Positions 1-64,000 of a stretch of 64,000 bases of DNA are shown here, in pieces. The stretch's first letter is position 1. Every line of letters starts with the position of its first letter. Under the pieces are notes generated by a model, which was given only the letters and a program-made list of their open reading frames with translations, was not told the DNA's origin and ran no database searches. The translations under genes and the position numbers were made by a program. This DNA comes from Methanotrichaceae archaeon (GTDB lineage: Archaea; Halobacteriota; Methanosarcinia; Methanotrichales; Methanotrichaceae). The DNA lies in the NCBI GenBank assembly GCA_013178225.1, contig JABLXE010000004.1, forward strand, positions 124,001 through 188,000, given 5' to 3'.

Positions 1-587
1 GCTATTTTCGGACGGCAGTCCAGATACATCCTGATGGCCTGAGGATAAGCCTCGAACTCAGCCTGCTGCACCCTGGCCTTCAGGCTGTCGTAGGTATCGT
101 CTTCCCTGACCGGGACCGGGACCTGATGAATTATCGGGCCGTGGTCCACCTTTTCATCTACCAGGTGAACAGTGGTGCCGGTCCAGCGCACCCCGTAATC
201 CAGCGCCTGCTGGAAGGCATTGATCCCGGGAAATGAGGGCAGCAGAGCCGGATGAATATTCAATATCCGGTTGTGGTAGTGCTTTACGAATTGAGGGGAC
301 AGAATGCGCATGTATCCGGTGAGGACCACCAGGTCCACGCTTTCCTTATCCAGCAGTTCCATAAGAACGCGGTCGTACTCCTCCCGGGACAGACCGGACG
401 GGTCGGCAAAAATAGACCTGATGCCGTATTCATCCGCAATCTTGAGGGCCCCGGCATCTCCCTGGTCCGCCAGCACCACCACTACTTCCGCTGGCAGGCT
501 TCCGGAACGAGTGGCTTTTATGATGTGGCGAAGATTCTCACCCCTTCCCGAGGATACGACACCTATTCGAGCGGTTCCTTCCTTCAA
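1..587 (-). CDS. purN: Phosphoribosylglycinamide formyltransferase (PurN), C-terminus cut by window edge
   Basis: Formyltransferase of purine synthesis: moves a formyl group from a folate-type donor to GAR to make FGAR in the cytosol. Reading leftwards, 195 full codons are visible. The N-terminal SGRGENL loop (residues 13-19) fits the phosphate-binding loop, and the catalytic Asn-His-Asp triad is present as N110, H112 (in NIHPALLPSFPG) and D148 (VDHGPI). A typical PurN is about 200 aa, so only a few residues are missing. The start is inferred as TTG at 587, because an in-frame TGA lies just upstream and no ATG/GTG is nearby. It starts 9 nt after the alba stop, so it probably follows alba in one transcript. 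Confidence 0.88.
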   Translation of the reverse strand, partial: MKEGTARIGVVSSGRGENLRHIIKATRSGSLPAEVVVVLADQGDAGALKIADEYGIRSIFADPSGLSREEYDRVLMELLDKESVDLVVLTGYMRILSPQFVKHYHNRILNIHPALLPSFPGINAFQQALDYGVRWTGTTVHLVDEKVDHGPIIHQVPVPVREDDTYDSLKARVQQAEFEAYPQAIRMYLDCRPKI

Positions 588-596
588 CTGAAAAAC

Positions 597-866
597 TCAC
601 TTCCCAAGGGTAATTTCAATTGCCGATACGTTGGTCTCTCCCCGGTCGGTGTTGAGCGTCTCGGTCGAGATTCCGATGCCTTTCACGGTCACATCCGGCA
701 GGAACCTGGACCTGGATACCTCAGCTACATCAACTGCTCGGGAGATGGCTCGACCTCTGGCCATTATCCTTACTTCCTTTGCGCCACTGTTGAACTGGGT
801 AACCACCGCCAACACGTAGTTCATCACTGGTTTGTTGCCGACGAATACAACATCATCTTCTGCCAT
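597..866 (-). CDS. albA: Alba family DNA/RNA-binding chromatin protein
   Basis: An 89-aa protein of the Alba (Sso10b) family, an abundant small basic dimer that coats DNA and RNA in archaea. Features seen: the N-terminal [10 protein letters not shown] segment (residues 9-18) holding the nucleic-acid-contacting lysine, [15 protein letters not shown]-like helix 2 region (as [16 protein letters not shown], residues 35-50), and the closing strand pair around VTVKGIGI and SAIEITL. Length is normal for the family. It has its own upstream AT-rich gap (867-932) and is followed closely by purN. Family identity is clear; the partner on the chromosome is inferred. Confidence 0.93.
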
Positions 867-932
867 TGGCTTATCACCTTGGAATTAAATTTGTACTAAT
901 GTCTATTTCCTACATAAAGTTGCTGATGATGC

Positions 933-1505
933 TTACAAATATCTGCCTCGTGCTTTGATCTCGTCAACTCGCTTTAATACTGCTTCCGGAGCGGGGGCGG
1001 TCCGGGAGTAGCCGGCCTTGAAGGCCTCTACCAGCTCTTCGGCCCGGTCATGGGTGCTGTGAAGCGTCTGGAAGTACACATGGACATCGACTCCCTGGGC
1101 CTCAACCGAACTCTCGTAATATGACAGCCCGAAATCGATCAAGTATATCCGGTCCCCCTGCAGGATCATATTCGAAGTGGTGAGATCCCCGTGAACGATC
1201 CCGCCCCGGTGAAGACGTCCCACCATCTCGCCCACCCTCTCGGAAAGCTCAGGCGTGATCACGTCCTTGATCTTTGCCCCCGAGACGTACTCCATCTCCA
1301 GCTCGAAGCGGGAGATATCGCGGATGATGGGGGTGGGAACGCCGTGCTTCCTGGCCTCAGAGGTGATCTTAGCCTCCCGCAGAGTGCGCTCCTGTCTGAT
1401 GTGCTGGTCCAGTTCCGCCTGCCGGTAGCTCTTGGCCATGCGGTACTTCTTCACCGTGCCCTCGTAGAGCGTAATTGCCGCTTCGGCACCTCTGCCTATC
1501 TCCAT
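933..1505 (-). CDS. bud32: Bud32/PRPK-type kinase of the KEOPS complex, stand-alone
   Basis: A small atypical protein kinase/ATPase of KEOPS, which works with Kae1 to make the t6A37 modification of ANN-decoding tRNAs. Over 190 aa the minimal kinase motifs are visible: the catalytic HGD at 105-107 with Asn112 (HGDLTTSNMIL) and DFG at 124-126 (LIDFGLS); the N-lobe KKYR and RTLREAK segments supply the ATP-binding Lys and Glu. Many euryarchaea fuse Kae1 to Bud32; here only the kinase is present and no Kae1 lies in the window. Its ATG overlaps the end of the upstream DUF1786 gene by 10 bp, so the two are probably co-transcribed. Confidence 0.9.
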   Translation of the reverse strand: MEIGRGAEAAITLYEGTVKKYRMAKSYRQAELDQHIRQERTLREAKITSEARKHGVPTPIIRDISRFELEMEYVSGAKIKDVITPELSERVGEMVGRLHRGGIVHGDLTTSNMILQGDRIYLIDFGLSYYESSVEAQGVDVHVYFQTLHSTHDRAEELVEAFKAGYSRTAPAPEAVLKRVDEIKARGRYL

Positions 1506-2533
1506 AGATCCTCCTTCCTGGTCCAGGCCTCCAGCAGGCCGATGCAGCCGGTGATCATCATATCACCGCCAGGCGCAGCAGCGATAGCTTCCGGGAGTGC
1601 TCCGGACTCAATGAAGGTGTGCCTGCGCGGTCCTGTCACTACCACCGATCGTATCTCGTCCGGCGCCTCTTCAATGTAGGCTCCGTGGCCCCCATCCTCG
1701 AAGACCTCCGAATTTTCCAGGTCTCCGTGGCATAATTTGTCCACAAAGAGGCGCAGCTTTTCCGGCGTCAGCTGGCCGGTGTGGTGCTCGAAGAGTCCGG
1801 TAATCCGGTCCTCGCACAGGATCGATGCCACAGTATGGCCGTTTCCGAAGTTGATCACCATCGCCGGCTGCATGCAGCGCGGGTCCAGCGCGGCTCCGAA
1901 GATCGCTGCGGGCCCGGTGTCCATCAACAGGCCGGAGAGGTCCATCTCCCGCAGGTAATTGCAGCAGGAGATCATCCTGGTCATGGCCTGGGGAGGCGTT
2001 CGGTAGGCAAAGGCTTCGATATTTCCTCCGGCTCGAATAGCCTCAGACATATGCTCGATTCTGACCAGCCGGTTGGACCTGGTGGGGCTGTATCCGTGAT
2101 CCTGGACGGCCACCGCCACCTCTTTCGGAAGGCTGATGTCGAACTGTCCAAGCGCCCGCTCTATCGCCGGGATGTCGATATCCCCGGTAAAGATCACCTC
2201 GGCATCCTCCGGCGGCTCTTCTTGAATCCTAACCCCCAGGGCCGCCACCCGCTCCAGGTTGTCGTTTATGGTGGCCGCAGCAGCGGGTGTTGCGTAAACC
2301 TTCAGGCCGGCGCTCAGATGCCACCTGATGGCCGCAGTGGAGGCGCCTCCTCCCATGGTCGGCCCTTGCAAAAAAATGTCACGTCCCCGGGCCCGCGCTC
2401 GCTCGATTCTCCCGGCCACAATTACGGTCGGGCTGGGAAGGACCAGCTTGATTGATCCCTCTAATGCTACATCCTCCTGAAAGAGCAGCAGGTCCTGGGT
2501 GCCCGCACCTACATCGATTGCTAACAGCGGCAT
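1496..2533 (-). CDS. DUF1786 family protein (actin-like ATPase fold suspected)
   Basis: A 345-aa protein matching my memory of DUF1786 (COG4012, sometimes labelled a putative pyruvate formate-lyase activating enzyme, a name with little support). It opens with MPLLAIDVGAGTQDLLLF, a phosphate-1-like DxGxGT motif, and has a second glycine-rich strand at INFGNGHTVASIL and a late VVVTGPRRHTF, which together suggest an ASKHA (sugar kinase/actin) fold. No radical-SAM CxxxCxxC motif is present. I chose the ATG at 2533 because a longer reading from 2659 would run into the divergent moaB gene and adds non-conserved sequence. It overlaps bud32. Its biochemical role is unknown. Confidence 0.75.
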   Translation of the reverse strand: MPLLAIDVGAGTQDLLLFQEDVALEGSIKLVLPSPTVIVAGRIERARARGRDIFLQGPTMGGGASTAAIRWHLSAGLKVYATPAAAATINDNLERVAALGVRIQEEPPEDAEVIFTGDIDIPAIERALGQFDISLPKEVAVAVQDHGYSPTRSNRLVRIEHMSEAIRAGGNIEAFAYRTPPQAMTRMISCCNYLREMDLSGLLMDTGPAAIFGAALDPRCMQPAMVINFGNGHTVASILCEDRITGLFEHHTGQLTPEKLRLFVDKLCHGDLENSEVFEDGGHGAYIEEAPDEIRSVVVTGPRRHTFIESGALPEAIAAAPGGDMMITGCIGLLEAWTRKEDLWR

Positions 2534-2611
2534 TTTATCTATTCCAAACCTCAAGGCCAATTGTTCGAAGACACGGAAAAACCTTATCCCTTCTGAGAAA
2601 TGGTTGGGTCC

Positions 2612-3088
2612 ATGATATTTGATGTCTTGGTCGCGAGCACATCGAGATTTAAAAAGCACGGCTCCGTGAGCCAGCCGGAAAAGGCCGAAGATCTATCCGG
2701 AAAGGTCATTTTGGAAAGGATAAAAGCCGCGGGACACGATGGCCGCTATCAGCTGCTGCCCGACGGGATTGAGCCCCTGCGGGAGAAAGTTCTGACCGGC
2801 ACCGGCGATGTGGTGGTCGTTTGCGGTGGAACGGGACTCACCCGTCTGGACCTGACCCTGGAAGCGGTTGAACCTTTATTCGACAAGGCTCTGCCCGGCT
2901 TTGGGGAGATCTTTCGGCTGCGCAGTCTGGACGAGGTTGGAACCAGAGCCATGCTGACCAGAGCCGCGGCGGGAATAGTGGCTGGAAAACCCGTATTCTG
3001 CCTTCCGGGGTCTCCAAATGCCGCCCGGCTGGGAATAGATTTGATCCTGGCGGAGATAGATCACATCATCAAACACGCATCAGAGTAA
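2612..3088 (+). CDS. moaB: MoaB/MogA-like molybdopterin adenylyltransferase family protein
   Basis: A 158-aa protein of the MoaB/MogA family, which activates molybdopterin with AMP before Mo or W insertion. Seen: the GGTGLTRLDLTLEA segment, equivalent to the family GGTG(x)n loop, and LPGSPNAARLG near the C-terminus matching the LPG(S/N)P loop. The start is placed at ATG 2612 (MIFDVLVASTS); a GTG at 2600 would add four residues. Methanogens need W/Mo cofactor for formylmethanofuran dehydrogenase, which fits; a mobA gene lies far downstream at 61.1 kb. Divergent from the DUF1786 gene with a 78-bp shared promoter region. Confidence 0.88.
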   Translation: MIFDVLVASTSRFKKHGSVSQPEKAEDLSGKVILERIKAAGHDGRYQLLPDGIEPLREKVLTGTGDVVVVCGGTGLTRLDLTLEAVEPLFDKALPGFGEIFRLRSLDEVGTRAMLTRAAAGIVAGKPVFCLPGSPNAARLGIDLILAEIDHIIKHASE

Positions 3089-3191
3089 ATCAAAGGTAAA
3101 TATAATAATACTAATCTAAATTATCATCGGGCCACAGTAGCCTTTTATATCTGTAGCTATCTGATAGATTATAGAGCAATCACGGAGCGTA

Positions 3192-3755
3192 ATGGCGATG
3201 GAGACAGAGGTTCCAGTAAGGGATATCATGACCCGCCCAGTGATCACCGTTGATGCCGAAATAGATGTTTTGAGCGCTGCGAAGAAGATGGGATCGGCAA
3301 ACGTGGGCAGCCTAATCATCGTGTCGGGGGATGAACCCATAGGAATACTGACCGAGAGAGACCTGGTCAAAAAGATCGTGGCCCAGGCTGCCGACCCGAA
3401 GTCGGTAAAAGTGGGAAATGTCATGAGTGCTCCTCTGGTGGCCGTCACTCCGGATGCCAGCATACGCGAAGCGGCCGGCGTAATGCTCAAGTCGGGCGTT
3501 AAAAGGCTCCCCGTTATACAGAATGGAAGACTGGTGGGAATAATAACTGATACGGATCTGGTCTCAGGATCGTCTTCTCTGGGGCTGTCCGATATACTCA
3601 GCCATCTCATGGAGATGCATCGAGACAGCATCCACTTCGAAGAGCCGAGAGAAGTCGTTCGCGGAATTTGCGAGGTTTGCGGCCAGCTATCCGATTCACT
3701 GGTGAGCGTAAACGGCGAGCTGCTCTGTTGGAGCTGCAGAGACGGTAACCGCTAA
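3192..3755 (+). CDS. CBS-pair protein with C-terminal zinc ribbon
   Basis: 187 aa with two CBS repeats (about residues 9-63 and 74-127) followed by a short helical linker and a C-terminal zinc-ribbon-like element with Cys160, Cys163, Cys179 and Cys182. CBS pairs usually bind adenine nucleotides (AMP, ATP, SAM) and act as energy sensors; the ribbon could mediate protein or nucleic-acid contact. First of five consecutive CBS genes. A TATA-like CTTTTATAT at about 3142-3150 precedes it by a normal distance for an archaeal transcript start. The ligand and partner cannot be told from sequence. Confidence 0.85.
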   Translation: MAMETEVPVRDIMTRPVITVDAEIDVLSAAKKMGSANVGSLIIVSGDEPIGILTERDLVKKIVAQAADPKSVKVGNVMSAPLVAVTPDASIREAAGVMLKSGVKRLPVIQNGRLVGIITDTDLVSGSSSLGLSDILSHLMEMHRDSIHFEEPREVVRGICEVCGQLSDSLVSVNGELLCWSCRDGNR

Positions 3756-3787
3756 TAGCTGCCGGGCGGCAGGGGGAGGTTTGCCTT

Positions 3788-4567
3788 ATGTTAGTGGAAG
3801 ATATAATGTCCAGAGATCCTCTCTATGTGGAGGACTCCACTTTTCTGACCAAAGCGCGTCAGTTGATCAGAGATTATCATGTACGGGGTCTGCCCGTAGT
3901 TGACCGCGAGAACCGCGTGCTGGGGATCGTCACCACCCAGGATATGCTGAAGGTGACGTCGACCAAATCCAACGTTACTGTGTCGGGATTCGTGATCCCC
4001 GTGCCCGTCCTGACCGGGGATGTGGAGATGATGGACGCGGCCAAATTGATGCTTCAAGAGAAGAGCACTCTGCTTCCGGTCGTTGATTCGCGTGAAAAGC
4101 CGGTGCTGGTAGGAGTAGTCAGCCTGCTGGATGTCTTCCGGAACATCGATCTGAATAAGGTTCCCAAAAGGCAGATTCGGGAGATAATGAGCACTAGAGT
4201 TGTAACTGCAAGCCCTGATGATCCCATCACCAAAGTATGGGATATGATGGTCGAGAGCGATTTCACCGGTCTGCCCGTGGAAAGAGATAGATCGCCGATG
4301 GGCATGATCACCAGATTCGACATCCTGAAAAGAGGCTGGGCGAGAATTAGCAAGGAGAGCGACACCCGTCCCTTTGATTCGCTGCAGCTTCCGGTCCAGA
4401 AGCTGATGAGCACTCCCATTTATTTCTTAACGCCTGATGAATCACTGGCTAGCGCCATTGAGGTGATGAGAAAGTACGATATTGGCAGGATTTCGGTAGT
4501 GGAAGACGAGAAGCTCGTGGGGATAGTAGATAGATACGATCTGATAAAAAGCTACCTTGGTGAGTGA
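3788..4567 (+). CDS. Protein of four CBS domains (array gene 2)
   Basis: 259 aa built almost wholly of four CBS repeats, at about residues 1-58, 64-122, 130-184 and 196-258; each shows the family pattern of an IM(S/T) opening, a GLPV or R(I/L)PVV middle and a G(I/M)(V/I)(T/D)xxD end. No catalytic domain is attached. It begins 32 bp after the previous CBS gene behind a GGGGGAGG-like Shine-Dalgarno run (about 3772-3779) and its TGA overlaps the GTG just before the next gene, so the array is likely one transcript. Function is inferred only as nucleotide sensing or regulation. Confidence 0.82.
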   Translation: MLVEDIMSRDPLYVEDSTFLTKARQLIRDYHVRGLPVVDRENRVLGIVTTQDMLKVTSTKSNVTVSGFVIPVPVLTGDVEMMDAAKLMLQEKSTLLPVVDSREKPVLVGVVSLLDVFRNIDLNKVPKRQIREIMSTRVVTASPDDPITKVWDMMVESDFTGLPVERDRSPMGMITRFDILKRGWARISKESDTRPFDSLQLPVQKLMSTPIYFLTPDESLASAIEVMRKYDIGRISVVEDEKLVGIVDRYDLIKSYLGE

Positions 4568-4569
4568 TA

Positions 4570-5547
4570 ATGGAAAAAGGGCCAGCAAGCGGGAGAGATG
4601 CAACCCGGATACCGCAAAGAGACGAGAGAATGCCTATCATGCCCGGTTCTATGGATAGAGGGCCGCTTCAATTTCAAAGCCGGTCTGCCAAGCGCTCAGG
4701 AGAGGTTTTAGGAGTCGCCTCTCAGTCGGTAGTCTCCGTTCCGCCTACCACGACCATCATGGGCGCCATAAAAACCATGACCTACTATGGTTTTTCCAGG
4801 CTGCCGATAACCGATCCTGGAACGGGAAGACTGCTGGGCTTTGTGACCTCCGTGGACATAGTGGACTTCCTTGGCGGAGGGCTTCGACACAACCTGCTCA
4901 GCGAGAAGTTCAAGGGGAACATCTTCACCGCCATAAACTCGGATATTCGCGAGATCATGAGCACGAAGCTCACCTATGCGAGCGACAAAGCGTCTCTGAA
5001 CGACGCCCTGCGGCTGATGTACGATAAGAACGTGGGCGGGCTTCCAATAGTTGACGAGGATATCCGGATCAAAGCCATAATCACCGAAGAGGATTTCGTC
5101 CACTTCACCGCCGGCCAGACGACCGGCCTTCTGGTAGAAGAATTCATGAGCCCCAATGTGGTCACCGCTCCTGCCCAGACCACCATAGACAAGATGACCC
5201 GCATGATCATCCAGAAGGGATTTCGCAGGATGCCTGTGGTGCATGACGGGGTGCTGATGGGAATGGTCACCGCCTCGGACATAATGAAATATCTAGCCAG
5301 CGGCGAAGCCTTTGAGAAGGTGGTGACCGGAGATATCGGAGAGGTCATGTCCCATCCCATAAAAGGCCTGATCAAGCGCGGACTGATCACCGTGGACCGG
5401 AAGGCGGACCTGGGCGACGCAGCACAGAAGATGATGCAGACGGAAATCGGATCTCTGCCAGTGATGGACAGAGGGTCCCTGGTTGGAATCCTGACCGAGA
5501 GGGACTACGTTAGAGCGATAGCTGAAAACCGAGGGATTCTATCATGA
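4570..5547 (+). CDS. Protein of four CBS domains with basic N-terminal extension (array gene 3)
   Basis: 325 aa. The first 35-40 residues are basic and low in hydrophobic residues, unlike its neighbours, then four CBS repeats follow (about 45-105, 120-182, 188-245 and 250-325). The ATG at 4570 is preferred; a GTG at 4564 sits inside the preceding stop region and adds only two residues. The gene ends in an ATGA overlap with the next CBS gene, which suggests translational coupling. The N-terminal extension is the only obvious difference that could give it a separate partner. No enzyme domain is visible. Confidence 0.82.
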   Translation: MEKGPASGRDATRIPQRDERMPIMPGSMDRGPLQFQSRSAKRSGEVLGVASQSVVSVPPTTTIMGAIKTMTYYGFSRLPITDPGTGRLLGFVTSVDIVDFLGGGLRHNLLSEKFKGNIFTAINSDIREIMSTKLTYASDKASLNDALRLMYDKNVGGLPIVDEDIRIKAIITEEDFVHFTAGQTTGLLVEEFMSPNVVTAPAQTTIDKMTRMIIQKGFRRMPVVHDGVLMGMVTASDIMKYLASGEAFEKVVTGDIGEVMSHPIKGLIKRGLITVDRKADLGDAAQKMMQTEIGSLPVMDRGSLVGILTERDYVRAIAENRGILS

Positions 5548-6398
5548 AGAAAGTCAAGGATTACATGAGCTCTCCCATTTACGTTATTGAGAGAAACGAG
5601 CCCGTTCAGAGAGCCCGAAACCTGATGTTCAAGTACAGCATAGGCAGGCTGCCGGTCCTGGATAACGGAAAGCTGGTGGGCATCGTGACCAAGCACGATA
5701 TCACCAACCGGCTCAACCAGGCCGCCCCGGAGTGGAGAAGGCGGCCCATAGATAAGGTCCCCATACAGGTGGTAATGACCGAAGGTCCGATCACCATCTT
5801 TCCCGATGCCACCATGGCCCAGGCAGCAGAGCTGATGATCGAGAACGACATCAGCGGGATCCCGGTCGAGAGGAACGGCGAGATCGTGGGCATGGTCACG
5901 TCCAGAGACATGATCGTCTTCTTCTCCGAACAGGAGGTGAAGGCAAAGGTCGGAGATCTGATGTGCAAAGATGTGCTGACCGTTCACCGACATCACACCA
6001 TAGCCCATGTGCTGGATGAGATGAACCTGCAGGGAAGCGGACGGGCGCTTGTATATGAGGACAACATGACTCCGGTCGGAATCGTCACCCGGTCCAGCCT
6101 TACCTTCTCGGAGCTGATGGGACCAAAGGATGAGATGGAGACCAAGAACATCAAGATGACCAGGAAGGAGAGCACCGCGGGCAGGAAGCAATACCGCTAT
6201 GTAAAACAGGTGCCTCTGGTGGCGGAGGACATCATGACCTCCCCCATAATCACCATCGGCGCTGAGGCCCGGGCAACTGAGGCTGCCAGGACTCTGGCCG
6301 ATAAGCACATAATCGGCATGCCGGTAGCCGAAGGAAACGATATCGTAGGATATTTCTCAGCGGATGAGGTAATAGCAGAGATCGCGAGGTTGGGATGA
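5544..6398 (+). CDS. Protein of four CBS domains (array gene 4)
   Basis: 284 aa with four CBS repeats, at about residues 2-58, 75-130, 138-195 and 222-283. The linker near 196-220 is highly charged (KDEMETKNIKMTRKE). The ATG overlaps the previous stop as ATGA, and its own TGA overlaps the ATG of the next gene, so it is embedded in a coupled series. As with the others, the CBS modules predict adenine-nucleotide or SAM binding, but no ligand-specific motif can be assigned by eye. Confidence 0.82.
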   Translation: MKKVKDYMSSPIYVIERNEPVQRARNLMFKYSIGRLPVLDNGKLVGIVTKHDITNRLNQAAPEWRRRPIDKVPIQVVMTEGPITIFPDATMAQAAELMIENDISGIPVERNGEIVGMVTSRDMIVFFSEQEVKAKVGDLMCKDVLTVHRHHTIAHVLDEMNLQGSGRALVYEDNMTPVGIVTRSSLTFSELMGPKDEMETKNIKMTRKESTAGRKQYRYVKQVPLVAEDIMTSPIITIGAEARATEAARTLADKHIIGMPVAEGNDIVGYFSADEVIAEIARLG

Positions 6399-7174
6399 TG
6401 CAGGTAAAAGACGTCATGACTGAGCCAGTGACTATCGACAAATCGGAGAGAATCGGGCACGCACTAGACCTTATGGAAAAACACGACCTGCGAAGGCTAC
6501 TGGTCACAAACAACGGAAACCTAGGCGGGATTATCACTATCAGACAGATTACCAGGGTACTGGGAACCAGAAAGAGCCTGGGAATGCCGGCCTCATCTCT
6601 GCATGTGGCCGCCGCCACGCTGGACGCGGTGATCAAAGTGCTGCCGGACATGGAAGTTGATGACGCCATGGTCCTACTGCAGAAGACATCGGTCCTGGTG
6701 GCGGTAGACGGAGAGAAGATCCTGGGATGGGTGAGGCCCAAGGACATCCTCAAAGGATTGAACGTGAGCGGCATGGCCAGCGACGCCATGCGGGTTCCTC
6801 TGACCGTCAATCCCAAGGACCGTCTGGTCCACGCCCGAAGGATGCTCCTCGACCGCGATGTGGGGAGGCTTCCGGTGGTCGAGAATGGAAGCCTGGTGGG
6901 CATACTTACTGAGAGGGACGTGGCCCGGGCCTTCCGCGCCTTCAGGGATCTGAATGAGACCAGCAGCAAGCAGTATGCCAGAGTTTACAATCTGCTGGTG
7001 GAAGACGCCATGGCCCGCGACGTGAAATACGTCTATATGGATACGCCCCTGGAGGACGTCAAGAAGATCATGGTGTCCGGCTTTGGCGGCCTGCCGGTCT
7101 TGAACCGCAAAGAAGAGCTGGTGGGGATGATCACCAGAAGGGCTCTCATCGATTATCTGGTGAGAGTTCGATGA
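6395..7174 (+). CDS. Protein of four CBS domains (array gene 5)
   Basis: 259 aa, four CBS repeats (about 2-58, 68-125, 133-188, 205-258); the second repeat is the least typical. It is the last of the CBS series: its start overlaps the previous stop (ATGA) and its TGA overlaps the ATG of the RNA ligase gene. This ties the CBS array to RNA ligation or to the downstream TIGR00300 enzyme in one operon, though a functional link is only an inference from position. Confidence 0.82.
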   Translation: MMQVKDVMTEPVTIDKSERIGHALDLMEKHDLRRLLVTNNGNLGGIITIRQITRVLGTRKSLGMPASSLHVAAATLDAVIKVLPDMEVDDAMVLLQKTSVLVAVDGEKILGWVRPKDILKGLNVSGMASDAMRVPLTVNPKDRLVHARRMLLDRDVGRLPVVENGSLVGILTERDVARAFRAFRDLNETSSKQYARVYNLLVEDAMARDVKYVYMDTPLEDVKKIMVSGFGGLPVLNRKEELVGMITRRALIDYLVRVR

Positions 7175-8292
7175 ACCTGCAGAGGTTAGCGGACAAACTG
7201 AGAATCACTCCGGAACGGCTGCAAAGTCTGCAGGAAACGGTTATTAGGGAATCGAGCTGGCCCGAGCCCCGACTGCTGAGGTTTGATAAAACCGCCTCAG
7301 GAATCGAGGCCGGCACAGCGATTTTTGATAATGGAGACATAATCTTCGGCTATCCCAAGATAAGGCGCGCCCTGATGCTTCGACCCGCCTTAAAGAAACA
7401 CTTCTCTGACTGGGTGACGGTCGAAGAGAAGATGAACGGCCACAACGTCCGCGTGACCTCGGTTGACGGGGATGTGATTGCCATCACCAGGGGCGGCTTT
7501 ATCTGTCCCTATTCGACCGAGGTGGCGCGGAGGCTGATCTCCGAGGAAGTATTTCTGGACAATCCAAAGCTGGTTCTCTGCGGTGAGATGGTAGGTCCGG
7601 AAAACCCATACGTTCCCAAGGACATCTACCCCACGGAGTCCATGGACTTCTACCTGTTCGACCTGGCGCAGAAGAACTGCCGGGAGACCCTGGGGCCCAG
7701 AAGAACTCACCAGCTCGCGGAGGAATACGGAATTCGGGCCACCAGATTGTTCGGCGAATTTCCGGTTGACAGCGCCTACCCGGCGATAGTTGAGATTATT
7801 AAGGATCTGGGAAAGCGCGGACGGGAAGGGGTGGTCATAAAGGATTCGGAGAACCTGGTTTCTCCCATAAAATACACCTGCTCGGAGAGCAACTGCCGCG
7901 ACCTGGAGGCGGCATTTCAGTACTACAGCGATTATGCGCTGGACTTCTTCGTATCCAGGGCGGTCCGGGAGGGCTTTCAGTCCGTGGAATGGCAGGAGGA
8001 TGAAGAGGAGCAGCAGAAGAGGGCCCAACGAATCGGCCAGAGCATCCTCCTGCCCCTGGCAGAGACCGTAAAGAAGAAGATGGACGGAGAGCCCATCACC
8101 CAGCAGGTGCAGATCCGGGTAAAGAGCCTTCAGACTGCGCGGGAGTTCGAGTATCATCTCAGGCGAAGCGGCATCAGGACTATTTTCGATCAGCCTGAGC
8201 CCGACGACGATGGATATCTGGTCCGGATCACCAAGCTGGTCATGAGCACAAACGATAAGACCCAGGCGCTCATCGATGGAGAGATGTGGTGA
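7171..8292 (+). CDS. Archaeal ATP-dependent RNA ligase (Rnl3 / Pab1020 family)
   Basis: 373 aa, the normal length for the Pab1020/MthRnl family, which joins 5'-phosphate and 3'-OH RNA ends through a ligase-AMP intermediate and can circularise RNA. Nucleotidyltransferase motifs seen: motif I EEKMNGHNVR with the AMP-accepting Lys87 (KxNG where KxDG is commoner), GEMVGPENPY as motif III (about 138-147), EGVVIK as motif IV (about 219-224), and PIKY as motif V. The C-terminal third is the helical dimerisation and RNA-binding part. ATGA overlap with the last CBS gene places it in the CBS operon; the next gene starts 10 bp later. Confidence 0.9.
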   Translation: MNLQRLADKLRITPERLQSLQETVIRESSWPEPRLLRFDKTASGIEAGTAIFDNGDIIFGYPKIRRALMLRPALKKHFSDWVTVEEKMNGHNVRVTSVDGDVIAITRGGFICPYSTEVARRLISEEVFLDNPKLVLCGEMVGPENPYVPKDIYPTESMDFYLFDLAQKNCRETLGPRRTHQLAEEYGIRATRLFGEFPVDSAYPAIVEIIKDLGKRGREGVVIKDSENLVSPIKYTCSESNCRDLEAAFQYYSDYALDFFVSRAVREGFQSVEWQEDEEEQQKRAQRIGQSILLPLAETVKKKMDGEPITQQVQIRVKSLQTAREFEYHLRRSGIRTIFDQPEPDDDGYLVRITKLVMSTNDKTQALIDGEMW

Positions 8293-8302
8293 AGGCCCGC
8301 TT

Positions 8303-9538
8303 ATGAGCGAGATTGCAGAAATCGAGATGGAAGGCCACCTGATAGATTCGCTGATCCTCACCAAGGTACTGGACAAGATCATGGACATGGGCGGCGAGTT
8401 CGAGATTAAAACCTTCGAGATAGGCCAGAAAAAGAACGACACCAGCTACGTGCAGATTGCGGTTATGGGAGATGACCCGGTCCATTTGGAGCGAATTCTC
8501 TTAGAGCTTCATTCTCTGGGAGCCAGGCTGGTGGAGATCGAAGACGTTAAAGTCGGAGTGGCCCCGGCGGATATGGTCGTTCCCAGGGGCTTTTACACCA
8601 CCACCAACCACCGCACCTATGTGCGGTATCAGGGAGGGTGGGTGGAGGTGGAACACAACCACATGGATTGCCTGATCGTCCTGGAAGACGGGCGGGCCAG
8701 ATGCACTCCGATAGGCCATATAAAGAAAGGGGATCGAGTGGTGGTTGGAACCGGCGGCGTAAAGGTCGTTCCGCCGGAGAGGCCCCGGGAGAAGACCCCC
8801 TTCGGCTTCATGTCCAACGAGGTCTCATCAGAGCGGCCCAGCTGCGAGCTGGTAAGGCAGCTTGCAGCAGAGATCATTCGCACCAAAAGGGGAGGCGGCC
8901 GGATTGCTGTGGTGTGCGGTCCGGCGGTGATTCACACCGGTGCCGCTCCCTCTCTTGCCAAGCTCATCCGCGAGGGCTATGTGGATGCCCTGCTGGCGGG
9001 AAATGCAGTGGCAGTACACGACATCGAGCGGCAGCTGTTCGGAACCAGCCTGGGCATGAACTGCCAGGGCAGTGCCATCTCCGGGGGCCACCGCAACCAC
9101 CTCTATGCCATATCCGAGATCATGGCCAGCGGGTCCATCAGAGACGCCATAGCGGAGGGAAAGCTGAAAGGGGGAATAATGTACGAGTGCATCCGCAAAG
9201 GGGTGCCCTTCATCCTGGCAGGCTCCATCCGCGATGACGGACCGCTGCCCGAGGTGATCACCGATACGGTGAAGGCCAAGGACGCCATGGACCGGATCCT
9301 GAAAGGAGTGGACATGACCATCATGCTCGGCACCATGCTTCATTCCATCGCCACGGGAAACCTGCTGCCCTCGTCAGTGAAGACCATCTGCGTGGATATT
9401 AACCCGGCAACGGTCACCAAACTCATGGACCGGGGGTCGGCCCAGGCCATCGGGCTGGTCACCGACATCGGCATATTTCTGCCGCAGCTGGCCGACGAGC
9501 TGGAAAGGCAGCAGGAGGAAGAGCAGGCCTCTTGCTAG
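8303..9538 (+). CDS. TIGR00300 / LOR-SDH-like protein, putative archaeal ornithine cyclodeaminase
   Basis: 411 aa. The sequence matches the archaeal TIGR00300 family, sharing its C-terminal domain with plant lysine-ketoglutarate reductase/saccharopine dehydrogenase and with the cyclodeaminase half of cyanobacterial ArgZ/AgrE. One methanococcal member is known as an ornithine cyclodeaminase (ornithine to proline plus ammonia, NAD-dependent). Seen: the N-terminal ferredoxin-like half (residues 1-85), then a central segment with VPRGFYTTTNHRTYVR, and a Rossmann-like C-terminal half. The ATG at 8303 lies 10 bp after the ligase stop behind GAAGG. Proline supply would be its likely job; substrate is not proven. 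Confidence 0.78.
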   Translation: MSEIAEIEMEGHLIDSLILTKVLDKIMDMGGEFEIKTFEIGQKKNDTSYVQIAVMGDDPVHLERILLELHSLGARLVEIEDVKVGVAPADMVVPRGFYTTTNHRTYVRYQGGWVEVEHNHMDCLIVLEDGRARCTPIGHIKKGDRVVVGTGGVKVVPPERPREKTPFGFMSNEVSSERPSCELVRQLAAEIIRTKRGGGRIAVVCGPAVIHTGAAPSLAKLIREGYVDALLAGNAVAVHDIERQLFGTSLGMNCQGSAISGGHRNHLYAISEIMASGSIRDAIAEGKLKGGIMYECIRKGVPFILAGSIRDDGPLPEVITDTVKAKDAMDRILKGVDMTIMLGTMLHSIATGNLLPSSVKTICVDINPATVTKLMDRGSAQAIGLVTDIGIFLPQLADELERQQEEEQASC

Positions 9539-9550
9539 CCCCGGATCGCA

Positions 9551-9560
9551 ATGCTTAAAT
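9551..9560 (+). promoter_or_regulatory. TATA-like box of the tRNA-Thr gene
   Basis: GCTTAAAT lies centred about 32 bp before the mature tRNA start, the usual archaeal spacing once a short 5' leader is allowed. No competing TATA-like box occurs in the 50-bp gap after the upstream gene. Confidence 0.5.
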
Positions 9561-9588
9561 CGGCAACAAGGCAAAAAGCAGTCACCGG

Positions 9589-9679
9589 GCCGCCGTGGCT
9601 TAGCCCGGTTAGAGCGGCTGATTCGTAAGTACAGTGCCGAAATATCAGCAGTTCATGGGTTCGAATCCCATCGGCGGCT
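9589..9679 (+). tRNA. tRNA-Thr(CGT) with a 16-nt intron
   Basis: A complete cloverleaf: acceptor GCCGCCG pairs with CGGCGGC (9672-9678), D-arm, anticodon stem GCTGA/TCAGC (9617-9621 and 9645-9649), 5-nt variable loop, T-arm ATGGG-TTCGAAT-CCCAT, discriminator U. The anticodon CGT is at 9624-9626, reading ACG. An intron at 9628-9643 sits at the canonical site after position 37; TTCG (9622-9625) pairs with CGAA (9638-9641), flanked by TAA and ATA bulges, which is an archaeal bulge-helix-bulge for the splicing endonuclease. The mature tRNA would be 75 nt without CCA; CCA is not encoded. Confidence 0.96.
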
Positions 9680-10031
9680 TATCATTTTCATCTCTTTCTT
9701 TTCAGCTCTTTTCCGGGAAAGATCGCTTCATATCATTCATTATATAACCGCATTCATGCTGTCGCTTCCCCGGGTAAAGGAGATGCGCACTGGTTTATCC
9801 GCGGCTTCGTCAGGGAATTCCGGCAGAATGAGCGGGCCGTTTCTGAAGATTTAATCAATAAAAATTTTAATAATATGATTCTCACCGAATTCAAGGTCAA
9901 TGCCATTTCTTGTTATCTTTCTCGGCTAGACAAGCGATAGGTATGTCTGGGACTGAGCCCGATATATAAAGCTTAAATACTACTACTATATATACTCCCA
10001 GTTTATAAGGGTTGACCGGAGATACCTGAGT
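9680..10031. other. Intergenic gap between tRNA-Thr and tbp
   Basis: Begins with a pyrimidine-rich stretch (9681-9702, many T residues) that would serve as the tRNA terminator. The middle has no convincing gene; a 32-codon ORF near 9758 lacks a fitting promoter. The last 70 bp hold the stacked TATA-like boxes of tbp. Confidence 0.5.
9961..9998 (+). promoter_or_regulatory. Stacked TATA-like boxes before tbp
   Basis: Within 38 bp there are three overlapping TATA-like elements: GATATATAAA (9961-9970), GCTTAAAT (9971-9978) and CTATATATA (9987-9995). Predicted transcript starts would be about 10000 and 10017, leaving a short leader before the ATG at 10032. Since the gene encodes TBP itself, autoregulation is possible but is only inferred. 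Confidence 0.5.
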
Positions 10032-10583
10032 ATGGAGTCCACAATAAATATTGAGAACGTGGTCGCATCCACCAAGCTGGCTGAAGAGTTCGATCTGCAT
10101 AAGATCGAGGCCGAGCTGGAGGGGGCTGAATATAACAAGGAGAAGTTTCCCGGACTCGTCTATAGAGTCAAGTCCCCCAGGGCTGCTTTCCTGATATTCA
10201 CTTCCGGAAAGGTGGTATGCACCGGAGCCAAGAACGTCGATGACGTTCGGACGGTCATCACCAATATGGCCCAGACCCTGAAGTCCATCGGCTTCGAGAA
10301 CATCGACCTCGAGCCCGAGATCCACGTTCAGAACATTGTGGCCTCTGCCGACTTAAAAACGGACCTCAACCTCAATGCCATCGCCTTAGGACTGGGGCTT
10401 GAGAACATCGAGTACGAGCCCGAGCAGTTCCCGGGACTTGTTTATCGCATCAAGCAGCCCAAGGTTGTGGTGCTGATCTTCTCCTCCGGAAAGCTGGTGG
10501 TCACAGGCGGCAAATCTCCTGAGGAGTGCGAGGAAGGGGTGCGGATAGTGAGGGAACAGCTGGAAAATATGGGGCTGCTTTAA
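10032..10583 (+). CDS. tbp: TATA-box-binding protein (TBP)
   Basis: 183 aa, the standard archaeal TBP: a saddle of two imperfect direct repeats that binds the TATA box and recruits TFB. The repeats are visible as [18 protein letters not shown] (about residues 39-56) with [10 protein letters not shown], and [18 protein letters not shown] with [10 protein letters not shown]. The N-terminal INIENVVAS opening is also repeated as IHVQNIVAS. The ATG at 10032 follows GGAGATACCTGAGT. Convergent with the EF-Tu-like gene. Identity is secure. Confidence 0.97.
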
Positions 10584-10589
10584 ATCCCA

Positions 10590-10622
10590 AAAACTCCATT
10601 TCTTTTCTTCTAAAAATTTATC
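10590..10622 (+). terminator. T-rich terminator after tbp
   Basis: Directly after the tbp stop the plus strand reads CCATTTCTTTTCTTCTAAAAATTT, a pyrimidine tract typical of archaeal intrinsic termination; no strong hairpin is needed. The convergent EF-Tu-like gene ends just beyond it. Confidence 0.45.
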
Positions 10623-10634
10623 GGGCCTCTTCCG

Positions 10635-11600
10635 TCACGCCTCCGGAAGGTCTATGCTGCCTATCACTCTCAGCTTTCCGCCTTCGGGATAGGTGAGAAC
10701 GCCCTTGGCTCCCGGCCGGTACACCAGGGTTTTGTCCAGCTTGAGGGTCAGCTCTGCCTGGTGCCAGTCGCCTTCCGCCTTCACGGATTCAATTCTCGCA
10801 GGGACGAACTGCATCCAGTATCCGATGTGCAGGACCATGCCCTCCTTTAGCGGAGACGGCCAGTATTTCACCACCTTGACCCTGCTCGATAGGGAAGAGA
10901 CGGCCTTGACCGATTCGTCGCTGGTCAGGATGGTTCCCCGGTCAAGCTCCTCCACGTCGATGCCCTTGAGTGCGATGCCGGTTCGATCTCCCGCTCCCGC
11001 GCAATCGAAGTCCTCATCGTGCTTCTGGATGGACCTGACCTGGGCCGTCTTGTCGCCGGGCAGCACCCGCAGCTGATCATGCTTCCTGATGACCCCTTCG
11101 GTTACACATCCCAGGACCACAGTTCCGACCCCTCTCACGCTGAAGAAGTGATCCACTGGCAGAGTTCCAACCTCAGCGCTGCAGTCGGATTTCAACTTCG
11201 AAGCCTCCTCCAGCAGGCTCTCCCGAATTGCGTTCTTGTCGTCCTCCACGAACTGGTATCCTTCGACCACCGTCCCTTTGATCAAGGGCATGAGCTGGTC
11301 GCGACTGAGGTAATTTCTGAGAACCACTGTTCCGTTCCGGAGGCCGGCGCAGTCCAGCATGATCACGCATTCCCCAAAGGTGGCGTCTATCTGGTCGACG
11401 ATCAGCAGGGCTTTCTGCGCCAGGGAGACTGTATAAAAGAGCGGCGCCAGCCTTTCCGGATAGCGAGTGGGCTCAATTAAGGTAACGGTATCTTCTCCTT
11501 TCTTCAGGTTGTAAAATGAGATGTCGCTGGCGGTCCCTTTCTTTCCCAGATCCTTGCCGTAATCCGCTGCTCCCAGGATTGCCACATTCAGGTTGGCCAT
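10635..11600 (-). CDS. EF-Tu/EF-1A-like protein with degenerate GTPase domain
   Basis: 321 aa. The C-terminal two-thirds (about residues 135-321) look like domains 2 and 3 of EF-1A/SelB (LPVDHFFSVRGVGTVVLGCVTEG and GIALKGIDVEELDRGTIL), but the N-terminal G domain is shortened to about 130 aa and has lost its motifs: the P-loop is GAADYGKD without the Ser/Thr, the DxxG region reads EPTRYPERLAP, and NKxD is replaced by LDCAG. It should therefore not hydrolyse GTP. Related proteins occur in methanogens as EF-Tu-domain paralogues of unknown role. A TATAAAAG box at 11653-11660 on this strand fits as promoter. Confidence 0.8.
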   Translation of the reverse strand: MANLNVAILGAADYGKDLGKKGTASDISFYNLKKGEDTVTLIEPTRYPERLAPLFYTVSLAQKALLIVDQIDATFGECVIMLDCAGLRNGTVVLRNYLSRDQLMPLIKGTVVEGYQFVEDDKNAIRESLLEEASKLKSDCSAEVGTLPVDHFFSVRGVGTVVLGCVTEGVIRKHDQLRVLPGDKTAQVRSIQKHDEDFDCAGAGDRTGIALKGIDVEELDRGTILTSDESVKAVSSLSSRVKVVKYWPSPLKEGMVLHIGYWMQFVPARIESVKAEGDWHQAELTLKLDKTLVYRPGAKGVLTYPEGGKLRVIGSIDLPEA

Positions 11601-12168
11601 GAGTGGTTTGGATTATGCCCTGGATAATAGGGTTTGCGGTGCATAAGGTCGCCTTTTATAGGGTGAGGGATCTGCGGTTCATATGTGTGGAGCAGATCTG
11701 TCCAGCCTGGAAGAGAATTCGAGCGGCGCTGAAAATGCCGGCAGGAGCGAGACGAAAGGGGCATCGGAAAAGGAGAATGTAGCCCTAGGCAAACCCAGGC
11801 AAAATAAGACGTCATTTTCGCGCTGAACTGATTCGTTTCAACTGAGCCGTTTCAACTGAGCATTCGAATTCTCTTTTTTAGCGTCGCGACCTTCCCTTCC
11901 CGGCAAGGGCTCTCCGGCCTGACGATTCATCAAGCAATCTATATTTATGGTATCTATCGCCATCAGATTTGTTTTTTCCCGTATCTCGGCTCTGGATCCT
12001 TCTTCTAAATTCGACATCTACCTCCGCTTTAAAGGGTGGCAAATCTTTAAAATATTTTTCATTATAGAATACAAACATTAAATAAATATGTTCAAAACGT
12101 TCTTATGTCATGATCCCACAAATAGTGTAGTTGAAAGCAAAGGACGGAATTCTTCGGGGTGAATCGAG
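11601..12168. other. Long intergenic gap with only weak small ORFs
   Basis: 570 bp with no recognisable gene. It holds the promoter of the EF-Tu-like gene, one possible leaderless 47-aa ORF (11683-11826), and a basic 66-aa minus-strand ORF (11878-12078) with no ribosome binding site. The part after 12050 is AT-rich. Confidence 0.5.
11683..11826 (+). CDS. Possible leaderless small protein (47 aa), unknown
   Basis: A 47-codon ORF beginning MCGADLSSLEENSS and rich in Ser, Glu and Lys, with no membrane segment. Its ATG lies 26 bp after the centre of CTTTTATAG (11653-11660), exactly where an archaeal transcript would start, so it could be leaderless. The same TATA element read on the other strand is a good promoter for the EF-Tu-like gene, which weakens the case. 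No homologue is recognised. Confidence 0.25.
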   Translation: MCGADLSSLEENSSGAENAGRSETKGASEKENVALGKPRQNKTSFSR

Positions 12169-12447
12169 TTGTTATCTGACAAAGATTTGGAGAACATGGG
12201 AAAAGCCATCGCCGAGATAGGGACCACAAAGACCTGCATTACCGAGGCGGTAATAAAAGAGACCAAGAAGCTCTTGACCGAAAAAGGAATCGATGCTGCC
12301 GAAGTTTATGCAGCCCAGCTTACAGGCAGCGACGAAAACACGGAGCTGGTCCGGGTGATGGCGATCTGCAGAAAGCACAAGCTGCCGCCGGAAGCAATAG
12401 CGCAGGTTCTGGACAAACTTGGGGCCATCGAATCCGGCAAATGGTAG
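12169..12447 (+). CDS. Small hypothetical protein (92 aa), possible TTG start
   Basis: A 92-aa, soluble, probably all-helical protein of unknown function with charged N-terminal half (DKDLENMGKAIAEIG) and a C-terminal helix pair (VRVMAICRKHKLPPEAIAQVLDKLGAI). The start is inferred as TTG 12169, preceded at a good distance by CGGGGTGA (12155-12162). A TATA-like AATAAATATG near 12082 could drive it. It stands alone between long AT-rich gaps, just before the trp operon. The codon pattern and clean reading suggest a real gene, but I cannot assign a family. Confidence 0.65.
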   Translation: MLSDKDLENMGKAIAEIGTTKTCITEAVIKETKKLLTEKGIDAAEVYAAQLTGSDENTELVRVMAICRKHKLPPEAIAQVLDKLGAIESGKW

Positions 12448-12679
12448 AGGCCATCTCCTCGGGCAAACCTAAATTAGACAATAATATTTTTAATTTTAAG
12501 TATATTAATTTTTAAATTTATTAATTTCGATCATTTTCGATCATATCCGTTCTTGATTAACGTAGATCCCTTTTTCATGGCCTCAACAACCAGATCCGAT
12601 CCATCTCGGATAAGCTTTAAATATAATGTACTAACTAGCTCATTATAGTACAATATTATACATTAATCACGGTGATGTC
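12448..12679. promoter_or_regulatory. AT-rich trp operon upstream region
   Basis: Very AT-rich (12475-12530), then a perfect tandem 10-bp duplication TTTCGATCAT at 12525-12534 and 12535-12544, then the trp promoter. One-turn spacing of the duplication could mark a regulator site. No ORF. Confidence 0.5.
12616..12652 (+). promoter_or_regulatory. trp promoter with inverted-repeat operator candidate
   Basis: TTTAAATA (12616-12623) is a TATA-like box that predicts transcription from about 12645. Overlapping the start point is a perfect 7-bp inverted repeat, TGTACTA (12627-12633) and TAGTACA (12646-12652), with a 12-bp spacer, half-site centres 19 bp apart. Methanothermobacter TrpY represses trp genes through TRP boxes with consensus TGTACA, so a similar repressor site is an attractive reading. 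The regulator is not in the window. Confidence 0.6.
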
Positions 12680-13705
12680 ATGAGTTATCTGCAAAAGATC
12701 GTGGAGGGTCAGGACCTGACTGTATCTGAGTCTGAGGCCCTCTTGAGCGAGATCTTTAGTCGGGCCACCGATGCACAAATCGGTGCCACGCTGGTGGCTT
12801 TAAGAATGAAGGGCGAGACGGCAGAGGAGGTTGCAGGCCTGGCCAAAGGCATGAGAAACTCCGCCATTCACATCCGGCCTCAGGTAAAGGGCACGCTGGT
12901 GGATACTTGCGGAACTGGCGGCGACGGCTCCAACACCATTAACGTCAGCACCGCCTCGGCACTGGTCACAGCCGCCTGCGGAGTGCCCGTGGCCAAGCAC
13001 GGCAACTACGCCGTAAGCTCGCAGTGCGGGAGCGCCAACGTGCTCTCCGAGCTGGGCGTGAATATATCCGTCCGGCCGGAGGAGGTAAGAGAGACTATTG
13101 AAACCGTAGGAATAGGCTTCATGCTGGCGCCCCTCTTTCACCCCGCCATGAAGCGGGTGGCACACATCAGAAGGGAACTCGGCATGCGGACGGTCTTCAA
13201 CATCTTAGGCCCCCTCACCAACCCGGCAGGGGCGGAAGCGCAGGTGATGGGCGTCTATGATCCCCGTCTGTGTGAGAAGCTGGCCCGGGTGCTGGGGATG
13301 CTGGGATCAAAGAGGGCCCTGGTCGTTCACGGGCAGGGGCTGGACGAGATCGCCAATACCGGAGAGACCCAGGTCTCCGAGTTCTGCAATGGCTCGGTGA
13401 AGAGCTACGTAATTCATCCCCGGGACTTCGGCTATCCCCTGGCCCGCCCGGAAGAGATCGCCGGCGGCTCTCCTATCGAGAACGCGCAGAAGCTTGCCGC
13501 GATCTTGAAAGGCGAGCGGTCCCCGGCCAGAGACATAGTGGCCATGAACTCCGCGGCCGCCCTGTATGTGGCCGGAGCCGCGCCTTCTCTCCAGGGAGGA
13601 GCCGCCCTGGCTGAGGAAGCGCTGGACTCGGGACGGGCCCTGTCACAGCTGAAGGCCCTGGTACAGAGGAGCGGAGAGCCTGAAAAGCTGAGGCGGTTCC
13701 TTTGA
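12680..13705 (+). CDS. trpD: Anthranilate phosphoribosyltransferase (TrpD)
   Basis: 341 aa. Transfers phosphoribose from PRPP to anthranilate, the second step of the Trp branch. The family signatures are plain: DTCGTGGDGSNTINVST (PRPP/Mg binding, about residues 75-91), KHGNYAVSSQCGSANVLSELG (108-128), and the late VHGQGLDEIA. ATG at 12680 follows GGTGAT. First gene of trpDFEGC; its TGA overlaps the TTG start of trpF. Regulation by the upstream inverted repeat is inferred. Confidence 0.96.
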   Translation: MSYLQKIVEGQDLTVSESEALLSEIFSRATDAQIGATLVALRMKGETAEEVAGLAKGMRNSAIHIRPQVKGTLVDTCGTGGDGSNTINVSTASALVTAACGVPVAKHGNYAVSSQCGSANVLSELGVNISVRPEEVRETIETVGIGFMLAPLFHPAMKRVAHIRRELGMRTVFNILGPLTNPAGAEAQVMGVYDPRLCEKLARVLGMLGSKRALVVHGQGLDEIANTGETQVSEFCNGSVKSYVIHPRDFGYPLARPEEIAGGSPIENAQKLAAILKGERSPARDIVAMNSAAALYVAGAAPSLQGGAALAEEALDSGRALSQLKALVQRSGEPEKLRRFL

Positions 13706-14328
13706 CCAGGATCAAGATGTGCGGGCTGATGGAGCCCGAAGACCTGAACCTGGCCCTCAAAGCAGGCGCTGACGTGGTGGGCTTCGTGGTGGAGATTGAG
13801 AAGTCCAGGCATTGCCTCTCCCGCCGGCAGGCCCGGTCCCTGATTGCCCGGGTGCCGGTCTTTACCAAGAGCGTGGCCGTGATCTCGCCGAAAAGCGTTG
13901 AAGATGCGGCGGCGCTGGCTCAGGATACAGGGGTGGATGTGCTGCAGGTTCATGGCGGGCTGTCTGCAGACGAGATCCGGATGCTCAAGAACCGGATACA
14001 TCAGAAGATAGTAGCCGCATCGTCTCCGGATGCGGCTGTTGTTCGCCGCCTGGGTCAGGTGACCGATGCAGTTTTGCTTGACACCTTCAAGGACGGCCAG
14101 CTGGGCGGCTCGGGAGCGGTTCATGATTGGGACCTGAGCGCCTCTTTAGTCCGCGAGCTTTCTGTTCCGGTCATTTTGGCCGGCGGCCTCAATCCGTCAA
14201 ACGTGGGAGAGGCGGTAAAAAAGGTCCGGCCCTATGCTGTGGACGTCTCCAGCGGGGTTGAGACTGACGGGATAAAAGATGCATCCAAAATGGCGGCCTT
14301 CGTTCGGGAGGTCAGATCATGCCTCTAG
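13702..14328 (+). CDS. trpF: Phosphoribosylanthranilate isomerase (TrpF)
   Basis: 208 aa TIM barrel that isomerises PRA to CdRP. The N-terminal IKMCGL carries the catalytic Cys (family KxCG), and the catalytic Asp lies in DAVLLDTF; phosphate-binding loops are LAGGLNPSNV and VDVSSGVE. The start is TTG at 13702, overlapping the trpD stop (TTTGA), because the reading from there matches the expected short N-terminus. It overlaps trpE by 10 bp, so the two are coupled. Confidence 0.94.
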   Translation: MTRIKMCGLMEPEDLNLALKAGADVVGFVVEIEKSRHCLSRRQARSLIARVPVFTKSVAVISPKSVEDAAALAQDTGVDVLQVHGGLSADEIRMLKNRIHQKIVAASSPDAAVVRRLGQVTDAVLLDTFKDGQLGGSGAVHDWDLSASLVRELSVPVILAGGLNPSNVGEAVKKVRPYAVDVSSGVETDGIKDASKMAAFVREVRSCL

Positions 14329-15758
14329 AGCCGGTAATGGTGGACGTCACCGAGAAGGTGAGCGTTGATGCTCCCCTCTCACTCTATCTGGCACTGAGAA
14401 GCCGTAATTACTCCTACCTGCTGGAGTCGGTGGAAAAATCGGGCAATAGGGCGAGATTCTCCTTTGTCGGTGCCGATCCGTCGGCCCTGGTGACCATCAA
14501 GAACCGCTATTTGAGGATGGATTTCTTTAACGGCGGAATGAAGCAGGCTGAAGAGCGGCTGGCCGGGCTAATCGATCTCAAGAGGTCGGAGTCCCGCCTG
14601 GAGGGTCCTATCCGGGAAGGCTTCGATCTGTTCGATGCCCTGAGGGCCGCGGTGCCCTGTCAGAGATGCCATGAGCCGAACTCCTTTGGCCGCCAGATCT
14701 TCCTGGGTGGCGGGATCGGCTACCTGGCCTACGACCTGGTAAAGGAACGGCTGGGGAAGAATTCCACCTCGGAGACCCCGGACGCCCAGTTCGCCATCGC
14801 CGAGAGCACCTTCATCTTCGATCACCTGACCAGGAGGGTCTTTTTCTGCCTGGCCCCCATCTTTCCCGGAGCCAAGACCGACCTGATCGAGATGATTGAA
14901 GGGATCGATCCTCAGGAGGCCGAGGAGTGCGAGCTTGAGGGCGAGCTGATCAGCGCGGGCGATCAAGGGGTGTACGAGGATTCGGTCAAGAGATCTAAAG
15001 AGCACATTCTGGCAGGAGACATCTTCCAGGTGGTCCTGGCCAGAGCCGCCTCTGCCAGGTGCAAGAGCACCGTCGGGCTGTACCAGAGGCTCCGGAGCAT
15101 CAATCCCAGCCCCTACACCTACCTATTCGAGTTCGGAGATCTGGCCATCGTCGGTGCCTCGCCTGAGACCCTGTTCTCCGCTTACAGCGGCCAGCTAAAG
15201 GTGAATCCCATAGCCGGAACCTGTCCGAGAGGACGGACGGCCGAAGAAGACGCCTCTCTTGCTGCGGCCATGCTGCAGGATGAAAAGGAGCGGGCCGAGC
15301 ACGTCATGCTGGTCGATCTGGGACGAAACGACGTGAGATCCGTCTGCCGCTCGGGCTCAATTCGGGTCTCGGACTTCATGTCCGTCCTCAAGTATTCCCA
15401 CGTGCAGCACATCGAGACCACGGTCAGTGGAGAGCTGAGAGAGGAATGCGACCAGTTCGATGCTGCCAGAGCGGTATTTCCGGCCGGGACTCTGTCCGGC
15501 GCTCCAAAGCTGCGGGCAATGGAGATCATCGACTACCTGGAGCCCGAGCCTCGCGGGATTTACGGCGGAGGGATCGGCTACTTCTCTGTTGACGGGAGCG
15601 CAGACTTCGCCATCGCCATTCGCAGCGTTCTGGTCCGGAACCAGGTGGCCACGGTTCAGGCCGGGGCGGGAATAGTGGCAGACTCGGATCCCTATCGGGA
15701 GTACCTGGAGACTGAGCGCAAGATGGCGGCCATGAGGAGAGCCCTGGGGGTGGCTTAA
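14319..15758 (+). CDS. trpE: Anthranilate synthase component I (TrpE)
   Basis: 479 aa. Converts chorismate plus ammonia from TrpG to anthranilate. The C-terminal chorismate-binding domain shows PIAGTCPRGRTAEED, LGRNDVRSVCRSGSIRV and AGTLSGAPKLRAMEIID. The N-terminal NYSYLLESVEK contains the LLES motif that binds feedback Trp, so end-product inhibition is expected. Coupled to trpF by overlap and followed by trpG after 3 bp, which fits a two-subunit enzyme. Confidence 0.96.
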   Translation: MPLEPVMVDVTEKVSVDAPLSLYLALRSRNYSYLLESVEKSGNRARFSFVGADPSALVTIKNRYLRMDFFNGGMKQAEERLAGLIDLKRSESRLEGPIREGFDLFDALRAAVPCQRCHEPNSFGRQIFLGGGIGYLAYDLVKERLGKNSTSETPDAQFAIAESTFIFDHLTRRVFFCLAPIFPGAKTDLIEMIEGIDPQEAEECELEGELISAGDQGVYEDSVKRSKEHILAGDIFQVVLARAASARCKSTVGLYQRLRSINPSPYTYLFEFGDLAIVGASPETLFSAYSGQLKVNPIAGTCPRGRTAEEDASLAAAMLQDEKERAEHVMLVDLGRNDVRSVCRSGSIRVSDFMSVLKYSHVQHIETTVSGELREECDQFDAARAVFPAGTLSGAPKLRAMEIIDYLEPEPRGIYGGGIGYFSVDGSADFAIAIRSVLVRNQVATVQAGAGIVADSDPYREYLETERKMAAMRRALGVA

Positions 15759-15761
15759 ACT

Positions 15762-16343
15762 ATGAAGCCTATACTCTTCATCGACAATCAGGACTCGTTC
15801 GTGTGGAATCTGGTGGACTATGTGTCGCAGTTCTACGAGAATACGGTGGTCCGATCCAACAGCATAAGCCTATCTGAAGTCGAGTCCATGCAGCCCCGGG
15901 GAATCGTGGTATCTCCGGGTCCGGGGCATCCCGCCCAGCCCAGAGACATCGGGAGCTGTCTGGAGGTCATAGAGCGGTTCGGGAGAACTCCCATCCTGGG
16001 CGTTTGCCTCGGGCACCAGGCCATGAACCTGGTGTACGGCGGAACCATTGCCAGGGTTAGGCCGCTTCACGGCAAGGCCTCGCAGATATTTCACGACGGG
16101 CGGGGGATCTTCCGCGGGCTGGAGTGCCCTCTCATAGGAGGACGCTACCATTCGCTGGCCGTGGAAAAGCTGGCCCCCCCGCTGGAGATCTCGGCGAAGA
16201 CCGAGGACGGGATAGTCATGGGCATAAGACACAGGGACCGTCCCCATTGCGGAGTCCAGTTTCATCCCGAGTCGGTGCTGTCACCATCGGGAAAGAAGAT
16301 CATAGCCAACTGGGTCGAGGATGTTATAGAATGCACTCCCTGA
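15762..16343 (+). CDS. trpG: Anthranilate synthase component II, glutamine amidotransferase (TrpG)
   Basis: 193 aa class I glutamine amidotransferase feeding ammonia to TrpE. Seen: IDNQDSFVWNL at the N-terminus, oxyanion SPGPGHP, nucleophile in GVCLGHQ, and the His-Glu pair in GVQFHPESV. ATG at 15762 is 3 bp after trpE. The C-terminus overlaps trpC by 13 bp. It could also serve para-aminobenzoate-type synthesis, but the operon makes Trp the main role. Confidence 0.95.
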   Translation: MKPILFIDNQDSFVWNLVDYVSQFYENTVVRSNSISLSEVESMQPRGIVVSPGPGHPAQPRDIGSCLEVIERFGRTPILGVCLGHQAMNLVYGGTIARVRPLHGKASQIFHDGRGIFRGLECPLIGGRYHSLAVEKLAPPLEISAKTEDGIVMGIRHRDRPHCGVQFHPESVLSPSGKKIIANWVEDVIECTP

Positions 16344-17062
16344 TTGAAGGCATACTTGAGGCCTCAAGGGCCCGGGGGTTCAGGGCCCCCATCAGCTGGG
16401 ATTCTGAAGAGCGGCGCGATCTGATCGGCTCGGCCCGGGCCCTGAGGGCCAGGGGTTTTTTTCCGGTCATCGCCGAGATCAAGCCCAAGGCCCTTGGCCG
16501 GTCTCTGTTGCCGGAGGAGGTGGCTTCTTACGCCCGGACCTATGCCCAGAGCCAGGCCTGTGCCATATCCGTCCTGACCGAGCCCACCCATTTCAGGGGC
16601 TCTCTGGAAAACGTCTCCATCGCCCGCCGGGCCGGACTGCCGGTGCTGAGAAAGGACTTCATCTTCGATAAGCGCCAGCTCCCCGAGGTCCAGGCCGACC
16701 TGGTGCTGCTGATAGCCTCGCTGGGAATCGATCTGGAGGAATTCGTGGATCAGGCCGGGTCTCTGGGAATGGAGCCGCTGGTGGAGGTTCATACCGAGCC
16801 GGAGCTGGAGGCGGCGCTCAAGACCGATGCCCGGATCATCGGGATCAACAACCGCAATCTGAGCACCCTGGAGGTGGACCTGGGAACCTTCGAGCGCCTG
16901 GCTCCGACCGCCAGGGATGCAGGCGTGTTTCTGGTGGCGGAGAGCGGGGTTGTTTCGAGAGAGGATGTGCTGAGGATGATTCAGGCCGGCGCAGACGCGC
17001 TGCTGGTTGGAACCGCGCTGATGGATCAGCCGGAGAGGCTGAGCGAGATCAACTACCGGTAG
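16331..17062 (+). CDS. trpC: Indole-3-glycerol-phosphate synthase (TrpC)
   Basis: 243 aa TIM barrel closing the indole ring of CdRP. Seen: VIAEIKPK with the catalytic Lys; the usual (S/T)PS that follows is replaced by ALGRS, a variant worth noting; LRKDFIFDKRQL with the second catalytic Lys; LVEVHTEPEL with Glu; GINNRNLSTLEVDL; and AESGV. The ATG at 16331 lies within the trpG end, so it is coupled. It is the last gene of the cluster; no trpB or trpA follows, and the next gene is unrelated. Confidence 0.93.
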   Translation: MHSLIEGILEASRARGFRAPISWDSEERRDLIGSARALRARGFFPVIAEIKPKALGRSLLPEEVASYARTYAQSQACAISVLTEPTHFRGSLENVSIARRAGLPVLRKDFIFDKRQLPEVQADLVLLIASLGIDLEEFVDQAGSLGMEPLVEVHTEPELEAALKTDARIIGINNRNLSTLEVDLGTFERLAPTARDAGVFLVAESGVVSREDVLRMIQAGADALLVGTALMDQPERLSEINYR

Positions 17063-17281
17063 CTCGCCCATTTTTTGAGCTGACTGCGATCCGGTCGTAA
17101 CGAACGGAAGTTCAAGCGCAAATTTTATGAAAAGATAGGGCCAAATGAGCGATGAAATTCAGCCACGATAAAAGGATATCTTCCGGACCATTGACCCGAA
17201 AATTCGTGGCCTTCAGTCTCAGATCGCGGCTCCTGCTATGGCTGTAATAATGTGATTGAAATCAAGGATGTGATGCAAAGA

Positions 17282-17632
17282 ATGACCAGAAAGATTGCCA
17301 TATTCGCCTTCAACGGCGATCCCATGTACTTCTCCCACGTGATGCTCAACTGTCTGGACATGGCTGCCAGAGGGCATAATGTGCGGTTGATCATCGAAGG
17401 AGAAGCCACAACCCAGGTGAAGAACTTATACCAGGAGGAGTCGCCCTTCTCCAATCTGTACAAAAAGTTGAAAGATGCAGGCCTGATCGACTGCGTATGC
17501 CAGGCCTGCTCTGCCAAATTCGGGGCCCAGCAGAGCGCTCTGGACCAGGGGTTGCGGCTGTGTTCTGAGATGTCCGGCCATCCTTCGGTGGCCAGGTACC
17601 TGGAGGCAGGCTACGAGGTTCTGATATTCTAG
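17282..17632 (+). CDS. DsrE-like small protein
   Basis: 116 aa. The core KIAIFAFNGDPMYFSHVMLNCLDMAARGHNVRLIIEGEA resembles the DsrE/DsrF/YchN fold (Rossmann-like sulfur-carrier relatives). Cys residues appear at VCQACSAKFG and in LCSEMSGH; the CxxC could carry persulfide or metal. Start chosen at ATG 17282; in-frame GTG/ATG codons upstream (17252, 17273) add residues without family likeness. It stands alone between trpC and a minus-strand exported protein. Function unknown beyond a possible sulfur-relay role. Confidence 0.65.
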   Translation: MTRKIAIFAFNGDPMYFSHVMLNCLDMAARGHNVRLIIEGEATTQVKNLYQEESPFSNLYKKLKDAGLIDCVCQACSAKFGAQQSALDQGLRLCSEMSGHPSVARYLEAGYEVLIF

Positions 17633-17722
17633 GCCTTCTTTAAATTTTAAGATAGGCGGGACGATGGCGTAGCTTTGCGGATTCCACGCCCATTATCTCC
17701 AACACTCCCGAAGGACTCGCAT

Positions 17723-18133
17723 TTATTCCTTTACCCGGTAAAGCCTATCAACGGCTACCGATGCGTTCTCTCCGTCCAAGAGATATATCAGTTCCATCAG
17801 GTCGCCGGAAATGAGCGTTCCCAGGGCATAGCCCTCTTCAAATTCGGCTATGTATATCGATTTACCATCCGAGCCGATAGCACCGGCAAAACCCTCGGTC
17901 ATCTCAGTCTCGTTGTCCAGCTTGTATGTTATATTTCCCGCGAAGATGCGCCCCTCCTGCTCGACGAACGTAAGAGTGAGGCTGCCGTTTTCGGTTGTGG
18001 AGTATCCTATTCCCTCATCATACGCACTCCATGAACCAGTCCAGTTCCCCAGAAGGTCAGGAACTTCCGCCGCACAGATCCCCGTGGCCAGGAAGGTCAG
18101 GGCCAGCAATGCGAAACACCAAATCGCTTTCAT
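17723..18133 (-). CDS. Exported hypothetical protein (136 aa)
   Basis: An N-terminal signal peptide is clear (MKAIWCFALLALTFLATGICAA), followed by about 110 residues of likely beta structure (LGNWTGSWSAY, NGSLTLTFVEQEGRIFAGNITYKL, AIGSDGKSIYIAEF) with Asn-X-Ser/Thr sequons. This resembles small lipocalin-like or one-barrel exported proteins of methanogens, but I cannot name a family. Its ATG overlaps the stop of a putative 67-aa membrane protein as ATGA. Confidence 0.72.
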   Translation of the reverse strand: MKAIWCFALLALTFLATGICAAEVPDLLGNWTGSWSAYDEGIGYSTTENGSLTLTFVEQEGRIFAGNITYKLDNETEMTEGFAGAIGSDGKSIYIAEFEEGYALGTLISGDLMELIYLLDGENASVAVDRLYRVKE

Positions 18134-18333
18134 GGATGACTCTTAGTCCGCCAATCCATTATAACTTTATCATAATGTATTGGGCTTTTTCTCCTGGCAA
18201 TGATCAGTCCCGTAGCAAAGATCGCCAGGGCGGCCATGTCCAGTAAAATACCGCTTTCTTCGACCAGGCTGATCCGCGATATGCGTGAAGAGAGGCGATA
18301 GTATAATTTTGGTGAGGAAAAGCTTATTCCCAT
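18130..18333 (-). CDS. Putative small membrane protein (67 aa)
   Basis: A 67-codon reading starting at ATG 18333 behind GGAGGATATAAATCA. It encodes one hydrophobic segment near residues 28-46 (GILLDMAALAIFATGLIIA) followed by basic residues, as in a single-pass protein with cytosolic C-terminus. Its TGA overlaps the ATG of the exported protein gene as ATGA, which supports translation. It is divergent from the flavin reductase gene. No family is recognised. Confidence 0.45.
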   Translation of the reverse strand: MGISFSSPKLYYRLSSRISRISLVEESGILLDMAALAIFATGLIIARRKSPIHYDKVIMDWRTKSHP

Positions 18334-18376
18334 TGATTTATATCCTCCTTCCCCGTCTTTGAAATGGTGGTTATAG

Positions 18377-18895
18377 ATGATTCTAGAACCTGAAAAGAGA
18401 AATATGGTCCTGCCGCTGCCTGTGGTCCTGATATCCACAATTTCAAAAGATGGCATCAGAAATGCTGCCCCCTGGTCATGTGTCATGCCCATCTTGCGCC
18501 CGCTCGATCTGGTGGTCATTGCCTCATGGCTGAAGCGGGACACGCTGGACAATATCCGCGAGACGGGAGAGTTTGTGATCAACGTGCCGCCCGTGGAGAT
18601 GGCCGACCCTGTCATGATCTGCGCCAAAAACGTCTCCCCGGAGGTGGACGAGATCGAGATGGCCGGGCTCAGGGCCAGGCCCTCCAAGAAGATCAAGGCT
18701 CCGGGAATCGAGGGCTGTCTGGCCTGGATAGAGTGCGTTTTGGAGGAAGAGATCCTGAGAGACAAGTACGCACTGATCGTTGGCAGAGTGGTCCACCTTG
18801 AGGCAGACGACTCAATTGTAAATGATAGTGGGGAAATCGACCTGGAAAGGGCCCGGCGTCTATCGCAGGTGATCTCAAAAATAAGCCGTCCCTGA
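18377..18895 (+). CDS. Flavin reductase/flavoredoxin family protein
   Basis: 172 aa of the flavin-reductase-like FMN-binding split-barrel family: PLPVVLISTISKDGIRNAAPWSCVMPI is the usual N-terminal strand pair with the FMN-contacting Ser/Thr and Asn-Ala-Ala-Pro, and TLDNIRETGEFVINV follows the DT...N(I/V)..tgeFv(I/V)N pattern. It probably moves electrons between a reduced cofactor, FMN and other acceptors in the cytosol. Monocistronic; a hairpin follows the stop. Confidence 0.8.
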   Translation: MILEPEKRNMVLPLPVVLISTISKDGIRNAAPWSCVMPILRPLDLVVIASWLKRDTLDNIRETGEFVINVPPVEMADPVMICAKNVSPEVDEIEMAGLRARPSKKIKAPGIEGCLAWIECVLEEEILRDKYALIVGRVVHLEADDSIVNDSGEIDLERARRLSQVISKISRP

Positions 18896-18922
18896 GATCC
18901 GGCAAGGCGAATTCGTGATTTT

Positions 18923-18957
18923 CCAGAGGGACATTTTCGCCTCTGGCCCAGATTTTT
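18923..18957 (+). terminator. Hairpin plus T-run after the flavin reductase gene
   Basis: CCAGAGG (18923-18929) and CCTCTGG (18940-18946) form a perfect 7-bp stem with a 10-nt loop, followed by ATTTTT at 18952-18957. This reads as a hairpin-type terminator 27 bp after the stop. Confidence 0.5.
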
Positions 18958-19216
18958 GGGATATTTAGATTTTCAAACCCTGCTCAAGCGATATAAAACT
19001 CAAACCTCAAACTCAAACAGGACGCCGGTTCATCAAAGCCGGAGAGCAGCTTGGGCCGACCCCTCGCAAAAAGGAGACCAACGCCTGATGCCTCATCGAT
19101 ATGCGTATAACGGTTTTCTCGTGCCCAAATATAATTCTGAAAGATATATCGGCATCGTCTACAGTCACCGTCTTGCCTGTTGTTGTGCGGGGAAATGTTT
19201 TTTGGCGGACAATCGT
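18958..19216. other. Intergenic stretch without a convincing gene
   Basis: Overlapping plus-strand readings of 91 and 67 codons are open here but look unlike real proteins and lack ribosome binding sites. A CCGGTTCATCAAAGCCGG hairpin (about 19022-19039) and a short CAAACTCAAAC direct repeat are the only features seen. Confidence 0.4.
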
Positions 19217-19432
19217 TCAGGGCAACAGTGAGAAGACTCTTGCTCTTCCGCGCATCAGCACGGATATCTTGTCCTCACGGCCGAGCCATCCAAGGGCTCC
19301 GTAAATCTCCTCGCGACTGAGCTTGGTGGCCTTCATGAGCTCTCCTACGGTGCTGGGGCCGTTATGGTTGAGTGCTTCCCATACGATACCGGCTTTTAGG
19401 CCGAAAATTGCGTCAACTGTTATTTCCGTCAT
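19217..19432 (-). CDS. Winged helix-turn-helix protein, DUF2582-like
   Basis: 71 aa forming one compact winged helix: AGIVWEALNHNGPSTVGELMKATKLSREEIYGALGWLGREDKI is a typical H1-H2-H3 arrangement, ending in a beta wing (SVLMRGRARVFSLLP). DUF2582 proteins are similar stand-alone wHTHs of unknown target. Start at ATG 19432. A regulator role is expected; nearby genes give no hint of the regulon. Confidence 0.75.
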   Translation of the reverse strand: MTEITVDAIFGLKAGIVWEALNHNGPSTVGELMKATKLSREEIYGALGWLGREDKISVLMRGRARVFSLLP

Positions 19433-19693
19433 ATCGACTCACGCCTTCTTGAGGATTATTAGGTCTCTATTCATATAAATAAGATAACCATTGCCAAAAA
19501 AAGGGAAGAACAGTTTGATAGGTTGGACTTCAGAGCCAAAATGTCAAAGATCCAAATGCCAAAGAATGCCCTGGCCCTCTCAGCGGCTGTGAGGTTTGAT
19601 TTTAGGTCTGAGGGGCAGTTGAAAAATGATTGAACAGATTGGGGGAGATGGGGAGAGAGCCAGTTTTGCACTCCAGCTCTCCGCGTCTAAGAT

Positions 19694-20101
19694 TTAAGCG
19701 CTGACTTGAGTCTTTGCTATGTACTTTATCAGATCGGGAGCGATCCTGGATTTCATCTGGATCTCATCTGTGAGCTTATCAATTGGCTCACCGCTATCGG
19801 CCAAGGAGCGGATCTCCTTTATGGTAGCGTCGTCAACGGTGAAGTACTCATCCAGGTCTTTCCGGTGGCCCCAGACATCGCCCTCTAAAAGCTCGATTCC
19901 CTGCATGTCCAGAAACACCTTGATGGCATCGGAAAGGGTCCTCTTATAGGACGGAGGTGTCTGGATCACTCTCAGGCGGGGGCATCTCTGCATCAAGTTG
20001 AGGAAATCCACATTGGATGCTCTAAATGCCAAGTGTATTGCTTTCTCATTCTGGTTTAAATTCGAAATTTCGTCTCTTGCGCTAACTACTCTGAATCTCA
20101 T
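19694..20101 (-). CDS. DUF1699 family protein (methanogen-specific)
   Basis: 135 aa matching DUF1699 of Methanosarcinales: MRFRVVSARDEISNLNQNEKAIHLAFRASNVDFLNLMQRC, then the conserved QTPPSYKRTLSDA and the very characteristic FLDMQGIELLEGDVWGHRKDLDEY. The start is set at ATG 20101 behind GTGAGTGATAA; a longer reading to 20161 adds a non-conserved leader. Function unknown. The gene is transcribed away from the structured non-coding block further right. Confidence 0.82.
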   Translation of the reverse strand: MRFRVVSARDEISNLNQNEKAIHLAFRASNVDFLNLMQRCPRLRVIQTPPSYKRTLSDAIKVFLDMQGIELLEGDVWGHRKDLDEYFTVDDATIKEIRSLADSGEPIDKLTDEIQMKSRIAPDLIKYIAKTQVSA

Positions 20102-20387
20102 TTTATCACTCACAACCATATAATCCATCATATTATTAATAGACACTTTAGCTATACACATCTGTTAAAATTTCGATCCCCAATCCCGGTCTCACCAGAA
20201 GCAGTAGTGAAGAGAGACGAAAATTCCAGGAGGATCCTACAGCAAGTGCCTCCCATTTGGTCCCCAAATCCGGCGCCATGATGCTCAGCTATGATGCTCA
20301 ACCGAAAACTACTTGTATCAATAAGGGATAAATAGATAGTTTGCCGCGTTCTGCGCTGTTGAGGGCGAGAGCAGGCTTACCGGCTAA
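20102..20387. other. AT-rich intergenic segment, promoter region
   Basis: No ORF with support. Contains the DUF1699 promoter on the minus strand and, near its right end, GGATAAATAGATAG (about 20325-20338), a TATA-like element that could drive the structured RNA candidate on the plus strand. Confidence 0.45.
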
Positions 20388-20774
20388 GCTCATAGGGATG
20401 AGGCAATCGGCAGGCGGATCCTCCGTGGACGAGCCTGAGATAGCCCGAAATGTCCCAAAGAGGTGCTGTGCGGCTCGAACGTGCAGCATTCGGTGACGCC
20501 ACGGATGGTTTGAGGTCAAGCGGCCAAGATATATGCACGCCGTTACGGGCGTAGCATGCCACGGCTCAAGCCTTTCAAATCCGGCCCTCGCTAAACGGCC
20601 GGGGCGCGGCACAAGCTGCTGGCCGATAGGGCGGCGCTAGGCCCGAGATCCGGGTTCCTGTAAGAAGGGCACCGTGTTAAATTCCGGTGCTATACGCTCA
20701 GGAGGCGCAGCAGACTTTGTCGAGGCTCCGGGCGAGATCAGGCCATCACCTCAGGTGATAGGGCTCCTATGAGT
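20388..20774 (+). ncRNA. Candidate large structured non-coding RNA (about 390 nt), unassigned
   Basis: A GC-rich island inside AT-rich flanks with no plausible protein. Its ends are complementary: CTCATAGG (20389-20396) with CCTATGAG (20766-20773). Internal stems: TCCGTGG/CCACGGA (20422-20428, 20499-20505), CGAGCC/GGCTCG (20430-20435, 20472-20477), a hairpin at 20533-20557, CCGGCC/GGCCGG (20581-20602), CCCG/CGGG (20642-20654), GCACCG/CGGTGC (20669-20690) and ATCACC/GGTGAT (20745-20759). I looked for the RNase P core (GAGGAAAGTC, ACAGAA) and the SRP helix-8 motif and found neither. Strand is uncertain; plus is preferred from the TATA-like GGATAAATAG upstream. Confidence 0.55.
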
Positions 20775-20890
20775 AGGGCGCTGTGGATCGGTGCTGATCT
20801 CCCTGCGACTCGATTTCTCCTGATATTTTCAATTCATTTCCGCTGAGAAATTTGGGATCGAGCAGATACTTCCAGCCAAAAAACCAAGAT

Positions 20891-21337
20891 TCAGAGCCTC
20901 TTCTCCAGCTCGGGCAGGAATAGCTCCATGGAAGAGTTCCACTGCCGGCGCACATTCAGCCCTGAGAACTCGAATAGCACTGCCTCCACCACCAGATACA
21001 CCCCGGCTCTCTCCCTCACGCAGCCCAGCATCGCCTCCCGGCCTTTGCCCAGTGAGGAATGGATGTGCAGCCTGGGCCCTTCAGAAGATGGATAGATGGT
21101 GGCCATTCCAAAGACCTCCCAGCCCTCCCGGTACTCCTCCCAGTGGGGAACCGGCGGGATGGTGGGCTCTTCCGGCCCGGTCACGACCCGGCCTTCTTTT
21201 AGAGCGCCGATGAATAGCGCCATGCAGGAGGAGATCTCCATCTCGGAGACGAACTTCTTGAGCGAGGCGATCAGGTCCTCGCCGTCATCCAGGCGCAGGA
21301 CGAAGATCCTGCCTATGCGGCCTTCTGAATACTGCAT
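20891..21337 (-). CDS. PPC/DUF296 domain protein
   Basis: 148 aa matching the plant-and-prokaryote-conserved (PPC, DUF296) domain, a small trimer-forming fold found alone in prokaryotes and behind AT-hooks in plants. Seen: FVLRLDDGEDLIASLKKFVSEMEISSCMALFIGALKEGRV at the N-terminus, EVFGMATIYPSSEGPRLHIHSSLGKG in the middle with the His pair of the putative metal site, and VEAVLFEFSGLNVRRQW near the end. Role unknown; DNA binding is only suggested by family annotation. Confidence 0.85.
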   Translation of the reverse strand: MQYSEGRIGRIFVLRLDDGEDLIASLKKFVSEMEISSCMALFIGALKEGRVVTGPEEPTIPPVPHWEEYREGWEVFGMATIYPSSEGPRLHIHSSLGKGREAMLGCVRERAGVYLVVEAVLFEFSGLNVRRQWNSSMELFLPELEKRL

Positions 21338-21438
21338 GGATGGTGCTTTTTCACCCGCACCGACTTAAATCTGCTGCCGGTCTCTGAAAAAGATGTAAAA
21401 CAGGCTTCAATCAGGATAAAAGCTGGAACTGGTCAGAA

Positions 21439-23286
21439 TCAGGGCTGAAGCAGGTAGGTCACAGTTACGTCCTTGTGCGCAATGCCCCTCTCAATCTCGA
21501 TCGGGAGCACGAAGTCAGCCTGCCCAAAACAGCACATCGATTCTTTATCGCAGAAATAGACGACCGCGCGGATTCTGAGGCTGGTGCTTCCCTCGCCTTT
21601 GAGCTGCAGAGGTATCAGGTAGCTGAAGCCGTCCCCTGCACGCTTCGGGGCCGAGACTTCCGCCAGACCCGGATCTTCAGAGGAGACCTCCACCTGCTGC
21701 TCGGCCTCAGAATTCCAGCCGAATCCGCCAGGAAGCATCAGCTCGAAATCTATGCTCGCGACCTCAGGGGCAATGGTCCTCTGGGTGAGGATCACGGGTT
21801 TCTCCTCGACCGGCGGTGCGGCCGGCTTTAGCTGAAGGGTGGAGACCTCCCAGCTGACGGGATTAAATATCCTGATCTGGTGGTTGTTGGTGTCGGCGAT
21901 GTAAAACCGGCCGCCGAGATAGACCACATCGTTGGGCTCATAAAGCCCGGCTATAGATGCTTTTCCGTCGTTTCTTCCGGCCTGGCCGGTTCCGACCAGG
22001 GTGCTGACCTCCCTGGTGCGAAGGTCGGCCTTCTTCAGCTTATGGTTGTAGCTGTCGGCGATGTACAGGGCGTGGCTGTGATAATGAATGCCGATTGGAT
22101 GCTGCAGCCTGGCCTCGGGAAAGAGCCCGTCTGTATCGCCGAATACGAACAGCCCCTTGCCGACCAGGGTTGTCACAACCTCGTCCTCAATCATCCTTAA
22201 GGCGGAGGCCTCGCTGTCCAGGAAAAAAATGCTGCTGCCATCGGTGGTGATTCCCGAGGGCTGGGCCAGGGTGGCTTCGGCTCTCGGTCCATCGGCAATT
22301 CCCTCCTCTCCGGTTCCGGCAAAGGCTTCGATGCTGCTGGATTTCAGATCCATCCGCCAGATCTGGTGCCATCCTGCCATGGCCACGTAGAGCTGGTCCT
22401 CGAATATTATCAGATCCCAGGGCGAGTTCAGCCCTGTCTGCCGGCCGCTCCTGCCCTTTCCCGGCAGACCATTCTCCTTTGACCCGGCGATGGTGAAGAC
22501 CTTCCTCTTCTCCAGATCGGCCTTTCTCAGCAGATGGTTCTCGGTGTCGGCTATGTAGAGACAGTTCCTCTCTTTATCGAAGGCCAGCCCCTGCGGACGG
22601 AAGAAGCAGCACTCTTCGAAGCCGCCGTCGTCAGATCCCTCTTCTCCCGAGCCTATGGTATCGATCACGGCCCCCTCCGGGAAGCCAGCCTCCGGCTTTG
22701 CCACCAGTATCCGGTTGTGGTTGGAATCAGTTATGAAAAGCCTACCAGTTGATGGATCGGCCTCGACCTTTCCTGGAAACCGCAGCTCGGTTTCAGGAGT
22801 TGATGACTTCAGCAGGTCAAAGGAGATGCGACTTTTATCCAGCCTTCCGGCCTTCTGGTAGGTATCGATCAGCGTGTTCATGACCGCATTCATTCGCTCA
22901 AAGATCCCCTCTCCCGAAGCTCGCCCTATGATCTGGCGGTCGGGGCCGATGAGGATGAAGGAGGGCCAGGCCTCGATGCCGTAGGTCTTCCAGATCTCGA
23001 AGTCGTGATCGACGATCACCGGGTGCTCGATGTCGTATCTCAGGATCGCCTGCTTGATGCCGTCCAGAATTCGTTCGTTGTGGAATTTGGCAGAATGAAC
23101 TCCAATTACCACCAGCTCGGGGTATTTCTTCTCTAAAAGCTTCAGTTCCTGCAGGACATGCATGCAATTTATGCAGCAGTAAGTCCAGAAGTCGAGGAGG
23201 ACGAACTTTCCTTTAAAATCTTTAATGGAATATCCTCTTTCGGCGTTCAACCACTTGAGATGAGGGGGAAACTCAGGGGCGATCAT
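21439..23286 (-). CDS. Thioredoxin-like plus NHL-repeat protein (NHLRC2-like)
   Basis: 615 aa with three parts. Residues 1-150 are a thioredoxin fold with a WTYCCINC redox motif near residue 38-45, as in TlpA/ResA relatives. Residues about 170-490 hold NHL beta-propeller repeats (for example GRLFITDSNHNRILV, LYIADTENHLLRKADL, LYIADSYNHKLKKADL, FYIADTNNHQIRIF). The last 110 residues are a beta domain. This order is that of animal NHLRC2 and its bacterial relatives. No signal peptide is visible from the ATG at 23286, so it should be cytosolic. Divergent from the photolyase-like gene. Confidence 0.85.
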   Translation of the reverse strand: MIAPEFPPHLKWLNAERGYSIKDFKGKFVLLDFWTYCCINCMHVLQELKLLEKKYPELVVIGVHSAKFHNERILDGIKQAILRYDIEHPVIVDHDFEIWKTYGIEAWPSFILIGPDRQIIGRASGEGIFERMNAVMNTLIDTYQKAGRLDKSRISFDLLKSSTPETELRFPGKVEADPSTGRLFITDSNHNRILVAKPEAGFPEGAVIDTIGSGEEGSDDGGFEECCFFRPQGLAFDKERNCLYIADTENHLLRKADLEKRKVFTIAGSKENGLPGKGRSGRQTGLNSPWDLIIFEDQLYVAMAGWHQIWRMDLKSSSIEAFAGTGEEGIADGPRAEATLAQPSGITTDGSSIFFLDSEASALRMIEDEVVTTLVGKGLFVFGDTDGLFPEARLQHPIGIHYHSHALYIADSYNHKLKKADLRTREVSTLVGTGQAGRNDGKASIAGLYEPNDVVYLGGRFYIADTNNHQIRIFNPVSWEVSTLQLKPAAPPVEEKPVILTQRTIAPEVASIDFELMLPGGFGWNSEAEQQVEVSSEDPGLAEVSAPKRAGDGFSYLIPLQLKGEGSTSLRIRAVVYFCDKESMCCFGQADFVLPIEIERGIAHKDVTVTYLLQP

Positions 23287-23417
23287 CACGAATAAATCGA
23301 TTCTGTTGCTATTTATCTTTTCGCCACAGATATCTAGATGAATACTATAAGTTCGGATATTCGAATCACGATTATGTGAAAATTTTTTAATACGTTGCAC
23401 GCCCTAGTAATTATTGA

Positions 23418-24920
23418 ATGGACGAAGCCCTGGTGGTATTTCCTCATCAGCTATTCCGGTCCGCGCCCATCCTCAAACCGGATCGACCCGTATACTTGCT
23501 GGAGGACCCGTCATTTTTCTTCGGCCCCAACGGCGATATGAAGTTTCACAAGAAGAAGCTCCTGCTGCACCTGGCGTCCATGACGGCCTACCGGAAGCTA
23601 TTGGCTCGCCAGGGCCATGAGGTCGACTATACCGGCTATGCCGAATTTCTGGGGGAGGAAAAGAGGCGCAAATTCTGCGAAAAACTGAAGACGCAGGGCA
23701 TACGGACAATCTGGGCTGCAGACCCGGTGGAAGGCCACCTTCTGAAACGGCTGAAAGATTTGGCTAAGTTCGCAGGAGCGGATCTCAAGATCTGCGACAC
23801 TCCGACATTTCTCACCACCCGATCCTGGATAGTCGAGTTCTTCTCGAACCAGGTCCATTACTCTCAGACCAGGTTCTATATTGCCCAGCGAAAGAGGCTG
23901 AACCTTCTGGTCGAGAATGGAAAGCCCGTTGGCGGGAAGTGGAGCTATGATCCCCAAAACAGAAAGAGATTGCCTAAAGGAATCACCCTGCCAGAACCGC
24001 TGATGTTTGATGCAGATAAGGTTGATACAGAAAAGTATGCGCTGGAGGCCAGGAGATACGTTGAAGAAAATTTTCCGGACCATCCCGGATCTTCGGAGGG
24101 TTTCTCATATCCTGTAACTCACGAAGGAGCCGGTGACTGGCTGGATGATTTCCTGAAGAGGAAGCTTGAGAACTTCGGACGCTACCAGGATGCCATATCC
24201 AAGGAAAGCTCAATCCTCTTCCATTCGCAGCTCTCGCCCCTTCTGAACATCGGACTCCTGACGCCAGACCAGGTGCTGAAGGCGACCATGTCATATGCTG
24301 CCAAAAACGAGGTGCCCTTGAATTCGCTGGAGGCCTTCATACGCCAGATCATCGGCTGGAGGGAATACGTGCGAGCGGTCTACATCCTCGCCGGGGAAAG
24401 GGAGCGCGGCTCCAACTTCTGGAAACACCATCGCCGGCTTCCAGCCTCATTCTATTACGGAATGACAGGCATTCCCCCTCTGGACCGGAGCATTGAGAGG
24501 CTCATTGATACCGGCTATCTCAACCACATCGAACGGCTCATGGTGCTTGGTGATTTCATGCTTCTCTCTGAGATCGATCCCAAACAGGTTTACCGGTGGT
24601 TCATGCAGATGTTCATCGATGCCTACGACTGGGTTATGGTCCCCAATGTCTTCGGCATGAGCCAGTATGCCGATGGCGGACTGATAACCACCAAGCCCTA
24701 TCTCAGTTCCTCGAATTACATCCTGAAGATGAGCGATTATCCCAAGGGCGATTGGTGCAGGATCTGGGATGCCCTTTACTGGAGATTTCTTCACAAGCAC
24801 CGGGACCGGCTGAGCGAAAATCCCCGCACAAAGCTGGCAGTGTCTCAACTGCATCGCATGGACGAAAAAGTGCTGCAAGAGCATCTGAAGGTGGCGAAGA
24901 GATTCCTGGGCAGCCTGTGA
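23418..24920 (+). CDS. Photolyase/cryptochrome-related protein (FeS-BCP/PhrB branch), Fe-S ligands apparently missing
   Basis: 500 aa. The N-terminal ALVVFPHQLF and later NHIERLMVLGDFMLLSEIDPKQVYRWFMQMFIDAYDWVMVPNVFGMSQYADGG pattern place it with the bacterial (6-4) photolyases and cryptochromes of the PhrB/CryB type, which bind FAD. Those proteins hold a [4Fe-4S] cluster with four Cys, three of them around DYCKGC...C before ALYW. Here the same place reads DYPKGDWCRIWDALYW, leaving only Cys447, and the upstream Cys is replaced as well. TTTTTTAATAC about 30 bp before the ATG suggests a nearly leaderless transcript. Confidence 0.83.
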   Translation: MDEALVVFPHQLFRSAPILKPDRPVYLLEDPSFFFGPNGDMKFHKKKLLLHLASMTAYRKLLARQGHEVDYTGYAEFLGEEKRRKFCEKLKTQGIRTIWAADPVEGHLLKRLKDLAKFAGADLKICDTPTFLTTRSWIVEFFSNQVHYSQTRFYIAQRKRLNLLVENGKPVGGKWSYDPQNRKRLPKGITLPEPLMFDADKVDTEKYALEARRYVEENFPDHPGSSEGFSYPVTHEGAGDWLDDFLKRKLENFGRYQDAISKESSILFHSQLSPLLNIGLLTPDQVLKATMSYAAKNEVPLNSLEAFIRQIIGWREYVRAVYILAGERERGSNFWKHHRRLPASFYYGMTGIPPLDRSIERLIDTGYLNHIERLMVLGDFMLLSEIDPKQVYRWFMQMFIDAYDWVMVPNVFGMSQYADGGLITTKPYLSSSNYILKMSDYPKGDWCRIWDALYWRFLHKHRDRLSENPRTKLAVSQLHRMDEKVLQEHLKVAKRFLGSL

Positions 24921-25146
24921 TGAAACGGCGGAGGGTAGTCCTGCGTGCTATGAATCCCTCAAGATGATTTCGGCCCATAAAATCCTCATTCGGCAAATAT
25001 TGGCGATCTCGTTCTCTTTTTGTCATCGAATTTTAGCTAATCAAGGACTGCTGGCCCATTGAAATAAAAATTCACCATGCCGCCGCCTGCCGAGCTCAGA
25101 GCTTACATCGATAGAGTAAAATGCTACATCTCCTAAATGAGATCTG

Positions 25147-25491
25147 ATGCCAAACTTCACCGTCCTGCTAGAAGGTGCCTGGCTGGTCAGAGATGTCAAG
25201 ACTGCCGATGATGCCATCGGCGTGGCCATTTCCGAGGCCGGCAAGCGATTGAACCAGAAGAAGATGGATTACGTCGAAGTGGAGGTGGGAGACTGGGACT
25301 GCCCGGAATGCGGTGAGCCTCTAAATGGCGTCTTTCTGGTGGCGGGAACGGCTCTGGTGGGCCTGCTCTTTGAGATCAAGATCTTCAACGCCGAGAGCGA
25401 GCAGCATGCAGGACGGATTGCCAAGTCGATGATCGGAAGAGCTCTGGGCTCCATTCCCTTAAAAGTGGTCGAGGAAACCAGGATCGATTAG
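25147..25491 (+). CDS. UPF0212 (DUF555) family protein
   Basis: 114 aa archaeal protein of unknown function. Family features: NFTVLLEGAWLVRDVKTADDAIGVAISEAGKRLN at the start, the VEVEVGDWDCPECGEPL core with a CxxC, and ALVGLLFEIKIFNAESEQHAGRIAKS. The Cys pair may bind metal in a dimer. Start ATG 25147 follows GATCTG; the gene is alone and convergent with the helicase. Confidence 0.88.
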   Translation: MPNFTVLLEGAWLVRDVKTADDAIGVAISEAGKRLNQKKMDYVEVEVGDWDCPECGEPLNGVFLVAGTALVGLLFEIKIFNAESEQHAGRIAKSMIGRALGSIPLKVVEETRID

Positions 25492-25574
25492 TCAAACCGG
25501 AGGCCATGGCGGAGACATCCGGCTGTGGCATGCGGGCTCTTATCCTCGGGTTTTTGCCACCTGCAGCTGTCGTC

Positions 25575-27815
25575 TCAACCTCGTTGATCCAGCCCCAGCT
25601 CCTTGACCAACGCCTTCAGGTCCTCCGTTTTCCTTTTCCCTCTCGATCTTCTTTCTGCTCGTTTCTCTCTGGAGGCTCCGCCACTTTCCGCTCCTAAACT
25701 GCCTCCCCACTCCTTCAACCGGGCCTCAATCATCTGCCGGCCGCGAGCAGCATCCACTACCACCAGCTCGTCCCGGACCCACTGCGGCAGAAACTGGTTC
25801 ACGCCGCCAAGAGCGGTGCTGCCGAACCTGCGGTCGCAGAAGAGCAGCACCCCTCGCTCGCTCTCTGCCCTGATCACCCTGCCGGCGGCCTGCAGCCCAC
25901 GGTTAATCGCCGGGAGGGTGTAAGCGATCAGCATGCCCCTGACCTTTCCGTACTTGGCGCTGTAGTAGGCGTTTATCTCTTTTTGGATATCATCGTAGAC
26001 CGCCAGCGGCAGACCGACCACTGCCACCGCATTCAGAGCCTGCCCCTTGTAGTCAATTCCTTCCGCCAGCTTTCCGCCGCTTACCCCCAGCAGCACTCCG
26101 CCTCCTCTTTTGCCCTGGAGGAAGAACTCTTCCAGGAGCTCCGGGACCTCTTCTGCGCTGCGGGGCTCAGTGAAAAGGCGCTTTTTGACCCTCCTGGCCG
26201 AGGCCAGACACAGGGGCCGGTAGTTGTTCATCATGGGGTAGGAGGTGAAGAAGGCGGCCACGTTTCCGGGGACGCACTCGATGACGGACTCCAGGTGCCC
26301 CCCAATCTCCTGCCGGTTGTCCGACTCCTCCCGGCTCTCCAGCTGGGTGGTGGCCCGTTCGGAGGCCAGTAGCAGCCGGTTCTCCCTGGGAAAGGGATTG
26401 GGTATACTGAGCTTGCGGGCTCGATTCTCTTCTCCCAGGCAGTACAGCTCGTAGGCTTCAAGCGGAGAGAAGGTGCCGCTGAGCATAATCGTGGCGTTGA
26501 CGCTATCGGTAATCCTCCTGATGACCGATGCCGGGTCGATGTTGTTCACCTCCAGCCGGGCGTACTTCCTGCCGCCTGATCCGGATACCACCACCTTTCT
26601 CTGGTAGGACGGGTCCGTTTCCGCCTGCTCGGAGTCGCGCAGGAACAGCAGCACCAGCGCCAGGCTGGGCTGAAGGTCCCCTGCCAGGTTCTCTTTGTCG
26701 CCTTCAGCCAGGTTCAGCTCCGCCACAGCCACCGCCACGTCCGAGAAGTATGAAAGGGAGCTATCGATATCCTCGATCCCGTCGTAGAGGAAGCTTCTGA
26801 ATAGATCGGCATCGAGGAGAGCTTCGCCTTCAGGCATTCTCTCCTGGCGGCTTTGCAGAAAGCGTCTCAGCCTGGGAAGGAGAGTCCTTATGGTGCGGAT
26901 TCCCTCGCGCCTCCAGGAAGACTCGGACCGGGCCTCGTCCAGCCTGGCCTGGCCCAGCGTCCCCTCGAACTTCTCCACCTCGCGCTCGGCGAGATCGATC
27001 ATTCGTATTGTCAGCACCCTGGAGCTCATGGCCCGCACCGCGTCTCCCAGGTTATGGGCCTCGTCAACGATCAGGGTCGCCTTTTCCGGCTCCATCTCCA
27101 GCCAGGAGAAGATTGCATCCTGAAAGTCTGGAGAGAAGATATGAGAATAATTCATGATCACGATATCGCTGCTCTTGGCATACAGGCTCATGATCTCGTA
27201 AGGGCAGATTCCCATGCACTCTTTTCCCAGCTCGGAGGGCGAGACTATCTTCTTCTTCAGGCTTTCCACCACATCCAGCGATTGGGCGGATCGGCGAAAG
27301 TGGGCTTTGCCGTTCAGGTCAAAGCTCTCCCGGCTCTTCAGGTAGTAAGGGCAGAACGTGCGGTAGCCGGGCTCTTCCTGGGGGATGCTGTCCCCAGACG
27401 GGTCGTAAAACGCCTCCCTTCCCCGGCTCATGCGGGAGGCGGCAAAATTCCGGGTCCATTCCCGCAGCCGCGAGCAGCCGGCGTAAACGCTCTCATCCCT
27501 GAATTCGCCTTCGATCGGACACAGCTTCTGCTTACCGACCATGTAGGCGATCTCGGGCTTGTGCCTGGTCCTGGACCATATTTTATTTATTTCGTCTATA
27601 TAGATATCGATCTGCGAGACCGTCCTCACCACGACTATTATCTTTCCCGGAGCGGCGGCCAAAGCAGCGCTGATGCAGCTGGTCTTCCCCGTCCCGGTCG
27701 GAGCATCGATCATCAGCACCTCGTGCTGGCCCCGATCGACGACTTCGTACACCGCATCCAGCATGCGGTCCTGATGCGGCCGCAGCGATTCGTAAGGGAA
27801 GTAGTCCAGATACAC
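25575..27815 (-). CDS. XPD/Rad3/DinG-like superfamily 2 helicase with Fe-S domain
   Basis: 746 aa. Walker A is DAPTGTGKTS (about residues 38-47), DEAH appears in LIVDEAHNLGDAV, and motif VI is QAAGRVIRAESERGVLLFCDRRF. Cysteines at LCPIEG, YAGCSRL, FCPYYL and CMGICPYE lie between motifs Ia and II, as expected for the 4Fe-4S domain of XPD/DinG helicases, 5'-to-3' DNA unwinders in repair. The start is GTG 27815, giving VYLDYFPYESLRPHQ, since RPHQ is the usual Q-motif position. The tail (last 60 aa) is basic. Divergent from an exported protein gene. Confidence 0.9.
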   Translation of the reverse strand: MYLDYFPYESLRPHQDRMLDAVYEVVDRGQHEVLMIDAPTGTGKTSCISAALAAAPGKIIVVVRTVSQIDIYIDEINKIWSRTRHKPEIAYMVGKQKLCPIEGEFRDESVYAGCSRLREWTRNFAASRMSRGREAFYDPSGDSIPQEEPGYRTFCPYYLKSRESFDLNGKAHFRRSAQSLDVVESLKKKIVSPSELGKECMGICPYEIMSLYAKSSDIVIMNYSHIFSPDFQDAIFSWLEMEPEKATLIVDEAHNLGDAVRAMSSRVLTIRMIDLAEREVEKFEGTLGQARLDEARSESSWRREGIRTIRTLLPRLRRFLQSRQERMPEGEALLDADLFRSFLYDGIEDIDSSLSYFSDVAVAVAELNLAEGDKENLAGDLQPSLALVLLFLRDSEQAETDPSYQRKVVVSGSGGRKYARLEVNNIDPASVIRRITDSVNATIMLSGTFSPLEAYELYCLGEENRARKLSIPNPFPRENRLLLASERATTQLESREESDNRQEIGGHLESVIECVPGNVAAFFTSYPMMNNYRPLCLASARRVKKRLFTEPRSAEEVPELLEEFFLQGKRGGGVLLGVSGGKLAEGIDYKGQALNAVAVVGLPLAVYDDIQKEINAYYSAKYGKVRGMLIAYTLPAINRGLQAAGRVIRAESERGVLLFCDRRFGSTALGGVNQFLPQWVRDELVVVDAARGRQMIEARLKEWGGSLGAESGGASREKRAERRSRGKRKTEDLKALVKELGLDQRG

Positions 27816-27873
27816 GGTAGATGCAAACGGAGCTTAAAAGAGATAAATGCTATCCATAGCGGGAAATAGAAAA

Positions 27874-27904
27874 CTTGAAATTGTACCAGCTCCTTCATTT
27901 CAAG
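27874..27904 (+). promoter_or_regulatory. 8-bp inverted repeat in the leader of the Asn/Ser-rich protein gene
   Basis: CTTGAAAT (27874-27881) and ATTTCAAG (27897-27904) are perfectly complementary with a 15-nt spacer, 23 bp before the ATG. It could be an operator or an RNA hairpin that affects access to the ribosome site GGTGGGG. Confidence 0.45.
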
Positions 27905-27927
27905 CAGTAGCTACGAAGGTGGGGATT

Positions 27928-28491
27928 ATGAGATATGTGATAGCAGTCCTTATTGTTTGCACAATTTTAGCCGCGGCCTTTCAGGCATCATCTGCCGCCG
28001 CATCCGCGGATTCCACTTCCGGCAAGGCCGGCGTCTGGTCGGCCGGCGCCCCCTCCAGCATGGAGAAGAAGCTCCTGGAGGCTCTGGAGAAGCTGAACGC
28101 CGCCAGCTCCTCCACCGCACCGGCGGAAGATGCAGCCTCGGATGGCCTGTCACTCAACAACTCGTCGCTTAACAGCTCCATGGACCTGAATTCCCCGGCT
28201 CTGAACTCCTCGCTCAATTTATCCTCCACAAATTCTTCGGCCATAAATTCCTCGATGATCGATGCCTCCGCCGGAGCAGCGAGCGGCTCGGCAGCCTCGC
28301 CAGCCGGGCTGGCGCTTGTTGCCAATGATTCTCAGAATCTGGGCTCGGCCAATAAAGGAGGCATGAAGGGATTTTACGGGATTGAGGCCTCTTCGAAGGG
28401 ATTCGGCAAAAACGGAGTCAACTCCCACATGTATCTGAGCGGAGACTTCAATATCGACAACAATGTGAAGTTCCAGGACCGAGACTTCTGA
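27928..28491 (+). CDS. Exported Asn/Ser-rich low-complexity protein
   Basis: 187 aa. Signal peptide at 1-25 (MRYVIAVLIVCTILAAAFQASSA), then an Ala/Ser-rich stretch, a run of LNSS-type repeats (residues about 75-112) dense in Asn-X-Ser glycosylation sequons, another Ala/Ser stretch, and a non-repetitive C-terminus (MYLSGDFNIDNNVKFQDRDF). Start ATG 27928 has a strong GGTGGGG ribosome site. It ends 9 bp before the next exported protein, so they are likely one operon. It may be a glycosylated surface or sheath protein; that is inference. Confidence 0.7.
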   Translation: MRYVIAVLIVCTILAAAFQASSAAASADSTSGKAGVWSAGAPSSMEKKLLEALEKLNAASSSTAPAEDAASDGLSLNNSSLNSSMDLNSPALNSSLNLSSTNSSAINSSMIDASAGAASGSAASPAGLALVANDSQNLGSANKGGMKGFYGIEASSKGFGKNGVNSHMYLSGDFNIDNNVKFQDRDF

Positions 28492-28500
28492 GGGCAGTTT

Positions 28501-29829
28501 ATGAGCGGAAGAAGGCTTGCGGGATGCATTATTCTGCTGACAGCGTCTCTCTTGATCGCTGAGGCATCGGCTCAAGTCCTCTTGCCGGAAGTGGAGTGGA
28601 ACCGTACAGCGGGCTGCCCCCTCTCCGACGGAGCCTGGTCGGCGGCTTCAACTCGCGATGGTGGCTACATCCTGGCCGGCTACACCACCTCGCGGGGGCA
28701 GGGAAGCGACCTCTGGCTGGTCAAATTGAACTCCGAGGGCAGGGATCAGTGGAACCGGGTTTTCGGGGGCTCGGGAGAGGACCTGGGCTATTTCGTCCTG
28801 GAGGCTGACGACGGAGGCTACGTGATTGCCGGGACCACCGACTCCTTCGGAATAGGGGAGGAACGCATGTGGCTGTTAAAGACCGACTGCAATGGAAGCC
28901 TGGAATGGGAGAAGACCTTTGCCGGATTCGTATCCTCCTCCGGTGACGGTGCTTGGTCGCTGGACCGTACGGACGATGGAGGCTACATCGTCGCCGGATA
29001 CACCAGGTCGTTCGGAGCCGGGAACAAAGACCTGTGGCTGGTCAGGACCGACTCCTCAGGCAATGAACAGTGGGAAAGGACCTTCGGCGGCCCCCAAGAC
29101 GATGTGGGAATGTCGGTGGAAAAGACCCGGGATGGCGGCTATATCGTGGCCGGCCGGACTGCCTCCTACGGATCGGGAAAAGATGACATCTGGCTTCTCA
29201 AGACCGACGCCTCCGGGCGGGAGAGCTGGAACCGCACCCTGGGGGGACGAAACGACGACGTGGCCTTCCAGGTGGCCGAACTTGAGGACGGCTACGTTCT
29301 GGTGGGCCGAACCGAATCAAGCCGCCTGGGCGGAAAGAGGGCCTGCCTGATCAGGACCGACGTCTTGGGAAGGGTGGTCTGGGATCAGGCCTATTCTGAG
29401 GACAGCTCCGGGATCTGCATGCAGAGGACGGATGATGGCGGCTTCGTCATTGCCGGGAGCCACGAATCCGGAGTGGGAGGCCGGGACGTTCTGCTGATCA
29501 AGGCCGGTTCTTCCGGACGGATGGAGTGGACCATGCCGCTAGGCGGCTCTGGGGAAGAGACCGCAACCGCAATAGTACAGGCAAGCGACGGCGGCTATCT
29601 GGTTGCTGGAATCACCAGCCCCTGTGCGTCATGTGCCGAAGACCTGTGGCTGGTGAAACTGCGGGTTCCGGAACCGGCTGAAAATATCACCATTTCGGAA
29701 GGGCTCTTGATCGATAACACGACCGTCAATGAGATCCCGGAAGGAGTCTCCTCTCCTCAGAGCCCGTCCCTTTCACCGCTTACCTTCAGGCCAGACATTC
29801 AAAATAATTTTAAACATAGAGGACAGTAG
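28501..29829 (+). CDS. Exported seven-repeat beta-propeller protein
   Basis: 442 aa with signal peptide (1-24, ILLTASLLIAEASA). It then has seven repeats of about 47-50 residues built on DGGY(I/V)(L/V)AG(Y/T)T ... (L/M)WL(L/V)K(T/L) ... GxxxWxxxFGG, one per propeller blade; the fifth is degenerate (EDGYVLVGRT) and the sixth reads DGGFVIAG. The last 60 residues are linker-like and rich in Pro, Ser and Thr. Such proteins are common on the outer side of methanogens, with unknown ligands. Second gene of an exported pair. Confidence 0.82.
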   Translation: MSGRRLAGCIILLTASLLIAEASAQVLLPEVEWNRTAGCPLSDGAWSAASTRDGGYILAGYTTSRGQGSDLWLVKLNSEGRDQWNRVFGGSGEDLGYFVLEADDGGYVIAGTTDSFGIGEERMWLLKTDCNGSLEWEKTFAGFVSSSGDGAWSLDRTDDGGYIVAGYTRSFGAGNKDLWLVRTDSSGNEQWERTFGGPQDDVGMSVEKTRDGGYIVAGRTASYGSGKDDIWLLKTDASGRESWNRTLGGRNDDVAFQVAELEDGYVLVGRTESSRLGGKRACLIRTDVLGRVVWDQAYSEDSSGICMQRTDDGGFVIAGSHESGVGGRDVLLIKAGSSGRMEWTMPLGGSGEETATAIVQASDGGYLVAGITSPCASCAEDLWLVKLRVPEPAENITISEGLLIDNTTVNEIPEGVSSPQSPSLSPLTFRPDIQNNFKHRGQ

Positions 29830-29836
29830 CCTCCTG

Positions 29837-30556
29837 ATGGCCCCGCTCGTCCGAATCTCCGATATTAGCCTGTACCTTCGCTGTCCGAGGTTGGTCTATT
29901 TCGATTCCCTGGGAAAGCTGGATCAGGCCGCGGACCCTGAGCGCCTGCTATTGCGAAGCATGATGCTCTCACTGGACCCAGCATCTGATCCGGCCTGCCA
30001 GCTAAAGCCCATCATGGACGATCTGCTGCAGGATCTGCCGCTGGTCTACGAGATCGATGGTGCGCTGCTGAACCAGGCTGCCGCCGGTCTGGAGCCGAAG
30101 CTGTCCGAGATCGCAGCCAATCTATCATGCTGCCGGGACCGCCTCTTTCCGAGCGAGGTCGAGGTGGACCTTCGGTCTGAGAAGCTGCGCCTCACCGGCA
30201 GGCTGGACCGGTTGATCTTTCCCGATCTCGTTCCATCATTAATCCGAACCGGTTCTCCTCCAGCGGACGGTGTGTGGAAGAGCGACCGCCTGGCGCTGGC
30301 AGGCTATTCGCTCATGCTGGATGAGATGCACTCCACTCGCGTTCGCCAGGGTCTGGTTGAGTACGCCAGGTCGGGCACGGTCAGGGAGGTTGAAATCAGG
30401 AGCATCGATCGAGCCCGGGCGCTGAGGATTCGCGACCGGGTCCGCCAGATCCGGGACGGCCAGCTACCCGACCGCCCGCGAGACGCGCGTTGCGATCAAT
30501 GCCGGATGAGGGAGCGCTGTGAGACCAGGAAAACCCTGGCCTCCAGGTTCTTCTAG
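29837..30556 (+). CDS. Orphan Cas4/Dna2-like PD-(D/E)XK nuclease (DUF83)
   Basis: 239 aa. Fits the Cas4/RecB-like nuclease family: a lone N-terminal Cys in ISDISLYLRCPRLVYFDS (residue 16), a nuclease core containing EVEVDLRSEKLRLTGRLDRL, a QGLVEYARS strand, and the C-terminal CDQCRMRERC triplet; the four Cys should bind 4Fe-4S. Here there is no CRISPR array or other cas gene in the window, so it may be a housekeeping repair nuclease. The ATG at 29837 is 7 bp after the propeller gene; its stop overlaps the convergent TPR gene by 4 bp. Confidence 0.8.
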   Translation: MAPLVRISDISLYLRCPRLVYFDSLGKLDQAADPERLLLRSMMLSLDPASDPACQLKPIMDDLLQDLPLVYEIDGALLNQAAAGLEPKLSEIAANLSCCRDRLFPSEVEVDLRSEKLRLTGRLDRLIFPDLVPSLIRTGSPPADGVWKSDRLALAGYSLMLDEMHSTRVRQGLVEYARSGTVREVEIRSIDRARALRIRDRVRQIRDGQLPDRPRDARCDQCRMRERCETRKTLASRFF

Positions 30557-31893
30557 CTGCCGAAACCGGCTTCAACAAACGGGTTGATCTGATAGGCCTC
30601 CAGGAATCTGGCTTCTGAGAGCGCCTTTGATGCTTCATCGTTTCTTCCCAGTCCCTCCAGAGCATAGCTCTTTCCGTACCACGGAACCGGGTCCTCAGGG
30701 TTGATGGCAATCGATTTTTCATAGGACTGCACTGCCTCCCCGTACTGCCTCTTGAGGGTGAGAACAATTCCCCGGTAGTTCCAGCCTTCAGTCGACTGCG
30801 GATCAATCTCCAATCCTCGATCCAGCGCGTTCAGGGCCTGGTCCTGTCTTCCCGCCCTGCTGAGCGATATTCCCAGGTTCACCCACAGATCAGCGTTGCC
30901 GGGATCTATGGCCGCAGCCTCAACGAAGCTCTCGACGGATTCGTTGTATTGTTTCAGCCTTTGCTGAACGGTTCCCCTCAGCTGCCAGGCCGCTCCCAGA
31001 TCCGGGTCGGACTCGATTGCTCGCCAGGAGCAGTCCATTGCTCCCTCCATATTTCCCATGTCGAAGAGGGCCAGCCCTTTGTTATACCACAACCCGGCCA
31101 GGTTCGGGTCCTGTGACAGCACTCGATCGTAATACTTGATGGCCTCCTCCGGCCGTCCCAGGTTGTAAATTGCCACGCCCTTGCCATACCAGGCCATAGA
31201 CTCCTTCGGGCTCATGGACAATGCCTCATCATAACATTTAATGGCCTCCTGGTATCTCCCGAGCCGGTCCAGGGCCTGCCCCTTGTTGCAGATGACAGTC
31301 ACGTAACGCGGATCAAGCCCAGTTGCCCGGTCAAAGCAGGTGAGGGCCTCTGCATACTTTCCCTGATGAAAGAGGGCCAGTCCCTGATTGTTCCAGGCTC
31401 CTGCATACTCGGGGTCAAGGCCCACTGCCTGACCGAAGTTCTTCAGAGCCTCTTCGTACCTTCCCTCCGCGGAAAGTGCCACTCCCCGGTTGTTCCAGGC
31501 CCGGGCAAATCCGGGCGCAACCGCCAGTGCGGCGTCGTAGGCTGAAACCGCCTCTGAATAGGACCCCTGGAGATACAAAATGTTGCCCTTGCCGAAGGAG
31601 GCGTTGATGTTCACCGGATTTGCTCTCAAAGCCTGGTTGTAGGCCTTGATGGATTCGTTGTAGCGGCCCAGCTGGCCCAGTATGTCACCCTTGCGGGAAA
31701 GAGCTGTGCTGTTATACGGATCGATATCCAACGACTTATTGATATAGCGCAGGGACATCTCGAATAGCTCGCTGTCATACAGCTCTTCCGTCTTCTCCAG
31801 CCAGTATTCTGCCAGGCCGCCTCTGCTGCTGGCAGGCACTAATAGAACAGAGAAAAGCACTATGAGAACTATGAGGGCAAGGCATTGTCTCAT
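30553..31893 (-). CDS. Exported TPR-repeat protein (about 12 repeats)
   Basis: 446 aa. Signal peptide or N-terminal anchor (ALIVLIVLFSVLLVPASS, residues 5-22), then about 12 tandem 34-residue TPRs of the classic type (for example WYNKGLALFDMGNMEGAMDC, WNNRGVALSAEGRYEEALKN). TPRs form a superhelical protein-binding scaffold. It lies outside the cell or on the membrane face. Start ATG 31893 opens onto an AT-rich promoter. Partner proteins cannot be named. Confidence 0.88.
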   Translation of the reverse strand: MRQCLALIVLIVLFSVLLVPASSRGGLAEYWLEKTEELYDSELFEMSLRYINKSLDIDPYNSTALSRKGDILGQLGRYNESIKAYNQALRANPVNINASFGKGNILYLQGSYSEAVSAYDAALAVAPGFARAWNNRGVALSAEGRYEEALKNFGQAVGLDPEYAGAWNNQGLALFHQGKYAEALTCFDRATGLDPRYVTVICNKGQALDRLGRYQEAIKCYDEALSMSPKESMAWYGKGVAIYNLGRPEEAIKYYDRVLSQDPNLAGLWYNKGLALFDMGNMEGAMDCSWRAIESDPDLGAAWQLRGTVQQRLKQYNESVESFVEAAAIDPGNADLWVNLGISLSRAGRQDQALNALDRGLEIDPQSTEGWNYRGIVLTLKRQYGEAVQSYEKSIAINPEDPVPWYGKSYALEGLGRNDEASKALSEARFLEAYQINPFVEAGFGS

Positions 31894-32036
31894 GATAACA
31901 CTTATAGGGAGTTAACTATATTAAAATTTTATGTACATTTCGTCGAAGTTGTGAGGCAATTGCATTTTATAGACCACTTCCAATTCGTCCTCTGCTGGCC
32001 CTCGGGTTCTGGAATGCCTCCCGGCAGAAGAATTAA

Positions 32037-33444
<1,408 letters not shown>

Positions 33445-33533
33445 AAGATTATCTGGGTGAGAAGACCTCTCAAGGTTATCCATGAGAAAATGATTGGGGA
33501 GACTTCCCCGACAGCCTAGGACGGTAGTGCAAG

Positions 33534-34322
33534 ATGACGTTAGAAAATGGCGATTTCATCAAGATAGATTATACCGAAAGCGTTGACGATCAGGTGATAG
33601 CCACTACAGACAAGGATGTGGCTACGGCCAAGGGAATCTACGACGAAGAGAGTCAGTACGGCCCTCGCCTGATTGTGGTGGGAGCCGGCCAGATCACTAA
33701 AGGCCTGGAAGAAGATCTGGTGGGAAAGGAGATCGGTTATAGCGGTCGGGTGGAGGTCCCTCCTGAGAAGGCCTTCGGCATGCACGATCCGAATAAGGTG
33801 GAGACCGTTCCTGTTACCCGGTTCAAGGAAGAGAAGCCCGTGGTGGGCATGCGCGTGGGCACGGAAGGAAGATACGGCACAGTGATCCGCGTAATCGGCA
33901 GGAAGGTTAGTGTGGACTTCAACCACCCTCTGGCCGGCAAGACCGTGGTCTATGATTACAAGATCCTGGAGACGATAGACGACCGGCTGGAGAAGCTCAA
34001 TAGCCTGCTCAAGACCTTTGCCCGGGCGGATCTGGAGGCCAAGATAGAGGACGATGTGGCGACGATCACCGTCCCCTGGGAGATGAGCTACTACAAAGAA
34101 TGGTTCATGATCAGGCGCGGCCTGGCAGAGATGATGCTCCAGCACCTGGACCTGAAGGAAGTGGACTTCGTGGAGAAGCACACCGGACAGAGGGTCTCTG
34201 CAGAGCTGATATCTCCTCCGCAAAAGGCAGAGGAAGAGCCCTCGGCTCCGGCGGCCGAAGCACAGGCGGAATCTAGCGAGGGAACCGCCGCCCAGGAAGA
34301 CACGGCAGCCGATAGCTCCTGA
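33534..34322 (+). CDS. Long archaeal FKBP-type peptidyl-prolyl cis-trans isomerase (SlyD-like)
   Basis: 262 aa. FKBP domain split by an insert-in-flap, as in SlyD and archaeal long FKBPs: GDFIKIDYTESVDD, IVVGAGQITKGLEEDLVGKEIG, VEVPPEKAFGMHDP, then the IF domain, then VSVDFNHPLAGKTVVYDYKI. Residues 150-235 form a C-terminal alpha/beta domain found in archaeal members; the last 35 are an acidic Ala/Glu/Ser tail. It aids proline isomerisation and has chaperone activity in the cytosol. Poly-T follows the stop. Confidence 0.92.
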   Translation: MTLENGDFIKIDYTESVDDQVIATTDKDVATAKGIYDEESQYGPRLIVVGAGQITKGLEEDLVGKEIGYSGRVEVPPEKAFGMHDPNKVETVPVTRFKEEKPVVGMRVGTEGRYGTVIRVIGRKVSVDFNHPLAGKTVVYDYKILETIDDRLEKLNSLLKTFARADLEAKIEDDVATITVPWEMSYYKEWFMIRRGLAEMMLQHLDLKEVDFVEKHTGQRVSAELISPPQKAEEEPSAPAAEAQAESSEGTAAQEDTAADSS

Positions 34323-34340
34323 GCCCTTCCCTTCAGGCGG

Positions 34341-34366
34341 CCCGGCTTTTTTTCCTTTTCCTCTTT
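34341..34366 (+). terminator. T-rich terminator after the FKBP gene
   Basis: GGCTTTTTTTCCTTTTCCTCTTTT follows the stop by about 20 bp, a clear archaeal-style U-tract (runs of 7, 4 and 4 T). Confidence 0.55.
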
Positions 34367-34410
34367 TATCCAGCAGAGGGGATCTCGCAGAGGGTCCCTG
34401 GCAAGGGGTT

Positions 34411-34479
34411 TTTATATGACTAGGGGTCTTCTTTGTCTTTATGTCACAAGAATCCTCTGTGTGGGATCGCCTTCTATGA
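34411..34479 (+). promoter_or_regulatory. leuA-family promoter with a possible leaderless 12-codon upstream ORF
   Basis: TATA-like TTTATATG (34411-34418) predicts a transcript start at about 34440. An ATG lies exactly there (34441) and opens a 12-codon ORF (MSQESSVWDRLL) that stops at TGA 34477-34479, 10 bp before the TTG start of the main gene. Termination followed by re-initiation could couple them. Two Leu and one Val codon are suggestive but too few to claim a leader-peptide mechanism. Confidence 0.4.
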
Positions 34480-34489
34480 ACCCAGATCT

Positions 34490-35998
34490 TTGATCGGAGA
34501 AAAAGTCAGAATTTTTGATACCAGCCTTCGTGATGGAGAACAGACCCCCGGGGTCTCGCTCACCGCTGAAGAAAAGATTACCATTGCCAGAGCTCTTGAT
34601 CGGCTCGGAGTGAACGTGATCGAGGCCGGATTTCCGGTATCTTCGCGGGGCGAGTTCGAGAGCGTGAGAAGCATAGCTCGCGAGGGTCTGAGCTCTCAGG
34701 TGTGCGGACTGTCCAGGATTATCATGAAGGACGTGGATGCAAGCCTCGAGGCTGAAGTGGACATGGTGCACGTCTTTGTGTCCACTTCCGACATCCAGAT
34801 CGCTCACACCATCAAGAAGAGCCGTGAGGAGATAGTCGCTGACTCGGCCAGGGCGGTGGAGCACGTGAAAGATCACGGCCGCCTCTGCCTTTTCTCGGCC
34901 ATGGATGCCACCCGTACCTCGCCGCTCTTCCTGAAAGAGATCTTCAAGGCGGTGGAGGATGCCGGGTGCGATATAATCAACATACCGGACACCGTTGGGG
35001 TGGCTGCTCCCTCCTCCTTCTACCGGCTGGTAAAGGAGATCTGCGACAGCACTAAAGGCATGACCGTAGACGTCCACTGCCACAACGATTTCGGCCTGGC
35101 TGTGGCCAACAGCCTCTCCGCGGTGGAGGCAGGGGCGCGAGAAGTTCAGGTGACGGTCAACGGCCTCGGCGAGCGTGCCGGAAACGCCAACCTGGCCGAG
35201 ACGGTGATGAGCCTGCACTCCATCTTCGGGGCCCGGACCGATATTCGGACCGAGTACCTGGTGGAGACGGCCCGGCTGGTGGAGAGGCTGACCGATGTCA
35301 AGATACCACTCACCGCGCCAATTGTGGGCGAGAACGCCTTCTCCCACGAAAGCGGAATTCACAGCCACGGGGTGCTGGAGAGGAGCGACACCTTCGAGCC
35401 GGGGATCATGACTCCGGAGATGGTGGGCCACAGGAGACGGATCGTGCTGGGCAAGCACACCGGACGCCACGCGGTAAAACAGGCCCTGGAGGACGCCGGC
35501 TACCGGCCGACGGCCGAACAGCTTCAGGACATCCTGGAGAGGATCAAGGAGCTGGGAGACAAGGGCAAGCAGGTGAAGGATGCTGATCTTCAGACCATAG
35601 CCGAAGTAGTGATCGGCGATGTGGCCAGGGGAAGGCAGGCGGTGGTTTTGAAAGAGGTGTCGGTTATGACCGGCAATATTATCACGCCCACCGCCACGGT
35701 CAAGGCCATGGTCAGAGGCCAGGAAAAGGTGCTGGCCAACACCGGCGTAGGGCCGGTGGACGCCGCGGTGAAGGCCGTGCAGGGGCTGCTGGATACCGAT
35801 ACCTCCATCCGGCTCTGCGAGTTCAGGATCGACGCCATATCCGGAGGGGCTGATGCCCTGGCCGAAGTGGTGATCGGCGTGGAGGACGACCGCGGCCGGA
35901 GAGTCAGCGCCCGTTCTGCTCGCGAGGATATTGTGATGGCCTCGGTAGAGGCACTGGTCTCGGCTATCAACCGATTGTTGCTCTTGGAGGAGACATAA
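34490..35998 (+). CDS. 2-isopropylmalate/citramalate synthase family protein (LeuA/CimA)
   Basis: 502 aa. N-terminal catalytic TIM barrel: RIFDTSLRDGEQTPGVSL (metal and acyl site), VHCHNDFGLAVANSLSAVEAGA with the HxH metal ligands, and VNGLGERAGNANLAE. The C-terminal 120 residues are the LeuA allosteric domain (GADALAEVVIGVEDDRGRRVSARS). It condenses acetyl-CoA with 2-oxoisovalerate (LeuA) or pyruvate (CimA); I cannot decide which by eye. An in-frame TTG at 34433 lies before the predicted transcript start, so TTG 34490 is preferred. Followed after 1 bp by the tatD gene. Confidence 0.88.
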   Translation: MIGEKVRIFDTSLRDGEQTPGVSLTAEEKITIARALDRLGVNVIEAGFPVSSRGEFESVRSIAREGLSSQVCGLSRIIMKDVDASLEAEVDMVHVFVSTSDIQIAHTIKKSREEIVADSARAVEHVKDHGRLCLFSAMDATRTSPLFLKEIFKAVEDAGCDIINIPDTVGVAAPSSFYRLVKEICDSTKGMTVDVHCHNDFGLAVANSLSAVEAGAREVQVTVNGLGERAGNANLAETVMSLHSIFGARTDIRTEYLVETARLVERLTDVKIPLTAPIVGENAFSHESGIHSHGVLERSDTFEPGIMTPEMVGHRRRIVLGKHTGRHAVKQALEDAGYRPTAEQLQDILERIKELGDKGKQVKDADLQTIAEVVIGDVARGRQAVVLKEVSVMTGNIITPTATVKAMVRGQEKVLANTGVGPVDAAVKAVQGLLDTDTSIRLCEFRIDAISGGADALAEVVIGVEDDRGRRVSARSAREDIVMASVEALVSAINRLLLLEET

Positions 35999-35999
35999 A

Positions 36000-36779
36000 T
36001 TGAGTGAAACTGTATCTGGAGCCATAGACTCTCACTGCCACCTGGATTTCAAGCAGTTCAATAAAGATCGCGAAGAAGTCATCAAGAGAGCCCGCGACAG
36101 TGGCGTAGCGCAGATGATAAACTCGGGAGTGGATCTGGCCACCAACCGCCGCTCGCTGGAGCTTGCGGAAAGCTACGATTTTATCTACGCCACCTTGGGC
36201 CTGTCGCCCAACTCTTTGGATGAGCTGAGAGAGCCGGAACTCAAGGCGCTGCTGGCTCAGATGCAGGATAATGCGGAGAAGGCAGTGGGAATCGGCGAGG
36301 CCGGCCTGGACTATTACCGCTGTAAGGACCCCTCGATCCGGGAGCGCCAGTTCCAGGTCTTTTCCCAGGTGATCGATCTGGCAAAGTCAAGCGGGCTTCC
36401 TCTGGTCATTCATTCTCGCGATGCGGAGCAGAAAGCCCTGGACATGGTGAAGGACCTGGACCGTGTGGTCTTTCACTGCTACGGCGGGTCACTTGGCACC
36501 ATGAAAGAGGCTCTTGACAGGGGATTTTACATATCCCTGGCCACCAACCTCTGCCGCTCCGCCCATCATCAGATACTGGCTAAAAACGTCTCCCTAGATC
36601 ACCTGCTGGTCGAGACCGACAGCCCGTTCCTGTCGCCAAGACACGGGAGAAACGAGCCGGCCAACGTCTTGGATTCCATCTACCTGATCGCCAGGATAAG
36701 GGAGACGTCACCATCCGAGATTGCCAAAATTACCGCCGGCAATGCCCGGAGAGTCTTCGGCCTTCCACAGCCGCCCTAG
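36000..36779 (+). CDS. TatD family metal-dependent hydrolase/DNase
   Basis: 259 aa TIM-barrel hydrolase. Metal ligands: HxH in SHCHLDF (about 12-14), Glu in GIGEAGLDYY, His in VIHSRDAE, His in FHCYGG, Asp in VETDSPFL. TatD proteins have 3'-5' exonuclease or other hydrolase activity. The start is TTG 36000 behind the strong GGAGG at 35986-35991. It sits 1 bp after the LeuA-family gene, so they share a transcript although the jobs seem unrelated. Confidence 0.9.
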   Translation: MSETVSGAIDSHCHLDFKQFNKDREEVIKRARDSGVAQMINSGVDLATNRRSLELAESYDFIYATLGLSPNSLDELREPELKALLAQMQDNAEKAVGIGEAGLDYYRCKDPSIRERQFQVFSQVIDLAKSSGLPLVIHSRDAEQKALDMVKDLDRVVFHCYGGSLGTMKEALDRGFYISLATNLCRSAHHQILAKNVSLDHLLVETDSPFLSPRHGRNEPANVLDSIYLIARIRETSPSEIAKITAGNARRVFGLPQPP

Positions 36780-36827
36780 CAATACGGAAATTATATGATG
36801 TAGTCCTGGCAATATCTAAGGGTTAAC

Positions 36828-37322
36828 ATGGACAGGATGCCGATACGCTTCGAACACATAATGAAGTATCTGGGCTCCAAAAAGGAAAAAGGCAGGAAGA
36901 AGATAGGTCTTCTTGTTGATGGCCCTAACATGCTGAGGAAGGAGTTCCAGATGGACCTTGAAGAGATCCGCGATATTCTGAAGGATTACGGGGACATCAA
37001 GATGGGAAAGGTCTTCCTCAACCAGTATGCCTCAGAGAAGCTGGTGGAGGCAGTGGAAAACCAGGGCTTTGAGCCGGTGATCTGCACCAGCGACGTCGAT
37101 GTGCGGATGGCGGTGGAAGGCGTGGACATGATCTACAACCCGGTGATCGATACTCTGGCCATGGTGACCAGAGACGCGGACCTAAAGCCTGTGCTCCTGA
37201 AGGCCATGGAGCACGGCAAGGAGACCATCATCTTTGGGGCCGAGCCGGGTTTCTCGGTGGCGCTGAGAAACTCCGCCGATTATGTAATCGTTCTTCGCGA
37301 CGGCCAGTATGTGACGGAATGA
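36828..37322 (+). CDS. NYN-domain (PIN-like) nuclease family protein, TIGR00288
   Basis: 164 aa. KIGLLVDGPNMLRKEF (residues about 25-40) holds the first acidic site of the NYN/PIN fold; DVDVRMAVEGVDMIYNPVIDTLAMVTRDADLKPVL supplies the others (D for metal, then TxDxD-like). TIGR00288 proteins are archaeal and thought to act on RNA. ATG 36828. Stand-alone gene between tatD and rhomboid. Confidence 0.88.
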   Translation: MDRMPIRFEHIMKYLGSKKEKGRKKIGLLVDGPNMLRKEFQMDLEEIRDILKDYGDIKMGKVFLNQYASEKLVEAVENQGFEPVICTSDVDVRMAVEGVDMIYNPVIDTLAMVTRDADLKPVLLKAMEHGKETIIFGAEPGFSVALRNSADYVIVLRDGQYVTE

Positions 37323-37379
37323 TCTCAATTATAGGTCGTTTCGAAGGCGGCATTAATTTTATGAATTTATGGTGATAAA

Positions 37380-38090
37380 TTGCAGCTTGATTCTAAAGAA
37401 GGCTTTTTAAACCCCAAGACCAGGCTCAGGCTTCTTATGAGGCCGGTGGGGAGAAGAGATGATTTTCGCAGAAGCGATGATTGGGATTCATGGACCCAGG
37501 AAAAGGCCGGCTGGAAGTCCCAGCTTCCCCGCAGCCTGCCGGTATCGTATTCAGGCATAATTCTTCTGGCCTGCGTCGTCGTATTCCTCTTAAGCCTGAT
37601 CGTCCCCTACTGGGTCTACACCTACCTGGCCTTAAACACCCAGCTGGTCTTGCAGATGCCCTGGACGCTTTTAACCTACATGTTCGTCCATGCCAGCTTC
37701 AGCCATCTCTTCTGGAATATGCTGATCCTCTTCTTCTTCGGGGTCGAGCTGGAGAGACGTCTGGGTGGACAGAGATTTCTGGGAATTTACATACTATCGG
37801 GAATAGTGGCAGCTTTTGCCCAGATGGCCTTTGCCGGCGGGGTCATGGTTGGTGCCAGCGGGGCGCTTTACGGAGTGCTCGGGTGCCTGGCAATCATTGC
37901 TCCTGAGCTGAGAGTGCTGCTCTTCTTTGTGCTGCCCATAAGCATACGTGCAATGGTCGTCATCTATGCGGTCATAGATTTCCTCTCGCTTCCGGCAGCG
38001 GACAGCATCGCCCACATGGCCCATATCGGAGGGCTTTTGGTGGGACTGGCCTACGGCTATATGCTTGTCAGGAGGCCGAAATACTATTAA
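37380..38090 (+). CDS. Rhomboid family intramembrane serine protease
   Basis: 236 aa, N-terminal 55 residues charged and cytosolic, then six membrane segments. The catalytic dyad is Ser160 in GASGALYG and His215 in HMAHIGG; the HxxxxHxxxN site is His104, His109 and Asn113 (FVHASFSHLFWNM). It cuts membrane-spanning proteins within the bilayer. Start TTG 37380 follows GGTGATAAA. Substrate is unknown; the many exported proteins here are possible ones, with no direct evidence. Confidence 0.92.
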   Translation: MQLDSKEGFLNPKTRLRLLMRPVGRRDDFRRSDDWDSWTQEKAGWKSQLPRSLPVSYSGIILLACVVVFLLSLIVPYWVYTYLALNTQLVLQMPWTLLTYMFVHASFSHLFWNMLILFFFGVELERRLGGQRFLGIYILSGIVAAFAQMAFAGGVMVGASGALYGVLGCLAIIAPELRVLLFFVLPISIRAMVVIYAVIDFLSLPAADSIAHMAHIGGLLVGLAYGYMLVRRPKYY

Positions 38091-38238
38091 CTTTTGAGAG
38101 AGATACATCAAAAGATGGGGAAGCTGGCAAATTCGATGGTTTATGATTATATATAAAATGAGCAGTTTCCCTCTGCGGCAAAAAATAAAAAGGATCAGCT
38201 CATGATAGCATAACCATGAGATTTTGCGGAGGTGCTCT

Positions 38239-39828
38239 TTGAGGTCGATGTTGAAGGGCTCGATTGGCACAATTGTGGGTGAGACCACGCCTCTGGACTT
38301 CAAGTTCCAGATAAACCGGCAGGTGGGCAGGGGCACCTACGTCAAGGCCAGGGCTGACGGGCGCGACTGGATACTGGCCCAGGTGGAAGATGTGAAGAGG
38401 TCCAACGCCGCCTACAGCATGAGCCAGCTGGGAGGGCATCAAAAAGACTACGTAGCTGTGGAGCTTATGATTGCCGAGGCCAGGGTGATAGGAATTGGAG
38501 AAAACGGTAGACTGCGGGCTCCCACCTGTCCGGCACGCCCCGGCGAGCAGGTCTTTGTGGCGGACGAGAAGCTGATAAAGTCCGCTCTGGGCCTCTCCAA
38601 GGGCGACCTTTACATCGGACTTCTCAAGGGCTACGATATCCGGGTGGAGCTGGACGCAAACAGCCTGGTGCAGAAGCACTGCAGCGTCCTGGCCAAGACC
38701 GGAAGCGGCAAGTCTTATACCGCCGCGGTGATCCTGGAGGAGCTGCTGGACAAAAAGGTGGCTCTGCTGATCATCGATCCTCACGGCGAGTACGCCTCGA
38801 TGAAAGATCCCAACCGGGAGGGCGACTTCTCAAAATTCAAGGTCAAACCGTCCGGCTACGACGTGGTGGTGTACACCCCCGCCGATATGCTCACCAACCC
38901 CAGGGCGGACCGGCCCTTCCGGTTTGAAGGCCTCAACCTGAACGCGCGTGAACTGGCCAAGATGATCCCCCACGAGTCCAGCAGCGGCCAGCTGGGGCTG
39001 CTCTACGAAGCCATAAGCGCTCTCCGATCCGAGACCGACGCCTACACTCTGGAGGACATCATAGACCAGGTCGTCCGGAGCAACTCCAAGATCAAATGGA
39101 ACCTGGTGAACCATCTGGAGTCCCTTATGGAGCTGGGAATCTTCTCAGGGACGGCGACTCCGCTTTCAGACCTGCTGCGCCCGGGAAAGGCATCGGTCAT
39201 AGACATGACCGGAATTCTGCCCGAGCTGCAGTCGATGATCGTGGCCCGGCTGCTGTCCGAGGTCTTCGAGGCCCGCAAGCGCCGGCAGATCTCTCCGGGA
39301 ATGGTGGTGGTGGAAGAGGCCCACAACTACATTCCGGAGCGGGGAACCGGCAATGCCGCCAGCACCAGTATCGTCCGCACCATTGCTGCTGAAGGCCGGA
39401 AGTTCGGCCTGGGGCTGATGGTCATCAGCCAGAGGCCGGCCAGAGTGGACAAGAACGTAATCTCTCAGTGCAACACCCAGATCATAATGAGGGTCACCAA
39501 CCCCAACGACCTGAAGGCGCTGAGCAAAGGTCTGGAGGGCATGACCTCGGACCTGGAAGAGGAGATCAAGCGCCTTCCGCCGGGTGTGGCCATGCTGGTC
39601 AGCAACGAGATCGAGAGGCCGGTAACGGTCGCCATCAGGCCCAGAAAGTCCAGGCACGGAGGGGTCAGCACCAACATCGTGGCCCGGGAAAAGGCACCCA
39701 AGCCCGGATCAGGCGAGAGGCCTGCCAAGGGCACGGCCAGAGGGCGCTCTTCTGCCCCCAAGAGAAAGGACGGCGACGGGAAGGGAGGAGGAATCCTCAA
39801 CAGGGTGCTCGGGGCCCGACAGGCCTGA
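38239..39828 (+). CDS. herA: HerA-like ATPase/DNA translocase
   Basis: 529 aa. N-terminal HAS-barrel-like part, Walker A AKTGSGKSYTAA (about 153-164), Walker B MVVVEEAHNYIP, and arginine-finger region VISQRPARVDKNVISQCNTQIIMRVTN. HerA hexamers drive DNA end resection with NurA, Mre11 and Rad50; none of those is in the window. The start is TTG 38239 with GGAGGTG 5 bp upstream; an ATG at 38248 is the alternative. The last 60 residues are basic and Lys/Gly-rich. Confidence 0.88.
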   Translation: MRSMLKGSIGTIVGETTPLDFKFQINRQVGRGTYVKARADGRDWILAQVEDVKRSNAAYSMSQLGGHQKDYVAVELMIAEARVIGIGENGRLRAPTCPARPGEQVFVADEKLIKSALGLSKGDLYIGLLKGYDIRVELDANSLVQKHCSVLAKTGSGKSYTAAVILEELLDKKVALLIIDPHGEYASMKDPNREGDFSKFKVKPSGYDVVVYTPADMLTNPRADRPFRFEGLNLNARELAKMIPHESSSGQLGLLYEAISALRSETDAYTLEDIIDQVVRSNSKIKWNLVNHLESLMELGIFSGTATPLSDLLRPGKASVIDMTGILPELQSMIVARLLSEVFEARKRRQISPGMVVVEEAHNYIPERGTGNAASTSIVRTIAAEGRKFGLGLMVISQRPARVDKNVISQCNTQIIMRVTNPNDLKALSKGLEGMTSDLEEEIKRLPPGVAMLVSNEIERPVTVAIRPRKSRHGGVSTNIVAREKAPKPGSGERPAKGTARGRSSAPKRKDGDGKGGGILNRVLGARQA

Positions 39829-39939
39829 GCATCCCCTGAAATCCTTTCTCCGTATACCTTCATCTTCCCGGGGCTGCAGCGCCAGGTATTTGTGGAACTT
39901 TCTCAAAATCCGAACTGCGAAGTGAACGGGTCTGGGGCC

Positions 39940-40728
39940 ATGAACGGACGCCTAATTTCTGCCTATCAAAATTGGTTTGATTCCTATGTCAGCGGCTTTA
40001 ACACAAACGATCCCCTGCTTCGAGCCAATCTGGACCTCAAGGCCGCGCACACTAGAAGGGTCTGCCGGAGCATCGTCACAATGCTGGCATCGCTAGGCCC
40101 TATGAAGGTAGATCGTGATCTGGCGTTCCTGGCGGCACTCTTTCACGATGTGGGCAGGTTCTCGCAGCTGCAGAGCTACGGAACCTTCAATGACTCGCGC
40201 TCTGAGGACCACGCTGCTCTGGGGCTAAAAGTGCTGGAGGAGTCTTTGGTTCTCGAAGGCCTGAACGAGGAGGACCGCCGTACGATCTGCAAGGCGATCC
40301 AGTTCCACAATAAATACGAGATTCCTGATGGCGATCCCGATTTTACATTGATCTGCCGCCTGCTGAGGGATGCCGACAAGCTGGACATCCTGGGGCTGAT
40401 CACTGCCCACATGCAGAACCGGGATGAGACGCCCAATCGTGCGCTGGACTTCGGACTGGAGGACAGCTCCGGCATCTCCCGGTCAGTGCTCTCGGATATC
40501 TCGGAATGCCGGATGGCCAGAATCGGAGCCATGAAAAATCTGAACGACATGAGGCTCATGTATATCAGCTGGACCTTCGACATCAACTTCCCTCTAACCC
40601 TTTCGCTGATCCTTGAGAACCGGTATTTGGATAAACTGTTCCGGTGTCTGCCCGCGGGTTCGGAGAGGGAAGGAATCGAGCGCCATGTGGCTTCTTACAT
40701 CCGGGAAAAGCAGAAAATTTGGATCTGA
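39940..40728 (+). CDS. HD-domain phosphohydrolase
   Basis: 262 aa. Metal site of the HD superfamily: His near KAAHTRRV, HD in LFHDVGRFSQL, then HAALG and a later Asp in LLRDADKLDIL. Likely a phosphohydrolase acting on nucleotides or phosphodiesters; the substrate cannot be told. The start at ATG 39940 is preferred over GTG 39922. It sits alone between herA and the region leading to the rhodanese gene. Confidence 0.82.
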   Translation: MNGRLISAYQNWFDSYVSGFNTNDPLLRANLDLKAAHTRRVCRSIVTMLASLGPMKVDRDLAFLAALFHDVGRFSQLQSYGTFNDSRSEDHAALGLKVLEESLVLEGLNEEDRRTICKAIQFHNKYEIPDGDPDFTLICRLLRDADKLDILGLITAHMQNRDETPNRALDFGLEDSSGISRSVLSDISECRMARIGAMKNLNDMRLMYISWTFDINFPLTLSLILENRYLDKLFRCLPAGSEREGIERHVASYIREKQKIWI

Positions 40729-41097
40729 AGTCCAAAAATGATGGGTTGGAATCGTCCCCCCCTGGTTCTTGCCCGGAAGGCCCTGATTTGCTCCGTCTGA
40801 TACGATTTGCTCAATCTAATATTGCTGACTCCTCCAAAAGCTTAATGTCCTTGCCGGGCTCATGATGGCATTCAGGGCAGAGGATATCAGGGAGTTAGAG
40901 TGCAAGAGGCATTTGTCCCTAAAATGCGTAAACCCGTCAGATAAATTCCCAACAAATGCCCGGCACGGGCCTGAAGTCCCAGGCACTGCCGAGATGGCAA
41001 AGCCTCCAATGGGTACAGCGGTTAACTGGTGCCGGAGACGGGACGGCTGCCTTCCTAAAAGAAAGGCATATCCCTTGCCCCTAGAGGTGATCACGAA
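40729..41097. other. Intergenic region with a structured leader
   Basis: The first 230 bp show no gene; a 79-codon ORF through the right half is Cys/Pro-rich and looks like a by-product. TATA-like ATAAATTC (40941-40948) predicts transcription from about 40970, so the structured RNA described separately would sit at the 5' end of the rhodanese mRNA. Strong Shine-Dalgarno GAGGTGATC is at 41084-41092. Confidence 0.5.
40960..41068 (+). promoter_or_regulatory. Candidate structured 5' leader (riboswitch-like) before the exported rhodanese gene
   Basis: Long-range stem CCGGCAC (40960-40966) with GTGCCGG (41029-41035) encloses hairpins GCCTG-AAGTCC-CAGGC (40969-40984) and TGCC-GAGAT-GGCA (40987-40999) and a junction with GCAAAGCCTCC. 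A third hairpin TGCCTT/AAGGCA (41048-41068) follows, 16 bp before the ribosome site. The layout, a closed multi-branch element then an expression-platform-like hairpin, is riboswitch-like, but I match it to no known class. Confidence 0.45.
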
Positions 41098-41706
41098 ATG
41101 AAATTGAGCATGCTCTTATTGTCTCTGGCGGTCCTCATATCGCTTGCCGCACAGGCATCCTGCGCGGATGATATGCTGAACCCCGCACCCAATCAAGATC
41201 CATCACTGGAAGCCCTGAAGGAGTACGCAAAAGTTGCCACTGACAAGGATACAAGCAGCGGGAAGGGCACCCCCTGGTCGACCTCCTCCCTCTCTGATAA
41301 ATATTCCCAATCGGAGTCCACGGTCCTGGGCCAGGCTGCATCCTCCATATATGAGAACAAGGCCGATCTGTTCTTCGACGGCGTCTCGGCCAATAACGTT
41401 TACACAATAACCGCCCAGGATTTCCTGGCCGCCAAGGCTGCCGATCCCAACTGGCTGGTAGTGGACATGAGACCTTCCGAGCAATATGTGCAGGGACATA
41501 TCCCCGGTGCCATGAACATTCCCTTCACCGAGCTGGTTCCTCTGATGGGAACCATTCCCTCCGGAAAGAAGGTGGCCGTTTACTGCGCCAGCGATATTAA
41601 TGCCGCCTACGGCGTTATGACCCTCAGGGTGTTTGCCGACCTCGATGCCTGGCTCTTGCTGGGCGGAGTGCAGGCCTGGCAAGAGGCCGGACAGCCGGTG
41701 GAGTGA
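41098..41706 (+). CDS. Exported rhodanese-domain protein
   Basis: 202 aa. Signal peptide (MKLSMLLLSLAVLISLAAQASCA), a Ser/Asp/Gly-rich linker, then a rhodanese domain (about 100-202): LVVDMRPSEQYVQGHIPGAMNIPF is the CH2A-like entry and VAVYCASDINAAYG is the active-site loop with the catalytic Cys, one residue offset from the CxxGxxS form. It may transfer sulfur or bind oxyanions outside the membrane. The structured leader upstream suggests RNA-level control. Confidence 0.83.
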   Translation: MKLSMLLLSLAVLISLAAQASCADDMLNPAPNQDPSLEALKEYAKVATDKDTSSGKGTPWSTSSLSDKYSQSESTVLGQAASSIYENKADLFFDGVSANNVYTITAQDFLAAKAADPNWLVVDMRPSEQYVQGHIPGAMNIPFTELVPLMGTIPSGKKVAVYCASDINAAYGVMTLRVFADLDAWLLLGGVQAWQEAGQPVE

Positions 41707-41901
41707 ATCGCCAAAAATCCTGCAATGCTGCCGGCAAAAGGCAAGCGCCCATCTCTTTTTAATTTCTAGCTGGATCTTTCGATTGGGCAGATTCGAGCTT
41801 ATGGAAGCTCTGATTCTCATTGATTCATCGGAAAGGATAAATCAATATGCCCATAGGAATAGTATTAGAACCTTAAATTTCACGCCCCCCGGGTGATCCT
41901 G

Positions 41902-43335
41902 ATGTTCAACGCCAGCATGCTCATCAACGGAAGCCAGGTTCCTGCGCTATCCGGCCGCACCACAGAGATTAGAAATCCTGCCAACCAGGAGCTGGTGGCG
42001 GAAGTCCCCTCAGGCGGAAGAAAGGACGCCGAAATGGCCCTGGAGGCCGCCAAGAAGGCCTTTCCTGAGTGGTCTCTGGCCACCAGCGCTCTGCGGGCCG
42101 ACCTGCTGCACGAGGCCGCCCGTCTGGTCCGCCAGCGATGCGAGCAGATCGCTCGGCTGCTCACCCAGGAGATGGGAAAGCCTCTCAAGTATTCCCGGCT
42201 GGAGGTCTTGTCCTCGGCTGACGTGCTCGACTATTACGCTGAAGAGGGAAAGCGCAACTTCGGACAGTGGATCTCTTCGCCTCGCAGCCGGTCCATAGTT
42301 CTCCGGCAGCCGGTGGGAGTCGCAGCGTTGATCACACCCTGGAACTACCCGGTGGACCTGCTGGCCTGGAAGGTTGGCCCGGCTCTGGCAGCAGGCTGCA
42401 CAGTTGTCGCCAAGCCTCCCAGCATCGCTCCTCTGGCCGCCACAGAGTTCATGAAAGCGGTGAACGATGCCGGGCTTCCGGGGGGCGTGGTAAACGTGGT
42501 TCTGGGGCCGGGCTCTGAAGTGGGAGCGGAGCTGGTGGAAAATCCGATCTCCAAAAAGGTGGCCTTTACCGGGGAGACCGAAACCGGCAGGTGGATCATG
42601 GAGCACTCGGCAAGGCACCTCAAGCGGGTCTCGCTGGAGCTGGGCGGCCACTCCCCGTTCATCGTCTGCGAGGACGCCGACCTCGACAAGGCTGCGGCTG
42701 CAGGTGCCATACGCGCTTTTTCCAATATGGGACAGATCTGCATCAGCGTAAACAGGATCTATGTGGCCCAGGAGATCGCCGGGGAGTTCATCGAGAAGTT
42801 TATCGAGCGCGCCGGCCGCCTCAAGATCGGAAACGGCCTCGAACAGGATGTGGACCTGGGTCCCATGGCCAGCGGCTCCCAGAGGGATAAGACCCGCGAG
42901 CACGTGGCTGATGCCCTGCAAAAGGGAGCCAGGCTGCTATTGGGAGGGCGCGAGCCGGATGGAGCAGAGTATTCCAAAGGGTACTTCTATCAGCCTACTG
43001 TTCTTTCCGGGGTCGATCACGGCATGAAGGTGATGCGAGAAGAGACCTTCGGGCCGGTAGCTCCCATCACGACCTTTGAGACCGTAGACCAGGCCATCGG
43101 TCTGGCCAACGACTCGCAGTACGGTCTGGCCTCTTATGTCTATACCGAGTCGCTGGAGTCGGCAATTTACGCTGCAGAGAGGCTGGAGTCCGGCGGGGTG
43201 GGAATAAACATCAACAACGTGGTAGACATCCAGGCTCCTTTCGGCGGCTGGAAACAGAGCGGCTTTGGACGGGAGCTGGGACGCCAGGGTCTGGACAGCT
43301 ACCTGGAGCTAAAGCATATACGCATCGGACTGTAG
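41902..43335 (+). CDS. NAD(P)-dependent aldehyde dehydrogenase
   Basis: 477 aa, standard ALDH length. Seen: PWNYPVDLLAWKVGPALAAGC (NAD site), VAFTGETETGRWIM, general-base Glu in LELGGHSPFIV, catalytic Cys in NMGQICISVNRIYV, and EETFGPVAPI. Similar archaeal proteins act on succinate semialdehyde, lactaldehyde or glyceraldehyde; the substrate here is unsure. The ATG at 41902 follows GGGTGATC. Monocistronic. Confidence 0.9.
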   Translation: MFNASMLINGSQVPALSGRTTEIRNPANQELVAEVPSGGRKDAEMALEAAKKAFPEWSLATSALRADLLHEAARLVRQRCEQIARLLTQEMGKPLKYSRLEVLSSADVLDYYAEEGKRNFGQWISSPRSRSIVLRQPVGVAALITPWNYPVDLLAWKVGPALAAGCTVVAKPPSIAPLAATEFMKAVNDAGLPGGVVNVVLGPGSEVGAELVENPISKKVAFTGETETGRWIMEHSARHLKRVSLELGGHSPFIVCEDADLDKAAAAGAIRAFSNMGQICISVNRIYVAQEIAGEFIEKFIERAGRLKIGNGLEQDVDLGPMASGSQRDKTREHVADALQKGARLLLGGREPDGAEYSKGYFYQPTVLSGVDHGMKVMREETFGPVAPITTFETVDQAIGLANDSQYGLASYVYTESLESAIYAAERLESGGVGININNVVDIQAPFGGWKQSGFGRELGRQGLDSYLELKHIRIGL

Positions 43336-43523
43336 CCCCAAGTTTCCCCCCAGAAGCGGCTTCTCACGAAGAGCCTCGGCCCCTTCAGCCGCCAAAAACG
43401 AACCCCTGGCATAACGAACCCTGGTTTTGTCCTCCGAAGGATCTTGGAAATCAAGTTTCATAATCACGGCCAGCGACGATCCTCATTTCCGCTAGCAGGA
43501 TTGATCCTCTCCGGACGAATGAC

Positions 43524-43535
43524 TATTTAAGTCCC
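43524..43535 (+). promoter_or_regulatory. TATA-like box of the fil-type kinase gene
   Basis: CTATTTAAGT lies about 30 bp before the ATG at 43561, so the mRNA leader would be only a few nucleotides. Confidence 0.45.
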
Positions 43536-43560
43536 AAAAGAAAACCGGGATTTCGATTCG

Positions 43561-45450
43561 ATGAGCCTTCCTGCCCTCTACTACCTGGTGCTTCTGGCCT
43601 TATCAGCACTGGCATCTGCTGCCATCGCTGCATTCTGCTGGACGCGCCGGTCTTCTCTCGGCACCAAGCCCTTCATCGTGCTCATGGTTGCGGTCTCGTT
43701 CTGGTCCTTTTGCGATCTGATGAGGCTCTTGAGCTCTGATTATTCCACAATGGTCTTCTGGGACAAGATGTCCTACCTGGGAATCGTACTGGTCGGGCCC
43801 TCATGGCTGGCCTTTTGCCTGCAGTACACCAAAAGAGACGGGCAACTGAACAGGCGGAACCTGGCTCTGCTCTCGATCGTGCCGCTGGTCACGCTGGTAC
43901 TGGTATTTTTCAATGAACAATTCGGACTGATATGGACCGATCTGACCGTAGTGGATCTGGGCCAATTTCGGGACCTGGCTCACGGCCACGGACCGTGGTT
44001 CTGGGTCAATGTCGCCTATTCTTATCTCCTCATATTGACGGGAACGATCCTGCTGTTTCAATATGCTCTGCGATCCTCCAGCCTCTACCGGAACCAGGCC
44101 AAGGTGCTGGCGCTTGGGGCGGCCATACCCCTGATCTCCAATGCGCTGTACGTTGCCGGTGTAAGTCCGTTCTATCCTCTGGACATGACCACTCTGGCCT
44201 TTAGCCTCACCGGCCTGGTGGCGGCATGGGGGATGTTTCATTTCAAGCTCCTGGATATCGTTCCCGTGGCCTATGACTCAGTCGTCTCCAGCATGGCCGA
44301 CGGCGTGGTGATCACGGACGCCAAAAACCGGGTGGCAGACATCAACCCCGCGGCCCTGAAGATGTCCGGCCTGCCTTCCCAGGAGATCATTGGGAGACCC
44401 GCTGATCTGCTTCCCATGTTCAAATCTGATTTGTTGCAGCGCTCTTCTTCTGCTATCGAATCCGAATCTGAACTGGAATATCCCGGTCCGAACGGGCAGA
44501 GGTTCTACGATCTTCGGATCTCGGTCCTGTACGATCCGCAGGGCGATCTTCTGGGCCGGCTGTGGGTCTTCAGGGACATAACCGATCGCAGACGCGCTCA
44601 GGACGAGCTTTTCCGGGCTCATCAAGAGCTGGAGAGACGGGTAGCTGAGCGAACTTCCCAGCTGGCAGAGGCTAACCTGTCTCTGAAAGAACAAATGGCT
44701 GAGCTGAAGCAATCAAAGAAAGAGCGCGAAAAGCTCATCGCCGAGCTGGAGATCAAGAACAGCGAGATGGAGCGGTTCACTTACACGGTCTCGCACGATT
44801 TGAGGTCGCCGTTGATCACCATCAAGGGTTTCCTGGGCTTTCTCAGGCAGGATCTAGCAAAGGGCTCGAACCTCCGGACCGAAGCCGATATGAAGAGAAT
44901 TGAGGAGGCCGTCGATAGAATGGACCTGCTGCTGAGAGATACTCTGGCCCTCTCTCGCATTGGCCGTGTAGTCGATCCGCCACAATATGTAAACTTCGGA
45001 GAGATCGTTAAGGAGGCGCTGGATCAGGTCTCGCTGCAGATCCGGTCATCAAAGGTCAGGATAATTCAGGCAGAGAGCTATCCCGTCGTTTTTGTGGACC
45101 GCTTGAGGTTGGCAGAGGCGCTGGCAAACTTGATCGAAAACAGCATAAAGTACATGGGCCATCAAGCCTCACCAGAGATAGAGATCGGATGGAGAAAATT
45201 GGCGGATGGTACGGCGTTTTTTGTGCGCGACAACGGCATGGGGTTGGACCCAAGCCAGCATCAAAAGGTCTTCGAGCTGTTCTACAAAGTGGACAAAAAG
45301 AGCGAAGGAACGGGCGCGGGCCTGGCCATCGTAAAGAGGATAGTTGAAGTTCACGGCGGACGGATTTGGATTGAATCGGAGGCGGGAAAGGGTTGTTCGG
45401 TCTGCTTCACCCTGCCGCGGTCAGATTTGAGCGCCCCCAAGTCCGCGTGA
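43561..45450 (+). CDS. Membrane histidine kinase, FilI-like
   Basis: 629 aa. N-terminal seven-segment membrane region (1-225), a PAS domain (about 240-345), a coiled coil (346-400), HisKA with phospho-accepting His412 (FTYTVSHDLRSPLITIKGF), and HATPase (NLIENSIKYM, VRDNGMGLDP, GTGAGLAIVKRIVEVHGG). In Methanothrix harundinacea a kinase called FilI lies beside two response regulators and has been tied to carboxylated acyl-homoserine lactones. The domain order and the neighbours here fit that locus, so FilI is the likely match; proof would need a sequence comparison. Confidence 0.82.
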   Translation: MSLPALYYLVLLALSALASAAIAAFCWTRRSSLGTKPFIVLMVAVSFWSFCDLMRLLSSDYSTMVFWDKMSYLGIVLVGPSWLAFCLQYTKRDGQLNRRNLALLSIVPLVTLVLVFFNEQFGLIWTDLTVVDLGQFRDLAHGHGPWFWVNVAYSYLLILTGTILLFQYALRSSSLYRNQAKVLALGAAIPLISNALYVAGVSPFYPLDMTTLAFSLTGLVAAWGMFHFKLLDIVPVAYDSVVSSMADGVVITDAKNRVADINPAALKMSGLPSQEIIGRPADLLPMFKSDLLQRSSSAIESESELEYPGPNGQRFYDLRISVLYDPQGDLLGRLWVFRDITDRRRAQDELFRAHQELERRVAERTSQLAEANLSLKEQMAELKQSKKEREKLIAELEIKNSEMERFTYTVSHDLRSPLITIKGFLGFLRQDLAKGSNLRTEADMKRIEEAVDRMDLLLRDTLALSRIGRVVDPPQYVNFGEIVKEALDQVSLQIRSSKVRIIQAESYPVVFVDRLRLAEALANLIENSIKYMGHQASPEIEIGWRKLADGTAFFVRDNGMGLDPSQHQKVFELFYKVDKKSEGTGAGLAIVKRIVEVHGGRIWIESEAGKGCSVCFTLPRSDLSAPKSA

Positions 45451-45475
45451 TGAAGGTCAGGTGACACCCAAGTAG

Positions 45476-45904
45476 ATGTCCCCAAAGATCCCGACCGTGC
45501 TGCTAATTGAAGATGATCGCGATCATGCAGATCTGATCATGAGGTGTTTCGAGGATTTGAGAACCGCCCAGATTCGCTGGATGGAAGACGGCGAAAAGGC
45601 CCTGGACTACCTGCTTCACCGGGGCGAATTTGCAGAGGAAGAGACGCCGGATCTGATTTTATTGGATCTTCGAATTCCAAAATACGATGGCCACGATATC
45701 CTGCAGAAGATCAAGGATTGCGAAGAGCTGCTGACGGTCCCGAGAGTGATTCTCACAACCTCAGACAATCCCATGGACGTGAGGAAGGCCTACCAGAATC
45801 ATGCTAACAGCTATCTCGTAAAGCCGCTTGGACTGGAAGAATTCAGAGATATGATAACCGAGCTGGGAAATTATTGGTTCAAATATAACGTTTCCTGCAG
45901 ATGA
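45476..45904 (+). CDS. Single-domain response regulator (Rcp1/CheY type), FilR-like
   Basis: 142 aa, receiver domain only. Acidic pair in LLIEDDRDHADLI, phospho-Asp in LILLDLRIPKYDG, Thr in VILTTSDN, Lys in YLVKPLG. It starts 25 bp after the kinase stop and should take phosphate from it. With no output domain it would signal by binding a partner. One of two regulators in this locus. Confidence 0.87.
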   Translation: MSPKIPTVLLIEDDRDHADLIMRCFEDLRTAQIRWMEDGEKALDYLLHRGEFAEEETPDLILLDLRIPKYDGHDILQKIKDCEELLTVPRVILTTSDNPMDVRKAYQNHANSYLVKPLGLEEFRDMITELGNYWFKYNVSCR

Positions 45905-45993
45905 TGCCAAAACTGAACAGTTGATGTGAAGAAACGTTTATCTATCCTATTTAACGTAAGGAGGAAGGGAAATTTTAATGGAGTGGGTGGAAA

Positions 45994-46764
45994 GTGGATG
46001 AATCTGAAAATAGAGAGCATCCTCCCATATTGTTGGTCGAGGATGATGAGGCACACGCAGAAATGATATGCCGGATCTTTGAGGAGGATGGTCCTCATTG
46101 GTTGGTCAAAAGGGTGTGCGGCCTCTCTGAAGCCCTGAACTGGCTGGAAGATAATCGGTCAAATTTGCCCTCGCTGGTGATAGCCGATTACCGTCTGGCG
46201 GATGGAACGGGACTTGATCTGGCCAAAGACGCCAGAACCCCGGTGGACATCGGCTATCCGCTGATAATTCTCACTGGCGTGGGTTCGGAAAAGCTGGCCG
46301 TTCAGACTTTGAAGTCGGGAGCTATGGAATACGTGGTCAAGGACTTCGACGACCTCAAGAATTTGCCGAGGACTGCCCACCGGGTGCTCCGTGAATGGGA
46401 TCTGATCTCCGGAAAGAAGCGGGCGGAAGAGAACCTTCGAAAGTATATCGATAACCTCGAAGAGGCTAACGGCAATCTAGAAGATTTCATGGATGTAATC
46501 TCCGATGATGTGGCGACATTTCTGTCTTTGATGGCTGAACTGGACAAAACCCTCCATGAAAAATACTCAGACCGCCTGGACCAGGATACGCTCAACTGCC
46601 TTCACAAGGCAAAGGGATCGGCGGAAAGAATGGGCGCTTTAATCGATAATCTGCTGGAGTATCTGGTTCCTGTCTACCTGGATAGCTCTATCATCAGGCT
46701 CTATGGTGCCAAGATGCATTTCCTGGAGGAGAGATATCGAGCCACACAAAACGACAACTGCTAG
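45994..46764 (+). CDS. Response regulator with DHp-like C-terminal domain lacking His, FilR-like
   Basis: 256 aa. Receiver domain (1-130): LLVEDDEAHAEM, phospho-Asp65 in VIADYRLADG, ILTGVGSEK, VVKDFDD. The C-terminal half begins with a coiled coil (KKRAEENLRKYIDNLEEANGNLEDF) and resembles a HisKA dimerisation domain, FMDVISDDVATFLSLM, where the phospho-His is Asp171. A GTG start at 45994 is chosen because an ATG at 45978 is followed by stop. A separate TATA-like CTATTTAACG lies upstream, so it may have its own promoter. Confidence 0.8.
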   Translation: MDESENREHPPILLVEDDEAHAEMICRIFEEDGPHWLVKRVCGLSEALNWLEDNRSNLPSLVIADYRLADGTGLDLAKDARTPVDIGYPLIILTGVGSEKLAVQTLKSGAMEYVVKDFDDLKNLPRTAHRVLREWDLISGKKRAEENLRKYIDNLEEANGNLEDFMDVISDDVATFLSLMAELDKTLHEKYSDRLDQDTLNCLHKAKGSAERMGALIDNLLEYLVPVYLDSSIIRLYGAKMHFLEERYRATQNDNC

Positions 46765-46902
46765 ACTAATAGATCCTGCAGATCCTGCCCAACCTCGATT
46801 GACTGGCGCGGGCTTTGGGGGATGACGGCTCGCGCCGCCCTGGCCGGGCTGACGAAAGAATAAAATCCTTGAACATCTTTGCCCATACCAGAAGTGAAGA
46901 TC

Positions 46903-48480
46903 ATGAGAGTTCTTGTCACCGATTCATTGGCTGAGGAAGGAGTAAAGAGGCTGCAGTCCGGAGCTGAAGTTGACGTCATGACCAACCTCACTCCCGAAGA
47001 GCTGGTTAAGAAGATTGAAGATTACGACGCCCTGGTGATAAGAAGCGGGACCAAGGTCACTGCCGATGTCATCAACGCTGCCAAGAACCTGAAGGTCGTG
47101 GGGCGGGCGGGCGTCGGCGTGGACAATATAGATGTTCCTGCGGCCACCAAGAAGGGGGTAATTGTGGTCAATACCCCTGGCGGCAACACCATCTCTGCTG
47201 CAGAGCATACCATCGCCATGATGCTGGCCCTGGCCCGCAATATCCCGCAGGCCCATGCCGCCCTGCAGCGGGGAGAATGGAACCGAAAGAAGTACACAGG
47301 CGTAGAATTCTTCAACAAGACCCTGGGCATCGTGGGTCTGGGCAGGGTGGGAGTTGAGGTCGCCTCCCGCATGAAATCATTCAGCATGCAGATTCTGGCC
47401 TTCGATCCCTTTGTAACTGAGGAGAAGGCCCAGCAGATGGGAATCAAGCTCGCTCCTCTGGATACCGTGCTGCGAGAATCGGATTTCATTACCGTTCATA
47501 CTCCGCTCACCAGCGAGACCAGGAACCTGATAGATACGGCTCAGTTCGATATCATGAAGTCCGGGGTGCGGATAGTAAACTGCGCTCGCGGCGGCATCAT
47601 CAACGAGGCCTCGCTGGCCAAGGCCGTGGCCGAAGGCAAAGTGGCCGGTGCGGCCGTGGACGTCTTCACTAAGGAGCCGCCGGTCGGAAACCCTATGCTG
47701 GAGCAGGACCGCATCATCACCACACCTCATCTGGGGGCCTCGACAGCAGAGGCGCAGGTTAACGTGGCTCTGGCAGTGGCAGACCAAATTCTGGCCATAG
47801 GCCGGGGAGGGCTTCCCACCAACGCCATAAATATGCCCGCCATCTCGCCGGAGATGCTGGCGGTCATGGAGCCGTTCATGGACCTGGCAGAGAAGATGGG
47901 ACGCCTGGCCGGGCAGCTATCCGGCAAGAGCTTTGAGAGCGTGGAGCTGATCTACGGCGGCTCGGCAGCCGAGAAGGATACCCGCGCAGTCACCATCTCC
48001 GCCGTACGCGGGCTTCTGGCCGCTGCTCTCGGCAATGAGAACGTGAACTTCGTTAATGCCCTAAGCCTGCTCAAGGAACGGGGCGTGAAGCTGACCGAGA
48101 GCAAGACCGAGTCTGTAAGCGGCTACAGCAATGCCATTACCCTCAAATTGGCGAACAAAGGCGACACGATCCAGGTGGAAGGAACGGTCTACAGCAACAA
48201 AGACCGGCGCATCATTCAGCTGAACGAGTACCATACTTACATCCCCACCGAGGGAAATATGGTGATAGCAGAAATCGAGGACAAGCCCAACATCATAGGT
48301 CCGTGCTGCGTGGTTTTAGGCGAGGACCGGATCAATATCGGTGGAATGCATGTGGGTCGAACCGCTGAAGGAAAGCCCCAGCTGATGATCTTGAGCGTAG
48401 ACCACGCTGTTCCCGGGGCCACCATGGACAGGATGCAACAGGTCTCCGGCGTCCTGAGCGCCAAAATGGTAACTCTCTGA
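46903..48480 (+). CDS. serA: D-3-phosphoglycerate dehydrogenase (SerA), long form
   Basis: 525 aa. Oxidises 3-phosphoglycerate, first step of Ser synthesis. NAD fold: LGIVGLGRVGVEVASRMKSF; catalytic Arg in NCARGGIINE, Glu in DVFTKEPP, His in TTPHLGAST. Residues about 320-450 are the allosteric substrate-binding insert and the last 75 an ACT domain (NMVIAEIEDKPNIIG). Typical of long archaeal/bacterial SerA. ATG 46903 follows AGTGAAGATC. A hairpin terminator follows. Supplies Ser to the glyA-folD pair at 58 kb. Confidence 0.95.
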   Translation: MRVLVTDSLAEEGVKRLQSGAEVDVMTNLTPEELVKKIEDYDALVIRSGTKVTADVINAAKNLKVVGRAGVGVDNIDVPAATKKGVIVVNTPGGNTISAAEHTIAMMLALARNIPQAHAALQRGEWNRKKYTGVEFFNKTLGIVGLGRVGVEVASRMKSFSMQILAFDPFVTEEKAQQMGIKLAPLDTVLRESDFITVHTPLTSETRNLIDTAQFDIMKSGVRIVNCARGGIINEASLAKAVAEGKVAGAAVDVFTKEPPVGNPMLEQDRIITTPHLGASTAEAQVNVALAVADQILAIGRGGLPTNAINMPAISPEMLAVMEPFMDLAEKMGRLAGQLSGKSFESVELIYGGSAAEKDTRAVTISAVRGLLAAALGNENVNFVNALSLLKERGVKLTESKTESVSGYSNAITLKLANKGDTIQVEGTVYSNKDRRIIQLNEYHTYIPTEGNMVIAEIEDKPNIIGPCCVVLGEDRINIGGMHVGRTAEGKPQLMILSVDHAVPGATMDRMQQVSGVLSAKMVTL

Positions 48481-48492
48481 GATAGATGTTCA

Positions 48493-48526
48493 GGGCGGGC
48501 TTTTCCGCTCGCCCGGCCGGTTTTTT
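48493..48526 (+). terminator. Hairpin terminator after serA
   Basis: GGGCG (48493-48497) pairs with CGCCC (48510-48514), then GGCCGG and TTTTTT (48521-48526). It lies 12 bp after the stop and looks like a bacterial-style terminator, between convergent serA and mfnB. Confidence 0.6.
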
Positions 48527-48551
48527 AAAAAGTGATTTTATCGGGAAAATT

Positions 48552-49256
48552 TTATCGGGAAAGCTCCTGTTTGAGCCTATCCACCAGATCTGCTTTAATG
48601 GATCCGTTTCGATCTCCACCGCACACTATTCCCCGCACGCCCAGGATATCGGGATCAATCGATTTGATCAGGTTCAGGTGCTCAAAGCCCACTGCCCCTG
48701 CAATGGCCACCTGAAGCCCGCAATCGTGGCCGGCTTTGATGAAATCACGAAGCTCCTGCTCGCTCATGAACTCGAATGTCGATCTGCCGTCCTTTATGGC
48801 AGTATCAACCATCACCAGATCGGCTCCAGATGCAGCCGCAGCCTCCGGCAGGAGCTGGGGGGAGATCGATCCGACCCTGGCATGGTCGGCGTAGCCTGCA
48901 GCCACCACCATCTTTCGTCCGTCCAGGTCCTTGACGGCTTTGACAATGCCGGCCAGCATCTCTTCGGCCTGGACTTTCTCTTTTACGCCCAGCAGCCCGG
49001 CCTTGATGAAATCTGCTCCCGAGACGGCAGCTCCCAAAGCGGCAAGGCTGGCGGTGCCGGGCTTGAAATCTAGATCTCCAATAGTTGCGGAGACGGGAAT
49101 CACCCCATTCGCCATCTCCTTTACGGCTCTGATGGCCCAGGGGAAGTTCGCTCCCAAAGAGCCCTCTTTGGGATTCTTGACATCCAGGATATCTGCGCCA
49201 CCGTCCAGGGCGGCCTTTGCCTCCTCAAGGTTCATAGGACTTACCAATAATCTCAT
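48552..49256 (-). CDS. mfnB: (5-formylfuran-3-yl)methyl phosphate synthase (MfnB)
   Basis: 234 aa TIM barrel (UPF0264) that makes the furan of methanofuran from two glyceraldehyde-3-phosphate. MRLLVSPMNLEEAKAALDGGADILDVKNPKEGSLGANFPW carries Lys27, the Schiff-base lysine of the M. jannaschii enzyme; VVAAGYADHARVGSI and VGFEHLNLIKSIDPDILGVRG follow. The ATG is at 49256. Divergent from the HisA-like gene with only 26 bp between starts; a TATA-like TTAAGTATATC (49303-49313, minus strand) lies inside that gene. A methanogen marker. Confidence 0.93.
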   Translation of the reverse strand: MRLLVSPMNLEEAKAALDGGADILDVKNPKEGSLGANFPWAIRAVKEMANGVIPVSATIGDLDFKPGTASLAALGAAVSGADFIKAGLLGVKEKVQAEEMLAGIVKAVKDLDGRKMVVAAGYADHARVGSISPQLLPEAAAASGADLVMVDTAIKDGRSTFEFMSEQELRDFIKAGHDCGLQVAIAGAVGFEHLNLIKSIDPDILGVRGIVCGGDRNGSIKADLVDRLKQELSR

Positions 49257-49282
49257 ATCGCACCAATCCCAACAGGGCACAG

Positions 49283-49987
49283 GTGCGATGCATCTTCGTC
49301 ATGGATATACTTAATGGTAGGGTGGTTCATGCCGTTCGAGGAGAGCGTAGCGGTTACCGTCCCATCGATCAGTCAAGCGGCATAGTCACGACCTCAGATC
49401 CTCTCGGAGTGCTGGACGAGGTCTCCCCAAGAGAGGTGTACGTGGCAGACCTGAACCGCCTGACGAAAAGCGGCGACAACCTGTTGACAATTGAAGAGAT
49501 CTCAAGCCGGGTCAGCACCTGGGCAGATACCGGAATTGAGAATGCTGAGGATATGAACTGCCTGTCGGAGGGAATCGTCCCGGTCCTGGGGACGGAGACC
49601 GTATCCCTGGCGAATCTGGAAAGGGCAGCATCCGGGAGGGGCGTGGTGGCCAGCGTCGACATGAAAGCCCGAAAGGTCCTGGCCAGGGATCGAGAGCTTG
49701 CCGCACTTTGTCCTTTGAATGTTATCGAGAGGCTGAATGCCCTGCCGCTGAAGGCGGTGATCCTGCTGGAGCTGGACCGAGTGGGGACCTCCTGCGGGCT
49801 GGACCGAGACTTCTTGCAGGAAGCCGCATCCTCCAGCCGCCACCCGCTAATTCTCGGCGGAGGGGTAAAAGACCTCGATGATCTGCGGGCACTGGAGGAG
49901 ATGGGCTTTGATGGTGCCCTGGTGGCAACAGCGGTGCACAACGGCCGGATACCGCTGGAGATGGTGCGCTCTCAGATCGATTCCTGA
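49283..49987 (+). CDS. HisA-like TIM-barrel protein (COG1411)
   Basis: 234 aa. RCIFVMDILNGRVVHAVRGERSGYRPI is the HisA opening (catalytic Asp in VMDIL), and LILGGGVKDLDDLRALEEMGFDGALVATAVHNGRI is the phosphate-binding end. COG1411 proteins are related to proFAR isomerase but their reaction is unknown. The start is GTG 49283, where the family N-terminus begins. Being back to back with mfnB suggests a link to methanofuran or another C1 cofactor, which is inference. Confidence 0.8.
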   Translation: MRCIFVMDILNGRVVHAVRGERSGYRPIDQSSGIVTTSDPLGVLDEVSPREVYVADLNRLTKSGDNLLTIEEISSRVSTWADTGIENAEDMNCLSEGIVPVLGTETVSLANLERAASGRGVVASVDMKARKVLARDRELAALCPLNVIERLNALPLKAVILLELDRVGTSCGLDRDFLQEAASSSRHPLILGGGVKDLDDLRALEEMGFDGALVATAVHNGRIPLEMVRSQIDS

Positions 49988-50009
49988 CGGAGGCCAGAGG
50001 GGCAGATCT

Positions 50010-50380
50010 GGGCAGCATATTTCCAGGAGCATTCGGGAATTGAGCATTGTTGCGGACATGAGGACATTTTCAGAGTCCTATCCCGATGAGGCAATAGTCC
50101 AGCAGCTTGCTGGAAAATTCACTGTTTCATAATTTCGTCCTTTTGGATAAGGTAAAATGCCCTGAAGAGCGCATCTGGTATATCTGCCAGAATATCTCTC
50201 GGTGATGGAGCAGGAATGTTCTAATCCACCAGATCGAAAAGCGGCCTTTACGAAAGGAAGGTGCGGGGCGCTGGTGAACTTGACCGAACTCTGCCTGTTC
50301 CACAGTCCGAGCTTGCCAGGCAGATCCTAAAGATCCGTACAACTTCGATTTTCTGACAAGCCGCCAGGCGAGGGGAAGAT
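50010..50380 (+). pseudogene. Decayed DUF1016/YhcG-type nuclease remnant
   Basis: Reading three frames recovers the N-terminal part of a DUF1016 protein: ADMRTFSESYPDEAIVQQL (frame 1, stop TAA at 50130), then FVLLDKVKCPEERIWYICQN and, after a TGA, WSRNVLIHQIEKRPL, and later [18 protein letters not shown] in another frame position with further stops. Intact members have (R)NLxYMRxFAExYPDExIVQQL ... LLLDKVKDPEERLWY ... GWSRNVLxxQIE ... LKDPYxFDFLTL. At least one frameshift and three stops. The nuclease end is gone. Confidence 0.75.
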
Positions 50381-50383
50381 CTG

Positions 50384-50671
50384 GGTCTATCAGAAGCGGA
50401 GCTTGCCTTCTGGGATGCTCTGGAAGTAAAGGATAGTGCAGTGATGGATTTGGGTGACGAGACTCTCCGGCAGATTGCCCGCGAGCTGGCTGAATCAGTT
50501 CGCAATAATTTATCCATCGATTGATCGATTAGAGAGTCATCCCGAGCAAAGCTGCGAGTAATTATCAGGCGTCTGCTTCGCAAACATGGCTATCCGCCGG
50601 ACAAGCAAGAGAAAGCAACCCAGACCGTTTTAGAGCAGGCAGAATTGTTATGCAAGGATTGGGTCGGCTGA
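50384..50671 (+). pseudogene. C-terminal remnant of type I restriction enzyme subunit HsdR
   Basis: In one frame, [41 protein letters not shown], then ID[21 protein letters not shown] and [20 protein letters not shown]. This is the C-terminal helical tail of HsdR (DUF3387-type), where the usual IDW has become ID plus TGA at 50522-50524. Only about 95 codons remain. It abuts the DUF1016 remnant, suggesting decay of a former restriction island. Confidence 0.75.
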
Positions 50672-50774
50672 AGGATCATAGCGCTTGAGGTCTCTTTTAT
50701 CGTGAGGTCCGACAGGAAGCATTAAATACCAGTAGCGTATAGCTCTTAGTAAAATAGTTAAATGAGTTGGCACC
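50672..50774. promoter_or_regulatory. Promoter region of the exported 216-aa protein
   Basis: AT-rich segment after the HsdR remnant. GCATTAAATACC (about 50719-50730) is TATA-like and lies at a distance giving a leader of about 25 nt before the ATG at 50775. Confidence 0.35.
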
Positions 50775-51425
50775 ATGAGACACGCGATAATTCTGCTGCT
50801 ATTGGCGGTTTTGGCTTCTCCCGCTATGGGGGATATGAGGTCCGATCTCCTTAATCAGCAAAATGCGGGAATGGGCCAGCTTGAGCTGTCTTCGGGCACG
50901 ATCTATTTTCCCTGGTCCGAGCAGGAGAACAGCGCTGCCCGGCCGTCGTCCTGCGGGGTCATGCCCACCTGCTGTCCGACCAAAGTGAACGTCTTCATGG
51001 AAGGAGCGCGGTCGCAGGAGCAGGTTTCAGACCTAAAGGCTTTGAACACGGTCAAAGAGAGAAACATCATTTACGATGAGGCCCAGACCCAAGTCTCTGG
51101 GGAAGGGGCCGGAAACTCTATGGAGATTTCTGTTACCGGCAAAGAAGAGAGCTATAAAGGCATGGACTTTGGCGGAGATTGTGGCGACTTCGGGATTGAG
51201 AACAGGATTGACGAGGTCCTGACATCAGACCCCAGCAGCCGCAGCTCCAGGTCCAGCTTCGGACCGCAGGACCAGAGAAATTACATGGACATCGATGTAA
51301 GCGGGATAACTGTGACTGCCATTAACACCGTTCCCGACGGAAGTGCAGTGGCCACATCCAACATCATCATAAAGCCGGTGCAGATCATCGAGTCGCCTTC
51401 TGAAGCGGCCGAGAAGCTGAGATAA
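50775..51425 (+). CDS. Exported hypothetical protein (216 aa)
   Basis: Signal peptide 1-19 (MRHAIILLLLAVLASPAMG). The mature part has a Cys-rich patch (SCGVMPTCCPTK), many Ser/Gln/Asp, a predicted-beta middle (SMEISVTGKEESYKGMDFG) and a second Cys in GGDCGDFG. No recognised family. It follows the restriction scar and stands alone. Its likely place is the cell surface. Confidence 0.7.
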   Translation: MRHAIILLLLAVLASPAMGDMRSDLLNQQNAGMGQLELSSGTIYFPWSEQENSAARPSSCGVMPTCCPTKVNVFMEGARSQEQVSDLKALNTVKERNIIYDEAQTQVSGEGAGNSMEISVTGKEESYKGMDFGGDCGDFGIENRIDEVLTSDPSSRSSRSSFGPQDQRNYMDIDVSGITVTAINTVPDGSAVATSNIIIKPVQIIESPSEAAEKLR

Positions 51426-51427
51426 AA

Positions 51428-51472
51428 ATTTCTCTAGCTTCTTTTATCTCCTCTTTATCTCCTCTTTATTTG
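51428..51472 (+). terminator. Pyrimidine-rich terminator between convergent genes
   Basis: TTTCTCTAGCTTCTTTTATCTCCTCTTTATCTCC continues into CTCTTTATTTG; the unit TATCTCCTCTT is repeated. It follows the exported protein stop and precedes the end of the cupin gene. Confidence 0.5.
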
Positions 51473-51786
51473 TAATCCTCCCTGGGAGGAGAAAAGGTAT
51501 CTACCACCCTGGCTTTCTCCAGAACCACGGCCCCATGGGAGACGCCTGCCGGGGCATAGTAGCAATCTCCAGCCGACAGCTCAGCGCTATTGTCTCCTAC
51601 GGTAATTATGAGCCTTCCTGAGACCACATATCCCAGCTGTTCCTGGGGATGAGAGTGGCTGGGAATCTCAGCTCCCGTCTCCAATATGAATTCGCAGGTC
51701 ATCATCTTCCCGCCCTCGGCAAGCGTCCTTCGCACCAGGCCGGGCACAACTTGCACGGGAACGGCATCCGAATATCTAAAGAACAT
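51466..51786 (-). CDS. Small cupin-domain protein
   Basis: 106 aa single cupin barrel. Metal ligands: His-x-His in PSHSHPQEQLGYVVSG (two His, one Gln/Glu) and His in PAGVSHGAV; the GxxH...E pattern fits a mononuclear metal site. Such proteins are isomerases, dioxygenases or sensors. The start is set at ATG 51786; a longer reading to 51813 is possible. Function unknown. Confidence 0.82.
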   Translation of the reverse strand: MFFRYSDAVPVQVVPGLVRRTLAEGGKMMTCEFILETGAEIPSHSHPQEQLGYVVSGRLIITVGDNSAELSAGDCYYAPAGVSHGAVVLEKARVVDTFSPPREDYK

Positions 51787-51848
51787 AGTATTGGGCCCCG
51801 CAGCTCGAATCAAAATGCTCGATCATTATTTCGATCTTGCCGCTCTTC

Positions 51849-52733
51849 TCAAGCCTTCCACTTGATGATATTGCCTTTGATCTTCAAGACGCCGTTCTTC
51901 TCCAGTATTTTTGCGAGATCTTCGGCCACATCACGTCCATCGATATCTAATTGATTGCCATTTTTCTCGAATTGCATCTGGCAGCGTTCGGCAAAATCGT
52001 CGATCTCAGTCTTCCCCCTGCCCGGCTCCTCCACCATATCCTTCATCAGGAAGCCCATGGCCATGATCTTCAAGCATTCATCCGGAAAAGCCTCCCGGAA
52101 ATCATCCTCTATCTCCTCCTCCAGGGCGGCCGAGAACTCGTCGATATAAACTCCATAAGTTTTTTCCAGATTTAAAGAGAGCGTGCTCCTGGAAAGACTG
52201 CTGTCAGGGATCGAACCCACAGAAGAAACCGGAATGCGTAGAAGGGGATCCTCGATTTGGACGCTGGATTCTTCTATTTTTATATCATTTCTTTGGAAAG
52301 CATCATCCACGAAGTCTATAATTTTGCTGGCTTCTAGAATTTCCTTCAACCGCAATAGGATATCCGTCAGGGGCCGTTCTTCATCGTCATCGTCAGAATT
52401 CGCCTCATGATTTTTCTTGAATTCCTCGATCTGTCCCGTGAGCAGGCTCCGTTTTTCGCTCATTAAGGGATCGATTTCCAGCAAGAATTTTTCTTCGAAC
52501 TCCTCTGGCTTGACTCCTTTGTCCAAGAGGGATTGGGCAACCCTGAAATAACGTTCGAACTCGTCTATGTTTTCGGTCTTTCCCTTAAGCTCGCTAAGCC
52601 TTCCCAGCAGATAGTATTTGGTTTCTATGCTGCTGTCGATAAATGCCTTCAACTCTACCTTCATCCCTGCATTCTTGAGGTGCTTTGAAATCAACTTGGC
52701 ATCCTCTTCGCAATACTCTCCCAGCTTAAGCAT
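51849..52733 (-). CDS. Acidic, mainly helical hypothetical protein (294 aa)
   Basis: No family recognised. Highly acidic with an Asp run (NSDDDDEERP), long helices (ELKGKTENIDEFERYFRVAQSLL) and a C-terminal small wHTH- or PUA-like beta part (DVAEDLAKILEKNGVLKIKGNIIKWKA). No signal peptide or membrane segment. Codon use resembles neighbours. Could bind another protein; no more can be said. Confidence 0.6.
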   Translation of the reverse strand: MLKLGEYCEEDAKLISKHLKNAGMKVELKAFIDSSIETKYYLLGRLSELKGKTENIDEFERYFRVAQSLLDKGVKPEEFEEKFLLEIDPLMSEKRSLLTGQIEEFKKNHEANSDDDDEERPLTDILLRLKEILEASKIIDFVDDAFQRNDIKIEESSVQIEDPLLRIPVSSVGSIPDSSLSRSTLSLNLEKTYGVYIDEFSAALEEEIEDDFREAFPDECLKIMAMGFLMKDMVEEPGRGKTEIDDFAERCQMQFEKNGNQLDIDGRDVAEDLAKILEKNGVLKIKGNIIKWKA

Positions 52734-53032
52734 AGAAAGGTGCTCTTGCAGCTTGGAGGATAAGAGCCTTTACATGTCAACAATTTATCTGAAGACAAGA
52801 CGGAATGCGAAAGGGCCATGCCAGGGAATCTAGATTGCTTCTGATTTGAAATGATACAGTTGCAAGAAAACACAATTCGAGGAACGGATCCTGGTCGATT
52901 CAAGGTTTTTATATTTCACTTTTGTAGTAATTTAATTGACCTGCCGATGGCGTTCTCGCGATCTGTTCGGATCCGTTGGTCGCAGTCGTCTATATAATTC
53001 AATCATACAACTATAATATTGAGGGCGATCTC
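52734..53032. other. Intergenic segment with two TATA-like boxes
   Basis: No gene seen. TTTTTATATTTC (about 52904-52915) and TCTATATAATTC (52989-53000) are TATA-like on the plus strand; the second is right for the 35-aa membrane protein at 53033. Confidence 0.4.
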
Positions 53033-53140
53033 ATGGAAGTTTACATTTTCGTTCTATTGGCCGTCATCTTGGGCATTTTCCTGTGGTGGTCCATCCTGGC
53101 GATATCCGGATTGCGAGACCGGACGCTGCCTCCCCGCTAG
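53033..53140 (+). CDS. Very small membrane protein (35 aa)
   Basis: MEVYIFVLLAVILGIFLWWS then ILAISGLRDRTLPPR: one membrane helix of about 22 residues and a short basic tail. The ATG is preceded by GAGGGCGATC as ribosome site and by TATATAAT 40 bp upstream. Too short for most gene finders. The promoter, ribosome site and clean hydrophobic profile make it a probable gene. Function unknown. Confidence 0.55.
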   Translation: MEVYIFVLLAVILGIFLWWSILAISGLRDRTLPPR

Positions 53141-53249
53141 GCTGAAACGATAGGGCATTTTCTCTTTCCCGCCCCGGCATCTGCGCATCATTCCGTCATG
53201 AGAATCCTTCCGTTCCTGCAGAGTCCCAACTATAAGTGCTAGATGCGGT

Positions 53250-53630
53250 CAGTTTTCATAGACCGGCCCTGGCAGAGTCGCTTTCCATAAAAGGGCCCAA
53301 TCTGAGTGGCGCTGGTCTGCCCGGCTCAAACCTCAAAGGATCTCGATTAAACGATTTGGATTGCCAGATGCAAATATTGCCGGCGCTGACCTGAGCGATT
53401 TCAGAGTTATCGGGAGCCAATCTATCGGGCCCAGATCCCACTAAAAAAAACAGGCTTGCCGGATCTGGCCCGGCTCTTGCAACTTTAAAAGGGTTCCCCT
53501 TGCCCTGCGCCCACCTGATAGGAGCCCGCCTCAATTGGGTTGACCTGAGCGATAGCTGCATTTCCGATTGCCAGTTCTCCAGGACAGAGTTCTTTGGGCC
53601 AACTTAAGCGGATCTGGCCTTAGCGGATCG
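53250..53630 (+). pseudogene. Decayed pentapeptide-repeat protein
   Basis: A(D/N)LxX-type repeats are readable in shifting frames: GPNLSGAGLPGSNLKGSRL (from 53284), AGADLSDFRVIG (another frame), GANLSGPDPTKK (after a frameshift), HLIGARLNWVDLSDSCISDCQFS, and after a TAA at 53605, ADLALADRT. Pentapeptide proteins fold as right-handed quadrilateral helices. Several stops and shifts show it is no longer functional. Confidence 0.65.
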
Positions 53631-53653
53631 GACAGTGGGACCAAGTTCTTCGC

Positions 53654-54208
53654 TTATGGATTTTTATTTTCTGGCGAATTCTCCCGCTCCATTTTATGGA
53701 TTCGAGCACGAGCGGTCCAGATCACACCCAGGAAATAGGCGGTCACTCCAAATACCAGAGCGATTCCTGCACCCAGCCACAGTATGTTTATGCTGTGGTC
53801 CCAGGTGACCACATTGCGCAGGAATATCACCACCAGCATTACCGAGATCAGAGTCAAAAGGCGCTCTTTGAGGTCGTCCAGCGTATCTATATGAAGCCAC
53901 CGGGGCATTTCAAAGTCGCTGTTGATGAACAGCTGGTAAAGACCCAGGGCGATGATGTACAGAACGGTTCCGAGAAGCAACGAGTCTATCAGCTCTATGA
54001 CATCAACATATAAGAGCCTCGATGTATTGTCATTGTGATAAGGATAACCACCAGAAAGAAGGCTCACCAGAATATTGACGACTTCAAGTCCGGACAAGAA
54101 AAGTGCCGTCACTGAAGCCAGGAGTGAGCCTATAACCGCGATAAGTATTAGACACGGACTTTTAGAGAGGACTCGATCTAATAAACCTCTGGTTTTGCGC
54201 TCGGTCAT
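53654..54208 (-). CDS. UPF0114 (YqhA) family membrane protein
   Basis: 184 aa with four membrane segments: LILIAVIGSLLASVTALFL, VIELIDSLLLGTVLYIIALGLYQLF, LISVMLVVIFLRNVVTW and LWLGAGIALVFGVTAYFLGVIW, plus the family ELIDxxLLGTVLxIIxxGLYxLF core. Function is unknown in any organism I recall. Start ATG 54208. Adjacent to remnants, so its transcription unit is its own. Confidence 0.85.
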   Translation of the reverse strand: MTERKTRGLLDRVLSKSPCLILIAVIGSLLASVTALFLSGLEVVNILVSLLSGGYPYHNDNTSRLLYVDVIELIDSLLLGTVLYIIALGLYQLFINSDFEMPRWLHIDTLDDLKERLLTLISVMLVVIFLRNVVTWDHSINILWLGAGIALVFGVTAYFLGVIWTARARIHKMERENSPENKNP

Positions 54209-54712
54209 GATATCACCTCTTGAGGAACTAAATTCAGCGATTACACCTTCCCCAAAGTCGGCCTGAAGACGGCGATTCGAGGCGAATCAATTGTCTTTTG
54301 CAGATAATTATACCAGATGGCCTCCCCTGAGAATATTCGATCAATTCCTTCAAAACTCCCTGGCAACTACCGCAACCTGTTATTCCTGGTCTCATTCTCC
54401 CGATGGATGGAATAAATTAAACCTTGATCTCGTACCATCACTGCTTATGTTTAAAAGGTTAAAATATTTAGAACTTATCATGCTAGTGGTGGATCATGTG
54501 CTCCAGGAGACGGGCAAAAGAATTAAAATATATCTAACCGACATATTGCAGGCGTTGCACCTGGCATTCGCCAGGGGAGAATGGAGGTCAGATTTCCTAT
54601 CCACAATGATTGCGTATAACGATTGCACATCAACAACTGGAACAATCCGGACAAACCCAATAGCTCGAGCTGTAATGAAAGCGAAGAAAGCGAAAAAAGG
54701 AGATGCAATACG
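54209..54712. other. Long intergenic gap without a supported gene
   Basis: A 90-codon reading (54447-54716) and a longer one from 54291 are open but look unlike protein and merge into the next gene's ribosome site. A 6-bp hairpin CCTGGC-ATTC-GCCAGG (54560-54575) and an AT-rich part (54440-54535) with TTAAAATATTTAG are noted. AAAAAAGGAGATG at 54694-54706 is the ribosome site of the next gene. Confidence 0.45.
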
Positions 54713-55636
54713 ATGATGATTAAGATCTTAACGGCGACGATACTCATTACATCTTTGCTGGGGTGCGCCTTGGCAATAGATATTGAAAATGGTGTGGAAA
54801 TGAGGTTTGGCGAAGCAGCTGCCGAGAGGCTATTCGAGATGGGAATTGGCGAACCTTGGGTTGGCGGCAATCCGCCTTCCTACGACGAGTATTACTCATT
54901 TAAGGGAGAGAATCCCAAAAAGCACATCGAAATCCCCAAGAAGCATGAGATAAAAGGCCAGATGCCAAGCACAGTTTATTTCAGTTACAAAATGCAGTCT
55001 ATACCATACTCGCAATATCAGACCTATTCTGCATATACCGAAGCCAGCTCGCTGTGGATAGCAGGAACCACAAGCTGGACCCAATATGCTCAAGTTCCCC
55101 AGGGATCTGTTCTCACTCTCCTGGCAAATGCTCGAACAGGCGGCAGCGGATATCTCTACGAGATCGCCCCTGATGGAAAGCTCTCCAAGAACAGCTTTTA
55201 CTTCTTCCCTGGAACCAGCCAGATCAGCTTCTATTCAGACGCAATCGGACAGCACGTGCTGCTCTTCGTGATCGGCAGTCAGGCCAGCAATGCAATTGTC
55301 ATAGATGTGGCAAGCAATTATCCATCGCCAATTGCCGTCTATTCACCCGGGCAGATTTATCCTCCTTCAGCGTCTCCATCAACTGGCGACACGCCGGTGA
55401 CAATCAGCTCACAGGCCATGAGAGGGTATCAGGTGTTCTTAGATGGAAACTACATCGGCACTGAAGGCACTGTCGGCGACACCCCGGATGGAAAATTCAG
55501 CTTCCGGGTTGTCGGAAACCGAAATCACGATATCAGGGTCTACGACGGTCAGTTCAACTACCCCAAGACCATGTACTTTGAGAGAGGGATACTAAAGATA
55601 ATCTACGTGGAACCAGGGATCGCGGTCTACAACTGA
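54713..55636 (+). CDS. Exported hypothetical protein (307 aa)
   Basis: Signal peptide MMIKILTATILITSLLGCALA, with Cys18 in LLGCALA, a possible lipobox-like site. Then mainly beta: STVYFSYKMQSIPYSQYQ, WIAGTTSWTQYAQVPQGSVLTLL, FYSDAIGQHVLLFVIGS, and a late PEGA-like domain (TPVTISSQAMRGYQVFLDGNYIGTEGTVGDTPDGKFSFRVVG) ending KIIYVEPG. PEGA-type folds occur in surface proteins. Start ATG 54713 has GGAGATG upstream. A hairpin follows the stop. Confidence 0.72.
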   Translation: MMIKILTATILITSLLGCALAIDIENGVEMRFGEAAAERLFEMGIGEPWVGGNPPSYDEYYSFKGENPKKHIEIPKKHEIKGQMPSTVYFSYKMQSIPYSQYQTYSAYTEASSLWIAGTTSWTQYAQVPQGSVLTLLANARTGGSGYLYEIAPDGKLSKNSFYFFPGTSQISFYSDAIGQHVLLFVIGSQASNAIVIDVASNYPSPIAVYSPGQIYPPSASPSTGDTPVTISSQAMRGYQVFLDGNYIGTEGTVGDTPDGKFSFRVVGNRNHDIRVYDGQFNYPKTMYFERGILKIIYVEPGIAVYN

Positions 55637-55647
55637 CCGGAAATGCT

Positions 55648-55668
55648 GATCTCAATTTTTCTGAGATC
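55648..55668 (+). terminator. Hairpin after the exported 307-aa protein
   Basis: GATCTCA (55648-55654) and TGAGATC (55662-55668) form a perfect 7-bp stem around a T-rich ATTTTTC loop, 11 bp after the stop. Confidence 0.45.
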
Positions 55669-55854
55669 GGGGTGGAGCAGTTCACGGAAATTTAGCCACC
55701 TGCCAGGCCTTCAGCATTTTGATCGAACGGACTGCCAACCCCAATAATTTTTAGTGAGATGTACTGCTGCTAAAAGACAACTCAAGATCGAACCGCCGAA
55801 CTTTGATCTCTATTCGATTCGCCACCTTTTTACCTCCTTCTCTCCTAATTGCAG

Positions 55855-57015
<1,161 letters not shown>

Positions 57016-57019
57016 AAGG

Positions 57020-57075
57020 GCGAAAATGTAAGCGGGAAGAAAGAAGGAGACGAGAAAAAGGCAAAACAAAAAGAG
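57020..57075 (-). terminator. U-rich tract after the PUA gene (minus strand)
   Basis: The plus strand is purine-rich (GAAGAAAGAAGGAGACGAG and AAAAAGGCAAAACAAAAAG), so minus-strand RNA has U/C-rich runs just past the PUA stop codon. Confidence 0.35.
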
Positions 57076-57084
57076 GCATCAAAG

Positions 57085-57537
57085 CTAATCTTCTGCCGCC
57101 TTGCGGGTCTGGACCGCGGCCCCGCGCCGGATCTGCAGCATCTCTTCAGGCGAGAGGGCCGCCCGGCCGGTAGCCAGCAGCCGGTCCTGGCCATCCACCA
57201 CCAGCAGCTCCTCGCCCGCCCGCACCTCGGGGTCGACAGCTACGACGTGACGGGCGAAGACATTTCCCCCCCTGGCAATGAAGGGAGCAGCCTCGTCGGA
57301 TACCACCACCCTCAACCTCGGCGCCGGAAGTGCAGAATGAAGCCTCTCTGCACCCAGCATGCTGAGCGTGAGCATGCCGTCTCCTGCCCGGACGGTGGCC
57401 AGCCGTTCTTTTCCAGCATAGAGATATCTGAGCCTGCCTGTGCTGGAGAGACCAAAGGTAGCATCATCGGGAAAGAGCGCCTCTCCTGCACCCCGCCCGA
57501 ACTGAAGATCGGCAATCAACCTAGCGCGTTTCAGCAT
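57085..57537 (-). CDS. PUA-domain protein (RNA-binding)
   Basis: 150 aa. The first 70 residues resemble the pre-PUA domain (RARLIADLQFGRGAGEALFPDDATFGLSSTGRLRYLY) of archaeosine TGT-like proteins; the last 75 are PUA: LRVVVSDEAAPFIARGGNVFARHVVAVDPEVRAGEELLVVDGQDRLLATGRAALS. This resembles the archaeosine-modification C-terminal module without the enzyme. ATG 57537 follows AGGAGAGACG. It may bind tRNA or rRNA. Confidence 0.85.
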   Translation of the reverse strand: MLKRARLIADLQFGRGAGEALFPDDATFGLSSTGRLRYLYAGKERLATVRAGDGMLTLSMLGAERLHSALPAPRLRVVVSDEAAPFIARGGNVFARHVVAVDPEVRAGEELLVVDGQDRLLATGRAALSPEEMLQIRRGAAVQTRKAAED

Positions 57538-57622
57538 CGTCTCTCCTGTCTGAAGCGTGAATTAGAAAAGTCTTATGGTGATTCAATCCACCGGAGTCCT
57601 GGAAGGCTCGCCGGGGAATAAT

Positions 57623-58261
57623 TCAATTCCTGCCGCCGCGAATCAGCCGCTCCTCCTTTGCGGCCCGCCTGGATGCATCCCGCCTCTTGATGAACGTCAA
57701 TATGATAATTATGCCTCCCGCGAGAAGGGAGCCGAAAATGAGGGCCAGAACAGACAGTATTTCGAACAGGAGATTACTGAAGAATACCTGTCCAACCGCC
57801 AGCACTGCATCAGGTCCCTCGGAGCCCGGAGGATACGAGGCCGAGAGCAGATATTCTCCTGGTTGATCGATCTGGAAGGCCAGAACGGACTGGCCAGAGC
57901 GGCCCCCTAGGTCATAGCTCATCTGCGAGAAGGGAGGATAAGTGGGAACCAGGAAGCCTTCCGTCTTGTTTATGATCCTGATCTCCAGCCCGGAAATATC
58001 ATCTCCCGTTGAGTAGATCCGGCCCTCGGCCGCACTCAGGCTCTCATAGAAGATGGTGTACTCGCCTGCAGCGGGAAGATCAAGGCTGCTTTCTCCGGGA
58101 ACTATCACCTGGGTCAGGCCTTCGGTGATGCTGCCAAGTCCAGACATCAGCAGCTGAAAAGACATGGCCGTCCCGGCAATAATTATCAATGCAGCAAGCG
58201 CATAATACCAGGGGCTGGGTTTAATGCTGGAATCAAACATCCTCTTTTCCACCGGGGCCAT
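57623..58261 (-). CDS. Membrane protein with extracellular beta domain (212 aa)
   Basis: Two membrane helices, near the N-terminus (YYALAALIIIAGTAMSFQLLM) and before the end (LFEILSVLALIFGSLLAGGIIIILTFI), with about 110 residues of beta structure between (PGESSLDLPAAGEYTIFYE, GLEIRIINKTEGFLVPTYP, VLAFQIDQPGEYLLSASYPPG) outside, and a basic cytosolic tail. ATG 58261 or 58240 could be the start. Family not recognised; its hinge resembles sensory or carrier-domain proteins. Confidence 0.65.
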   Translation of the reverse strand: MAPVEKRMFDSSIKPSPWYYALAALIIIAGTAMSFQLLMSGLGSITEGLTQVIVPGESSLDLPAAGEYTIFYESLSAAEGRIYSTGDDISGLEIRIINKTEGFLVPTYPPFSQMSYDLGGRSGQSVLAFQIDQPGEYLLSASYPPGSEGPDAVLAVGQVFFSNLLFEILSVLALIFGSLLAGGIIIILTFIKRRDASRRAAKEERLIRGGRN

Positions 58262-58436
58262 TGAGCCTAGAATTCAGATCCCCTTCATGATTATAAATTC
58301 AACTGCTCGGAAAAGAATGAGGCCCGGATCATATTGTTGGGTCCCAAGTCATCGACAAAAGGATAAAGAATACCATAATCTATTTTGCTCACCTCATTAC
58401 ATCTCCACCAATCTCGATCTCATAACGGTGATTTGA

Positions 58437-59681
58437 TTGCAACCCCTAGATGCCGTCGATCCTGAAATTGCGGCCGCCGTCCAAGGAGAGCTGGAGCGGC
58501 AGCGCAACAACCTCATACTGATCGCCTCCGAAAACTTCGCCAGCCGGGCAGTTATGCAGGCCCAGGGCTGCGTTATGACCAACAAGTACGCAGAGGGCTA
58601 TCCTGGAAGACGCTACTATCGCGGCACCAAGTACGTAGACGTGGCCGAAGAGCTGGCCATCGAACGCTGCCAGAAGCTCTTCGGTGCCGAGCACGTGAAC
58701 GTTCAGCCGCACAGCGGCACTCAGGCCAACATGGCCGGCTACTTCGCGGTTCTAAAGCCGGGCGACACGGTCATGGGCATGAACCTGGCCCACGGGGGCC
58801 ATCTTTCTCATGGCAGCCCCATCAACTTCTCGGGCAAGATGTACAAGATAGTGCCCTACAGCGTCTCCAAGGATACCGAGATGCTGGACTACAGCGAGAT
58901 GGCGGCCATCGCCAGAAAGAGCAAGCCCAATATGATTGTGGTGGGAGCATCCGCCTATCCCCGCTTAATCGACTTCAAAGTAGTGCGTGAGATCGCCGAC
59001 GAAGTCGGAGCCCTGGTTATGGCCGATATCGCCCACATTGCCGGACTGGTGGCAGCGGGAGTTCACCCAACACCGGTCCCTTACTCTGACATCGTCACCA
59101 CCACCACCCACAAGACCCTGCGGGGCCCCAGGGGCGCGCTGATCATGTGCACCAGCGAACTCGCCTCTGCCATAGATCGCTCGGTCTTCCCCGGCACCCA
59201 GGGCGGCCCGTTCATGCAGGCCATTGCCGCCAAGGCGGTGGCCTTCAAGGAGGCTTTGACCCAGGAGTTCAGAGACTATCAGGCGCAGGTGGTCAAGAAT
59301 GCAGCCGCTCTGGCGGACAGGCTTTTGCAGAACGACTTCAAGCTGGTCTCAGGCGGAACAGACAACCACCTGATGCTGGTTAAGCTGCTGAAAGAGGGAA
59401 TTACCGGAAAAGAGGCGGACGAGACCCTGGAGAGAGCAGGGATCACTCTGAACAAGAATATGATACCCTTTGACCCGGCAACACCCTTCGTTACCAGCGG
59501 GATTCGCATCGGAACCCCGTGCGTCACCACCAGAGGCATGAAGGAGCAGCAGATGGCGGAGATAGCGGACCTGATAACCAGGGTTCTGCGGGATATCAAG
59601 AACGAAGACACCATCGCCTCCACCAGAGCAGAGGTGAAGGCGCTGTGTGACCGCTTCCCGCTGTATCCAGACCTGACATGA
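58437..59681 (+). CDS. glyA: Serine hydroxymethyltransferase (GlyA)
   Basis: 414 aa PLP enzyme interconverting Ser and Gly with a pterin C1 carrier. [32 protein letters not shown] opening, [29 protein letters not shown], and the PLP Lys in [15 protein letters not shown]. The start is TTG 58437 behind GGTGAT. It overlaps folD as ATGA, so Ser cleavage feeds the folD step. Some methanogens use H4MPT instead of THF here; a folD partner suggests THF-type chemistry. Confidence 0.95.
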
Positions 59682-60541
59682 TAATCGATGGCAAAGCGCT
59701 GGCCTCTCAGGTCGAGGAGGAGAGCCGGAAAAAGATCGAGGAATTGGCCAAGCTGGGCATCGTGCCCGGCCTGGCTACAGTTCTGGTAGGAGAAAATCCG
59801 GCCTCGCAGATGTACGTGCGCCTCAAGCACTCGGCCTGCGGCCGGGTGGGAATCCGTTCCGAGAACGTCCTCCTGCCGGAGGATGCAACCGAAGAGGAGC
59901 TTCTGTCCAAGATCGAAGAGCTCAACGGGCGAAAGGACGTTCACGGCATCCTCCTTCAGCTTCCGCTTCCAAAGGGTATCGACCCAAGACGCGCCATGAT
60001 GACCATCGCCCCGGAAAAGGATGTGGACGGTTTTCATCCCCAGAACATGGGTGCACTTCTCCTGGGCGCGGAGAGGATGGTGCCCTGCACGCCTAAGGGG
60101 ATAATCTATGCCCTGGAAAAGCTAGGGAAGGATCTGCAAGGCGCGGAGGTGGTAATCGTCGGCCACAGCAACGTGGTCGGAAAGCCTCTGGCAGCCATGA
60201 TGCTCAACCGCAACGCCACCGTTCAGGTCTGCCACGTCTTCACCAAGGACCTCTCGAAGCACACCAGAGATGCTGAGGTGCTGGTCGTCGCAGCAGGCGT
60301 TCCGGCTCTGATCAAGGCCGATATGGTCCGGCCTGGAGCTTACGTCTTCGATGTGGGCATCAACCGGGTAGGGGACAAGACTGTTGGCGACGTGGACTTC
60401 GAGGCGGTCAAGGACATTGCCGCAGCCATTACCCCGGTTCCGGGAGGAGTTGGACCTCTGACCGTGGCCATGGTGGTCAGCCAAACTGTGCAGGCGGCAG
60501 AGGAGCAAAGCCAGGAGGTAGGAGGCAACTGTCGCTGGTAA
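59678..60541 (+). CDS. folD: Methylene-THF dehydrogenase/cyclohydrolase (FolD)
   Basis: 287 aa bifunctional enzyme oxidising 5,10-methylene-THF to 10-formyl-THF. Seen: [30 protein letters not shown] with the catalytic Tyr and Lys, [47 protein letters not shown] (NADP site) and [19 protein letters not shown] overlap with glyA. It provides formyl-THF, for example to purine synthesis (purN in this window). THF use in a methanogen is known for Methanosarcinales. Confidence 0.95.
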
Positions 60542-61146
60542 TCGCCTTCTGCACCGCAAAAGGAGCGGTGATCGGCGGTGACAAGAGGAGCATAATCTTC
60601 GGGGACAGCTCTGCGGATGCGGCCCTGGAGGAGGAGCTCTACTCAGGAAAGATCGGTGATGACCGGAGTCTCTTAAGGAGGGCGGAGGATTTGGGGGCCT
60701 GTTGCCAGATCAGCGACGAGAGAGAGAAGGTATGGCAAAAGGGCGATGTTTTAGTGGGAGAGGTGGCCGAGATCTCCCTCACCACCCAGCGTCGGCGCCG
60801 GATATACCTGACCCGGGGGGCCTACCTCCTGGTCGAAGTAAACGGCCAGGAGGCCGTGGTGAAGGGAAAAGGCCGGTCCGGATGGGTGGTCCTGGGAAAT
60901 AGATTTGCCCAGAAGCTGGCCCATGACTCCATTAGAGATGCCGGGGCCAGGCCGGACCAGACCGTCATCGAGAAGGTTCTGATGCTGGCCGGCACCAGGA
61001 CCGCATCGGTCAGCCGGGATTTCACCGTCCTGAACCTGAACAGCAATCCATCCGATCACGGTCAGTCCGACCCCGAAGCCCGGGTAGAGAAGGCCTTTGC
61101 CGAAGACTGCCGGGAGCTTGGATGGAGCCTATGCGCTCCGCAGTGA
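60529..61146 (+). CDS. DUF2121 family archaeal protein; CTG start suspected
   Basis: DUF2121 (COG4048) proteins of methanogens start with a sequence like MSLVIAFxGKxGAVIGGD. Here the frame reads (L)[23 protein letters not shown] from CTG 60529, with no ATG, GTG or TTG before GTG 60568, which would drop the first beta strand. AGGAGGTAGGAGG just upstream of the CTG is a strong ribosome site. The core [26 protein letters not shown] and [16 protein letters not shown] match the family. 205 aa from CTG or 192 aa from GTG. Function unknown; proteasome-like Ntn fold has been suggested for relatives. Confidence 0.75.
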
Positions 61147-61799
61147 TTCTGGTTGGCGGTGCAAGCAGCAGGCTGGGCTCTGATAAGTGGCAGTTGCTGT
61201 TTGATGATAGACCGCTCATCTGCTGGACGGCGGAGAAGCTTCTGATGGTGGCAGATGAGGTGGTGGTGGTGGCCAGAGACGACTGCCAGATTGAGCACCT
61301 GGAGAGGCTGGTGCCGGGTGCGGAGTTCTGCAGAGATTCGGTCACAGGCTACGGCCCGGTGGCCGGGCTGGAAGCAGGATTGAGATGCGCGAAGGGAAAG
61401 CTGGCGTTTGTTGCCGCCTGCGACCTGCCGTTTTTAAGCCTTCCGGTGGTAGAGAACCTCTTTTCTTTAGCTGAGGGCTATCAGGCCGCAGTTCCGGTGT
61501 GGGAAAACGGGATGATGGAGACGCTTCATGCCGTTTACGAACGGAAGAGCATGGCTTCGGCCTGTGAAGGTGCGTTGAAGCGGCAATTGCGCCGGATCAT
61601 TTATCCGCTGCAGGATTTGCGGGTAAATCAGGTGCCGGTTGAGATTCTGCGCTCAATTGATAGGGATCTTCTGACCTTCTTCAACGTGAACACCAGGGAA
61701 GATCTTCTAAAGGCCAGGAGCCAGTGGAGCCAGACCGCAGGGGAATCGCCTCCAAGCTCCCCAGCAGGGCCTCAAATTCTGGACCGGAGCAGGATGTAG
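61122..61799 (+). CDS. mobA: Molybdenum cofactor guanylyltransferase (MobA-like)
   Basis: 225 aa Rossmann-like nucleotidyltransferase. [20 protein letters not shown] is the GG(x)S(x)R(x)G(x)DK GTP-binding motif, and AACDLPFLSLPVV is the metal-binding DLPF. It adds GMP to molybdopterin to make the dinucleotide form used by formylmethanofuran dehydrogenase in methanogens. ATG 61122 (or 61131) lies within the DUF2121 end. It shares the glyA-folD cluster and is overlapped at its 3' end by a convergent small ORF. Confidence 0.87.
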   Translation: MEPMRSAVILVGGASSRLGSDKWQLLFDDRPLICWTAEKLLMVADEVVVVARDDCQIEHLERLVPGAEFCRDSVTGYGPVAGLEAGLRCAKGKLAFVAACDLPFLSLPVVENLFSLAEGYQAAVPVWENGMMETLHAVYERKSMASACEGALKRQLRRIIYPLQDLRVNQVPVEILRSIDRDLLTFFNVNTREDLLKARSQWSQTAGESPPSSPAGPQILDRSRM

Positions 61800-61951
61800 A
61801 TTATGTACACCATGGCCGCAAATATGGCCACTCTCACCAGTATCCAAAAGGAATTCCATAGCAACAAACCAATCAGGATCGCCAGGAGTATCAGCACCAG
61901 GTTCTTTTCACGACTCAGGTGCGGCGATGCCTCGAACATGCGACGGTGCAT
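61772..61951 (-). CDS. Small two-helix membrane protein (59 aa), overlapping mobA
   Basis: MHRRMFEASPHLSREKN, then two hydrophobic stretches: LVLILLAILIGLLLW and ILVRVAIFAAMVYIIYILL, ending RSRI. Charges on both sides and spacing fit a membrane hairpin. The ATG is at 61951, with AT-rich TTAATTACTGATATTG upstream as a possible promoter. Its 3' end overlaps mobA by 28 bp. Just short of common cut-offs, so likely missed by gene finders. No family recognised. Confidence 0.6.
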   Translation of the reverse strand: MHRRMFEASPHLSREKNLVLILLAILIGLLLWNSFWILVRVAIFAAMVYIIYILLRSRI

Positions 61952-62118
61952 AATAAAAAGATCTCAATATCAGTAATTAACTTTTTCCGTCGCCCGCACC
62001 TTCGCTTCCAGTGGAAACCTGGAAATCAACGTTAATTCTAAGGTAGAATTGAAGGATTTCGAGGAGGAACCAAAAGCATTATACCCCCCCATTCCTCTGC
62101 TGTTGTGGTGAATGTTCT
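61952..62118. promoter_or_regulatory. Divergent promoter region of the small membrane protein and tyrS
   Basis: Contains AT-rich TTAACTTTTTCC on one side and CATTATACC (62077-62085), a TATA-like element, on the other, followed by the tyrS ribosome site GTGGTGAAT (62105-62113). Confidence 0.4.
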
Positions 62119-63075
62119 TTGGACAGGCTTGAGCTGGTTACCCGGAATACGGAAGAGATTGTGACCGTGGAAGAGCTGAAGGCTCTATTGGACAACAAGA
62201 CGCACCCTCGCTGCTACGTGGGCTACGAGACCTCCGGAAAGGTGCATCTGGGGCACATGCTGACCGCCAACAAGCTCCTGGACCTGCAGAACGCGGGCTT
62301 CGACGTGGTGGTCCTCCTGGCAGACCTGCACGCCTTCCTGAACGAGAAGGGCAGCCTGGAAGAGGTGCGAAAAATCGCCGACTACAACCGGGACTGCTTC
62401 ATGGCCCTGGGACTTGACCCTGAGAAGACCGAGTTCGTCTACGGCACAGACTACCAGCTCCAGCCGGAGTACATGCTGAAGATCCTGCAGATGGCCAGGA
62501 ACACCACGCTGAACCGGGCCCGGAGGAGCATGGACGAGGTTTCCAGGAACTCTGAGAACCCCATGGTTTCGCAGATGATCTATCCCCTGATGCAGGCGGT
62601 GGATATCGCCGACCTGAAGGTCGATCTGGCCGTGGGAGGAATCGACCAGAGGAAGATCCACATGCTGGCCCGCGAGGAGCTTCCGCGCCTGGGCCTGCCG
62701 GCTCCGATCTGTATGCACACTCCGCTAATTCCCGGACTGGACGGGCAGAAGATGTCGTCCTCCAAGGGAAACAACATTGCCGTGGACGAGCCTGCCGAGG
62801 AGGTGGCCAAAAAGATCAAGAACGCCTTCTGTCCGGCCAAGGTGGTGGAGGACAATCCGGTCCTGGCCATCTGCAAGTATCACGTCTTCCCGAGAATCGA
62901 GGGCGGGATGACCGTCAAGCGCCCCGCCAAGTTCGGAGGCGACGTGAGCTATCAGAACTACGAGGCGCTGGAGGCCGACTTCGTGTCCGGGGCTATGCAC
63001 CCGCAGGACCTCAAGAAAGCGGCTGCCGAGTACATGATCGAGATACTGGCGCCGGTGAGGGAGAAGATGGCGTAA
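62119..63075 (+). CDS. tyrS: Tyrosyl-tRNA synthetase (TyrS), archaeal type
   Basis: 318 aa, the short archaeal form without the bacterial S4 tail. HIGH-type motif HLGHM (residues about 43-47), KMSSSKGN (about 212-219), and tyrosine-site residues in YGTDYQ and YPLMQAVDIADL. Attaches Tyr to tRNA-Tyr. TTG start at 62119 follows GGTGAAT. Convergent with the TPR gene, whose stop lies 2 bp away. Confidence 0.95.
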   Translation: MDRLELVTRNTEEIVTVEELKALLDNKTHPRCYVGYETSGKVHLGHMLTANKLLDLQNAGFDVVVLLADLHAFLNEKGSLEEVRKIADYNRDCFMALGLDPEKTEFVYGTDYQLQPEYMLKILQMARNTTLNRARRSMDEVSRNSENPMVSQMIYPLMQAVDIADLKVDLAVGGIDQRKIHMLAREELPRLGLPAPICMHTPLIPGLDGQKMSSSKGNNIAVDEPAEEVAKKIKNAFCPAKVVEDNPVLAICKYHVFPRIEGGMTVKRPAKFGGDVSYQNYEALEADFVSGAMHPQDLKKAAAEYMIEILAPVREKMA

Positions 63076-63077
63076 AC

Positions 63078-64000
63078 TTATTTAGGATTCGCTTTTGTCT
63101 TTTTAGAAATGGCCATTTTGATCTCTGATGCTTCCTGATAATATTTCTCGGCTTCATCGAACTTCTCAATTTTGCGGCAAAAATCTGCAAATCCATCCAA
63201 GGTTTCGGCCAAATCGGATCCGAATGCATCGAAACTTCTCTTTGCAAGCTCTCGCCCGATCTTCAGAGCTTCAATATAGTAATTTTCAGCATCTTCAAAC
63301 TTCTTGGTTTCGCGGTATAGAACTGCGAATCCGTTTAGGGTCTCGGCCAAGTCAGATATGAATGCATCAGGATTTTTCTCGGCTAGCTCTCGCCTGATCT
63401 TCAGAGATTCTTGATAGGCATCAGCTGCTTCTTCATATTTCTTCAAATCCGTGTATAACTTGCCGATGTTATTCAAGCTATTGGCCAGGTCAGGCCTGAT
63501 CGCATCGGGATTTTTCTCGGCTAACTCTCGCCTGATCTTCAGGGCTTCAATATAGTAATTTTCAGCATCTTTAAACTTCTTGGTTTCGCGGTATAGAATT
63601 GCGAATCCGTTTAGGGTTTCGGATAAATCAGACCTAAACGCATCGGGATTTTTCTCGGCTAGCTCTCGCCTGATCTTCAGAGATTCTTGATAGGCGTCAG
63701 CTGCTTCTTCATATTTCTTCAAATCCGTGTATAAATTGCCGATGTTATTCAAGCTATTGGCCAGGTCAGGCCTGATCGCATCGGGATTTTTCTCGGCTAA
63801 CTCTCGCCTGATCTTCAGAGATTCTTGATAGGCATCAGCTGCATCTTCGTACTTCTTCAAATCCGTGTAAAAATTGCCGATGTTATTTAGGCTATTGGCC
63901 AGGTCAGGCCTGATCGCATCGGGATTTTTCTCGGCTAGCTCTCGCCTAATCTTCAGAGATTCTTGATAGGCATCAGCTGCTTCTTCATATTTCTTCAAAT
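63078..64000 (-). CDS. TPR-repeat protein, 5' end outside the window
   Basis: At least 307 aa are visible on the minus strand; the start lies beyond position 64000. It is made of about seven TPR-like repeats of 46 residues (Y-E-E-AADAYQESLKIRRELAEKNPDA, then LANSLNNIGNLYTDLKK), a long TPR_10/kinesin-light-chain style unit rather than the 34-residue one. Nearly identical units suggest recent amplification. The last two repeats (toward the stop) diverge. No signal sequence can be judged. Confidence 0.85.
   Translation of the reverse strand, partial: LKKYEEAADAYQESLKIRRELAEKNPDAIRPDLANSLNNIGNFYTDLKKYEDAADAYQESLKIRRELAEKNPDAIRPDLANSLNNIGNLYTDLKKYEEAADAYQESLKIRRELAEKNPDAFRSDLSETLNGFAILYRETKKFKDAENYYIEALKIRRELAEKNPDAIRPDLANSLNNIGKLYTDLKKYEEAADAYQESLKIRRELAEKNPDAFISDLAETLNGFAVLYRETKKFEDAENYYIEALKIGRELAKRSFDAFGSDLAETLDGFADFCRKIEKFDEAEKYYQEASEIKMAISKKTKANPK
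63360..64000 (-). repeat. Tandem 138-bp near-identical repeats inside the TPR gene
   Basis: Copies starting CATATTTCTTCAAATCCGTG occur near 63433 and 63709 and a close variant near 63847, spaced by 276 and 138 bp. DNA identity between units is high, above what protein selection alone would give, which suggests recent duplication or gene conversion. Confidence 0.75.

Follow-up and report, generated by a model that had tools for sequence, protein, structure and literature searches.

A candidate family of large structured RNAs with a duplicated three-hairpin module in Methanotrichaceae

Large non-coding structured RNAs are rare, and those that are understood include central machines. OLE is a large structured RNA that has protein partners. 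Type III toxin-antitoxin RNAs consist of repeated RNA units, which are sometimes encoded beside the gene for a protein of approximately 150 amino acids. Phages, prophages and bacteria encode the large ornate RNAs ROOL and GOLLD; in GOLLD the 3′ region is conserved and the 5′ region less so (PMC12286853).

Here we describe a locus in a 64,000 nucleotide stretch of a Methanotrichaceae genome (the window) that appears to encode an RNA of this kind. Like ROOL and GOLLD, the Methanothrix RNA is large, multi-domain and non-coding and is found in virus and cellular genomes, and as in GOLLD its 3′ part is conserved and its 5′ part less so. It differs from both in being archaeal, in matching no Rfam model, in its duplicated three-hairpin module and in being present in multiple copies per genome, and it is smaller than GOLLD. 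With OLE it shares the ornate, large and structured architecture and possibly the action in trans; the lack of an Rfam match sets it apart here too. Repeated RNA units and the location of some copies beside a protein gene recall the type III toxin-antitoxin RNAs, but here two modules of approximately 100 nt are combined with a distinct 5′ domain instead of short direct repeats, most copies are without a constant neighbour and no toxin family was identified. As a structured and presumably stable RNA it also resembles the archaeal RNase P and SRP RNAs, which fall in the range of 300-500 nt.

A 551 bp query (window 20300-20850) was run against 61 related genomes and matched 22 of them, all from the same family and frequently with several matches per genome. 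Profile searches extended these matches to full-length copies of approximately 450-570 bp. Altogether, 41 distinct full-length copies were collected, every one from Methanotrichaceae genomes or from one virus contig; the relatives with names are Methanothrix, Methanosaeta and Methanotrichaceae assemblies. Conservation spans the region from 20300, at the promoter, to approximately 20815 and drops beyond both limits, which shows that the interval 20388-20774 proposed in a first-pass annotation was too short. The inspection of homologous loci in related genomes that this annotation had recommended did reveal a conserved block with compensatory changes. Its description of the block as GC-rich also holds (GC content 0.61, compared to 0.55 in the whole window), but the AT-rich surroundings it mentioned are confined to the 5′ flank (0.45 in the 500 bp upstream, 0.58 downstream). 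T-rich 3′ ends are likewise present in the relatives. We are close to certain that the locus is a real RNA gene, and from its sequence we predict a stand-alone gene on the plus strand at 20300-20830 that comprises a promoter element, an RNA of approximately 20342-20815 and a T-rich end (Table 1).

Table 1. Features of the RNA locus and its divergent neighbour (window coordinates).
Feature	Position	Strand	Basis and remarks
DUF1699 gene (PF08004)	19694..20161	-	Pfam E=9.4e-55; divergent neighbour, linked in several copies
Promoter element, BRE/TATA-like, ACCGAAAACTACTTGTAT	20301..20318	+	approximately 41 bp before the 5′ helix P1; near-invariant among copies
RNA gene	20342..20815	+	approximately 475 nt; conservation limits and consensus structure of 41 copies; exact ends predicted
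Domain I	20342..20611	+	closed by P1 (20342-20354 with 20599-20611)
Domain I contents	variable arm 20389-20462, hairpin 20463-20489, hairpin 20533-20557	+	consensus structure
Domain II, first module copy	20630..20698	+	hairpins 20641-20655, 20656-20669 and 20670-20689, plus closing helix
Domain III, second module copy	20719..20814	+	long closing helix, hairpins 20741-20765, 20766-20777 and 20778-20794
T-rich stretch, likely transcription end	20815..20829	+	after the last helix; predicted from the sequence

With at most one mismatch, the promoter element ACCGAAAACTACTTGTAT occurs in the 3-Mb genome at three of these RNA genes and at a single other site, which is located 41 bp before a tRNA gene and thus at the same spacing as from P1 here. 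A spacing of 41 bp is that expected of an archaeal BRE/TATA promoter. The TATA-like box noticed in the first pass exists, but not 25-30 bp before the paired region: it lies approximately 70-90 bp before 20389 and approximately 41 bp before 20342. The locus combines a promoter motif at the right distance with a discrete conserved RNA that has sharp limits of conservation, as expected of a stand-alone archaeal stable RNA. A cis-regulatory leader or a 3′ UTR element of a neighbouring gene would be suggested by the closeness of the neighbours, which are at times only 50-150 bp away; however, a conserved promoter element and a 3′ end belong to the RNA itself, both neighbours in the window are encoded on the opposite strand and the functions of the neighbours vary from copy to copy, which makes such a cis-element highly improbable.

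The longest open reading frames in the 41 homologues are at the level found in shuffled sequences, and 814 of the 963 indels between these copies are not multiples of three. The indel lengths rule out a coding function, in agreement with the initial remark that the block has no protein reading. Among the paired cells of the alignment G-U combinations clearly outnumber A-C combinations (597 vs 119), which identifies the plus strand as the RNA.

A consensus structure was calculated with RNAalifold from the 41 copies, which support one structure with 102 pairs in three domains. In domain I, P1 is paired in 91% of cells and changed on both sides in six pairs; pairing is ambiguous around the variable arm and hairpin 20463-20489. 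The latter is conserved, as is hairpin 20533-20557, which is paired in 97% of cells; in domain III 93% of cells are paired. An AT-rich 5′ hairpin that RNAalifold placed at 20316-20338 was excluded from the structure because it lies within the promoter region. The 8 bp stem reported earlier between 20389-20396 and 20766-20773 can form in the window copy but was rejected for lack of conservation: of the eight pairs, four are present in only 9-16 of the 41 copies and a fifth in 23 of 39. Its arms belong elsewhere, 20389-20396 pairing with 20455-20462 and 20766-20768 with 20775-20777.

When 28 of the copies were aligned separately with MAFFT, the paired fraction of cells was 86.9%; it fell to 36.9-43.9% when the partners were shifted by 1-3 columns. 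In this alignment both sides have changed in 46 pairs and 170 cells (shuffle means 29.9 and 71.2), and none of 500 shuffles reached such values. On the tree approximately 42 compensatory double changes were counted, compared to 3-8 for slid or permuted partners, and 33 pairs have at least one; the structure and these counts come from the same or from overlapping sequences, which biases the counts in its favour. An R-scape-like G-test (with APC and a tree/parsimony-based null) of the 41 related copies yielded zero significant pairs, which we attribute to the clade-linked substitutions that dominate these sequences. The block thus withstands the refutation proposed in the first-pass annotation, the lack of a conserved block or of covarying pairs in related genomes, since its compensatory changes are far above the controls, with the reservation that the formal statistic shows no significant pair. 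By energy alone the window copy folds only somewhat better than shuffled sequences (z = -1.83; minus strand -0.38), and thus the case rests on the comparative evidence.

The loop of the last hairpin in domain III (20784-20789) is conserved and often reads GGAUC, which includes the palindrome GAUC. Loops of this kind form symmetric kissing contacts between chains in OLE and GOLLD, and a likeness to these loops is speculative.

A covariance model built from domain III alone (R1) repeatedly matched paired sites approximately 100 nt apart on the same strand. The upstream match corresponds to domain II, and in one relative (L161) it reaches 37.6 bits (E=3e-9). The hairpin pattern GGGCGCUG...CAGYGCUG is likewise present in two copies, approximately 96-110 nt apart, in most RNAs examined. 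A second model built from both modules (R2) matches both of them in most RNAs; in the window it detects domain II with E=7.7e-9 and domain III with E=1.8e-14. These matches show that the 3′ half of the RNA is a tandem duplication of a cloverleaf-like module of approximately 100 nt with three hairpins. R1 also gave reverse-strand matches on module III (up to 24.8 bits), which were discounted because the stems are nearly symmetrical.

Not all copies are built alike. One set of paralogues has a different domain I (L159-L161, L170, L173, L174) and another represents a further type (L162-L167, L171). Short forms contain modules without a recognisable domain I (L168, L172), one-module forms were found in the own genome (L169) and elsewhere (L175), and compact copies are without the variable arm, which is missing or shortened (L034, L054, L061). 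P1 varies between the types with its pairing kept, as read from the sequence of L159, where UUGUCGCAA pairs with UUGCGACAA. The RNAs form a superfamily of several types that includes compact and one-module forms.

Of 50 Methanotrichaceae genomes 34 had R1 matches, and no R1 match was found elsewhere among 238 genomes of the class. The distribution according to R2 was the same, with zero matches outside Methanotrichaceae in 394 genomes sampled from the phylum. Up to 13 R1 matches were counted in a single genome, module pairs being among them. Seven loci of the own genome carry modules according to R2, six of them both modules, and the RNA was found neither in the six sampled genomes of genus g6 nor in several other Methanotrichaceae genomes. 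Several loci have neighbours that are common to different species and are thus vertically kept. Pairs of RNA genes that are 2-7 kb apart or face each other were observed at L094 (on a 3.5-kb contig), L049, L193 and L194, which suggests local duplication.

The genes around the RNA vary in function and are located on either strand, and most copies are without a common neighbour gene; the RNA therefore looks like a transcription unit of its own. Two divergent relatives of the RNA, L169 (own genome, C13:56840) and L170 (C23:221690), are located just past the 3′ end of genes that by eye terminate in an apparent response-regulator receiver domain. At L167 a gene for an IS605-type transposase (with a tnpB-like C-terminus, by eye) ends immediately upstream of the RNA copy; this is apparently an insertion, the orthologues having other upstream sequences. 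tRNA genes are located near a few loci, with a frequency that according to a rough estimate is apparently no higher than chance. The window itself contains a tRNA-Tyr gene at 9588-9680, which probably has an intron, since its 93 bp exceed the length of a plain tRNA.

DUF1699 is the main recurring neighbour around 49 copies and the sole common partner found with Pfam and PADLOC. It adjoins the RNA in four copies of the own genome, divergently upstream, and in four species of another genus, upstream and in the same direction. In this other genus homologous blocks of approximately 1.1-1.5 kb end near the RNA and the DUF1699 gene, in flanks that are partly or wholly different. Since two different arrangements occur, a link between DUF1699 and the RNA is hinted at. 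RNA and protein might even be a two-component unit in which the RNA binds the protein or controls it, in the manner of an RNA antitoxin or RNA regulator, for example, and both the recurrent adjacency and the shared blocks would fit. We consider this unlikely: approximately 40 of the 49 copies have no DUF1699 gene nearby, many genomes of the class have the gene although the RNA was not found in them, and the string of short repeats of type III antitoxins is missing from the RNA. The protein itself gave no useful PDB match, its AlphaFold model is poor and the fold matches are meaningless. DUF1699 (PF08004) is strongly expanded in Methanosarcinales, with up to 19 genes per genome.

A full-length copy of the RNA was found on a 30.6-kb IMG/VR contig (L098 / G238) that encodes a major and a minor head protein, terminase, ParA and a tyrosine integrase, and the RNA is situated between parA and the integrase gene. 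The contig, which also encodes a repeat-rich ParB-like protein, likely belongs to a Methanothrix head-tail virus. The nearest relative of the virus copy in the tree is a copy from a chromosomal assembly (G031). A similarity search of annotated phage and plasmid collections found nothing, and a search of viral contigs with the module II pattern found nothing further. Being encoded by a virus, as described for ROOL and GOLLD, thus applies to one contig; the other copies are located in cellular genomes. The virus-borne copy, the patchy multi-copy distribution and copies in non-homologous flanks could also be expected of a mobile genetic element with an RNA that either drives transposition or accompanies it. 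Neither an encoded nor a consistently linked transposase or reverse transcriptase was found, though, and terminal repeats are not evident in the alignment; the vertically kept loci with their shared neighbours and the retention of structure by compensatory change speak against it as well, and we regard a mobile element as quite improbable.

To relate the RNA to known classes, Rfam was searched with permissive filters. The window copy of the element gave no match with E<1, and 11 divergent relatives and 14 paralogues of other types gave none at thresholds of E≤1 to 5. The models for ROOL, GOLLD and OLE matched neither the window copy nor these relatives and paralogues. An anti-hemB match at 21124-21200 scored 18.7 bits against a gathering threshold of 49.5 and was dismissed as chance. 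The RNase P RNA (RF00373; C8:10603-10908, E=2e-58) and the SRP RNA (RF01857; C12:22673-22988, E=3.5e-44) of the own genome are encoded elsewhere, and neither model matches the locus, in line with the first reading of the sequence, which had found neither the RNase P core sequences nor the SRP helix-8 motif. Assignment to a known class (RNase P, SRP, tmRNA or intron) as a divergent representative is favoured by size range and structure only; given the Rfam result, the separate RNase P and SRP genes and the multi-copy state, which is unfitting for these classes, it is extremely improbable. A full-text search, with most subscription journals outside its coverage, found no publication on such an RNA in Methanosaeta, Methanothrix or Methanosarcinales. 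The lack of Rfam matches and the compensatory changes support the early suggestion of a large structured ncRNA, possibly of a new class, and by comparison of sequences these RNAs appear to be a new family outside the known families.

We favour, as rather probable, the explanation that this is a stand-alone family of large RNAs of Methanotrichaceae that acts in trans like ROOL and GOLLD, including a mechanism as scaffold; most of the uncertainty comes from this mechanism, which is drawn by analogy. From the conserved promoter-like element, which would be a promoter of the tRNA type, a plus-strand RNA of approximately 475 nt with a variable 5′ domain and two tandem 3′ modules would be transcribed. 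The RNA would stay stable and act as a scaffold, either in an RNA-only assembly as for ROOL and GOLLD or in an RNP in which the repeated module may serve as a two-fold docking site. Its gene would be accessory; it would multiply and diverge in the host chromosomes and be carried by a tailed virus too. More tentatively, it might represent an independently evolved archaeal class of ornate RNAs, which spreads between a family of methanogens and its tailed viruses and forms RNA or RNP assemblies via the duplicated module. If this is true, RNA genes would gain and lose entire modules, and a single genome would contain one-module, two-module and compact forms side by side.

The locus would add an RNA family to the archaea, in the acetate-using methanogen Methanothrix. 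Copy number and sequence diversity are sufficient for solving the structure by comparison, and with the duplicated module the growth of large RNAs can be approached directly. The virus-borne copy makes it possible to test if such RNAs are of use to viruses, to hosts or to both.
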